From NCBI GenBank assembly GCA_028282325.1, contig JANQID010000063.1, forward strand, positions 1-37,456: DNA of 37,456 nucleotides, in the 5' to 3' direction. Both the position numbers and the translations under genes were made by a program. Under the pieces are notes generated by a model. That model worked only from the letters and a program-made list of their open reading frames with translations. It did not search any database and was not told the DNA's origin. Shown here piece after piece: positions 1 to 37,456 of this stretch; position 1 is the first letter of the stretch, and every line of letters begins with the position of its first letter. Source of the DNA: Chloroflexaceae bacterium (lineage in GTDB: Bacteria > Chloroflexota > Chloroflexia > Chloroflexales > Chloroflexaceae).

Positions 1-26
1 GGTTCCGAAGATCCGTAGGGGGTTCC

Positions 27-110
27 GGGAACGCGGGCGGCCCGCCCGCTCAGGCGGGATGCGGGCAAGCTGCCCGCGCTCCCAGGCCAGGCCAGGCCGC
101 AACTCCCTGC
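27..110. repeat. GC-rich palindromic intergenic sequence
   Basis: This stretch is made of short GC-rich inverted repeats. One is a 7-bp stem with a 3-base loop at 61-77 (GCGGGCA / TGCCCGC). A GCGGGC/GCCCGC pair lies near 33-50, and a tandem GGCCA repeat near 85-100. It resembles dispersed intergenic palindromes, but no other copy was seen in this window. No gene is visible in 1-158. Confidence 0.4.
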
Positions 111-140
111 GGACTTCCAAATGGCTGTACTAGTCACGCG

Positions 141-162
141 GTAGGAGCACGATAGCTCCTAC
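141..162. terminator. hairpin overlapping the stop codon of the minus-strand gene
   Basis: There is a perfect 8-bp stem (GTAGGAGC / GCTCCTAC) with a 6-base loop. It straddles the TAG stop (159-161) of the radical-SAM-like gene. On the minus strand no T-run follows. On the plus strand it is followed by CTTTT. It could be a weak bidirectional terminator, or only a stabilising 3' hairpin. Confidence 0.35.
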
Positions 163-1151
163 TTTTGGTGAAAAATCGAGATGCGCATATTAACCGGCTT
201 ACCGCAACTCTGGCAGCGATTGCCATCAAGACCGGCTAACACAGGGAAGCCTTGTTCGCGACGAATCAAGATCGTTTGGCAGACCGGGCAACGCGTATCT
301 TGCCTGACATCAGGGCCGTACACGAATTGCAAGCCGTTTTCATAGCCGACCCGCCGCGCGCGGATGACGGAAGAAGCTGTCGCCGCGCCGGCATCGCCGG
401 GTAGCACATGCCAGGGCGTTTGTTCGCCGAGGGTGTCGCGAATCCACTCGACCATTTCGAGCAATTCGTTGGCGTCATCATTAACGCCGTTATGGACACG
501 CGTTGTTACTTCGATATGGCAATGCCAGTGACTATGCGCATAGGTTGCGATCTCCAATATGCCGCGCCAATGAGGCGCAATGGCAAGCCGACTATACGAT
601 GAGTCGCTGAAGCCGCGCAGATCCAGATTGATGCCATCGAGATAAGGCCCGAAGCGATCAAGCGCCTCGGCGGTCATATAACCGGTGGTGACAAGCGCCG
701 TGTAACGGCTGGCGGCGCGGCTCAACTGCATCACGTCGAGAACGTATTCGTGCGATACGGCCGGTTCGCCGTAGGCCCAGATGACGCCGCGACACAATTG
801 TTCGAGGGCGACGTTGGCGATACGATCTGCATCGATGCGGCGCTGACTGGTCGGGTCATCGGGGATATGCGCGTACGCGCCGCGTTGCTGGTCGGCAGGG
901 AAGGCATAGCCCCAGCCGCCAATGGCCAGGGCGCGCGATTCGGGGAAGAAATGCCAGAGACGATGATCTTCGATTGGACTGATCGACGCGGCGCTGATTA
1001 ACCCGTGATTGAGCAATGCAATGTGGTTATCGGCGCCGCGTCGCACCAGGCACCGCCCGGTGACATCCGATTCGAGTTCACAATACCACTGGCACGCGTC
1101 GCAACGCAGGGCGCCGCTGGCTGTTTTGGTGAAAAGTTGCGCGCTTTGCAT
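159..1151 (-). CDS. AmmeMemoRadiSam-type radical SAM-like protein lacking the cluster cysteines
   Basis: This 330-residue protein has the architecture of the radical SAM member of the AmmeMemoRadiSam family, which is related to pyruvate formate-lyase activating enzymes. The N-terminal cysteine cluster is present (C17, C20, C24, C34), followed by the family-like stretch ending ISPIEDHRLWHFFPESRAL. A C-terminal zinc-ribbon-like pair of CxxC motifs closes the protein (CPVC near 290, CQSC near 314). Where family members carry the CxxxCxxC motif that ligands the 4Fe-4S cluster, residues 78-93 here hold no cysteine (GWGYAFPADQQRGAYA). The fold seems kept but classical SAM cleavage is unlikely, so the real role is unknown. 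The start is the ATG at 1151 with an AGGAG about 11 bases upstream. It is divergent from lepB. Family assignment is from memory of the motifs. Confidence 0.7.
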   Translation of the reverse strand: MQSAQLFTKTASGALRCDACQWYCELESDVTGRCLVRRGADNHIALLNHGLISAASISPIEDHRLWHFFPESRALAIGGWGYAFPADQQRGAYAHIPDDPTSQRRIDADRIANVALEQLCRGVIWAYGEPAVSHEYVLDVMQLSRAASRYTALVTTGYMTAEALDRFGPYLDGINLDLRGFSDSSYSRLAIAPHWRGILEIATYAHSHWHCHIEVTTRVHNGVNDDANELLEMVEWIRDTLGEQTPWHVLPGDAGAATASSVIRARRVGYENGLQFVYGPDVRQDTRCPVCQTILIRREQGFPVLAGLDGNRCQSCGKPVNMRISIFHQK

Positions 1152-1209
1152 AAACGACTAAACTCCTGGCACTGGCTTTTTGTCAACCCATCAAGTATAA
1201 TGCGGGTGC

Positions 1210-1259
1210 TTGACACGTGAAATGTCGCATATGTGGTTATATGGTAGACTATTCTACCA
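1210..1259. promoter_or_regulatory. possible operator or promoter in the divergent region upstream of lepB
   Basis: The gap between the divergent genes at 1151 and 1331 holds a TTGACA at 1210-1215 without a well-spaced -10. It also holds a perfect 6-bp inverted repeat, TGGTAG (1242-1247) and CTACCA (1254-1259), separated by six bases. The repeat could be an operator or a small hairpin. No regulator can be named. Confidence 0.3.
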
Positions 1260-1330
1260 ATAATCCATAGGCTTGCGTTTACGTATGCACATAACGTTTC
1301 AAGGGTTGTTTAACGAATATTTAAAGATAT

Positions 1331-2077
1331 ATGGATGATACACCTCTTCGCCATAGGCTAGGCCTCGATCGTACATCGGCTCCTGATCTGCTTCCTCCAG
1401 ATGACCAATGGGAATTAACGCCGGATGATCACTCTGGCAGCAATGCGAAAGTGCGGGTGCGCAGCGCGGTTAAAGAACTGCTCGAAACCGCTATTTTCAT
1501 TTTACTGGTCTTTTTTATTGTGCGCGGGATGGTCCAGAACTTCAAGATTGAAGGTTCGAGTATGGAACCGAACCTACACAGCGGTCAGTATATTCTGGTT
1601 AACAAACTGATCTATTTCCACTTTGATTTGAATGCGCCGATCCGTCTACTACCCGGCCAGGAGGACCTCGCACGCAAGATCGTCTATCCCTTTAGCCAGC
1701 CACAACGCGGCGATGTGGTGGTATTTGAATTTCCGGGCGATGTGAGTAAGGATTATATCAAACGTGTGATTGGCTTGCCAGGTGATAAGGTCGAGATCAG
1801 CGACGGACATGTGTATGTGAACGATCAGTTGCTCGACGAGGATTATCTGCAAGGCATACCCACCTATTGCAGCGCTGATAAAGCGTGCTCGCGCGGTCCG
1901 GTCGTCGTTCCTGACGGATCGGTCTTTGTGTTGGGCGACAATCGTACGAACAGCAGCGACTCGCGTGAGTGGGATGCATTGACGCTTGATAATGTGATCG
2001 GGCGCGCATGGGTGTTGTACTATCCGGTCAGCGATTGGGGGGTGATACACCATCCGTCGTACGCCGCCGACGAGTGA
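1331..2077 (+). CDS. lepB: signal peptidase I
   Basis: This is a type I signal peptidase that removes signal peptides from exported proteins at the outer face of the cytoplasmic membrane. The 248-residue protein has a hydrophilic N-terminal tail of about 50 residues, one membrane segment (about 53-68) and then the S26 peptidase domain. The catalytic serine is S77 in GSSMEP. The general-base lysine is K144 in YIKRVIGLPGD. The conserved GDNRTNSSDSREW box is present near 204-216. The start is the ATG at 1331, although only a weak Shine-Dalgarno (AAAG) precedes it. It leads a plus-strand run with the glycosyltransferase, tatA and obg. The linkage of lepB and tatA suits an export-related locus, but co-transcription is only inferred. 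Confidence 0.95.
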   Translation: MDDTPLRHRLGLDRTSAPDLLPPDDQWELTPDDHSGSNAKVRVRSAVKELLETAIFILLVFFIVRGMVQNFKIEGSSMEPNLHSGQYILVNKLIYFHFDLNAPIRLLPGQEDLARKIVYPFSQPQRGDVVVFEFPGDVSKDYIKRVIGLPGDKVEISDGHVYVNDQLLDEDYLQGIPTYCSADKACSRGPVVVPDGSVFVLGDNRTNSSDSREWDALTLDNVIGRAWVLYYPVSDWGVIHHPSYAADE

Positions 2078-2160
2078 TTGTGGTATCATCTTGGACGGTG
2101 TCGGCGGCGCTTTGCGTCGTCGCGATAAACGGAACATCGACCGTCTGAAGATTGGATCGT

Positions 2161-3312
2161 ATGCACATCGCGATCAATGCTCATCTCCTCGCCCATACGC
2201 GTTCGTTTCGCCGCGCCGGGGTCTCGCATTATATTGAGCAGGTATTGACCCATCTGGCGCATATCGACCAGCCCCATCGCTACACGATCTACACGACGCG
2301 GGGCCTCGATTCGACGGCGTTGCCCCTGCCGCCGAACTTCACAGTCAAGCCTAGTCGTTTTCCAACGATCAATCCGCGTGTGCGCATTCCCTGGGAGCAG
2401 GTGATCGCTCCGCTGTTGTTGGGCGCAACCGGCGCCGATCTCTTCCATGGCACGCTTAATGTGACGCCGCTGGCCTGTCCTGTGCCGAGCGTGGTCACGG
2501 TGCATGACCTGGCCTTCATTCGATTCCCGCATACGTTTCGCTCGTACAATCGCACCTATCTCGATCTGGCGACGCGAGTCAGCGTGCGCCGGGCAAGCCG
2601 CATCCTGGCCGTCTCCGAGCATACGAAGCGCGAGGTTGCGGGTTTGCTCGGCGTCGACCCGGATCGAATCATCGTAACGCCAAACGCGGCCCGGTCGCAC
2701 TTTCGCCCGCCCGAACCCGCTGCGCTGGCGGCGTTTCGAGCGCGGCGCGGTCTGCCCGAACGCTATGTGCTCTACGTCGGCACGCTGGAGCCGCGCAAGA
2801 ACCTGACCACGTTGCTGGAAGCCTATGCCCGCATCGCGTCCGCGACCCAGGCGCCGTTGCTGATCGGCGGCGGCAAGGGTTGGCTCTACCAGCCGATCTT
2901 TGAACGGCTTGACGCTATCGGTCTGCGCGATCGCGTCCAGTTCGTCGGCTACATCGACGAGGACGAATTGCCACTCTGGTACGCCGCCGCAACCGTGTTT
3001 GTCTTCCCGTCAATTTACGAAGGATTTGGTATGCCGCCCTTGGAGGCGATGGCTTGTGGCACGCCGGTGATCACTTCCAACACATCCAGCCTGCCTGAAG
3101 TTGTTGGCGACGCCGGGCTGATGGTTGCGCCGTATGATATCGACGCATTGGCGGGAGCTATAAAAAACGCGCTAGGCGATGCCGACCTGCGCGCCGAATT
3201 GCGCGAACGCGGGTTTCAACGTGTGCGCCAATTTGCGTGGCGTACAAGCGCCGAGCGCACACTGGCTGCATATGAGCAGGCAGGTTTGACAGCCCCTGCC
3301 GGTGCGGTATAA
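2161..3312 (+). CDS. glycosyltransferase family 4 protein
   Basis: This is a 383-residue GT-B fold glycosyltransferase of family GT4, probably transferring mannose or another sugar from a nucleotide-sugar donor in the cytoplasm. The N-terminal acceptor domain begins MHIAINAHLL. The C-terminal donor-binding domain carries YVGTLEPRKN (about 200-209) and the EX7E motif (EGFGMPPLE, E287 and E295), followed by ACGTPVITSN. An in-frame TTG lies at 2152, but the ATG at 2161 gives the usual family N-terminus and was chosen. It lies 83 bases after lepB. Acceptor and donor cannot be predicted from sequence. Exopolysaccharide, glycolipid or protein glycosylation are all possible. Confidence 0.85.
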   Translation: MHIAINAHLLAHTRSFRRAGVSHYIEQVLTHLAHIDQPHRYTIYTTRGLDSTALPLPPNFTVKPSRFPTINPRVRIPWEQVIAPLLLGATGADLFHGTLNVTPLACPVPSVVTVHDLAFIRFPHTFRSYNRTYLDLATRVSVRRASRILAVSEHTKREVAGLLGVDPDRIIVTPNAARSHFRPPEPAALAAFRARRGLPERYVLYVGTLEPRKNLTTLLEAYARIASATQAPLLIGGGKGWLYQPIFERLDAIGLRDRVQFVGYIDEDELPLWYAAATVFVFPSIYEGFGMPPLEAMACGTPVITSNTSSLPEVVGDAGLMVAPYDIDALAGAIKNALGDADLRAELRERGFQRVRQFAWRTSAERTLAAYEQAGLTAPAGAV

Positions 3313-3433
3313 TGAAAATGCACTGTATACAAGCAATCTCACCTCATCCGCTCCTGAAAGCCATTGTGTGTCGTTTGCGATGCGTAAGCGTGGCGTTGAT
3401 TCCGGGAGCGTGCAATCGAGGAAGGAGCTGTAA

Positions 3434-3625
3434 ATGAGCCTCGGACCTTGGGAATTGATCATAATTTTGGCAATTGTGATTGCTATCTTTGGCGCGGGCC
3501 GTCTGGCCGGCATTGGCGGCGCTTTGGGCGGTAGCATCCGTGAATTTAAGAAAGCGGTGCGCGACGAGTCGGAGGCGGCAAGCGAAGATAAAACCGAGAA
3601 GAGCAGCAGCGAGCAGAAGGCTTGA
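3434..3625 (+). CDS. tatA: Sec-independent protein translocase subunit TatA/E
   Basis: This 63-residue protein has the TatA layout: a short outer N-terminus (MSLGPWE), one membrane helix (about 8-22), the FGxGR hinge (FGAGR, 19-23), an amphipathic helix ending IREFKK (35-40) and a charged acidic tail. TatA forms the pore-forming oligomer of the twin-arginine pathway for folded proteins. The usual PELG after the hinge is replaced by AGIGG, a moderate departure. A clear GAAGGAG Shine-Dalgarno precedes the ATG. No tatB or tatC is in the window. Confidence 0.9.
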   Translation: MSLGPWELIIILAIVIAIFGAGRLAGIGGALGGSIREFKKAVRDESEAASEDKTEKSSSEQKA

Positions 3626-3690
3626 TCGGTCGCAAGCCGTAAACCTTCGGATGCACTCGTGCTTTTGAGCCGAACAGGGTGCGTCAGTTG

Positions 3691-3725
3691 TGGCGGAAAT
3701 GTTGTTCCGCCATACTGGCGCTTTT
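3691..3725 (+). terminator. hairpin between tatA and obg
   Basis: There is a perfect 8-bp stem TGGCGGAA (3691-3698) / TTCCGCCA (3705-3712) with a 6-base loop, followed within ten bases by CTTTT. It is probably a terminator or attenuator after tatA. It lies inside the longest reading frame leading into obg, which argues that obg starts downstream of it. Confidence 0.5.
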
Positions 3726-3759
3726 CTGTTTCGGCAAAGTAACAGGACAGGTCATAGTC

Positions 3760-5070
3760 GTGGCGGGCGATTTTTTTGATCAAGCGCAGATTTTTATAAG
3801 GTCGGGTTCCGGCGGAAACGGTTCGGCATCATTCCGTCGTGAGAAGTATGTGCCGCGTGGCGGCCCCGATGGCGGCGATGGCGGTCGCGGCGGGCACGTC
3901 TACCTCGTTGCTGACCCGCAATTCAACACGCTGCTCTCGTTTCGCTACCAGCGCTCGTTTACCGCCAGCAGCGGCGGCCATGGAATGAGCCAGAAGCGCT
4001 ACGGGCGCCAGGGTGCAGATGTGGTCGTGCCGGTGCCGGTTGGTACGGTGATACGCGCTGAAATCGACGGCGTCGAATATGCCATCGATCTGGATCGTCC
4101 GGGGCAACGCTTGCTGGCGGCGCGGGGCGGCAAAGGCGGTCTGGGCAATGTTCATTTTGCTACGTCGACACGTCAGGTTCCGCGCATTGCAGAGCTTGGC
4201 GAGCCGGGTGAAGAGTTGTATCTGGATCTCGAACTCAAGTTGATCGCCGATGTGGGGCTGGTCGGTTTCCCGAACGCCGGAAAAAGTACGCTGCTTTCGG
4301 TAGTAAGTGCGGCCCGACCCAAAATCGCAAATTATCCCTTCACCACGCTCCAGCCCAACCTGGGAATCGTCGAAGTTGGCCATGAACGCTTCGTGATGGC
4401 CGATATTCCCGGCTTGATCGAGGGTGCGCATCACGGCGTCGGGTTGGGCTTCGATTTTCTACGCCACGTCGAACGCACACGCCTGCTGCTGCATCTGGTC
4501 GATACGGCCGGCGTGGATGGGCGTGAGCCGCTCGATGATTACCGGAAGATCAACTCCGAGTTACAACAATATCAACCGGAACTCGCCGAGCGTCCCCAGA
4601 TCGTTGTGCTCAACAAAATGGATCTGCCCGAAGCGCACGTGAATCTCGAACGTGTGCGGCAAGGTCTAGATGTTCCATACGATCAGATCTTCTGCATTTC
4701 CGCCGCTACACGTGAAGGCGTAGATGCATTGATGAACACTCTGGCAGTTCGATTGCGTGATATGCCCGTACCATTGCGCGAACCGGTCGAGCGCGACGAA
4801 CCGCCGCTCGCCTGGCCTTTACCTGAAGTCGATCCTGACGCATTCACGGTTGATCAGGAAGATGACGGCTGGCGCGTGTGTGGGCGCAAGATCGAGCGCC
4901 TGATCGCAATGACCAACTTCAGCCAGCCCGAATCGCTTGACCGCATCCAGCGCGTGCTCGATGCTACGGGCATTAGCGAGGCGTTGATTAAAGCGGGAGT
5001 GAACGAAGGCGATACGGTTCGCATCGGCAAGGCAGATCTGGTCTGGTCGGATACCGAGACATATGGGTAA
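3760..5070 (+). CDS. obg: GTPase Obg/CgtA
   Basis: This is an Obg-family GTPase involved in 50S ribosome assembly and stress control. A glycine-rich Obg fold fills the first 160 residues ([20 protein letters not shown]). It is followed by a GTPase domain with P-loop GFPNAGKS (169-176), the switch segment [20 protein letters not shown] and NKMDLP. A C-terminal OCT-type domain of about 70 residues closes the protein. The frame is open from a GTG at 3679, but that extension would cross the 3691-3712 hairpin. The GTG at 3760 (VAGDFFDQA), with an AGGA upstream, matches the usual family N-terminus and gives 436 residues, the usual length. The start is therefore inferred. Confidence 0.93.
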
Positions 5071-5244
5071 TGCCAACGGGCTGTGGACGTTGCCTAACCC
5101 GTCTGCATTGCCACATTCCACAAATATGCGTCCGCCGTCCCGTTGATCGCCGGTTTTCAGGTTGATTCTCAGGCTCCAGCCTGGGAAGCGAATAGGCCAG
5201 GGCGAAGCCTGGAATCCGACCCTTCACGATCAACTCTACTTTTA

Positions 5245-6303
5245 TCAGATGCCCTGCAAAAAGCCCAGCAGCGTTTGCATAAACTCGTCCGGCTTTTCAA
5301 TATGTGGGCTGTGCGCGGCATCAGCGATCACGGCTTCCGTATAGACCCCGCCGTTCGCCTGGTACATTTCCAGCACTGCGCGCATTTGCGCAACCATCGG
5401 CTGGGGCGGATAGATGTCGTTGCCAGGCCAGCCGGGCACGAACCCCAGCTTCCCCAGCGTACCAAAATCGAACATCGAATTGTCGGAGGTGATGAGATCA
5501 GCTTCACCGCGCACCCACAGGATGGGCGGCTTGTGCACCAGGTTGGTGATGGCGCCGGCGTTGAAGTATTTCGGGCTGGTGGCATTGATCGGCCCCCAGA
5601 CGCCTGGGGCGACGGTTGGCCAGTTGGCTGAAACGACCAGATCGCCTGGATAGCGGTCGTCGCCCATCTTTTCGAGCATTGCGGCGCTTAAAAAATCTTC
5701 TTCACGCCGGGCTTGGAAGGGGGTTTTGTAGTAGAACGTGTTGATTACATTGCGGGGTGAGTTGGGATCGTCGGCGCTACGATCTCCCGCTTTGATGCGC
5801 CTGACGAACTCTGGATTGACAGCGCCCCCGCCTGAACCGGAAAAGTCGGTGTAGCAAGGCGTTCCATTAGCGTCTTTGGTTCCGCCGAAACCGTAGGGAC
5901 TCACCGGGCTAACGAGCGTGAGCGAAGCTGCTAATTCCGGGTAGTCGAGCGCGAACTGCATAAGGACGGCGGCGCCCAACGACCATCCGACCAGATGACC
6001 GGGCCGATCACCCAGTTTGTTGGAGAGGGCTTTCAGATCGTCGGACCAGTCGCGGGCGCCCCTGGTCGCATCCACGCGCAGATCTTCAGTGTCTCCATAG
6101 CCGCGCAAATCTGGCGCAATGCAGCGATATGTGGCTGGCATAGCTAACATCGTCTCTTCCCAGTAGGTCGCGGCGGAAAAATTGCCGTGGATGAACACGA
6201 CGGGAATGCCGTCATCCGGGCCGCTGAACAACGCATGCGTGGTGATGCGATCGGTTTGGATCATTTTGGACGTAATTCCAGGAAGCGTGGGGACAGTTGG
6301 CAT
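5245..6303 (-). CDS. alpha/beta hydrolase
   Basis: This 353-residue alpha/beta-hydrolase-fold enzyme resembles the haloalkane dehalogenase/epoxide hydrolase/esterase group. Visible elements are the oxyanion-hole motif HGN (39-41), the DLRGYGDT loop (65-72), the nucleophile elbow GWSLGA with S108, and the catalytic histidine in AAHSPHIEKP near the C-terminus. The serine nucleophile favours an esterase-like activity over dehalogenase or epoxide hydrolase, which use aspartate. A long lid segment (about 150-250) rich in aromatic residues likely sets substrate choice. The ATG at 6303 has AAGGAGA just upstream, so the frame extending to 6333 is not used. It converges with obg. The substrate is unknown. 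Confidence 0.85.
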   Translation of the reverse strand: MPTVPTLPGITSKMIQTDRITTHALFSGPDDGIPVVFIHGNFSAATYWEETMLAMPATYRCIAPDLRGYGDTEDLRVDATRGARDWSDDLKALSNKLGDRPGHLVGWSLGAAVLMQFALDYPELAASLTLVSPVSPYGFGGTKDANGTPCYTDFSGSGGGAVNPEFVRRIKAGDRSADDPNSPRNVINTFYYKTPFQARREEDFLSAAMLEKMGDDRYPGDLVVSANWPTVAPGVWGPINATSPKYFNAGAITNLVHKPPILWVRGEADLITSDNSMFDFGTLGKLGFVPGWPGNDIYPPQPMVAQMRAVLEMYQANGGVYTEAVIADAAHSPHIEKPDEFMQTLLGFLQGI

Positions 6304-6438
6304 AGGTACTCTCCTTCTGTAACGCCGATACAAGCGATGTCAGTCGCACAGCGTGATCGAATCATATCGAACCGAATCGAATGAAGCACTGACAATTGCA
6401 ACCGCGCCTGAGCCGTTTCCTGCCCTGATGCCGGTGCG

Positions 6439-7071
6439 TCAGGATTGCGCTGCCACCTGGTAGAGGCATACTACACACTGGGAGCCTTCTTGCTGAATGT
6501 AGTCGGCGGTGTGTTGTTCTTTCATCTCCCAGATGCCGCTGGCTTCGATCCCTTCCATCTTGGCGCGATAATCCTCCGCTTCCCATGCCTGTTCTCGCAC
6601 AGTGAAGCAGATATAACCGCCGGGCTTGGTAATGCGGATCAGTTCGCTCATAGCAGCGGGGCCTACGTGGCTGCACGTGAAAGTACCCACGCTGATGATC
6701 GCGTCGTAGCTATCGTCGGCGATGTCAAGGGGCTGCATCAGGTCGCCCTGGCTGAGCCCCTTATAGACACCCTTCTCCGCGGCCTTTTCCAGCATATGCT
6801 GGGAATAATCGATTCCCTCGACATTATCGTAGCCATTCTGGTGTAGAACCTCGCCCACGATGCCGGTACCGCAACCGGCGTCCAGAATACGGGCGTTTCG
6901 GTCGCTCAAGCGGCTTTGGAGCAGCGCGCCGGCAGTTACGGGCGCGACGTAGCCCATATCGTTAATCAAGTCGCTGTCGTATTGGTCGGCCCATTCGGCA
7001 TAGGCGGCGATGAGTTCATCTTTGGTGGTTGCATTCAGCACTCGGTCATGAATCGGTTTGCGGTTACTCAT
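6439..7071 (-). CDS. class I SAM-dependent methyltransferase
   Basis: This 210-residue protein has a Rossmann-type methyltransferase fold with motif I ILDAGCGTGIVGE, an acidic end of strand 2 (VEGIDYSQ), a post-I segment (GDLMQPL) and a TKPGGYICFTVRE strand. It resembles the Williams-Beuren region methyltransferase-like group; the substrate is unknown. Two ATGs are possible. The AGGAG directly abuts the one at 7077, so the ATG six bases on, at 7071, is the better start (MSNRKPIHDR). It sits about 135 bases upstream of the hydrolase on the same strand and could be co-transcribed with it. Confidence 0.85.
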   Translation of the reverse strand: MSNRKPIHDRVLNATTKDELIAAYAEWADQYDSDLINDMGYVAPVTAGALLQSRLSDRNARILDAGCGTGIVGEVLHQNGYDNVEGIDYSQHMLEKAAEKGVYKGLSQGDLMQPLDIADDSYDAIISVGTFTCSHVGPAAMSELIRITKPGGYICFTVREQAWEAEDYRAKMEGIEASGIWEMKEQHTADYIQQEGSQCVVCLYQVAAQS

Positions 7072-7077
7072 ACGCAT

Positions 7078-7434
7078 CTCCTGTGCATACTTGGGTCAGG
7101 GTACGTTTGCGCCTGACCATTGCGGCTTCCTTTCGGGGGTGTGTGTATGATAGCATAGATGGGCGGATGCGGCGTGGATGGATAGACAACGCAAGGGTGT
7201 GATGCAGAAGGTCACTTCTCTCGTAGCGGCGCATCTCTTGTGAACCCCATTCCCGCAACACCCGCCCGTAGGCAACGACAGCCTCATTCTCCACCGAATT
7301 GTCTGCAAGACCAGCCCCAATCAAACACCCGCTACCATCAAACGCTGCTTGGGCGCTCGGCTTGAACGGGCTTGTTGGGCGGGCTTTACAAATTGGGAAA
7401 CAGTTTTCAACCCGTTATTACGGCCAATTCAAAT
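7078..7434. other. gene-free gap
   Basis: No supportable gene was found in this gap of about 360 bases. Two short minus-strand frames are open, with no recognised family and no convincing Shine-Dalgarno. A TATCAT just upstream of the methyltransferase leader (minus strand, near 7148-7153) could be a -10 box, without a clear -35. Confidence 0.4.
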
Positions 7435-9753
7435 TTATGGTTCGATTCCAAGTGCAAATTCAGTGGCCTGCTGGGGACCCATCGTCTGTCCTGCTTGCCA
7501 AGCTCGTTGATAGGATTCCTCCCCCAAAATCTGGCGAACAGAGTTTATGATCGGCAGGATGTCTTGCCGATCAGGCGGCTGTAGATCGATACCGATGAAC
7601 TCCAATTGTGCATCTGCAGCACCGATCAAATGAGCCGCTTTCAAAGGATGCCCCAGGGCGGCGGTCGGACCGGCCAAACTGTATAGTTCGGCCGCGACCC
7701 CTGGAGCATCTAATTCTTCAAAGACGGCTAAACTTTGTTGGAAGTACTTTACAGCCTGTCTATGGTTACCCTCATGGTAAGCAATAGAGCCTAAATTGCT
7801 ATACTGAACCGCCTGTCGAAAGCGTTCACCTGTCTCCTGAGAAAACGCAAGGCTCTCGGCGTAACAAGATTTGGCCGACTCGTAATTGCCTTTCATGCGC
7901 CATAGTTCGCCCAGAGCACTGAGCGCTCTGGCTACGCCTGGTCTGTCCTGCAACCGACGAAGCGTTGCCAGGCTTTGTCTGGCCATAGCCAGACAGTTTT
8001 CAAACTCAACCGAGACTTCACTGTCGGCGATGCTCAGAAACATCATGGCCCAGGCGGCATTACGATCATCACCAAGTTGCTGGAATAGCTCCATAGCCTG
8101 ACGATCAAATTTTCTCACACGGGGCATATCACCTAGATTGAGATAAAGGAAACCTGCTGACAAGAGTACCGCCGCACGCAAATCGGGTGGAGTACTCTCC
8201 ATCTTTCCTAGAGCGACTTGGACCCACCGGCTATCTTCTGTCGTGCCGTTGTAGTACCAATGATCACCTAATGACGCTATTATGCGTAAGCCAAAGAGGA
8301 TCTCTGTGCCGCCCAACGACCAAGCCAGAGCGGCATTCAGGTTACCCCGCTCGGTTTGCATACGACCATTCCAATACGTATGTCGAGGACTTCGAATCTC
8401 GCTACTGTACCGTTCAGCCAAGTCAGCAAAGTAAGCCGCATGCAATTCTTGAATCATCTCAACTTCGCCATTAACCGCAAGAAGTTCACTGGCAAAATCA
8501 CGGATAGTTTCCAGCATAATGAAGCGCGGTTCGCCATCCAGACCCTCACGCACAAAAACCAAATTCTTATCGACCAGTGAGGCGAGACAATCTAGCGGAT
8601 TTCTAGTCAATCCTGACAAACAAATGATATAGATACTTTCCAAAATAGCCCCATCGCTGAATACTGACAGACGGGCTAGCAAGAGCTTTTCATCTTTCTG
8701 AAGAAGGTTGGTACTCCATTCAATTGTCGCACGTAAGGTGCGTTGCCGCGCAGGGAGATCACGAGGACCAACGGGAAGGGCCTTCAAACTATATTTCAGA
8801 CGCTGGGCTAGATCGTCAGGGGGGGATATCTTCACTTGAGAGGCGGCTAACTCAATCGCTAAAGGTAAACCATCCAGGCGCAAGCAAATGTCGGCTACAG
8901 CGGAAAAGTTCACATCCTGGATATCCAAATTGGGTTGGATATCCCGCGCCCGCTGGATAAACAAATCAACAGCCTCGTAGGTTAGCAATTCTTGGGGAGT
9001 TTCCTTCTGACGCAAATCTGGCAAGGTAAGCGGCTGAACAGGGTATTCCACCTCCCCATACAGACGCAGTCGTTCCCGACTGGTAGCCAATACAGTGAGT
9101 TGTGAGGCGGCGGCCAACAGCTCTGTCACCAACGGGGCCGCTTCCAGCAGATGCTCAAAGTTGTCTAAAAACAGTAATAAGTGTCTACGGGCCAGATTTC
9201 TCTTTACGGCTTCAATGAGCGAAATATCGCTGCTGATATTCACCTTCAATACCCGCGCAATGGCATCCACTACGAGCGCCGGATCGTTCAAATGAGCCAA
9301 TTCAACCAACCACACGCCATGACGATAATGGGAGGATAACGTCTCTGCAACTTGCAGCGCCAAGCGAGTCTTACCTGTCCCGCCCGCGCCGGTGAGAACC
9401 ACCAGCCGAGAATTTGCCAGAAGTTCTTTAATTTCGGTAATCTCTCTATTTCGTCCCACATAGGAAGTCAATTGCGCGGGAAGATTATTAACTGGATAAG
9501 TTTTATTTTCTTTCTGAATAACCTCATCGGAATGTATCAAATTGTACTGGCGGGCCAATTTCACGGCCTGGGTACGACTGCTGGCCCCCAATTTTACATA
9601 AAGACGCTTATTGTACCACTTGATCGTATCGAGGGAAAGATGGAGTTGCTGGGAGATTTCACGGTTAGATAGGCCATCCGAAATCAGGTTGAGTATTTCT
9701 ATTTCTCGCTGGCTGAAATCCTCCATCCAGGATGGCATTGGAGCGTTGTTCAT
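7435..9753 (-). CDS. STAND-type ATPase regulator with N-terminal LuxR helix-turn-helix
   Basis: This is a 772-residue regulator. A LuxR/GerE helix-turn-helix sits at the N-terminus (about 11-72: FSQREIEILNLISDGLSNRE). A linker with the typical LTSYVGRNREI entry leads to an NB-ARC-like ATPase with Walker A GAGGTGKT (122-129), Walker B LLLFLDNFEHLL, and a downstream RERLRL sensor-like motif. The C-terminal half is helical with TPR-like repeats (about 560-720). The protein ends AGQTMGPQQATEFAL, which resembles the linker that in related regulators precedes a C-terminal LuxR domain, so the DNA-binding domain has an unusual position. It likely switches on ATP and ligand or partner binding. The divergent lipoprotein gene at 9895 is a natural target candidate (inference). 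Confidence 0.85.
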   Translation of the reverse strand: MNNAPMPSWMEDFSQREIEILNLISDGLSNREISQQLHLSLDTIKWYNKRLYVKLGASSRTQAVKLARQYNLIHSDEVIQKENKTYPVNNLPAQLTSYVGRNREITEIKELLANSRLVVLTGAGGTGKTRLALQVAETLSSHYRHGVWLVELAHLNDPALVVDAIARVLKVNISSDISLIEAVKRNLARRHLLLFLDNFEHLLEAAPLVTELLAAASQLTVLATSRERLRLYGEVEYPVQPLTLPDLRQKETPQELLTYEAVDLFIQRARDIQPNLDIQDVNFSAVADICLRLDGLPLAIELAASQVKISPPDDLAQRLKYSLKALPVGPRDLPARQRTLRATIEWSTNLLQKDEKLLLARLSVFSDGAILESIYIICLSGLTRNPLDCLASLVDKNLVFVREGLDGEPRFIMLETIRDFASELLAVNGEVEMIQELHAAYFADLAERYSSEIRSPRHTYWNGRMQTERGNLNAALAWSLGGTEILFGLRIIASLGDHWYYNGTTEDSRWVQVALGKMESTPPDLRAAVLLSAGFLYLNLGDMPRVRKFDRQAMELFQQLGDDRNAAWAMMFLSIADSEVSVEFENCLAMARQSLATLRRLQDRPGVARALSALGELWRMKGNYESAKSCYAESLAFSQETGERFRQAVQYSNLGSIAYHEGNHRQAVKYFQQSLAVFEELDAPGVAAELYSLAGPTAALGHPLKAAHLIGAADAQLEFIGIDLQPPDRQDILPIINSVRQILGEESYQRAWQAGQTMGPQQATEFALGIEP

Positions 9754-9894
9754 AATATCCGTCCATAATCCTGATTTCTATTATTATATCGATCTACCCC
9801 TTTTCCACACTTAAGGGTGGTGACTATGTGTATCTGTTTCAGTATACTCGAAGGTATTAATCGATCCAATTTACCATAGAGAAGAGGTGCAAAT
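9754..9894. promoter_or_regulatory. divergent intergenic region between the regulator and the lipoprotein
   Basis: This 141-base AT-rich gap between two divergent genes must hold both promoters. It contains CCCTT (9798-9802) / AAGGG (9813-9817) and overlapping CCAC / GTGG pairs, which may be operator halves for the LuxR-type regulator. A GAAGAGG Shine-Dalgarno lies before 9895. No -35/-10 pair is convincing. Confidence 0.3.
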
Positions 9895-10845
9895 ATGTTG
9901 TTTACGGAAGAACTCGCTCGAATTCGTGTGAAAGAAGCGATCCAAACAAGATTGCAGGAGCAATATATTCAGTACATTTTGCCGCCGAAGAAGAAATCTA
10001 AGTCAACCACTACTCTGCTAACCCTTTGTCTGGCGTTATTGCTGGCAATTAGCCTAGGGGCTTGCTCGGCAACAGACAGTACGCCCGTGTCAACTAGGCC
10101 TGAGCCGACAGAGATGCTAGAGACACCGCCTCAGTTTACCATTACGCTGGATGCCGAGGCGATGAGCATCTCCAAGGGCATTCCGGCAGGGCTGGTCGAG
10201 CTGACAATAGACAATATTGATACAGAATGGCATGCTGCAATTATCCGGCGGTTGAACGAAGGTGTATCGCTAGAGGAGTTTGGCACTGCTTTCCAACAAG
10301 AACCGAGAAGTACTTTTCCGATGACCTCATTTATCGGTGGTCCCGATGTGCCGGGCAAAACAACCATTCCCGGCTATTATACCCTTGAAGCAGGTACTTA
10401 CATAGTGGTGGATAACTGGGTTGAACCATGGCGCTTCGCGAGTTTCAGGGTGGAAGGTGAGATAGGGCAAGTACAGCCACCCAAAGCCGATGTTATGGTG
10501 CAGATGAATGAATATGCTCTTGAAATGCCAGAAACACTACCCAAAGGCAGACTACTATGGCAATTCACCAACCAAGGCGAATTCCTGCACAATGTAGGTA
10601 TCATTCAATTGGATGACGGCAAGAACATGGACGATGTTGCTGCCTGGATAAAAGAACAACAAGGTCCTGAGCCATTTAAGTATTTTACCATGTGGAACAT
10701 ATTATCCCCTGGCGTGACCAGTTGGGGCGAGATCGAGTTACAACCGGGCGAGTATCTGGCAGTTGATTTTATGCCCGATTTTGCGAGTGAGGGTGGGTGG
10801 AATATGGAGCAAGGAATGGTGTCGGCGTTCACTGTAACACCTTAA
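9895..10845 (+). CDS. lipoprotein with two cupredoxin-like repeats and an N-terminal extension
   Basis: This is a 316-residue putative secreted lipoprotein. A hydrophobic segment ends in a lipobox, LGAC, near residues 54-57. Unusually, about 40 hydrophilic residues precede it, beginning MLFTEELARIRVKEAIQ. The mature part holds two tandem beta-rich domains of about 110 residues. Each has a histidine in a similar place (EWHAAI, FLHNVG), a helix-like insert (SLEEF, NMDDV) and an LEAGTYIVVD / LQPGEYLAVD strand, suggesting internal duplication of a cupredoxin-like domain. Metal binding is not certain because a full Cys/Met ligand set is not obvious. The ATG at 9895 has a GAGG Shine-Dalgarno. A TTG at 9979 would give a classical signal peptide but has its AGGAG 18 bases away. 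Confidence 0.65.
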   Translation: MLFTEELARIRVKEAIQTRLQEQYIQYILPPKKKSKSTTTLLTLCLALLLAISLGACSATDSTPVSTRPEPTEMLETPPQFTITLDAEAMSISKGIPAGLVELTIDNIDTEWHAAIIRRLNEGVSLEEFGTAFQQEPRSTFPMTSFIGGPDVPGKTTIPGYYTLEAGTYIVVDNWVEPWRFASFRVEGEIGQVQPPKADVMVQMNEYALEMPETLPKGRLLWQFTNQGEFLHNVGIIQLDDGKNMDDVAAWIKEQQGPEPFKYFTMWNILSPGVTSWGEIELQPGEYLAVDFMPDFASEGGWNMEQGMVSAFTVTP

Positions 10846-10876
10846 GGAATAATACAAGATGCCCTTTGTCTCGGAC

Positions 10877-10997
10877 GATACCAAATGCGGTCATTCTGAG
10901 CGCAGCGAAGAATCTCGGATTCCCAGGCCACCGAGACCCTTCACTCCGCCTGCGGCTCCGTTCAGGGTGACATGCAGCATACTCATCATCGTTTGGT
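10877..10997. repeat. palindromic intergenic element, copy 1
   Basis: This is an imperfect inverted repeat of about 120 bp. The left arm has GATACCAAA (10877) followed by GGTCATTCTGAGCG (10889 on). The right arm has TTCAGGGTGACATGC (10961-10975) and CGTTTGGT (10990-10997). The arms match each other in reverse complement, and the element resembles those at 33677-33805 and 13558-13674. It occupies most of the gene-free gap 10846-11217. The gap also has a lone GCCCAAC box at 11096-11102 and no supportable gene. Confidence 0.7.
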
Positions 10998-11217
10998 CGT
11001 AAACTATTACAACTCGCTCCATGAAGGACTCTGGTAGTGCAGTACACTCTTGACTGCGACCCAGATTACTGCCCTATCCGCTTGTGATGCAAACCGCCCA
11101 ACATGATAGTAAGTGGACGGTGTCTCTACTTCTATAGACCCAGTATCTACACCGAGCAACCAGCGATACCGGATCTCTAGGGAGCGAGTATCCGTAAGTC
11201 TACGTAGAGAGCCAACT

Positions 11218-11481
11218 TTATAGAAAGTAGCGATAGGTGTCGCGGCGATGCAGGAATCGTACGACGGTTACAGCCTCGCCATCAACAACCAGCCCAAGCC
11301 GGTAATCGCCGATCCGAATACGATAATACGCCCCTTCACTCGTCAAATGCTTCACGTTTGGGATGTCATGCAAGGAAGTGCTTTGTTCGATCTGCTCCAG
11401 CACGGCTTGCACTTGCTGGCGAAGCGCGTCCTGACGGATCTTCTTCAGGTCTTTCGCGAAACTCCGACGGAAGATGATCTT
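11218..11481 (-). pseudogene. RelE/ParE-family toxin without a usable start codon
   Basis: The minus-strand frame encodes about 87 residues of a RelE/ParE-type toxin. It starts KIIFRRSFAKDLKKI, runs through YYRIRIGDYRLGL, and ends HRRDTYRYFL, the usual basic C-terminal strand. Such toxins are ribosome-dependent RNases or gyrase inhibitors. Going upstream in this frame there is a TGA at 11512-11514 and no ATG, GTG or TTG before the conserved N-terminus. The first GTG (11410-11412) would remove about 23 residues including the first strand and helix. Either the start was lost by mutation, a rare ATC/ATT start is used, or the gene is dead. It overlaps the 3' end of the antitoxin frame. Confidence 0.65.
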
Positions 11482-11690
11482 CGCCGCTTTGCTCCTAAGA
11501 GGGCGAGGATTTCATCCCGACTGACAATTTCGGTCGCTTCCCCTTCTTTAATGGCCTGCACGAGCGCACTATCTTCGAGCGCTTCGGCCATCAGCGCAGA
11601 GAACCACTCGCGCCGTTGCTCAAGGACCTCGACCAACGCCTCTTTGAGCAGTGCCTTGAGCCGGGTTTCATCAGAGAATGTCATACTCAT
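11445..11690 (-). CDS. antitoxin-like protein
   Basis: This small acidic helical protein (81 residues) lies directly upstream of the RelE-like frame in the usual antitoxin position. It begins MSMTFSDETRLKALL and carries VEVLEQRREWFSALMAEAL, probably an amphipathic toxin-binding helix. The ATG at 11690 is chosen because GGAGG lies five bases before it; the frame itself opens at 11702. The end reads GAKRRRSSSVGVSRKT and runs 37 bases into the toxin region in another frame, which looks unnatural. It suggests an indel near 11480 shifted the original stop or toxin start. Confidence 0.6.
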   Translation of the reverse strand: MSMTFSDETRLKALLKEALVEVLEQRREWFSALMAEALEDSALVQAIKEGEATEIVSRDEILALLGAKRRRSSSVGVSRKT

Positions 11691-11804
11691 TGGAGCCTCC
11701 ATCAGACGCGTAGATGTATCAGTATGCCGGATCTCTAGTCTATTCTAGCACGTTCGTCACGTCCTGGTGCATCGTTAGTTCCGCTGCGCGATGGGCTGAG
11801 GACG

Positions 11805-11937
11805 GCTCAACGCCCGGCTTCAGGCGCGCCGCTGACGGGTTTGGTAGACCAGCAGAGCTGACGGCATGCGACGATGCTGCAAACACACGCCCGGTTTGGG
11901 GCCACGCCAGCGGCATCGCCGGCGAGCGCTGTTAGGC
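11805..11937 (-). mobile_element. attC-like recombination site (site A, minus orientation)
   Basis: This 133-bp imperfect palindrome is bounded on the plus strand by GCTCAAC (11805-11811) and GTTAGGC (11931-11937), the RYYYAAC and GTTRRRY boxes of integron attC sites. Read on the minus strand it shares GCGCTCGCCG, CCGCTGGCG and GCCTGAAGCC with sites B, D and E, which fixes its orientation as minus, like the flanking genes. The CCGCTGGCG arm pairs with a CGTCAGCGG arm near the other end. No gene is visible in 11691-12197 apart from this site. Confidence 0.65.
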
Positions 11938-12197
11938 GGCGGGTTGCCGCAGCGACGGACGCCCATCACGATAGCAGTCGGCGACTGGGGTGATGGGAAC
12001 GCTGCGCGTACATCTTTCTGTGTTGGTGGCGGATGCGGGACTGGGATGAGCGGTTTATCGATACGTTGCCTACCAGCAGTCGGTTGTGGGCTTCACGTTT
12101 ATGTCGGGGCGCCCGCCGACGGTCGGACGATGCACGACATCTACCCGCGCTCAAGGAATGTGCGTGGAGTCAGAATAGCAATTCCGCAACAACGCGA

Positions 12198-12434
12198 TCA
12201 CGCATGTTCGTTCAGGATTTGCTCAAGGATTTCAGGGGTTAATCCGCGAGCTTGTGCCTCGTCACTCATTTCATCCATAATTTGTTGCAGCGTCCCCTCT
12301 GTAGGCAGAGCGGTTGTACGGAAAAGCAGGCGTACCAGTAATTGTACTTTCCGCCGTTCTTCTTCCGTTGCCGCATAATATTTCGCTGCTGTGGCCGTAT
12401 CAACGGGGAGCATAATCGTTGCGTTACTCGTCAT
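12198..12434 (-). CDS. orphan antitoxin-like protein
   Basis: This 78-residue protein is MTSNATIMLPVDTATAAKYY and onward. It has an EERRKVQLLVRLLFR helix and ends MDEMSDEAQARGLTPEILEQ plus a short tail. The segment with EARGLTPEILE is typical of a VapB-like antitoxin group common in cyanobacteria and Chloroflexota, normally followed by a PIN toxin. Here the stop codon overlaps an ATG, as expected for a toxin start, but that frame closes after 11 codons. It is thus an orphan between attC-like sites A and B. An AAGGAG lies close before the ATG, with short spacing. Confidence 0.6.
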   Translation of the reverse strand: MTSNATIMLPVDTATAAKYYAATEEERRKVQLLVRLLFRTTALPTEGTLQQIMDEMSDEAQARGLTPEILEQILNEHA

Positions 12435-12564
12435 GCACTCCTTGCATATTCTCCTTCATACGTGTATCGTCCGAAAGAGAGTATAGCACGTTTGTTTGTG
12501 ATAAGCTACTGATGTTTCTCCTTCTCCTTCTCCCGAACAATATGGGCTTTACGGGCTGAGGACG

Positions 12565-12696
12565 GCCCAACGACCAGCTTCACCTACGCCGCGGACAGGT
12601 TCGGCCGATGGCACAGCAGGCGGCACGAGACAACTTGCTAAAAAACCGCCTGGTTTCGGGCCGCGCCAGCGGCGTAGCCTGCGAGCGATGTTGGGC
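12565..12696 (-). mobile_element. attC-like recombination site (site B, minus orientation)
   Basis: This 132-bp palindrome is bounded by GCCCAAC (12565-12571) and GTTGGGC (12690-12696), perfect complements. On the minus strand it reads CGCTCGCAGG, then ACGCCGCTGGCGCGGCCCG, closely matching sites D and E, and near the end TACGCCGCGG and GGTGAAGC. The sequence GGGCTGAGGACGG directly adjoins both this site and site A on the plus-strand left side, another shared boundary. It lies in the gene-poor stretch 12435-12891. Confidence 0.7.
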
Positions 12697-12865
12697 CGGG
12701 GTTTGTCGCAGCGACGGGCGTATGCCCGACTACACCGACACTAGCCAGCGACCTTTTATCAGGAGAAAGAAGGAATATCTACCGGCAGGCCAACACGCAT
12801 AAAATAGCGTGCAAATGCTTGCGACAGTGCTCACGATATGGAGGAAGAAGCCTCACACGGGTGGC

Positions 12866-12947
12866 GGTCAGAACCGTACTGCGACTGACGTTCACGTCAT
12901 GCTCTGGTGAGCCGCAGCGTAGAAAAGCCGACAGTACGGTTCTGACC
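12866..12947. mobile_element. 82-bp element with perfect 16-bp inverted ends
   Basis: GGTCAGAACCGTACTG (12866-12881) and its exact reverse complement (12932-12947) enclose 50 bases. The element lies directly downstream of the intact start of a vapC toxin gene, and the PIN-like frame does not recognisably continue on its far side. No target-site duplication is obvious. It may be a miniature insertion or a fold-back hairpin. Confidence 0.55.
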
Positions 12948-13017
12948 ACGACCCAACCGGCGCTAATGTCGACCGCAGGTAGTGAATGCAGACATTGGTA
13001 TCGAGCAAGTAAATCAT
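12892..13017 (-). pseudogene. truncated VapC-type PIN toxin
   Basis: The ATG at 13015-13017 overlaps the antitoxin stop (ATGA). The first 15 or so residues, MIYLLDTNVCIHYLR, are the classic VapC start with the first catalytic aspartate (D6). After that the sequence runs into the inverted-repeat element and unrelated residues and stops after 41 codons. The other PIN acidic residues are missing, so this is a dead toxin fragment. Confidence 0.65.
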
Positions 13018-13256
13018 TCCAGCGGCAACCGTTCTTCAGCCACCCCTTGATCGCCGCGCACGAACGTCGGGTCGTCGATTGAACCGGCGGTTTGCGCGAA
13101 AAAGCCCGCCGGCCAGCCCTGTGCCACGGCTGTGCGCTCCAGCTCGGCGCGGCGTTGCCTGGCCAGCAGGAATTCGACGAAATCTTCGACTTCGCGCTGC
13201 AGCTCATCCGGCAGTTCACGGATTTTCGCTTCAAGCGTCAGAAGAAACGATGCCAT
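13014..13256 (-). CDS. DUF2281-like antitoxin
   Basis: This 80-residue protein starts MASFLLTLEAKIRELPDELQ and carries REVEDFVEFLLARQRR, the signature of DUF2281-type antitoxins, usually partnered with a VapC PIN RNase. The C-terminal half (FFAQTAGSIDDP onward) is the likely toxin-binding tail. The stop overlaps the start of the truncated vapC, so the original operon arrangement is preserved while the toxin is lost. Confidence 0.7.
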   Translation of the reverse strand: MASFLLTLEAKIRELPDELQREVEDFVEFLLARQRRAELERTAVAQGWPAGFFAQTAGSIDDPTFVRGDQGVAEERLPLE

Positions 13257-13557
13257 TCTTTCTGTCCTTACTCATCGTACTTGCCTTCCCGCACAGGCTC
13301 GGTCTTCGTGCGCGAGAGCGGATGCGGATTGTCGGGGATATACTGGGTCTTGTGGTCAGTCGGTTGATTGTAGTGCAATGCTCCTGCGTGGCACCGGCGG
13401 CGCGATCCGCCGTTCCGCCTGTATTGTAGATGAAAGCATAGCCGGGTGCAACTCTGTGTATGAGTGTGGAACATCACCACCCGTCGTTCGTGCTCTCCAA
13501 ACTGATGGTACAATACCCCCAGAGTAGCAGTGAACCGAAGCCAGACGAACGACAATA
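13257..13557. other. gene-free stretch
   Basis: No gene is supported here. Short overlapping frames exist on both strands with no recognised motif. One minus-strand frame ending at 13268 reads HYNQPTDHKTQYIPDN and could be a decayed 3' fragment, but I do not recognise it. Confidence 0.35.
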
Positions 13558-13674
13558 GGTAGTGGCTCAACTACGAATGGTTCGTCATTCCGAGCGCAGC
13601 GAGGAATCTCGGCCGGGGCCCTTCGCTGTGTCTGCGTCTTCGCTTAGGGTGACATTCGGAACTGAGCCACTACC
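13558..13674. repeat. palindromic element, copy 2, just upstream of carA
   Basis: This is a 117-bp imperfect inverted repeat. Outer arms are GGTAGTGGCTCA (13558-13569) and TGAGCCACTACC (13663-13674), a perfect 12-bp pair. Inside are CGAATG / CATTCG and a core GTCATTCCGAGCGC ... TTAGGGTGAC related to copies 1 and 3. Hexamers CGACAA flank it at 13550-13555 and 13675-13680 and may be a target duplication. The right edge lies 18 bases before the carA start. Confidence 0.7.
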
Positions 13675-13692
13675 CGACAACGAACGATACCT

Positions 13693-14823
13693 ATGGATGC
13701 ATTGCTTGTGCTTGAGGACGGGCGCGCCTTTCGCGGACGCTCGTTTGGGATGCCCGGCGAGTGCGTGGGCGAGGTGGTGTTTAATACCGGAATGACCGGC
13801 TATCAGGAGATCCTCTCCGATCCGTCGTATTGCGGGCAACTGGTGGTGATGACCGCTCCGCATATCGGCAATACCGGCGTCAATGAATTCGACCCCGAGT
13901 CGATCAAGCCGCAGGTCGCGGGTTTTATTGTGCGCCTGCACAACGAGGACTATAGCTCGTGGCGCGCGCGCGGAAGCCTCAATCAGTTGCTGCGCGACTA
14001 TGGCATCGTCGCGATCAGCGAGATTGACACCCGCGCGTTGACCCGCCATATCCGCTCCGCCGGGGCGATGCGCGGCATTATCTCCTCCGAGGATGCCTCG
14101 GTCGAGCGGCTGGCCGAGAAGGCGCGCAACGCGCCGCCGATGGAGGGGCAGGATCTCACCCGCGTGGTCACGTGCGCCGCGCCCTATGATTGGAGCGAAG
14201 GCAGCGCGCCGTTTTCCCCGCTCTACGCGGCCCGTCCATCCGGCGACGGCCAGACCTTTCGCGTCATCGCCTACGACTTCGGTCTCAAGCGCACGATCCT
14301 GCGCCGCCTCGCCGACCACGGCTGCCAGGTGACGGTAGTGCCGTCCGCCACGCCCGCCGCCGAGGCGCTGGCGCTCGGTCCCGACGGTATTTTCTACTCG
14401 AACGGCCCCGGCGACCCGGCGGCGGCGGATTACGCCGTTGAGACGCTGCGCGGGATGATCGGGCGCACGCCGGTGTTCGGCATTTGCCTGGGCCACCAGT
14501 TGATGGGCCTGGCGTTGGGCGGGACAACCTTCAAGCTGCCCTTCGGCCACCACGGCATCAACCATCCGGTGCGCCACATCCCGACGGGGCGGGTCGAGAT
14601 TACGTCGCAGAACCACGGTTTCGCAGTCGATCCCGATAGCCTGCCCGCCGATGTCGAGATTACGCACATCAATCTCAACGACCAGACGGTGGAAGGGCTG
14701 CGCCACCGTACGCTGTCGGCGTTCAGCGTGCAGTACCACCCCGAAGCCGGGCCGGGGCCGCACGACGCGACCTACCTATTCGCCGAGTTCGTGCGTTTGA
14801 TGCACGAATGGCGCGCCGCCTGA
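13693..14823 (+). CDS. carA: carbamoyl-phosphate synthase small (glutaminase) subunit
   Basis: This 376-residue protein is the glutamine amidotransferase subunit that supplies ammonia to CarB for carbamoyl phosphate, feeding arginine and pyrimidine synthesis. The N-terminal CPSase_sm domain begins [19 protein letters not shown] and contains [17 protein letters not shown]. The C-terminal class I amidotransferase domain has nucleophile C265 in [19 protein letters not shown], and the catalytic pair H349/E351 in QYHPE. Length is normal. carB is not adjacent; a DNA methyltransferase follows. The upstream region carries a palindromic element very close to the start, which may affect expression. Confidence 0.95.
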
Positions 14824-14828
14824 CGCCG

Positions 14829-15713
14829 ATGCACGATGAGGATGCCCAACCCGACGGTATTCGCGACCCGCGCAACCGGCTCAACGATCTCACCGGGCGC
14901 GAGTGGATCTATGCGCTGCGCTCGGTGATCGCCACAAGCTATCCGACCAGCGGGTCCGAATCATACGCACATCGCCTGCGTCGCGCGCATCCCTCGCCCA
15001 AGCCGCCGCAGTTGCTTGCCGAGACTGTGCGTTTCTTCACCCGCGCCGACGGTCACGTGCTCGACCCGTTCGCGGGGGTGGGCGGCACGCTGCTGGCCTG
15101 CGCGATCGAAGGCCGCACGGCGGTCGGCGTCGAGCTGGCCCGACGCTATGCCGACATCTACGCCGAGGTCTGTGCCGAGCTGGGCCTGGCGCGCCAGCCG
15201 CTGGTTGTCGGCGACGCACGTCGTCTGGCCGACTACGCCGAGGTGCGCGACCGCGCCTTCGACCTGATCCTCACCGACCCGCCATACGCCCAGATGCAAG
15301 CGAAAGCGAAGACCGGCGAGCGCAAGAAACGCGGGCGCGGCGACGCAACGCCCTTCACCGACTCCGCCGCCGATCTGGGCAACCTCGGCTACCACGATTT
15401 TCTGCGCGAACTGCGCGCCGTGCTCGCGGGCGCGCTGGCCTTTCTCAAGCCGATGGGCCATCTCGTGCTGTTCACCAAAGACCTGCAACCGACCGCCGAA
15501 CATCACAACATGCTGCACGCCGACATCGTGCAAGAACTGCGCACTGTCCCCGGCCTGGCCTTCCGCGGCTATCGCATCTGGCACGACCAGAGCCAGAACC
15601 TCTACCCGTTCGGCTACCCGTTCGCGTTTGTCGCCAACCAGGTTCACCAGTTCATTCTGATCTTTCGCTACGAACCATCTGCCGATCACGGGCGATCCGA
15701 AGCGGTGTTATAA
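14829..15713 (+). CDS. DNA (N4/N6) methyltransferase-like protein
   Basis: This SAM-dependent methyltransferase of 294 residues has the amino-DNA-methyltransferase motif pair DPFAGVGGT (79-87) and TDPPY (DPPY 150-153). A motif X-like HPSPKPPQLLAE lies before them. Order X-I-IV with no long target-recognition insert suggests a solitary methyltransferase; RNA or base modification cannot be excluded because DPPY enzymes include RNA methylases. No restriction partner is adjacent. An ATG at 14808 overlapping carA would add seven residues. Neither start has a clear Shine-Dalgarno, so the start is uncertain. The tight packing suggests co-transcription with carA. Confidence 0.75.
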   Translation: MHDEDAQPDGIRDPRNRLNDLTGREWIYALRSVIATSYPTSGSESYAHRLRRAHPSPKPPQLLAETVRFFTRADGHVLDPFAGVGGTLLACAIEGRTAVGVELARRYADIYAEVCAELGLARQPLVVGDARRLADYAEVRDRAFDLILTDPPYAQMQAKAKTGERKKRGRGDATPFTDSAADLGNLGYHDFLRELRAVLAGALAFLKPMGHLVLFTKDLQPTAEHHNMLHADIVQELRTVPGLAFRGYRIWHDQSQNLYPFGYPFAFVANQVHQFILIFRYEPSADHGRSEAVL

Positions 15714-15751
15714 TTCCGCCCGATATGCATTCAACGGTTGCGGATTGAGCT

Positions 15752-16189
15752 ATGCCCTGGTCGTTGCGCGCCCTGCTTGATCGTTTTCGGCCCGATCCCG
15801 TCGCCATCCTGGCGCAGCGGGGCTATCATCTCGTTGACGGATCGTACGGTGCTCCGCCCTCGCTGATCTACCTGATGCACGAGAATCGCCGGGCCGGGTT
15901 TATCGAGCTTTCCTGGAGCAGCCTCGATACGATCAGCAACTTCGGCATCATGATCTATCCGGCGTACCGCAATCGCGGCCTGGGCACGCTGTTGCTGCAA
16001 GCGCTGATCGCACTGGCGCGCAACCGCGGAGTCGCAACGATCCACGGCCTGGTGCGCCGGCAGGATCTCGCGGCGCAGCCTCATCTGTTGCGCTGGTATC
16101 GCGAGAACGGCTTTGCGACGATCGAGGCGCAGAGCATCGTCACAGCGGCCTGGTTGTTGTTCGAGTTTCGACGCGGCGCAAAGACCTGA
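15752..16189 (+). CDS. GNAT-family acetyltransferase
   Basis: This 145-residue protein fits the GNAT fold. A central strand with FIELSW is followed by GIMIYPAYRNRGLGT, whose RNRGLGT (73-79) is the acetyl-CoA pyrophosphate loop, then the helix LLLQALIALAR. A C-terminal LRWYRENGFATIE completes motif B. It acetylates an unknown amine substrate. It follows the methyltransferase by 38 bases and may belong to the same transcript. Confidence 0.8.
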   Translation: MPWSLRALLDRFRPDPVAILAQRGYHLVDGSYGAPPSLIYLMHENRRAGFIELSWSSLDTISNFGIMIYPAYRNRGLGTLLLQALIALARNRGVATIHGLVRRQDLAAQPHLLRWYRENGFATIEAQSIVTAAWLLFEFRRGAKT

Positions 16190-16271
16190 TGCCCTGTGCT
16201 ATCAACGACTATGCGATACTTTCAAAACCGGATGACATGAGAGCAACGGCGAGCCTGGAGTGGAACGGCGG

Positions 16272-16604
16272 ATGATGAGCGTACGTGTACGGGAATGGTC
16301 GGCGGTAATCGGGTTTATCGTAGTAGTCGGCGTTGCGTTGGCGCTGGCGTTTCCGGCGTCCGGCGTCGCTTCCGCAGCGCGCCCGGACGCCGCGGCGGCG
16401 CTTGTCGCGCCGGCGGGGAATGCAGCCGCCGCCTGGTTGTTCGCCGAACCGACCGAAGAGCCGCAGGAAGAGCGATCCACCGATGAGGTGGCGGTGCGTC
16501 TGGCGATTGTATTTGCCTGCATGGTGACTCTCAGCGCGGTGTCGTTGGGGGCGAGCCTGGCGATCCGGCGACGCATTGATGCGATCAGTCCCGATCAAGA
16601 TTAA
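16272..16604 (+). CDS. small membrane protein of unknown function
   Basis: This 110-residue protein is not recognised. It has two hydrophobic segments (about 10-33 and 77-99) separated by an alanine-rich and acidic stretch containing PTEEPQEERSTDE, and a short charged tail with RRRIDAISPDQD. It could be a membrane anchor or small envelope protein. An in-frame GTG lies at 16260, but the ATG pair at 16272/16275 after GGCGG is more likely. Confidence 0.5.
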   Translation: MMSVRVREWSAVIGFIVVVGVALALAFPASGVASAARPDAAAALVAPAGNAAAAWLFAEPTEEPQEERSTDEVAVRLAIVFACMVTLSAVSLGASLAIRRRIDAISPDQD

Positions 16605-16722
16605 CATTACTGACAAGGGCGAACGATTGCTCGCCCTGACTTCATACTGTCGTGCGGTATGCGATAATCTCGAATGGCGGCATACGCAGCATTGGATGGT
16701 TCAAACGAAAGGATAGCATTGC

Positions 16723-17115
16723 ATGAATGTCCGCTGGTCGGCGGTGTTTTGGGGATTCTTTGTCGATTATATCCTCTCGTTTCTAGTTCAGCTCATTGCC
16801 CTAGCCTTGCAGATCATTCCCCTTGAAGGCTCGCTTAATCTGTCACGACCGACAGATCTGATCTTGATGGGCATTTTGTTGCTGGCGACCGGCGTCGGCG
16901 GCTTTGTCGCCGGGCATCGCGCGGGCGAATCGCGCATCATCAACGGCTTTATGGTGGGGGTTGTCGGCATTCTCTACGGTGCTCTGCTCTCGCTGTTTGA
17001 CGATGCGTCGGTTGAGCGCTATATCATCTTCACGCAGATTATCGGGTGTGGTATGGGCGCGCTGGGCGGCTATCTCAGCACGTTCTACAAAAGCGGTCTC
17101 TGGCCGCGATCCTGA
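16723..17115 (+). CDS. four-helix membrane protein
   Basis: This 130-residue integral membrane protein has about four hydrophobic helices (roughly 8-33, 47-64, 74-93, 103-122). The second is glycine-rich, LLLATGVGGFVAGHRAG, a pattern seen in small TIGR04086/DUF3792-like membrane proteins. Function is unknown. GAAAGGA precedes the ATG. It stands alone, convergent with the pseudouridine synthase gene. Confidence 0.65.
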   Translation: MNVRWSAVFWGFFVDYILSFLVQLIALALQIIPLEGSLNLSRPTDLILMGILLLATGVGGFVAGHRAGESRIINGFMVGVVGILYGALLSLFDDASVERYIIFTQIIGCGMGALGGYLSTFYKSGLWPRS

Positions 17116-17208
17116 GTGAACCATTGCGAAGTGCGGGAGCTATGCTCTCGCCACGCTTCCTCCTGATGCGACCATCCCGAGTAGCGCGGAGCGCATATCG
17201 AGAGATGC

Positions 17209-18159
17209 TCACGTCAGACGGAGTCGGTGCAGGGTTTCGGTGATGCGTGGGGGCGGATCGGCGACGAGTTCGAGTAACTGACCGGTGATCGGGTGGGGCA
17301 GGCGCAGATGCGATGCGTGCAGCAGATGTCCGTCGTATGCGTCGGGAAACGGAGACGGCCCGCCGTAACGTCGGTCGCCGAGCAGCGGATGGCCAATCGA
17401 CGCCAGGTGCAGGCGGATCTGGTGGGTGCGCCCGGTGTGAAGCGTGGCGCGGATCAGCGTGGCTTCGTCGAGTCGCTGGACAACCTCGATGCCGGTGTGG
17501 GCGAATTTCACCCGGCTGCCTCCCAGTAGCGGCGCGCCGATTTGGTCGAGCGGATACACCCGCCAGCGTCCGCCGCGGCTGCGCCCGTGCCCGGTGCGGA
17601 TCTCGTAGCGTTCCTCCTCCGGGACGCCCGCGCAAACTCCCAGGTAGGTTTTGTTTACCGCGCCCCCGGCGAACGCGGCCTGCAATGGCGCATTGGCCGC
17701 CGGGTCTTTGCTGGTCAGCAGAATGCCGGATGTGTCGCGATCGAGCTGGTGCGCCAGGTGCAACGTCGGTGCGGCGCCGTCACGATTGGCGAGCCACTGC
17801 GTCAGGGCTGCCAACACATTGCCTTGCGCATCCCAGGGCGTCGGGCCGGTGTACCAGCCCGCGCGTTTGTTCAGCGCCAGCAGCCACGCATCCTCGTAGA
17901 TAATGTCGGCGGGGGTGATGTCCAACTCGGCGTATGCGCCGTCGGGCGGGCGGTGGATGGTCAGGCGTCCGCCGGGCGGGGCCGCTGCCGTCGCATCACC
18001 GACGCGCCGGCCATCAAGCCAGACGCCGCCGCGCTCCAGCAGCCGTCGCGCCGCGTCCACACCGACAATTCCGGCGACCAGTTCGGCGATCGATTGTTGC
18101 ACGCCGTCGGCGGGAATGATCCGCCTGATCGGCGCTGTGTCGTGTGAAGCTGTGTTCAT
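17209..18159 (-). CDS. RluA-family pseudouridine synthase
   Basis: This 316-residue enzyme isomerises uridine to pseudouridine in rRNA or tRNA. It has an N-terminal S4-like part with LLERGGVWLDGRRV, then the catalytic domain with HQLDRDTSGI, where D140 is the catalytic aspartate. NKRAGWYTGPT, THQIRLHLASIGHPLLGD and the C-terminal HLRLPHPITG strand follow. The exact RNA target cannot be assigned. The frame is open far upstream to 18516 but overlaps the plus-strand gene at 18250, and a TATAAT lies on the minus strand at 18201-18196. The ATG at 18159 is therefore the best start. Confidence 0.88.
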   Translation of the reverse strand: MNTASHDTAPIRRIIPADGVQQSIAELVAGIVGVDAARRLLERGGVWLDGRRVGDATAAAPPGGRLTIHRPPDGAYAELDITPADIIYEDAWLLALNKRAGWYTGPTPWDAQGNVLAALTQWLANRDGAAPTLHLAHQLDRDTSGILLTSKDPAANAPLQAAFAGGAVNKTYLGVCAGVPEEERYEIRTGHGRSRGGRWRVYPLDQIGAPLLGGSRVKFAHTGIEVVQRLDEATLIRATLHTGRTHQIRLHLASIGHPLLGDRRYGGPSPFPDAYDGHLLHASHLRLPHPITGQLLELVADPPPRITETLHRLRLT

Positions 18160-18249
18160 ACGGGTCGTGTAGTATGCGTGACGCCAATGCATATGATTAT
18201 ACGTGATCAGCGGACGCCTGGCGTTGATGTGTGAGATTTCAGGTGCGTG

Positions 18250-18792
18250 ATGGAACTCCGAACCGAGCGCTTGATTTTGCGCGAGTTCACCGACCATGAC
18301 TGGCCCGACGTGCTGGCCTACCAGACCGATCCCCGCTATCTGCGCTACTATGCATGGACAGAGCGCACCCCCGCAGCGGTGCGCGCATTCGTCCAGACGT
18401 TTCTCGATCAGCAGCAGGCACAGCCGCGCAGCAAGTTTCAGCTTGCCATCACCCTGAAATCCAACCAGCGACTCATCGGCAACTGCGGACTGCGTATGCA
18501 ATCTGCCGATGCGCATGAAGGCGACATCGGCTACGAACTGGCGCCCGATTGTTGGGGGCAGGGCTACGCCACCGAAGCGGCGCGGGCTATGGTGCAGTTC
18601 GGGTTCGACGAGTTGCAGCTCCAGCGCATCTGGTCATGGTGCATTGCCGACAATATCGGTTCGGTTCGCGTGCTGGAAAAGCTCGGGATGCGCTGCGAGG
18701 AACGCTTCCGTCACAAAGAGCGCTTCAAAGGGCAGTGGTGGGATGTGTTACTGTTTGCTATGCTGGACGAGGAGTGGCGTGGGCGGCAATGA
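18250..18792 (+). CDS. RimJ/RimL-type GNAT acetyltransferase
   Basis: This 180-residue protein begins MELRTERLILREFTDHDW, the signature of RimJ/RimL-like N-acetyltransferases. Motif A is ELAPDCWGQGYATEAARAM, with the GQGYA loop at 103-107, and motif B is NIGSVRVLEKLGMR. Likely acetyl acceptors are protein N-termini or small amines; the substrate is not predictable. A GTG just before the ATG was not used. It is divergent from the pseudouridine synthase and is the last core-like gene before the cassette region. Confidence 0.85.
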   Translation: MELRTERLILREFTDHDWPDVLAYQTDPRYLRYYAWTERTPAAVRAFVQTFLDQQQAQPRSKFQLAITLKSNQRLIGNCGLRMQSADAHEGDIGYELAPDCWGQGYATEAARAMVQFGFDELQLQRIWSWCIADNIGSVRVLEKLGMRCEERFRHKERFKGQWWDVLLFAMLDEEWRGRQ

Positions 18793-19012
18793 GGCTCGCG
18801 CCGGATCGCGCTATGAGTATGCAACAGCTTCAGACCACGACCTTTGCCTGCGTCGAGAGGTCGTTCGGCTTGAACAGCCAGATAACAACGACTGCCCAGA
18901 TCATCACAACGGTGCTCACAACTGTGTCCAGAACGCCGTTGCTGGCATCCGAATACTATGCAGCGACCCGCGTAGATGATTACGATGCCGCCGAAGACGG
19001 CTCCGGGCAATC

Positions 19013-19120
19013 TATAGGCCGCAAGATTGCCGTCTATAACATGGCTCAAGGCGCTCATAGACGGCATAATTGCTGGGTATTATTACTCTGAGGGATCATA
19101 GGCGGCAAGATTGCTGTCTA
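19013..19120. repeat. three palindromic 25-bp repeats
   Basis: Three related copies lie at 19013-19038, 19056-19082 and 19097-19120, built on ATAGRCGGCA and TTGCYGTCTA. Each is itself nearly palindromic (copy 1 pairs TATAG with CTATA and beyond). They sit immediately upstream of the first cassette gene. In the rest of 18793-19142 no gene is supported. The repeats could be operators, hairpins or recombination sites; the function is unknown. Confidence 0.55.
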
Positions 19121-19142
19121 ATTCATGTTAGCGGAGAATGAT

Positions 19143-19571
19143 ATGGAGATACGTGAGGCGACATCATCTGATGTGCCCGCCATGTATGCCGTTGATCATA
19201 TGGCAGCCGAAGAAGGCAGTCGGCGGCAACACATACGCGACTGGGTTGACGCGGGCCAGGCGATAGTTGCGCTCATTGACAGCACTGTAGTTGGGTATTC
19301 AGCCTTGGAGTACACTTTCTTTGGCTGCGGCTTCATAGCCATGTTGATGGTGAGAAAGGAGAGCCGACGCAAGGGTGTTGCTACTGCTCTTGTCACACGC
19401 CTTGAGGAACTCTGCAAGACTGAGAAGCTCTTCACGTCAACCAACGAATCTAACAAGCCCATGCAGGCCCTTATGAAGAACATGTCATACGAACCGAGCG
19501 GGATCGTATACAACCTGGATGATGGAGATCCCGAATTGTTCTATGTAAAGAGAAAGAAAGAGAGCCGCTAA
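19143..19571 (+). CDS. GNAT acetyltransferase (first cassette)
   Basis: This 142-residue GNAT enzyme has an N-terminal MEIREATSSDVPAMY, a VVGYSALEYTFF strand, and acetyl-CoA loop RRKGVATALV, followed by NESNKPMQALMKNMSYEPSG, the usual C-terminal motif. Substrate is unknown. The ATG at 19143 has GGAG six bases upstream and is preferred over an ATG at 19125. Its stop codon lies inside the attC-like site C, the arrangement typical of integron cassettes. Base composition is lower in GC than the core genes upstream. Confidence 0.8.
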   Translation: MEIREATSSDVPAMYAVDHMAAEEGSRRQHIRDWVDAGQAIVALIDSTVVGYSALEYTFFGCGFIAMLMVRKESRRKGVATALVTRLEELCKTEKLFTSTNESNKPMQALMKNMSYEPSGIVYNLDDGDPELFYVKRKKESR

Positions 19572-19623
19572 CCAGTCGCTGCAGGGGATACGCTAACGCG
19601 CGCCCCTGAGCTCAACGTTGGGC
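19566..19623 (+). mobile_element. short attC-like site (site C)
   Basis: This 58-bp palindromic site begins CGCTAAC and ends in a canonical GTTGGGC (19617-19623). The inner arms CAGGGG (19582-19587) and CCCCTG (19603-19608) are complementary. The size and layout match short attC sites. It begins at the GNAT stop codon. The left box departs from RYYYAAC in two positions. Confidence 0.6.
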
Positions 19624-19652
19624 GGCTCAATACAAGCCTTCACTCTGTCTCG

Positions 19653-19717
19653 ACGATGCAGATTCAGCGACTGTGGTGTGCGAAAGGATGTGCCTCAGGC
19701 ATACGAATCTGCATCGT
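19653..19717. repeat. 13-bp perfect inverted repeat
   Basis: ACGATGCAGATTC (19653-19665) and its exact complement (19705-19717) enclose 39 bases, downstream of attC-like site C. It may form a hairpin or be a binding site. No gene lies in 19624-19896. Confidence 0.55.
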
Positions 19718-19770
19718 GTGGCCTCACCTTACGATTCAGCGTGCCGCTCCGAAACGGTGTGCTAAAATAG

Positions 19771-19858
19771 TTGACACTAAAGGGGAAAATAAGCTATTAT
19801 GACGGTATAAGATCGATGTACACGTAAACTATTCTTATCGATCCAACTGTGCTATAAT
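19771..19858 (+). promoter_or_regulatory. sigma70-type promoter(s) of the second cassette
   Basis: TTGACA (19771-19776) and TATTAT (19795-19800) are separated by 18 bases. A second perfect TATAAT lies at 19853-19858 with a poor -35. A 13-base near-repeat TGTGCTAWAATAG occurs at 19758 and 19848. Between the two lies a 7-bp inverted repeat GATCGAT / ATCGATC (19811-19817, 19837-19843). This suggests regulated, possibly double, promoters for the genes at 19897 and 20141. Confidence 0.55.
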
Positions 19859-19896
19859 AGCCTCATCGTCTCCAGAATAGCTCAGGTAGATACGAA

Positions 19897-20130
19897 GTGC
19901 GCTTTGATATCATCGAGGACATCCATGATATTGAGACCATTGCAATTAATACGGGCATTCGAGAAGTCGAACGATTACGGAAAGTCTATGGAAAAGCGCG
20001 ATGGCGAAAGAAAAAAGGCATCGCAATGATTAGACTTGAAGATGGCACGATACATCACGCAATATTGCACTGGTATGAAGCGACAGGCATGGGGCGGAAG
20101 GAAGTCAAGATCAAGTATCTTCTGGATTAA
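19897..20130 (+). CDS. small hypothetical protein of a conserved pair
   Basis: This 77-residue protein starts at GTG: MRFDIIEDIHDIETIAINTG, then EVERLRKVYGKARWRKKKGI and a C-terminal HWYEATGMGRKEVKIKYLLD. I recall such proteins as common hypotheticals in cyanobacteria and Chloroflexota but know no function. It is basic, with a likely beta-rich end. AGGTAG precedes the start. It is followed 10 bases later by another small gene, so the two probably form one cassette operon. A toxin-antitoxin role is possible but unsupported. Confidence 0.6.
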   Translation: MRFDIIEDIHDIETIAINTGIREVERLRKVYGKARWRKKKGIAMIRLEDGTIHHAILHWYEATGMGRKEVKIKYLLD

Positions 20131-20140
20131 GGAGGCGCAT

Positions 20141-20374
20141 ATGAACGTCCATCAACAAGAGATTCATTTCGTTATTTGTATCGATAATGCCGAATATCCA
20201 GCTGCGCTCGAACAGCGAAAGATTTATCAGGTGATCGTCGATGAGGCCGCCGCACAACATCGTCTGCTGCGCGTGATCGATGAATCGGGTGAGGATTATT
20301 TATATCCACAAGGGTATTTCATCCCCGTTGACTTTGCGCCAAGCGTTCAAGAAGCGCTGTTACGCGCTGCATAA
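20141..20374 (+). CDS. small hypothetical protein, second of the pair
   Basis: This 77-residue protein begins MNVHQQEIHFVICIDNAEYP and contains LEQRKIYQVIVDEAA and LLRVIDESGEDYLYPQGYFI. It is a recurrent hypothetical type in cyanobacteria and Chloroflexota with no known function (from memory). A strong AAGGAGG lies before the ATG. It lies between the preceding gene and attC-like site D, consistent with a two-gene cassette. Confidence 0.6.
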   Translation: MNVHQQEIHFVICIDNAEYPAALEQRKIYQVIVDEAAAQHRLLRVIDESGEDYLYPQGYFIPVDFAPSVQEALLRAA

Positions 20375-20459
20375 GAACGAATAACGCGTACACTACATGC
20401 CGTAACATTGTTTTAGAAAAGCCACCCTCACCGTCTCCTTGTAAAACCTTTGCCAGACC

Positions 20460-20588
20460 GCCCAACAACGCTCGCAGACACCGCTGGCGCGGCCCGGAAT
20501 CTGGTGCGTTTTATATGCGCGTTCCGTGCCGATGCGCGGTGCCATCTATCGAACTCGCCCGCGGCGCAGGTGAAGCCCAGCGTTGGGC
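20460..20588 (+). mobile_element. attC-like recombination site (site D)
   Basis: This 129-bp site runs from GCCCAAC (20460-20466) to GTTGGGC (20582-20588), perfect complements. The inner arm ACCGCTGGCG pairs with CGCCCGCGG near the far end. It differs from site E at only about nine positions (by eye about 93% identical) and shares its inner sequence with the minus-oriented sites A and B. It fills much of the gap 20375-20674. Confidence 0.75.
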
Positions 20589-20625
20589 GGCGTAACGGCA
20601 CCTCGCACGGCACATCGGTATGTAG

Positions 20626-20660
20626 TATAATATGTACGGATGTGCAACATGCGGTACATA
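20626..20660 (+). promoter_or_regulatory. promoter and likely autoregulatory operator of vapB
   Basis: A perfect TATAAT (20626-20631) is followed by a 7-bp inverted repeat TATGTAC (20631-20637) / GTACATA (20654-20660) that ends at the AAGGAG of vapB. VapB antitoxins commonly bind such operators, so autoregulation is a reasonable inference. The -35 is weak. Confidence 0.5.
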
Positions 20661-20674
20661 AGGAGATGAACCAT

Positions 20675-20890
20675 ATGCAGGCATATCGCTTCGAAACAAC
20701 CGTTGCTCCGGATGGTTCAGTCGTGATTACACATCTACCCTTAGCGGCAGGAGATGTCGTAGAGGTTATTGTTTTACTTCAAGAACACCACACAGAAGCA
20801 AAAAAGAAATATCCCCTGAAAGGAACGCCTGTCACCTATCATCATCCGACCGAGCCAGTTGCACAAGATGAGTGGAGTGCATTGCAATGA
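20675..20890 (+). CDS. vapB: VapB-type antitoxin
   Basis: This 71-residue protein, MQAYRFETTVAPDGSVVITH onward, has a beta-hairpin-like N-terminus suited to a swapped-hairpin DNA-binding domain (LPLAAGDVVEVIVL). The tail KYPLKGTPVTYHHPTEPVAQ recurs in antitoxins paired with PIN toxins. The ATG at 20675 lies nine bases after AAGGAG; an ATG at 20666 abuts it and is less likely. The stop overlaps the vapC start (ATGA). Confidence 0.7.
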   Translation: MQAYRFETTVAPDGSVVITHLPLAAGDVVEVIVLLQEHHTEAKKKYPLKGTPVTYHHPTEPVAQDEWSALQ

Positions 20891-21279
20891 TTGTGCTCGA
20901 CACCCATATTTGGGTATGGTGGGTTCACGACGATCCATAACTCTCACAAGAGTACAAAGCGTATATTGAGCATAACGAGCAAAGTGGTATCGGAATAAGC
21001 ACAATTACATGTTGGGAAATCGCAAAATTAGTAGAGCATGGCCGATTGATTCTCCCTGTCACAATTTCCGATTGGTTTGACCAAGCACTTGCCTATCCTG
21101 GCGTCCGTCTTCTGACGATCACTCCCCAAATCGCGATAGAATCAACCCAACTCCCGCAACCGTTTCATAAAGATCCCGCAGATCAGATCATTGTCGCGAC
21201 CGCCCGCGTCTATCACGTACGACTCGTCACCATTGATGGAAAAATCCGCCAATATCCGCATGTGCAGCTTGCACCGTGA
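20887..21279 (+). pseudogene. vapC: VapC PIN-domain toxin with an in-frame stop
   Basis: This is a full-length PIN-domain RNase frame of 130 codons. It has MIVLDTHIWVWWVHDDP with catalytic D5, TITCWEIAKLVEHGRL with the conserved glutamate, DPADQIIVATARVYHVRLVT and TIDGKI. Codon 18 is TAA (20938-20940), directly after DDP where homologs usually have a sense codon before LS. Downstream of the stop the frame remains intact and no good start is visible before the second acidic motif. The toxin is thus probably recently inactivated, unless the TAA is a sequencing error. Confidence 0.75.
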
Positions 21280-21362
21280 AATCTTTTAGCTACTAATCTA
21301 CTTTAGAGAAGACGAGAAATAAGCGTCAATCGCCATACATTCTTTACACCTCCCTTCCTGCC

Positions 21363-21491
21363 ACCCAACAACACTCGCAGACGCCGCTGGCGCGGCCCGG
21401 AATCTGGTGCGTTTTACATGCGCGTTCCGTGCCGATGCGCGGTGCCATCTATCGAACCCGCCCGCGGCGCGCTTGAAGCCCAGCGTTAGGC
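21363..21491 (+). mobile_element. attC-like recombination site (site E)
   Basis: This 129-bp site runs from ACCCAAC (21363-21369) to GTTAGGC (21485-21491), nearly identical to site D. The inner arm CGCCGCTGGCG faces CGCCCGCGGCGCG at the far side. It follows the broken vapC, closing that cassette. Confidence 0.75.
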
Positions 21492-21534
21492 GGCGCCGCA
21501 ACCTGTCGCTTTCGTGAAGAACTATCGGCATCGC

Positions 21535-21672
21535 GATTCGGCGCAATGATTCACGGCAATAGATTCGCTGCAACAGATTCACTGCCAGATTCATAGCAAC
21601 GGATTCGCTGCAACTGACTCACGGCAAGTGATCGCTGCCGGGTTCGCTGCAAGCGACTCATTGCCAGGTTCA
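21535..21672. repeat. degenerate 14-bp tandem repeat, about ten copies
   Basis: Units of the form GATTCRCKGCAANN follow each other about ten times with a 14-bp period. Variants include GACTCACGGCAAGT and GATTCACTGCCA. Because 14 is not a multiple of three it cannot encode a simple protein repeat. It lies between site E and the promoter of the next cassette gene. It could bind a regulator on alternating helix faces, or be a neutral minisatellite. Confidence 0.65.
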
Positions 21673-21710
21673 CAACTATCGTACCAGCCAGCATGCGAAG
21701 GAGCGCGCAG

Positions 21711-21739
21711 TTGCACCGTCGCCCGCGCCTTGCTATACT
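21711..21739 (+). promoter_or_regulatory. sigma70-type promoter
   Basis: TTGCAC (21711-21716) and TATACT (21734-21739) have a 17-base spacer and lie 41 bases before the GTG of the PD-(D/E)XK gene. The cassette thus seems to carry its own promoter. Confidence 0.5.
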
Positions 21740-21779
21740 TATCCTAACCATTGTGAAGGAACGAACCTAGGAGAAGAAT

Positions 21780-22400
21780 GTGGCCTACAGTGATTTTAAG
21801 ATAGCGAGTGTGAAACAGAAGTTTCAATTGATCATTGACGAGGATGTAGATCTGTTCTCACAGACTGTTGCAACGCCCGTCAGTCCATGGCTGACTGAAA
21901 CCTTGCAAGAAACGCTCGCATTAGCCCTTGCGATTAATACGGAAAAAGTGCGTTCGGAACTCCTCATTGCCCCCATTTTAGTTGAACTTCGGAAACAAAC
22001 TGGGCGAACTATTAGTTTCTTCTCAGGCGTCGAGTTCACCGTCGATGAGACTCAAGGATTGAACGGCGTCTGCGATTACATTATATCGCAGTCATCGGAA
22101 CAACTCTTTATTAGTGCGCCAGTATTGATTATCTTTGAGGCCAAGAATGAGAATATTAAGGGAGGATTTCCCCAATGTATCGCCGCAATGATTGCCGCAC
22201 AGCGATTTAACAAGCGTGAAGGGAATAGCATTCCGGTCATTCATGGCGTTGTTACAACGGGAACAAATTGGCGCTTCCTCCAACTCGAGAACACCATTGT
22301 TCGTATTGACAAAAAAGAATATTACATTGATAGCGTCGAGAGGATCATGGGAATCCTGATGGCTATTACCGGACATCCCATTGTACCGATCCTTCCGTAA
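21780..22400 (+). CDS. PD-(D/E)XK superfamily protein of unknown function
   Basis: This 206-residue protein has a nuclease-like acidic core: E60 in an N-terminal helix, D99 in GVCDYIIS, then E120 and K122 in IIFEAKNE. This matches the PD-(D/E)XK pattern of many restriction-like nucleases. A later QCIAAMIAAQRFN helix (Q132) is also typical of cyanobacterial and Chloroflexota homologs that I know only as hypothetical. It starts at GTG with AGGAG six bases before. It sits alone between attC-like site E and a degenerate site, so it is probably a one-gene cassette. A defence or DNA-processing role is possible but not shown. Confidence 0.65.
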   Translation: MAYSDFKIASVKQKFQLIIDEDVDLFSQTVATPVSPWLTETLQETLALALAINTEKVRSELLIAPILVELRKQTGRTISFFSGVEFTVDETQGLNGVCDYIISQSSEQLFISAPVLIIFEAKNENIKGGFPQCIAAMIAAQRFNKREGNSIPVIHGVVTTGTNWRFLQLENTIVRIDKKEYYIDSVERIMGILMAITGHPIVPILP

Positions 22401-22405
22401 TGCGA

Positions 22406-22484
22406 TCACAACGCGTGGGCGCTATGTTTCGCTCAGGTGAGTACAAAAACCGTTGACAGCAATATGCTGACTATTTCGTTGGGC
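22406..22484 (+). mobile_element. possible degenerate attC-like site (F)
   Basis: A canonical GTTGGGCGGG starts at 22478. The matching left box would be near the preceding stop, where TCACAAC (22406-22412) only partly fits RYYYAAC. Inner arms are not clearly complementary. It is listed because the position, between two single-gene units, is where a site is expected. Confidence 0.3.
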
Positions 22485-22529
22485 GGGCATGTTGCTTGAA
22501 CAAGGATACGCGCCAAAAAGGCGATAAGA

Positions 22530-23201
22530 ATGGCATATCACATTGATGCGGAACATATCAGTCTGGATGATTTGCGCAAGCGGATTGAAGCAACCGATCT
22601 TGTACCAAGCCGTGCTAGTCTTACTGACAAGATCGGCGAAAAGATCGAGGCCCTCGAAAAACAGGGTATCACAACGCTTGCCTCTCTACGGGAAAACCTC
22701 AAAACCTCCAAGCGGCTGGCCGCTGTGGCGGAAGCAACCGGCATAGATACCCACTACCTCACCTTGCTCAGGCGAGAGATCGAAAGCTATTTCCCCAAAC
22801 CGGCGACATTGAACGTCTTCGACTGGTTGCCGGAAGATGAAAGAGTGAAGCTGGAACACCATAAGATCGGGGATACTGCCGCCCTCTATGAAAGGGCAAG
22901 CAGTGCGCAACAACGATCCGAGCTTGCGCAATCGACCGGGGTGGACGCCACGACGCTCGAAATGCTTGCTCGACTTGCGGACGTGATGCGCGTGCAATGG
23001 GTGAGTCCAACATTTGCGCGGATGCTCATCGCGGCCGGCTATGACGGCGCCGCGAAGGTAGCAGCGGCTAATGCCGATGATTTATGCGAAGCGCTTTCGC
23101 GCATAAACGCCGGAGAGAGATTCTTCAAGGGCAAGATAGGTCTGCGCGATACAAAGCGACTCGTACAGGCCGCACGTTATGTTGGGTGTGAGGAATCTTG
23201 A
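22530..23201 (+). CDS. DUF4332-like helix-hairpin-helix protein
   Basis: This 223-residue, mostly helical protein has two related halves, each with a pattern of short helices ending in a helix-hairpin-helix-like turn. Examples are IEALEKQGITTLASLRENL near 39-57 and TFARMLIAAGYDGAAKVAAA near 161-180. EATGIDTHYLTLLRREI in the first half echoes QSTGVDATTLEMLARLADVM in the second, as in DUF4332-type proteins. Such modules often bind DNA or protein, but no function is known for this protein. It begins MAYHIDAEHISLDDLRKR. Its closeness to nuclease cassettes on both sides is suggestive only. Confidence 0.6.
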   Translation: MAYHIDAEHISLDDLRKRIEATDLVPSRASLTDKIGEKIEALEKQGITTLASLRENLKTSKRLAAVAEATGIDTHYLTLLRREIESYFPKPATLNVFDWLPEDERVKLEHHKIGDTAALYERASSAQQRSELAQSTGVDATTLEMLARLADVMRVQWVSPTFARMLIAAGYDGAAKVAAANADDLCEALSRINAGERFFKGKIGLRDTKRLVQAARYVGCEES

Positions 23202-23218
23202 ATCAACGGCAAAAGCCC

Positions 23219-23330
23219 GCCCAACATGGCGCTGGAGAGCGACGGCGCGGTAAAAAACGTGCCAGGTTCCGGGCGGCGTCGCGCTCCAGTGCTTGGTTCC
23301 ATCTATTGGGGCTGACAACGGCGCGCAACT
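23219..23330 (+). mobile_element. degenerate attC-like site (G)
   Basis: It begins with GCCCAAC (23219-23225). Inside, CGCTGGAGAGCGACG pairs imperfectly with CGTCGCGCTCCAGTG, and GGTTCCATCTATTGG recalls the GGTGCCATCTATCG of sites D and E. A proper GTTRRRY end is missing, so the site is decayed or only half present. Confidence 0.4.
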
Positions 23331-23432
23331 CGTAATGCCCAGGCTAGACAGATAACCGACATTGGGATCACCGCGTGGGAAAACTGTTGATCCAGAACAC
23401 CGAAGTCATAAGAAGGATACGCGAGGCTGTAT

Positions 23433-24086
23433 ATGACGGCTCAACCCATACCCTATATGACTGAAGCGGAATATCTTCAGCGTGAACGAGCGAGCGCCGT
23501 GAAGCACGAATATTATGATGGTCATATCTATGCTATGGCTGGTGCAAGCGAAGCGCACAACTTGATTGCGATGAATATAGCCGCGCTTCTTCGCTCGCGT
23601 GTGCGTGGAAGCATGTGTCGTGCGTACCCAAGTGATATGCGCGTCAAAGTACAACAAACAGGTCTCAACACCTATCCTGATTTTAGCATCGTCTGTGGTT
23701 CGCCATCCTTTGTCGACCCGGAAAAACGCGACACGCTGACCAACCCGAGTCTCATTATTGAGATTCTTTCTCCATCAACCGAGAGTTACGACCGTGGAGA
23801 GAAATTCCAACATTACCGTACGATCGATACGTTGCAAGAGTATATTCTCGTCGCACAAAATCAATATCGTATCGAGCGATTTGTGCGAAATGAGAGCAAT
23901 GAGTGGGTATTATCAGATATCGTCGGCATTGAGGCTTCGCTGCCGCTCACACTCTTACAAGCGAAAATACCGCTTGCCGAGATATACGAACAAGTGGAAT
24001 TGCGTTCAGATCTTACGCTCCTGCGCGAAATGCGCAGTGATGATCTGTACAACGCGACAGGCGGAGATGCGGGAGAGACCACCTAG
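23433..24086 (+). CDS. Uma2-family (DUF820) endonuclease-like protein
   Basis: This 217-residue protein begins MTAQPIPYMTEAEYLQRERA and has the Uma2 hallmarks: KHEYYDGHIYAMAGAS, NIAALLRSRVRG, YPDFSIVCG and the catalytic PSLIIEILSPST. Here D (in PDF) and E (in IIEILS) form the PD-(D/E)XK-like core. GEKFQHYRTIDTLQEYILV follows. The family is very abundant in cyanobacteria and Chloroflexota, often in many copies; the biological role is unknown. It is the last gene of the presumed cassette cluster. No clear attC-like site follows the stop. Confidence 0.88.
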   Translation: MTAQPIPYMTEAEYLQRERASAVKHEYYDGHIYAMAGASEAHNLIAMNIAALLRSRVRGSMCRAYPSDMRVKVQQTGLNTYPDFSIVCGSPSFVDPEKRDTLTNPSLIIEILSPSTESYDRGEKFQHYRTIDTLQEYILVAQNQYRIERFVRNESNEWVLSDIVGIEASLPLTLLQAKIPLAEIYEQVELRSDLTLLREMRSDDLYNATGGDAGETT

Positions 24087-24127
24087 GCCGCCCGACCCAC
24101 GCGGTACGATGCCACGCGTCTGTTCTA

Positions 24128-24445
24128 TTACAGAACATAAAGCGATCCATAGTTCATCCAATAATCATCAAATATCTCTTCTCCCAACATCTTAAACATA
24201 CCATTTCCGGAGAGAATATCCTGTATGTTATCGATGCTGCCAATGTTTGCAGTGTTGCCGCTGCCGCTGCGATCGCTTGCGATCTCCCATTTCTCGCAGA
24301 CAAAAAGTTGAAAGTCACGTATCACCGAGGCGATAGATTGGAGTTGATCGATGGTAAAAATGCGAGTCTCATCGATATATTCTGAACCCGTACGCGAGTA
24401 GATGATCCCTAAACAGAAGTGACCAAGATACTCGCTGTACGGAAA
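24128..24445 (-). pseudogene. 5'-truncated gene remnant (C-terminal fragment)
   Basis: The minus strand has an open frame with protein-like sequence: FPYSEYLGHFCLGIIYSRTG, then DETRIFTIDQLQSI, SDRSGSGNTANIGS and finally GEEIFDDYWMNYGSLYVL. The frame stays open upstream to the stop of the histidine kinase (24569), but no start codon precedes the conserved-looking part; the first GTG is at 24325. It is thus the 3' part of a gene whose 5' end is gone. The end pattern reminds me of some type II restriction enzymes, but I cannot assign a family. Confidence 0.5.
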
Positions 24446-24568
24446 CTGTATGTTTTTCCTGCTGGAGCGATTGTTGTTTCTTCTTCGTCTGTTGTCTGGA
24501 GAATTATAGCAGGAAATATGTTGCAGGTATGGTAGCGTTGTAATGTAAGCGCCGCCAGTGTCAGAATA

Positions 24569-27241
24569 TCAGCTCGCATGCACCGGCAGCGTGAACGAGA
24601 ATGTGCTGCCTTTGCCTTCAACGCTCTCGAACCAGATGCGCCCGCCATGCAATTCAACGAGCTTGCGGGTGATGCTTAGCCCCAGGCCGGTGCCGCTGAC
24701 CTCCTCGCGCAGCGGGTTGTCGGCTCGGTAGAAGGGGGTGAAAATGTGCGGCTGCGCTGCTGCGGAGATGCCCACGCCGGAATCGCGCACGTTGACTTGC
24801 ACTTCGTTGTTGCCATTACGCAGCGACACATCCACGCGTCCGCCTTTGCGGGTGTATTTGCAGGCGTTGCTGACCAGATTGACAATGATCTGGTGCAGGC
24901 GTTGACGGTCGGCGTAGACGATCGGCAGGTTGTTGGGCAGGTCGAGATGCAGCGATATGGCGTTTTCCTGGAACTGACCGTACAACCCTTGCGATGCGTC
25001 ATAAACCACCTCGGCGATGTCCAGTAACTCGTAGCGGAGGCGCATCTGGCCAGACTCGGCGCGTGACATATCGAGCAGTTCGTCGACGAGGGCGACCAGC
25101 CGCGCGACATTCTTTTTGATAATGCCCAGAAATTCGTTCTGGGCCTCGTCAAGCGGGCCAAAGGTGCCGAGCATCAGCATATCGACGTAGCCGCGGATAC
25201 TGGTCAGCGGCGTGCGCAGTTCGTGCGACGCCGTCGCCACCAGTTCGCTCTTCAGTCGATCGGCCAACTCCTCGCGGGTGATGTCGTGATAGACGATGAC
25301 GTTGCCAAGACGCTCGCCCTTCGATGAAACAACCGGCGCGTAGTGCGCGCGTAGCGTACGCTCGTTGAGCGTGATCTTGCGCATACCTTGCGCGTTGCTG
25401 CCGTCGTCGGCAGGGGCGCCGGGTAACTCGGTCAGCGGTTGGCCCAAGAATGCGCCAACTTCAATGTTGAGAATCTCCTCGGCGGCAGGGTTAATAATCT
25501 GCACCTGACCTTGCTGATCGCTCACCGCTACGCCATCACCGATGCTGCGCAGAATCGCGTACAGCTTGCTGGCCTCTTCTTCGCGCTGCTGCACGATAAC
25601 GCCCAGAAGCGCGCTTTGCTCCGAGACGTAGCCGTAGAGTTGAGCTTTCGAGAGGGCTACGGCGGTCTGACCCGCGGCGGCTAGCGCCAGTTGAGCGTGC
25701 TCCTCGCTGAAATACCCCGTTGAGGAGTGGATCAAGAACAGTACGCCGAGCGCTTCGCTTTCCAGCAGGATCGGCACAACCAGTATCGAACGAGGTTGGA
25801 GATCATAGATGTTGCGCACCTCCCAACGCGGATCACGCGAGGTGTCGGGTACAATCGCCGCCTCGCGCTGTTTCAGCACCCAGCCAGCCAACCCGTGACC
25901 GGGCTCCAGACCGCTCGATTGCTGGGCCATCTGTGGTTCAGATGAAGCGCGGAATACTAGCCGTCCGGTTTCGGTTGCGAGCATAATCGCGCCGCGTTCG
26001 GCCTGGGTAGAGCGGATGAGCAGCGCAAGGGTTTGATCCAATACTTGGCGCTCATCGAGTGTCACCGAGAGGGCGCGGGCGATGTGATAGAGCGCTTCGG
26101 CGCGGTCGAGGGCGCGGCGCAAGTCGGCGGCTCCGCGTTCCAGTTCGGCAGTGGCCTGATGTACCCGCTGTTCGAGCGTGCTGTACAGCAGGGTGTTGTC
26201 GAGCGCGGCGGCGGCCCGGTTGGCGAGCAACTCCAGAAGCGGGAAGGCTTCACACAGCGCATCGAGGCGTTCGCGCCCCGCCGAGACGGTGAGAACGCCG
26301 TAGATCTCGTTGATCTGGCTGACCAGCAAGAGCGCCAGATGTTGCTCGCCGTCGAGCGAACGAAAGGGCAGCCGCTCGCACATATAGGAATGCTCGCCGA
26401 CATACGTGCTGGTTTCAAAGAGCGACGCAAACACGCTCCATGGAAACTCCAGCCCTTCAAGTGCGCTCAACCGGCTATGGCTTGCTCCAAACGCCACCGC
26501 GACTCGTGTCTGGCCCTGGCGCCAATCCACCTGGCTGATCGTGACGCAGTCGAAGTTGCCGGCGGCCTGCACCGCTTGGGCGACATCTTCCAGCACGGTC
26601 TGGACATGGGTGGAGACCCGCAGGCGGTTCGAGACCTGGAGGAACGTGTGGAGAGCTTGCTCGCGATCCCGTGCGCGGTCGTGCAAGGCGCTCTGGGCGC
26701 GGATCGAACGTTCCAATACCAGGACGAATATGCCGACCTGGGCGCTTTGCAAGAGCCAGGTCGCCGCGGCTAGCGGGCGTTCAGCGAGGGGCGCGATGAG
26801 TATGAACGCGCCGTAGCTGAAGAGGATTGCTGCGGAGACGCCCAGGCCGGATAAGCCCGGTTTGAGCAGCAGCGTTGAGAGAATGGGAAGCGCCAGAGCC
26901 ACCCAGAACGGCGAGGCATAGCCGCCGCTGGAGGCGATCAGCGCGAGTCCGAGCGCGAGTGTGGCGATGATCAACCCCAGGCTGATGATGCGCTGTCGGC
27001 GGTTGCGGGGGGCGAGAAACGCTCCGCTGAGTGTTGCGACCGCCAGGAGAACTACTAGCAGGATGCGGTTGGGGGCGGCCCAGAATGCTGGAGAGAAAAG
27101 CGCTACGTCCTGAGTTGGCCAAAGGGCTGCATATTCGTAGACGAGCAGCGCAGCCACAAAGACGCCATAACCCAGACTGGTCCAGCGCGGATTGATCTGC
27201 GCGGTAGAAACCGATATGGGAGGCGGCGCTTCTGTGGTCAT
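24569..27241 (-). CDS. membrane-bound sensor histidine kinase with GAF and PAS domains
   Basis: This is an 890-residue hybrid sensor. About six N-terminal membrane helices (20-190) precede a GAF domain (about 215-365), a second GAF (about 390-545: SEPQMAQQSSGLEPGHGLAG, PRSILVVPIL) and a PAS domain (about 570-645: ILRSIGDGVAVSDQQGQV). HisKA carries phospho-acceptor H673 in ATASHELRTPLTSIRGY. HATPase_c has NLVSNACKYT, RDSGVGI and GTGLGLSI. It lacks a receiver domain, and no response regulator is adjacent, so the partner is elsewhere. The frame opens upstream at 27340, but that part reads through an intergenic sequence; the ATG at 27241 (MTTEAPPPIS) is preferred. The signal is unknown. Confidence 0.9.
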   Translation of the reverse strand: MTTEAPPPISVSTAQINPRWTSLGYGVFVAALLVYEYAALWPTQDVALFSPAFWAAPNRILLVVLLAVATLSGAFLAPRNRRQRIISLGLIIATLALGLALIASSGGYASPFWVALALPILSTLLLKPGLSGLGVSAAILFSYGAFILIAPLAERPLAAATWLLQSAQVGIFVLVLERSIRAQSALHDRARDREQALHTFLQVSNRLRVSTHVQTVLEDVAQAVQAAGNFDCVTISQVDWRQGQTRVAVAFGASHSRLSALEGLEFPWSVFASLFETSTYVGEHSYMCERLPFRSLDGEQHLALLLVSQINEIYGVLTVSAGRERLDALCEAFPLLELLANRAAAALDNTLLYSTLEQRVHQATAELERGAADLRRALDRAEALYHIARALSVTLDERQVLDQTLALLIRSTQAERGAIMLATETGRLVFRASSEPQMAQQSSGLEPGHGLAGWVLKQREAAIVPDTSRDPRWEVRNIYDLQPRSILVVPILLESEALGVLFLIHSSTGYFSEEHAQLALAAAGQTAVALSKAQLYGYVSEQSALLGVIVQQREEEASKLYAILRSIGDGVAVSDQQGQVQIINPAAEEILNIEVGAFLGQPLTELPGAPADDGSNAQGMRKITLNERTLRAHYAPVVSSKGERLGNVIVYHDITREELADRLKSELVATASHELRTPLTSIRGYVDMLMLGTFGPLDEAQNEFLGIIKKNVARLVALVDELLDMSRAESGQMRLRYELLDIAEVVYDASQGLYGQFQENAISLHLDLPNNLPIVYADRQRLHQIIVNLVSNACKYTRKGGRVDVSLRNGNNEVQVNVRDSGVGISAAAQPHIFTPFYRADNPLREEVSGTGLGLSITRKLVELHGGRIWFESVEGKGSTFSFTLPVHAS

Positions 27242-27355
27242 TGTCACATCCACACCTGGTAAACATGTCGGATAGGGTTTCGGGCTTTGCAAACGTATGC
27301 TATTGCGCGGCGCCGCGTCTTGAGCTTGTCGAAGGACCAAAACTGACAGGTGTGA

Positions 27356-28807
27356 TCAGTTTGCATCCGGGAGTTCGATAATAGCGGCTCCCACCCCTGC
27401 GCAGCCCCAGAAGAGTGCGACCATATGGCTAAACTCAATGTTGAAAAAATAGTGGTCGGCCATTCCCACAGCCAACGCTGCCACAAGGCCGGACTGAGCG
27501 CCCAATACCCAGGTTGAGCGTTCACTATTGAGCCGAGATAGCCCGCGCAGCGACAAAACGAACCATGCGGTGATCAGAGCCAGGAATGCGACCAATCCGA
27601 GTAACCCCATGCGTTGGGCGATTGCCAGATAGATGTTGCTAACCCCGGCGGTCAGGTCAATATCGGGCGCCTGCCCAAACCCGATGCCAAACCAGGGATA
27701 GCGTTGAATAATGTTGAACGCATTTTGAAACTCGGCCAGACGCATCTGCTGGGCTTGATCTTGAAACTGCACCCCTTCCACGACGCGCTGCGCAAAATCG
27801 GCGCCGATACCCAACACGACGAGCAATATAGCTGCGAACGTTCCAACCGCGATCATCACCCACCAGAGCCGGTGGTAACGCAACGTCGCGAGGTACGCCG
27901 TAGCGATGATGATGCCGAAGAGCGCGGCGCGCGAGAACGTCAGCAAGAGGGCGACCACCAGGACGCCGACTGCGCCGATCAGCACGGGACGGGGCAACAC
28001 CGGACGTTGCGCAAAGAGCTGTGCCGCGGTCAACGCGCCGATCAAAGCCAGCATACCGCCGAAACTGTTTGGATCAACCGATGTGCCGATTGCACGCTCT
28101 AGGCCGCTAACATCATCTTCGACATAGCGCAACACACGCCCCTCGGTTGGATAGCCAATACGCCCTAGACTCACCAGCAGACGCAATGCGAGCGTATCGT
28201 TCAGGGCGTAGAGCGCCAGACCGAGCAGCGCTCCCAGGGCGCCGCAAATAATCAGCGTCTGCAAAGCGAAACGCGCCTCCGCGCGCGTGCGAACAACGTT
28301 GACGATACTGATATAGAACAGCACGCCAAGCACGAACTTGGCGTAGTTATGCAACGTAAGCGAGTCGGGCAACCCGCGCGCACCCAGCACGAGCGAGAAC
28401 AACGTCAATCCGAGAAACCCGAGCAACGGCAGACCGAGCGGCGTGAGCCGCAGGTCGTATGCGTCGCTACGAGCGAGCAAGCGCAACACCCAGACGCCGA
28501 GCAATGCGACTAGAGCCAGGGTCAAAAAGTTGGGTGTGATAATCGCCTTGAAGGGCAATGTGCCGAAGGGCAGCAGCGTGATGATCGCGAACGCGGATAC
28601 CAACCCAACGGTAGTGCTGATCAAAAAGGCATAGCCGACGGCGAGGGCGAGCAGCCCGACTGCGACGTAAATCGGCCCGAAGGCTGCCGCCGCCCCGACC
28701 GCGCCGCCGATACCAACGGCCAGCATCCCGATTGCAATCGGTGAGCGAACAAACGCCTGCCGCGCCTGGTCGCTCCATACGGCAGGTTGTGTCCTGGTCT
28801 GATGCAT
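27356..28807 (-). CDS. O-antigen ligase-family membrane protein
   Basis: This 483-residue protein has about 10-12 membrane helices and the large periplasmic loop of the Wzy_C/O-antigen ligase family. The loop motif runs around AFNIIQRYPWFGIGFGQAPD and VSNIYLAIAQRMGLLGLVAF. Such proteins ligate or polymerise lipid-linked glycans. In a Chloroflexota-like cell without classical lipopolysaccharide, a surface polysaccharide or glycoprotein role is more likely (inference). The gene lies 114 bases upstream of the histidine kinase gene on the same strand. Confidence 0.85.
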   Translation of the reverse strand: MHQTRTQPAVWSDQARQAFVRSPIAIGMLAVGIGGAVGAAAAFGPIYVAVGLLALAVGYAFLISTTVGLVSAFAIITLLPFGTLPFKAIITPNFLTLALVALLGVWVLRLLARSDAYDLRLTPLGLPLLGFLGLTLFSLVLGARGLPDSLTLHNYAKFVLGVLFYISIVNVVRTRAEARFALQTLIICGALGALLGLALYALNDTLALRLLVSLGRIGYPTEGRVLRYVEDDVSGLERAIGTSVDPNSFGGMLALIGALTAAQLFAQRPVLPRPVLIGAVGVLVVALLLTFSRAALFGIIIATAYLATLRYHRLWWVMIAVGTFAAILLVVLGIGADFAQRVVEGVQFQDQAQQMRLAEFQNAFNIIQRYPWFGIGFGQAPDIDLTAGVSNIYLAIAQRMGLLGLVAFLALITAWFVLSLRGLSRLNSERSTWVLGAQSGLVAALAVGMADHYFFNIEFSHMVALFWGCAGVGAAIIELPDAN

Positions 28808-28827
28808 AGGCGATGGAAATGGCTAAC

Positions 28828-28849
28828 GGGTTGCTTGAAAGAGCAACCC
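28828..28849 (-). terminator. hairpin between glpX and the O-antigen ligase gene
   Basis: GGGTTGCT (28828-28835) and AGCAACCC (28842-28849) form a perfect 8-bp stem with a 6-base loop, 25 bases after the glpX stop. No T-run follows on the minus strand, so termination is uncertain. Confidence 0.4.
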
Positions 28850-28874
28850 ATTCACCGTCGAATACACGGCGCTT

Positions 28875-29879
28875 TTAGCCAATGACCTGATCGATGCCGC
28901 GATCATACGGCAGATTCGAGATCTGCATCAGTTTGTCCCAGCGGTGGGAGGCGTCGATATGTCGGACGGTGCCTGTCATCGAACGCATAACCACGCTATG
29001 GGTGCGCGCGCCGCCGCCGAAATATTCTACGCCGCGCAGAAACTCGCCGGATGTGATGCCGGTCGCTGAGAAGAAGACATAATCGCCGCGCACCAGATCG
29101 TTGATGCCATACACGTGGTTGACGTCAAGGCCTTGCTCGGCGATCAATGCCTGGTCTTTTTCGCTGCGCGCCGAGAGCTTGCACTGGATTTCGCCACCGG
29201 TGCATTTCAACGCGCAGGCGGTGATCACCGCTTCCGGCGCCCCCCCAATACCCATCAGAATGTCGGCGGGCGGATCTTCAATTGCGGTCATCACGCCGGC
29301 TGAAACGTCGCCGTGCAAAATCAGCTTGATGCGCGCACCAGTCTGGCGGATTTCGCGGATCAGCTCTGTGTGGCGGGGACGATCAAGCACGACGACGGTA
29401 ACGTCCTCTACGTGCTTGTCCAGGGCGCGGGCGACATTGTGGATGTTGTCAGCCACCGGTGCGTCAATGTCCACAACGCCGGCGGCGTGTTCGCCCACGG
29501 CGAGCTTGTTCATATAGGCGAGGCCCTGCCAGTTGTACAGTGAGCCGCGCTCGGCGACCGCCACCACAGCGATGGCGCCCGGCATACCTTCGGCCAGCAA
29601 TGTAGTGCCTTCTACCGGATCCACTGCGATATCAACTTCCGGACCGTCGCCTGTGCCAACCTGCTCGCCGGTATACAGCATCGGCGCTTCGTCTTTTTCG
29701 CCCTCGCCGATCACCACCACACCGTTGATTGGAACGCTCTCCAGCGCCATACGCATCGCATCGACGGCAGCCTGATCACAACCGTTTTTGTCCCCCCGTC
29801 CCATCCAGCGACCGCTGCGCAGCGCTGCCGATTCGGTGGCGCGCACGAGATCCAATCCCAGGTTTCGCTCAAATTTCAT
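28875..29879 (-). CDS. glpX: class II fructose-1,6-bisphosphatase
   Basis: This 334-residue GlpX-type phosphatase hydrolyses fructose 1,6-bisphosphate to fructose 6-phosphate, in gluconeogenesis and, in autotrophs, carbon fixation cycles. The metal and phosphate residues are visible: GRGDKNGCD (D35), GEGEKDEAPM (E59), and AVDPVEGTT (D87, E90). GIGGAPEAVITACALKC near 212-228 and RSMTGTVRHIDASHRWD near the C-terminus are also typical. GGAGGT lies before the ATG. Some family members also use sedoheptulose 1,7-bisphosphate. It stands at the head of a minus-strand run. Confidence 0.95.
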   Translation of the reverse strand: MKFERNLGLDLVRATESAALRSGRWMGRGDKNGCDQAAVDAMRMALESVPINGVVVIGEGEKDEAPMLYTGEQVGTGDGPEVDIAVDPVEGTTLLAEGMPGAIAVVAVAERGSLYNWQGLAYMNKLAVGEHAAGVVDIDAPVADNIHNVARALDKHVEDVTVVVLDRPRHTELIREIRQTGARIKLILHGDVSAGVMTAIEDPPADILMGIGGAPEAVITACALKCTGGEIQCKLSARSEKDQALIAEQGLDVNHVYGINDLVRGDYVFFSATGITSGEFLRGVEYFGGGARTHSVVMRSMTGTVRHIDASHRWDKLMQISNLPYDRGIDQVIG

Positions 29880-30313
29880 AAACTACCTCCTAGTAGTTTT
29901 TTCAGCCGGCACGCCAAAGCGCCGGTCTAGGTGCGAAGACCTTACAGCTACCCGTCCAGACAATCATCAGCAAGGTGGTACGCTGTTTCGCTTGCTGCTC
30001 GGTATAGCAAATTGGGAATGATTCGTATGTGAATTAAAGAGGCATTCCCAATCCAGGGCGATTGTAGCATACTGCCGGATTACTGTCTATGAAGGTGATC
30101 GTGTCGGTATGCTATACTGGTTCTTACATATTCCGCTTCGTGCAATCCGCAAGATTCCAGAGTTTTTGCAGTCATCGACGCTGCGGCTGCGTCCTGTACT
30201 TTCCTATACTGCCGCGCCGTACAACGTTGACCTGCGATGACAGAGATTGCAGCATTATTCGAGTGTTGGACCTGCATAGTGCAAGGTCGTCGAATATCAC
30301 AAGGAGTTCGGCA
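29880..30313. promoter_or_regulatory. divergent intergenic region with inverted repeat
   Basis: This 434-base region lies between divergent glpX and the reductase gene. It contains a perfect 10-bp inverted repeat ATTGGGAATG (30011-30020) / CATTCCCAAT (30043-30052). A GCCGG / CCGGT hairpin lies in the glpX leader near 29905-29927, and a TATACT at 30113-30118 may serve the plus-strand gene. The coding frame that extends into it from the reductase gene is not accepted. No gene is supported. Confidence 0.4.
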
Positions 30314-32362
30314 ATGAAGCGCATTGTGAGTATCAGCCTGGGGTCGTCGCGACGCGATTATCATTTCACGACCACAGTGCTGGGTCAGCATATTGAGGTG
30401 CGACGCATTGGCGCCGACGGCGATGTTGAGCGCGCGGCGGCGCTGGTGCGGGCGAATGACAGCCAGGTTGATGCGATCGGCCTGGGCGGTCTGATTCCGG
30501 TCTTTCGTGTTGGCAAGGCGCGCTATCCTCATCGACAGGCGTTGCATATCGCTGCACAGGCGCAGCACACGCCGGTGGTTGACGGCAGCGTGTTGAAGGC
30601 GACGTTGGAGCGTTGGGCGATCAAGCGCGCCGTCGACCAGATACCCAATCTGTTTCGCTACCGGCGCATTCTGGTGACAAGCGGCATCGAGCGGTATCCG
30701 CTGGCGCAAGTGCTGACCCAGTATGAAGCGGATGTGCGCTTCGCCGACCCGGTGGTGCATACCGGGCTGTCGTTCTTGCCCATTCCGCGCACGATTGCAC
30801 AGCTCGAACTCTACGCCGCCACGACGCTGCCAATTATGGCGTTGTTGCCCTATCGCGTGCTGCATCCGGTGGCGCACGGCGATGATGATCGCATGGTGCG
30901 CGCTGAAAAGTTGTTCTCCTGGGCCGATGTGATCGCCGGCGATTTTGCCTACATCCGTCGTTTCGCCCCCGCCGACCTGAGCGGGCGCACAATCATTACT
31001 GACGACCCCGGCCCCGACGAGATCGAGGATCTGCGCCAGCGCGGCGTGACGACATTAGTGACGATGGCACCGCCGTTGAGCGATCAACGCCCCTTCATCG
31101 CCGCGGACGCCCTGGAGGCGATTGTCGCGGCGATTATTGAAAGTGGCGGTCAGCCCGGCGAGGCCGAGACGCTCGATTTTATCACAGCGGCGAAATGGGA
31201 ACCGACCGTCCAGCATCTGAATTCGCTGCCGAAGCCGAAATTTGCATTTGTCATTCACCCGCTTGCGCCGCACTATATTGCCAAAGAGCCGCGCTTCGCC
31301 TTCACGCGCTATCTGCCGACGCGCCTGGTCGAGTGGGTTGCCGCCCAGATGCCGCCGCTCTACCTGTCGCGCATTCGCGGCGTTCGTAGCGTACACACCG
31401 GCGAGGAGGCCGAGGGTTTGTTGTTTACCCTTGGCGCCACGCCGCGCGAGATGCTGCGCCGCAAACCCCAGTTCACTTATCGCCGCTTGATCCGTGCCGC
31501 CCGGATGGCCGAACGTATGGGGGCGCGGCTTATGGGCCTGGGGGCGTTCACCTCGGTTGTCGGCGATGCCGGCGTCACCGTGGCGATGAAGAGCGATATT
31601 GGCATTACCAGTGGCAACTCGCTGACGGTCGCCGCAACCCTGGAGGCGGCCAAGCAAGCGGTGATCCGGATGAAGGGCGGACGGCCTGATCACGTGCGTG
31701 CGGTGGTGATCGGCGCAACGGGCAGCATCGGCGCGGTGTGCGCACGCCTGCTGGCTCAGGCTGTGCGCGACGTGGTGCTGATTGCACCGCGCCCTGAACG
31801 CTTGCTGGCGCTCAAGCAGCAGATCGAGCAGGAAACGCCCGGCGCCCGCGTGATCGCCGCCACCAACGCCGCCGCCTACACGGGCGATGCCGATCTGATC
31901 GTGACGACGACCAGCGCGCTGACCGGCAAAGTGATCGACATCAACAAGCTCAAGCCCGGCGCAGTGGTGTGCGATGTGGCCCGTCCGCCCGATGTGCGCG
32001 CCGAAGATGCCGCTCGGCGCCCCGATGTGCTGGTGGTCGAGAGCGGCGAGATCAAACTGCCCGGCGACCCCGATTTCGGCTTCGACATTGATATGCCTCC
32101 CGGTACCGCCTACGCTTGCCTGTCCGAAACAGTTTTACTGGCGATGGAAGGCAAATTCAATGACTACACTCTGGGCCGCAACATCCAAATGGATCGCGTC
32201 AAAGAGATGTATCGCCTGATGAAAAAACATGGCCTGGAACTGGCCGGGCTGCGCAGCTTTGGCCGCTACATCACCGATGATGACATCATCGAAAAACGGC
32301 GGCTGGCCGACGAACGCCGCCGCAAACTGGGATTGCCCGAGGAATCGTTGACGACAAGCTAA
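30314..32362 (+). CDS. two-domain NAD(P)-dependent reductase related to acyl-ACP reductase
   Basis: This is a 682-residue protein. The N-terminal domain (1-290), MKRIVSISLGSSRRDYHF onward with GDVERAAALVRA and DAIGLGG, resembles proteins labelled quinate 5-dehydrogenase, whose true role I do not know. The C-terminal domain (310-680) resembles cyanobacterial long-chain acyl-ACP reductase. It has FAFVIHPL, MGARLMGLGAFTSVVGDAG, ITSGNSLTVA, nucleotide-binding GATGSIG (467-473), and C602 in TAYACLSE. From memory, C602 falls where the catalytic cysteine of acyl-ACP reductase lies, before LLAMEGKFNDYTLGRN. Aldehyde formation from acyl-thioesters is therefore possible but unproven. AAGGAG lies seven bases before the ATG at 30314; the longer frame from 30089 is rejected. 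An enoyl-CoA hydratase gene follows after 12 bases. Confidence 0.75.
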   Translation: MKRIVSISLGSSRRDYHFTTTVLGQHIEVRRIGADGDVERAAALVRANDSQVDAIGLGGLIPVFRVGKARYPHRQALHIAAQAQHTPVVDGSVLKATLERWAIKRAVDQIPNLFRYRRILVTSGIERYPLAQVLTQYEADVRFADPVVHTGLSFLPIPRTIAQLELYAATTLPIMALLPYRVLHPVAHGDDDRMVRAEKLFSWADVIAGDFAYIRRFAPADLSGRTIITDDPGPDEIEDLRQRGVTTLVTMAPPLSDQRPFIAADALEAIVAAIIESGGQPGEAETLDFITAAKWEPTVQHLNSLPKPKFAFVIHPLAPHYIAKEPRFAFTRYLPTRLVEWVAAQMPPLYLSRIRGVRSVHTGEEAEGLLFTLGATPREMLRRKPQFTYRRLIRAARMAERMGARLMGLGAFTSVVGDAGVTVAMKSDIGITSGNSLTVAATLEAAKQAVIRMKGGRPDHVRAVVIGATGSIGAVCARLLAQAVRDVVLIAPRPERLLALKQQIEQETPGARVIAATNAAAYTGDADLIVTTTSALTGKVIDINKLKPGAVVCDVARPPDVRAEDAARRPDVLVVESGEIKLPGDPDFGFDIDMPPGTAYACLSETVLLAMEGKFNDYTLGRNIQMDRVKEMYRLMKKHGLELAGLRSFGRYITDDDIIEKRRLADERRRKLGLPEESLTTS

Positions 32363-32374
32363 GGAGACGCTCAC

Positions 32375-33151
32375 ATGAATCCCGAACCACTCGTATTGCA
32401 CGAGATTGACGGCCCGGTGGCGACCCTGACGTTGAATCGCCCGAAAGCGCTGAATGCCCTCAACCCGGAGCTGATGGATCAGTTGATCGGGGTGATCGCT
32501 GATCTGGACAAGAACGACGCGGTGCGCTGCCTCGTATTGACCGGTAATGCGCGCGCGTTCGCCGCCGGCGCCGACATCAAAGCGATGGCTGATTCTACGC
32601 CGACCCAGATGGTCAAGGAGCAGCGCTTTGCGAATTGGTCTGATGTGCAGCGCTATAGTAAGCCGATCATCGCTGCGGTGAGCGGTTTTGCACTTGGCGG
32701 CGGCTGTGAGTTGGCGATGCTGTGCGACATCATCATTGCCAGCGAGACGGCGAAATTCGGCCAACCCGAAATCAACATCGGCATTATTCCCGGCGCCGGC
32801 GGCACCCAGCGCCTGGCGCGGGCGATCGGTCCTTATCGGGCAATGGAGTTGATCCTGACCGGCAACCAGATCGACGCTCAAGAAGCTTATGCTGCCGGAT
32901 TGGTCAACCGGGTGGTTCCCGTCGAGCGCTATCTGCGTGAAGCCCAGGAACTCGCCGCCGAGATTGCCGCGCGTCCGCCGATTGCGGTGCGCCTGGCCCG
33001 TGAGGCGGTGCGTTATGGCGCCGATACGACGGTGCGCGATGGGCTGGAGATCGAACGTCGTAACTTCTACCTGCTGTTTGACAGCGCCGATCAGAAAGAG
33101 GGTATGCACGCATTCCTCGAAAAGCGCAAAGCGACGTTTCGCGGAGAGTGA
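32375..33151 (+). CDS. enoyl-CoA hydratase/isomerase (crotonase family)
   Basis: This 258-residue crotonase matches the mitochondrial-type enoyl-CoA hydratase closely. The oxyanion-hole segments are AFAAGADIKAM (61-71) and ALGGGCEL, and the two catalytic glutamates are E112 (GGGCEL) and E132 (FGQPEINIG), followed by IPGAGGTQRLARAIG. It hydrates trans-2-enoyl-CoA to 3-hydroxyacyl-CoA in beta-oxidation or related pathways. AGGAG precedes the ATG. The 12-base gap to the upstream reductase suggests co-translation and a shared role in fatty acyl metabolism. Confidence 0.92.
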   Translation: MNPEPLVLHEIDGPVATLTLNRPKALNALNPELMDQLIGVIADLDKNDAVRCLVLTGNARAFAAGADIKAMADSTPTQMVKEQRFANWSDVQRYSKPIIAAVSGFALGGGCELAMLCDIIIASETAKFGQPEINIGIIPGAGGTQRLARAIGPYRAMELILTGNQIDAQEAYAAGLVNRVVPVERYLREAQELAAEIAARPPIAVRLAREAVRYGADTTVRDGLEIERRNFYLLFDSADQKEGMHAFLEKRKATFRGE

Positions 33152-33174
33152 TCCAGGTTCGGACTGACTCATAA

Positions 33175-33210
33175 AAAGACGCGCCGCCAATTCTGGCGGC
33201 GCGTCTTTCT
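33175..33210 (+). terminator. strong rho-independent terminator
   Basis: There is a perfect 15-bp stem (AAAGACGCGCCGCCA at 33175-33189 and its complement at 33194-33208) with a 4-base loop, ending in CTTTCT. It lies 24 bases after the hydratase stop and ends the reductase-hydratase transcript. Confidence 0.9.
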
Positions 33211-33301
33211 CAATGACCCAAATTTGTTGCCCCATATCCGCGCCATCCGCGCTATACTGAGCGTAGAACGGTGCACGATCCAAACTCTATGGACTCCATA
33301 C

Positions 33302-33499
33302 CTACCGTGCGTATGTTCCGGTCAAAGCGATTTCGGCCAGAACGTGCCCTTGCATGGTTTGCAGAACCTGTTCTTTGCTCGCGCCGGATGCCAGGCCAAG
33401 CGTTGTGTCGAGTGCGTAGAGCTTGAAGAAGTAGCGGTGTGTTCCACCTGGCGGACAAGGGCCGCCGTATCCCAAACGCCGCCGGCTATTCGTTCCGTG
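33302..33499 (-). pseudogene. ybhB/PEBP-like C-terminal remnant
   Basis: The minus strand encodes GTNSRRRLGYGGPCPPGGTH, then RYFFKLYALDTTLGL and EGHVLAEIALTGTYAR-like residues (here QGHVLAEIALTGTYAR). This is the C-terminal third of a YbhB/YbcL (phosphatidylethanolamine-binding, Raf kinase inhibitor-like) protein. The upstream two thirds are absent: the sequence before GTNS is unrelated. It is a 5'-truncated remnant, convergent with the hydratase operon. The stop is at 33302-33304. Confidence 0.75.
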
Positions 33500-33589
33500 A
33501 CTTCCGCATCGCGCCAAATATGCAAATCAGAATCAGCCGTGCGGGTGCGTTCATATGAATAGTCCCGTATCGAGTTCGGGTTTTGAATT

Positions 33590-33863
33590 GAGAACCTGTC
33601 TGAAAAGCGGTAGAAAGCAGACTGGGCCAGTCCTCCATAAAAACTTCTGCTGAAATCTTCGACTGGAATTGTTCTCATACCAAACGATAATGAACAGGCC
33701 GCATGTCACCCTGAGCAGAGCGAAGGGTCTCAGCGTCCCCGATAGCGGTCATTCTTCGCTTTGCTCAGAATGACCGCTTGCGGTAGATCCAAATTCGTTT
33801 GGTATCAGACGTTCAGTATTATGCTGGTTTTGAGGCTGGCCCAATCTTTTCAGACAGCCTCTG
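33590..33863. mobile_element. inverted-repeat element (MITE or IS remnant)
   Basis: Left end AGAACCTGTCTGAAAAG (33591-33607) and right end CTTTTCAGACAGCCTCTGA (33846-33864) are inverted repeats over CTGTCTGAAAAG. The match resumes with TGGGCCAG (33623-33630) against CTGGCCCA, and further in. Ends of the type GGCTGTCTGAAAAG are common in insertion sequences (general knowledge). No transposase is encoded. It carries palindromic element copy 3 inside. No gene is supported in 33500-33957. Confidence 0.6.
33677..33805. repeat. palindromic intergenic element, copy 3
   Basis: A perfect 11-bp terminal pair, ATACCAAACGA (33677-33687) / TCGTTTGGTAT (33795-33805), encloses GTCACCCTGAGCAGAGCG (33705 on). 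It also encloses an internal hairpin GCGGTCATTCT / AGAATGACCGC (33746-33756, 33767-33777). It shares CCAAACGAT, GCATGTCACCCTGA and GCGGTCATTCTGAGC modules with copy 1. Confidence 0.7.
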
Positions 33864-33957
33864 AGAATAGCCGCATTATAACATCGCGTGCGCAAAAAGC
33901 TCCCTGTTTTGGTACTAACTCTATGAAAGACGAGAACGCAATTTGCAGGAGGACAGT

Positions 33958-36342
33958 ATGAAGTGTCGTCTATCCAGTATTGCAGGCCTGACCATTGTGT
34001 TCACTATGCTTATGACGTTCGCAGGCGCGACCCGCTCGGCGCCCAGCGCTGCGTCCAATGACTCGGCCTTCGGGGTGAATAGTCACATCGCTTCACGCTA
34101 CCCCGACCCGGCGCGTTTGCAAGGACCCGCCGACGCGGTTTCCCAAACCAGGGCGGGTTGGGCGCGCGAGGATTTCCAGTTCTATCGCATCGAGCCGCAA
34201 GATGATGCGTATGAATGGGAATTCCACGATAATGCCGTGAATTTGTTGACAGCGCGCGGGGTCAACATTATCGGTTTGCTCAACGGTCCCACTCCCGGCT
34301 GGGCTGCGCAGGGCCAGCCCAGCAACGATTTTTACCCGCCCAATGCCGACAAATTCGCCGAATTCGCTGGCGCCGTCGTGGCGCGCTACAAGGACCGGGT
34401 GCGCTATTGGGAGGTATGGAACGAGCCGGATAACGACCGCTATTGGAAGACCGGGCCGAGCGCGGCAGCCTATGCCAGTCTGTTGAAGGCGGTCTATCCG
34501 GCGATCAAGGCCGCAGATCCGAACGCTCAGGTGTTGGCGGCAGGCCTGGTGTCGCCCGAACCGGCAACGAGCTTCCTGCAGGAGATGGCCAATAACGGCG
34601 CTTGGGGTTCGTTCGACGTTGTGTCGCTGCATCCCTACACCGATCCGAAGAGTCCCGAAGCTGGCCAGATCGGTAGCGCCGGCGCTGGGCAGGTGCGCGC
34701 ACTCGTTGAGCGATTGGGCAATAAGCCGATCTGGGCCACGGAATATGGCTGGTCGACGCAGCCCGGCGATCGTGGCGGCAATGTTGTCTCCGAGGACGAG
34801 CAGGCCAACTATCTTGTGCGCGGGGCGGTTCTGCTGCGTGCCGCCGGCGTTGAGCGCGTGCTCTGGTATAACTTGAAGGATACGCAGTCGGGCGATGGAC
34901 TGGGCTTGCTGCGCTACGGCAGCGGTGCTACCGACTATAGATCGCAGAAGCCGTCGTATCGCGCTTTCACCACGCTGAACCAGCAACTTGCCGGAACCAC
35001 GCCGGCCGGTACGATCAACTTTGGCCAGCAAACGACCATTGTGGATTTCGAGAACTTTGGCACGTGGCAACGCGGCGATCAGGCGAATGGTACGCTGACG
35101 CAAACCGGCGCGCAAAAGCATAGTGGCGGCGCGGCGGCCCAGTTGAGCTACAACTTCTCCAGCGGCAGCAATGACTATGTTGTATTCAACTCCGGCGAAC
35201 AGCCGACGATTAGCGGCGCTCCCAGCCAGATCGGCATGTGGGTTCTCGGCGATGGCAGCGGCCATGCGTTAAAGCTCTGGCTGCGCGACGCCGAGGGCGA
35301 GACGTTGCAATTCCGGCTGGGTTTTGTCGGCGGGGGCGGCTGGCAATTTCTCGCCACGCCGGTATCGGGTCAGGCTGAATCGTACAACCGCATCGGCGGA
35401 TCGGGCAACCTGCGACTCGACTTTCCGGCCCGTCTCGTGGCAATCGTGCTTGATGACGAACCCGACAGCTTCAGCGGCAGCGGGACGATCTACCTCGACG
35501 ACCTTACCGCTGTCACCGGGCCGGAAGCCTACGGCGCACGCTTTACCAAAGGCGGCGGCGTTGTCGATGTGATCTGGGCGCCGAGCGTTACCCAGGTGAC
35601 AGTGCCGACCAACTCGGCGACGGGGACGCGGGTTGAGATTTGGGGCGAGACAAAGACTGAGAATGCCAGCAATGGCCAATTCGTTTTCGCCGTCGGTTCC
35701 AATCCGATCTTCCTGAGCCACACGCCTGGCCAGGGATCGACGCAACCGCCGCCTTCCCAGCCGCCGTCGGGCGACGAGCGTTGCTTCCCTGAAACTGGGT
35801 ATTGTATCTCCGGACGCATTCGCGAATACTGGGAACAAAACGGCGGGCTGCCCGTCTTCGGCTATCCGGTGACGCCGCAACGCGCCGAGACCATCGAGGG
35901 TCAGAGCTTCCAGACGCAGTGGTTCGAGCGCAATCGGCTTGAACTGCACCCGGAGAACGCCCGGCCTTACGACGTGCTGCTGGGTCGTCTCGGCGATGAC
36001 CTGTTGCGGCAGGGCGGGCGCGACTGGACGCAGTTCCCGACCAGCCAGCCGCAAGACGGTTGCCGCTACTTCCCGGAGACGCAACACAACGTCTGCGGCG
36101 AGATACTGGCGGCGTGGCGCGCGAACGGTCTGGAATTCGACGGACAAGCCGGCAAGAGCGAGGCGGAAAACCTGGCGTTGTTTGGCTTGCCGTTGAGCGA
36201 ACCGCAAACCGAGATCATCGAGGGCAAGCCCTACACTGTGCAGTGGTTCGAACGGGCGCGCTTCGAATTGCACCCGGAGAACGCGCCGCCATATAATGTG
36301 CTGCTCGGTTTGTTGGGCAACGAAACGCTGGGCAGGCCCTGA
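33958..36342 (+). CDS. secreted glycoside hydrolase with CBM-like domain and C-terminal repeats
   Basis: This is a 794-residue exported protein. It has a signal peptide (1-27, MKCRLSSIAGLTIVF onward), then a clan GH-A TIM-barrel (about 40-340) with acid/base E156 in WEVWNEPDN and nucleophile E262 in IWATEYGWS, most like GH39/GH5 enzymes. A beta-sandwich (about 360-525: IVDFENFGTWQRGDQANG) resembles a carbohydrate-binding module, and a small beta-domain follows (about 525-585). After a proline-rich linker come two C-terminal repeats of about 90 residues (609-690, 701-794), each with FPET, QWFER and ELHPEN, which may anchor or bind surface glycans. AGGAGG precedes the ATG; an in-frame TTG at 33943 is not used. 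The substrate is unknown. Confidence 0.85.
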   Translation: MKCRLSSIAGLTIVFTMLMTFAGATRSAPSAASNDSAFGVNSHIASRYPDPARLQGPADAVSQTRAGWAREDFQFYRIEPQDDAYEWEFHDNAVNLLTARGVNIIGLLNGPTPGWAAQGQPSNDFYPPNADKFAEFAGAVVARYKDRVRYWEVWNEPDNDRYWKTGPSAAAYASLLKAVYPAIKAADPNAQVLAAGLVSPEPATSFLQEMANNGAWGSFDVVSLHPYTDPKSPEAGQIGSAGAGQVRALVERLGNKPIWATEYGWSTQPGDRGGNVVSEDEQANYLVRGAVLLRAAGVERVLWYNLKDTQSGDGLGLLRYGSGATDYRSQKPSYRAFTTLNQQLAGTTPAGTINFGQQTTIVDFENFGTWQRGDQANGTLTQTGAQKHSGGAAAQLSYNFSSGSNDYVVFNSGEQPTISGAPSQIGMWVLGDGSGHALKLWLRDAEGETLQFRLGFVGGGGWQFLATPVSGQAESYNRIGGSGNLRLDFPARLVAIVLDDEPDSFSGSGTIYLDDLTAVTGPEAYGARFTKGGGVVDVIWAPSVTQVTVPTNSATGTRVEIWGETKTENASNGQFVFAVGSNPIFLSHTPGQGSTQPPPSQPPSGDERCFPETGYCISGRIREYWEQNGGLPVFGYPVTPQRAETIEGQSFQTQWFERNRLELHPENARPYDVLLGRLGDDLLRQGGRDWTQFPTSQPQDGCRYFPETQHNVCGEILAAWRANGLEFDGQAGKSEAENLALFGLPLSEPQTEIIEGKPYTVQWFERARFELHPENAPPYNVLLGLLGNETLGRP

Positions 36343-36371
36343 TGCGGACGTGTTCAGAGGCAGGCGTACGG

Positions 36372-36403
36372 AACTGGCGGCGGAAGTACTTCCGCCGCCA
36401 GTT
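36372..36403 (+). terminator. perfect 32-bp palindrome, likely terminator
   Basis: AACTGGCGGCGGAAGT is followed directly by its exact complement, giving a strong stem about 30 bases after the glycosidase stop, then ATTCT. It is probably the terminator of the glycosidase gene, although the T-run is short. Confidence 0.7.
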
Positions 36404-36506
36404 ATTCTGACGATCAAGGCTGGTGCGCCAGTTGTCGTGCGGGCAGGAACACTGCTACAATAGAGCCTGATGGCATAGCATCGGTGAGAGCCAGAGGATG
36501 ACGGGA

Positions 36507-37456
36507 ATGCTGGAACCGAATACGCTTGTTCATGAACGCTACCGGGTAGAACGACTCATTGGGCGCGGCGGTATGGGTGCGGTGTATGAAGCGATCGATG
36601 AGCGGCTATCCAACCGCGTTGCCCTCAAACAGACGCTGTTTGGTGATTCAGATGCGGCAAGCGTCGCCGAATCAACCTCGCAGCAATGGTCAAGGCTGCG
36701 CAAAGCTTTTGAGCACGAAGCGCGGGTGTTGGCCGGGTTGCGACACCAGGCGCTGCCCAAAGTGATCGACTACTTCAGCGATCACCAGGGCCAGTTTCTG
36801 GTGATGGAGTTTATTCCCGGCGATGATTTGGCAGCGGAATTGAAACAACGCAATGGTCCATTTCCGATTGCCGATGTGCTTGACTGGGCTGACCAGTTGC
36901 TTGATGCGCTCGACTTTCTGCACACCCGGCCAGAGCCGATCATTCATCGGGATATCAAGCCTCAAAATCTCAAGCTGACTGACCGCAACGAGATCATTCT
37001 GCTCGACTTTGGCTTGTCGAAGAGCGTCAAGTCGTTGCAATCACCACTGACATCGGGCGGCGGTACGAGTGTATTTGGCTATACGCCGGCCTACGCGCCT
37101 ATCGAACAGATCCGTGGAACAGGTACGGAGGCCGGGAGCGACCTCTATGCGTTGGGGGCGACGTTATACCATTTGCTCACCGGACGTGAGCCGATTGATG
37201 CATTGAGTCGCACCGTCGCGCGCGCCAGCGATGAGCCTGATCCGTTGCGCCCTATCTGTGCGCTAAACCCGGCGATCCCGTCAGCGGTAGGTGATGTGGT
37301 GCTGCGGTCGTTGGCGCTAGACGTGAAGAATCGACCAGCCGGCGCTGCGGAGATGCGCGCCGAACTTCGCGAAGCTCGACAAGTGACTCCGCCGGCGTCA
37401 CCGTATGATCAAGACTCGGGGCGGACTGTTGCAGTGGGCAACCTGGCCCATACAGG
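36507..37456 (+). CDS. serine/threonine protein kinase (partial at window end)
   Basis: This is the N-terminal 316 codons of a Hanks-type kinase; it runs off the window. Kinase motifs occur in order: LIGRGGMGAVYEA (glycine loop), VALKQ (ATP lysine), the hinge VMEFIPGDD, HRDIKPQN (catalytic loop), LLDFGLSK (DFG), YAPIEQ (APE-like) and GSDLYALGATLYHLLTG. The C-terminal lobe ends near 280, where a variable juxtamembrane-like stretch begins (TPPASPYDQDSG). The start is the ATG at 36507, nine bases after AGAGG, rather than the abutting ATG at 36498. The extracellular or sensor part, if any, lies beyond the window. Confidence 0.9.
   Translation, partial: MLEPNTLVHERYRVERLIGRGGMGAVYEAIDERLSNRVALKQTLFGDSDAASVAESTSQQWSRLRKAFEHEARVLAGLRHQALPKVIDYFSDHQGQFLVMEFIPGDDLAAELKQRNGPFPIADVLDWADQLLDALDFLHTRPEPIIHRDIKPQNLKLTDRNEIILLDFGLSKSVKSLQSPLTSGGGTSVFGYTPAYAPIEQIRGTGTEAGSDLYALGATLYHLLTGREPIDALSRTVARASDEPDPLRPICALNPAIPSAVGDVVLRSLALDVKNRPAGAAEMRAELREARQVTPPASPYDQDSGRTVAVGNLAHT

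Follow-up and report, generated by a model that had tools for sequence, protein, structure and literature searches.

The DNA stretch analyzed here, referred to as the window, comprises 37,456 nucleotides from a Chloroflexaceae bacterium and carries on its minus strand, at positions 159 to 1151 (stop codon included), an open reading frame of 330 amino acids with an ATG start and no internal stops. The encoded protein matched TIGR04337 (AmmeMemoSam_rS) at 167 bits (E value of 5e-49), below the curated cut-off of 220 bits, and PF04055 at 33.9 bits, above the cut-off of 29.5. The PF04055 match begins at profile position 22, i.e., downstream of the cluster motif, and the three-cysteine [4Fe-4S] site of the radical-SAM mechanism is absent from the protein. 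These matches, together with 65 distinct relatives, identify the gene product as an AmmeMemoRadiSam-type radical-SAM relative without the cluster cysteines. Divergent from it lies lepB (positions 1331 to 2077, plus strand), encoding signal peptidase I and recognized by its Pfam S26 match and by gene order; it is a conserved neighbor class-wide, and no partner role is claimed for it. As the contig starts 158 bp beyond the stop codon (window positions 1 to 158), the 3' neighbor of the gene cannot be seen in its own genome. Two further open reading frames of the window, at 9895 to 10845 (plus strand, 316 amino acids) and 30089 to 32362 (plus strand, 757 amino acids), had no Pfam matches at 1e-5. 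Families within class Chloroflexia are designated f1 to f8 below, with the window genome (G000) belonging to f1.

The original prediction described a radical-SAM family protein that has lost CxxxCxxC, and both the profile matches and the sequence of residues 78 to 93 (GGWGYAFPADQQRGAY), which contains no cysteine, bear this out, with the addition that the gene lies on the minus strand, which had been left unstated. The same region in cysteine-bearing relatives reads GTWGCNFHCQHCQNW. Alignment against GTWGCNFHCQHCQNWEIS-type relatives defined the segment standing in place of the radical-SAM cluster loop as residues 77 to 97 (IGGWGYAFPADQQRGAYAHIP; positions 861 to 923, minus strand), in which Y82, A86, and Q89 occupy the former cluster cysteine positions. 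In this alignment, CxxxCxxC follows the 'HF.PG...G' segment in 52 of 52 cysteine-bearing relatives; it is absent from all 65 distinct cysteine-less members. As C82, C86, and C89 are each 100% cysteine in the cysteine-bearing relatives and approximately 0% in the clade to which the window gene belongs, the absence of the motif is far beyond chance. The replacing loop is well conserved in much of Chloroflexales (GGWGYAxPxDQQRGxY), with weaker conservation at class level. Alignment with homologs had been put forward as a test of the prediction, and no three-cysteine motif was located elsewhere in the chain; CxxxCxxC, searched for along the whole length, was found neither in the window protein nor in any other cysteine-less member. 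Relocation of the cluster cysteines along the chain was rejected on this basis, and the N-terminal Cys4 is also present in the cysteine-bearing relatives.

To describe what has been retained, 36 positions that are near-invariant in the 52 cysteine-bearing relatives were scored, a position being regarded as kept if 90% or more of the cysteine-less clade preserve it. Of these, 24 are kept, including the eight cysteines that make up the two Cys4 modules, which the original prediction had reported as intact. The N-terminal module (C17, C20, C24, and C34, in a CxxCxxxCx9C arrangement; positions 1050 to 1103, minus strand) is 100% conserved in clade members and cysteine-bearing relatives alike, and the C-terminal zinc-ribbon-like module (C288/C291/C313/C316, CxxC...CxxC; positions 204 to 290, minus strand) is 100% conserved wherever the region is present. 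The other kept positions are G32, E61, H67, P70, G81, P130, G157, E214, N224, D225, P246, H248, G273, Y278, T286, and R298. The remaining 12 are lost (C82, C86, C89, Q90, N91, K63, P64, K179, T257, and N281) or, with a milder change, relaxed (D177 and A265). Position 179 is lysine in 52 of 52 cysteine-bearing rows versus 0 of 48 cysteine-less rows; R179 (positions 615 to 617, minus strand) replaces this invariant lysine in the window protein and, in the alignment to 3c8f, is placed with K131 of PflA, while D177 aligns with D129. K131 and D129 of PflA are presumably SAM-site residues. A remnant of a 'GGE'-type motif persists as E129-P130 (positions 762 to 767, minus strand), E/D-P being present in nearly all members. 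The barrel-strand residues H212 and E214 (positions 510 to 518, minus strand) are conserved not only in the cysteine-less clade but also in the cysteine-bearing relatives closest to it, with E214 at 100% in the clade. New clade-wide constants have also arisen, including R104 and R121, which are 100% conserved in the cysteine-less clade and are not so in the cysteine-bearing relatives. The pattern of lost and kept residues therefore indicates that the cluster and SAM side has gone from a protein that otherwise keeps its fold, both metal modules, and some of its barrel pocket; H67, P130, E214, N224, and H248 are among the pocket residues retained.

A structural model was generated with AF2 from 15 sequences, with a mean pLDDT of 68.8. 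The barrel (approximately residues 140 to 320) is fair to good, but confidence is poor for the motif loop and the first third of the chain (block means mostly 29 to 64), leaving the content of the cluster site unreadable from the model. PflA was the best structural match (Foldseek E value of 4.8e-8; VIA Z score of 17.1, 2.9 Å, 202 residues), and a sequence search of solved structures returned only PflA-type barrels and weaker matches to RlmN and MJ0257. By homology (the PF04055 match of 33.9 bits) and by barrel fold (the PflA Z score), the window protein is a member of the radical-SAM superfamily. It shares with PflA (3c8f and 3cb8) the barrel fold and a sequence match across profile positions 119 to 248, but it lacks the cluster motif, has the SAM-site lysine replaced, and adds the N-terminal Cys4 and the C-terminal ribbon. 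Its likeness to the TIGR04337 enzymes lies in full-length homology, both Cys4 modules, and a tree position next to the CQW-type branch. However, it differs from them in its score (167 versus 220 bits) and in that CxxxCxxC, KKP, QN(W), K179, T257, and N281 are gone.

The survey for relatives covered class Chloroflexia and a 400-genome sample of the phylum Chloroflexota; as some genomes are incomplete, absences are approximate. At an E value of 1e-40 or better against the window protein, the gene was found in 67 of 158 Chloroflexia genomes (f1, 37; f2, 3; f3, 9; f4, 11; f5, 5; f6, 1; and f8, 1), with Chloroflexus islandicus, Oscillochloris, and Candidatus Viridilinea among the named records. CxxxCxxC is missing from all 65 distinct sequences whose motif region could be read, 64 having no cysteine there and one (L104) having a single cysteine. 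Outside the class, the phylum sample gave many matches, and the cysteines were present in 40 of 40 loci read. In trees built with the motif columns excluded, the window protein falls within a clade made up solely of cysteine-less proteins (SH-aLRT of 99 in a quick tree of 100 rows; support of 100/100 in a careful tree of 77 rows), the sister group, from other classes of Chloroflexota, being AmmeMemoRadiSam proteins of the cysteine-bearing "CQW" type (union support of 98/84). Judged from these trees, the motif was lost once, in an ancestor within class Chloroflexia. Close pairs of cysteine-less relatives have dN/dS values of about 0.015 to 0.16; the gene is under purifying selection, and the loss is neither decay nor unique to the window genome. 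The possibilities left by the original prediction, a conserved cysteine-free form or a decaying gene of a single genome, are thereby settled in favor of the former, with the 65 distinct Chloroflexia sequences forming one clade. As the motif has been lost and the full length nonetheless kept by selection, a changed function, as the prediction proposed, is the natural reading. At locus L023 (G005:C54), an in-frame TAG lies near the C-terminal ribbon and is either a sequencing error or the mark of a lone decaying copy.

The original prediction also raised the existence of a cysteine-bearing paralog, and one was found in the same genome on contig C34, where a single intact TIGR04337 protein (615 bits) with GCNLGCQFCQNW is followed by Memo. 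The canonical AmmeMemoRadiSam set of this genome is spread over two contigs, with the radical-SAM and Memo genes on C34 (L001, 1453 to 3419) and AMMECR1 on C33 (L117, 628 to 1128); both AMMECR1 and Memo are unlinked to the cysteine-less gene. A tree joining the cysteine-less clade and the C34-type paralogs as one clade was rejected (p-AU = 0.00026); the C34 paralog is from a different subfamily, and local duplication of this paralog followed by cysteine loss is rejected by the same result. Across the class, an intact TIGR04337 protein above the cut-off was identified in 20 of 158 genomes, 18 of which belong to the 67 with the cysteine-less gene.

Gene order around the cysteine-less gene was compared across families. 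Most Chloroflexales, as well as part of f5 and of f8, have the gene divergent from lepB, so that this arrangement is old. In the nearest cysteine-bearing relatives, the radical-SAM gene mostly stands in a tight operon, with a gene for AMMECR1, Memo, or a fusion of the two next in line, often overlapping or less than 60 bp away. Similarly, in f3, the very next gene after the cysteine-less one is AMMECR1, on the same strand, in nine of nine genomes (with gaps of, e.g., 23 and 57 bp), and in f6 the cysteine-less gene is followed after 50 bp by Memo (Pfam match of 199 bits). This adjacency in f3 and f6 recalls the TIGR04337 system; unlike in that system, genomes with the cysteine-less gene are usually without AMMECR1 or Memo. 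AMMECR1 was found in 11 of 158 class genomes, confined to f3, f6, and the window genome, and Memo likewise in 11 of 158; in the genus Chloroflexus (g9), these searches turned up neither gene. Gene order suggests that the ancestral partner was on the AMMECR1/Memo side of the system. Since AMMECR1 and Memo are absent from most f1 and several f4 genomes, the cysteine-less protein has there survived the loss of the partners that it presumably had at first.

Downstream of the cysteine-less gene, f5, f6, and f8 have genes for PP2C and for a Ser/Thr kinase carrying a beta-propeller. Beyond these, vWA is present in f5 and f8, and f5 also has FHA, the domains having been checked in L104 and L099 only. 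Runs of this kind headed by the cysteine-less gene extend over 7495 to 14316 in L099 (vWA and FHA), 5547 to 10670 in L104 (Memo), and 1194 to 7858 in L106 (vWA), and the gaps behind the cysteine-less gene are 50 to 720 bp. The kinase and PP2C genes are suggestive of phospho-signaling. No constant partner was seen across the families, and most of f1 has no partner, which weighs against the adaptor reading proposed below. In parts of f2, f3, and f4, the next genes encode lipoate ligase and glycine cleavage proteins; a functional link to these was considered and rejected as ordinary gene order. A riboswitch intervenes in f3, and gaps of 352 to 413 bp separate the genes in two f4 cases, which argues against an operon with the glycine cleavage genes. 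The riboswitch, of the glycine type, comes shortly after the cysteine-less gene and AMMECR1 in L084 (10535 to 10714) and L085 (10436 to 10527) and precedes a lipoate-ligase-type gene that leads the glycine cleavage genes.

AMMECR1 and Memo are conserved in archaea, bacteria, and humans, and to our knowledge no function is known for the AmmeMemoRadiSam set. From the residue pattern and gene order we infer a loss of activity, a nonradical binding role, and the identity of the partner: the reading that we prefer, at about even chances, is that the cysteine-less protein may be a cluster-less pseudo-radical-SAM that serves as a binding or adaptor protein, ancestrally for AMMECR1/Memo. A PflA-like barrel framed by two Cys4 modules, probably holding zinc, would have lost binding of the SAM-cleaving [4Fe-4S] cluster once, and the 5'-deoxyadenosyl radical would most likely no longer be made. 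The barrel pocket and metal modules may then bind, without radical chemistry, whatever substrate, ligand, or partner the ancestor bound, originally AMMECR1 and/or Memo. That most f1 and several f4 genomes keep the gene after the loss of AMMECR1 and Memo indicates that the protein has a role of its own. More tentatively, and with some doubt, the conversion may have been a single, class-wide one of an AmmeMemoRadiSam radical-SAM enzyme that kept its substrate-side pocket and, in one family, its operon with AMMECR1, and that works with neither an Fe-S cluster nor a SAM radical. If true, the AMMECR1/Memo step could be carried out, regulated, or sensed with no radical chemistry involved, and the cysteine-less form would be a minimal version of an unexplained, widely conserved system. 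The clade thus offers a natural experiment in which radical chemistry was dropped and the protein kept, in one family beside AMMECR1, separating a binding from a catalytic role. It also provides a clear, conserved pseudo-radical-SAM that domain-based annotation would call a radical SAM enzyme.

Two possibilities in particular could speak against a binding or adaptor role, namely, a new catalytic activity of polar barrel residues and a cluster held in the N-terminal Cys4. The former is the main rival, and we regard it as rather unlikely: the barrel would act on the ancestral substrate, or on one related to it, by nonradical catalysis, with E129, E135, H212, E214, and H248 as retained acid/base residues alongside the newly conserved Y82, D87, R90, Y93, R104, and R121. 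The conservation of polar residues within the barrel, the invariance in the clade of R104 and R121, and the maintenance of the replacing loop in much of Chloroflexales are consistent with such an enzyme, but loop conservation weakens at class level and no enzymatic neighbor is shared across all families. We know of no radical-SAM relative that catalyzes a nonradical reaction in this way. An enzyme that still uses iron and sulfur, with the SAM-binding cluster supplied by the N-terminal Cys4 (CxxCxWxCx9C) or by other cysteines, would account for the invariance of the four N-terminal cysteines. However, the same four are invariant in the relatives that bear CxxxCxxC and must have another job there, which makes a relocated cluster less likely than a nonradical enzyme; in addition, the lysine at the PflA K131 position is lost in 48 of 48 sequences and the residues after the third cysteine have changed, so that we consider this explanation improbable.

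The original prediction raised, as one possible form of the new function, a partnership with an active paralog, and this part did not hold in general. The window genome, with its intact paralog and Memo on C34 and AMMECR1 on C33, would fit a protein that pairs with, or regulates, an active AmmeMemoRadiSam paralog of its own cell. Yet the paralog belongs to a separate subfamily and is unlinked to the cysteine-less gene, and 49 of the 67 genomes with this gene have no intact family member above the cut-off, so that such a partnership is not the general function; it may exist in single genomes, and as an explanation of the clade it is very improbable. A decaying pseudogene or an assembly or sequencing artifact finds isolated cases in its favor, such as the stop near the C-terminal part in G005. 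For the clade it is refuted, with hardly any probability left to it, by frames that are intact across dozens of genera, by the loss being a single, shared one, and by dN/dS far below 1; the breadth of the distribution likewise rejects a pseudogene.

The cysteine-less clade is undescribed in the open-access papers that were searched, and earlier mention in subscription papers is possible. A precedent for a nonenzymatic role of a binding protein derived from a radical-SAM relative, and for that role only, is the heme chaperone HemW, which is a radical-SAM protein with a carrier role that has retained its [4Fe-4S] cluster and a weak SAM-cleaving activity (PMC10320005, PMC10964404). Unlike HemW, which belongs to a different subfamily, the present protein is without the cluster motif, and the likeness drawn here is one of role. 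A Memo-AMMECR1-related radical-SAM domain has been placed in vWA-MoxR (FtsH) ternary conflict systems (eLife 2020, PMC7159879), and the f5 and f8 cysteine-less genes resemble these in lying upstream of kinase, PP2C, vWA, and FHA genes. Compared with those systems, no MoxR, FtsH, or JAB component was noticed in f5 and f8, the gaps there are 170 to 720 bp, and the neighborhood is known here from gene order and not as one operon. In the f6 genome G087, the cysteine-less member adjoins Memo, and several cysteine-bearing relatives are present in the same genome (L104, 5439 to 6572; L105, 6793 to 7947).
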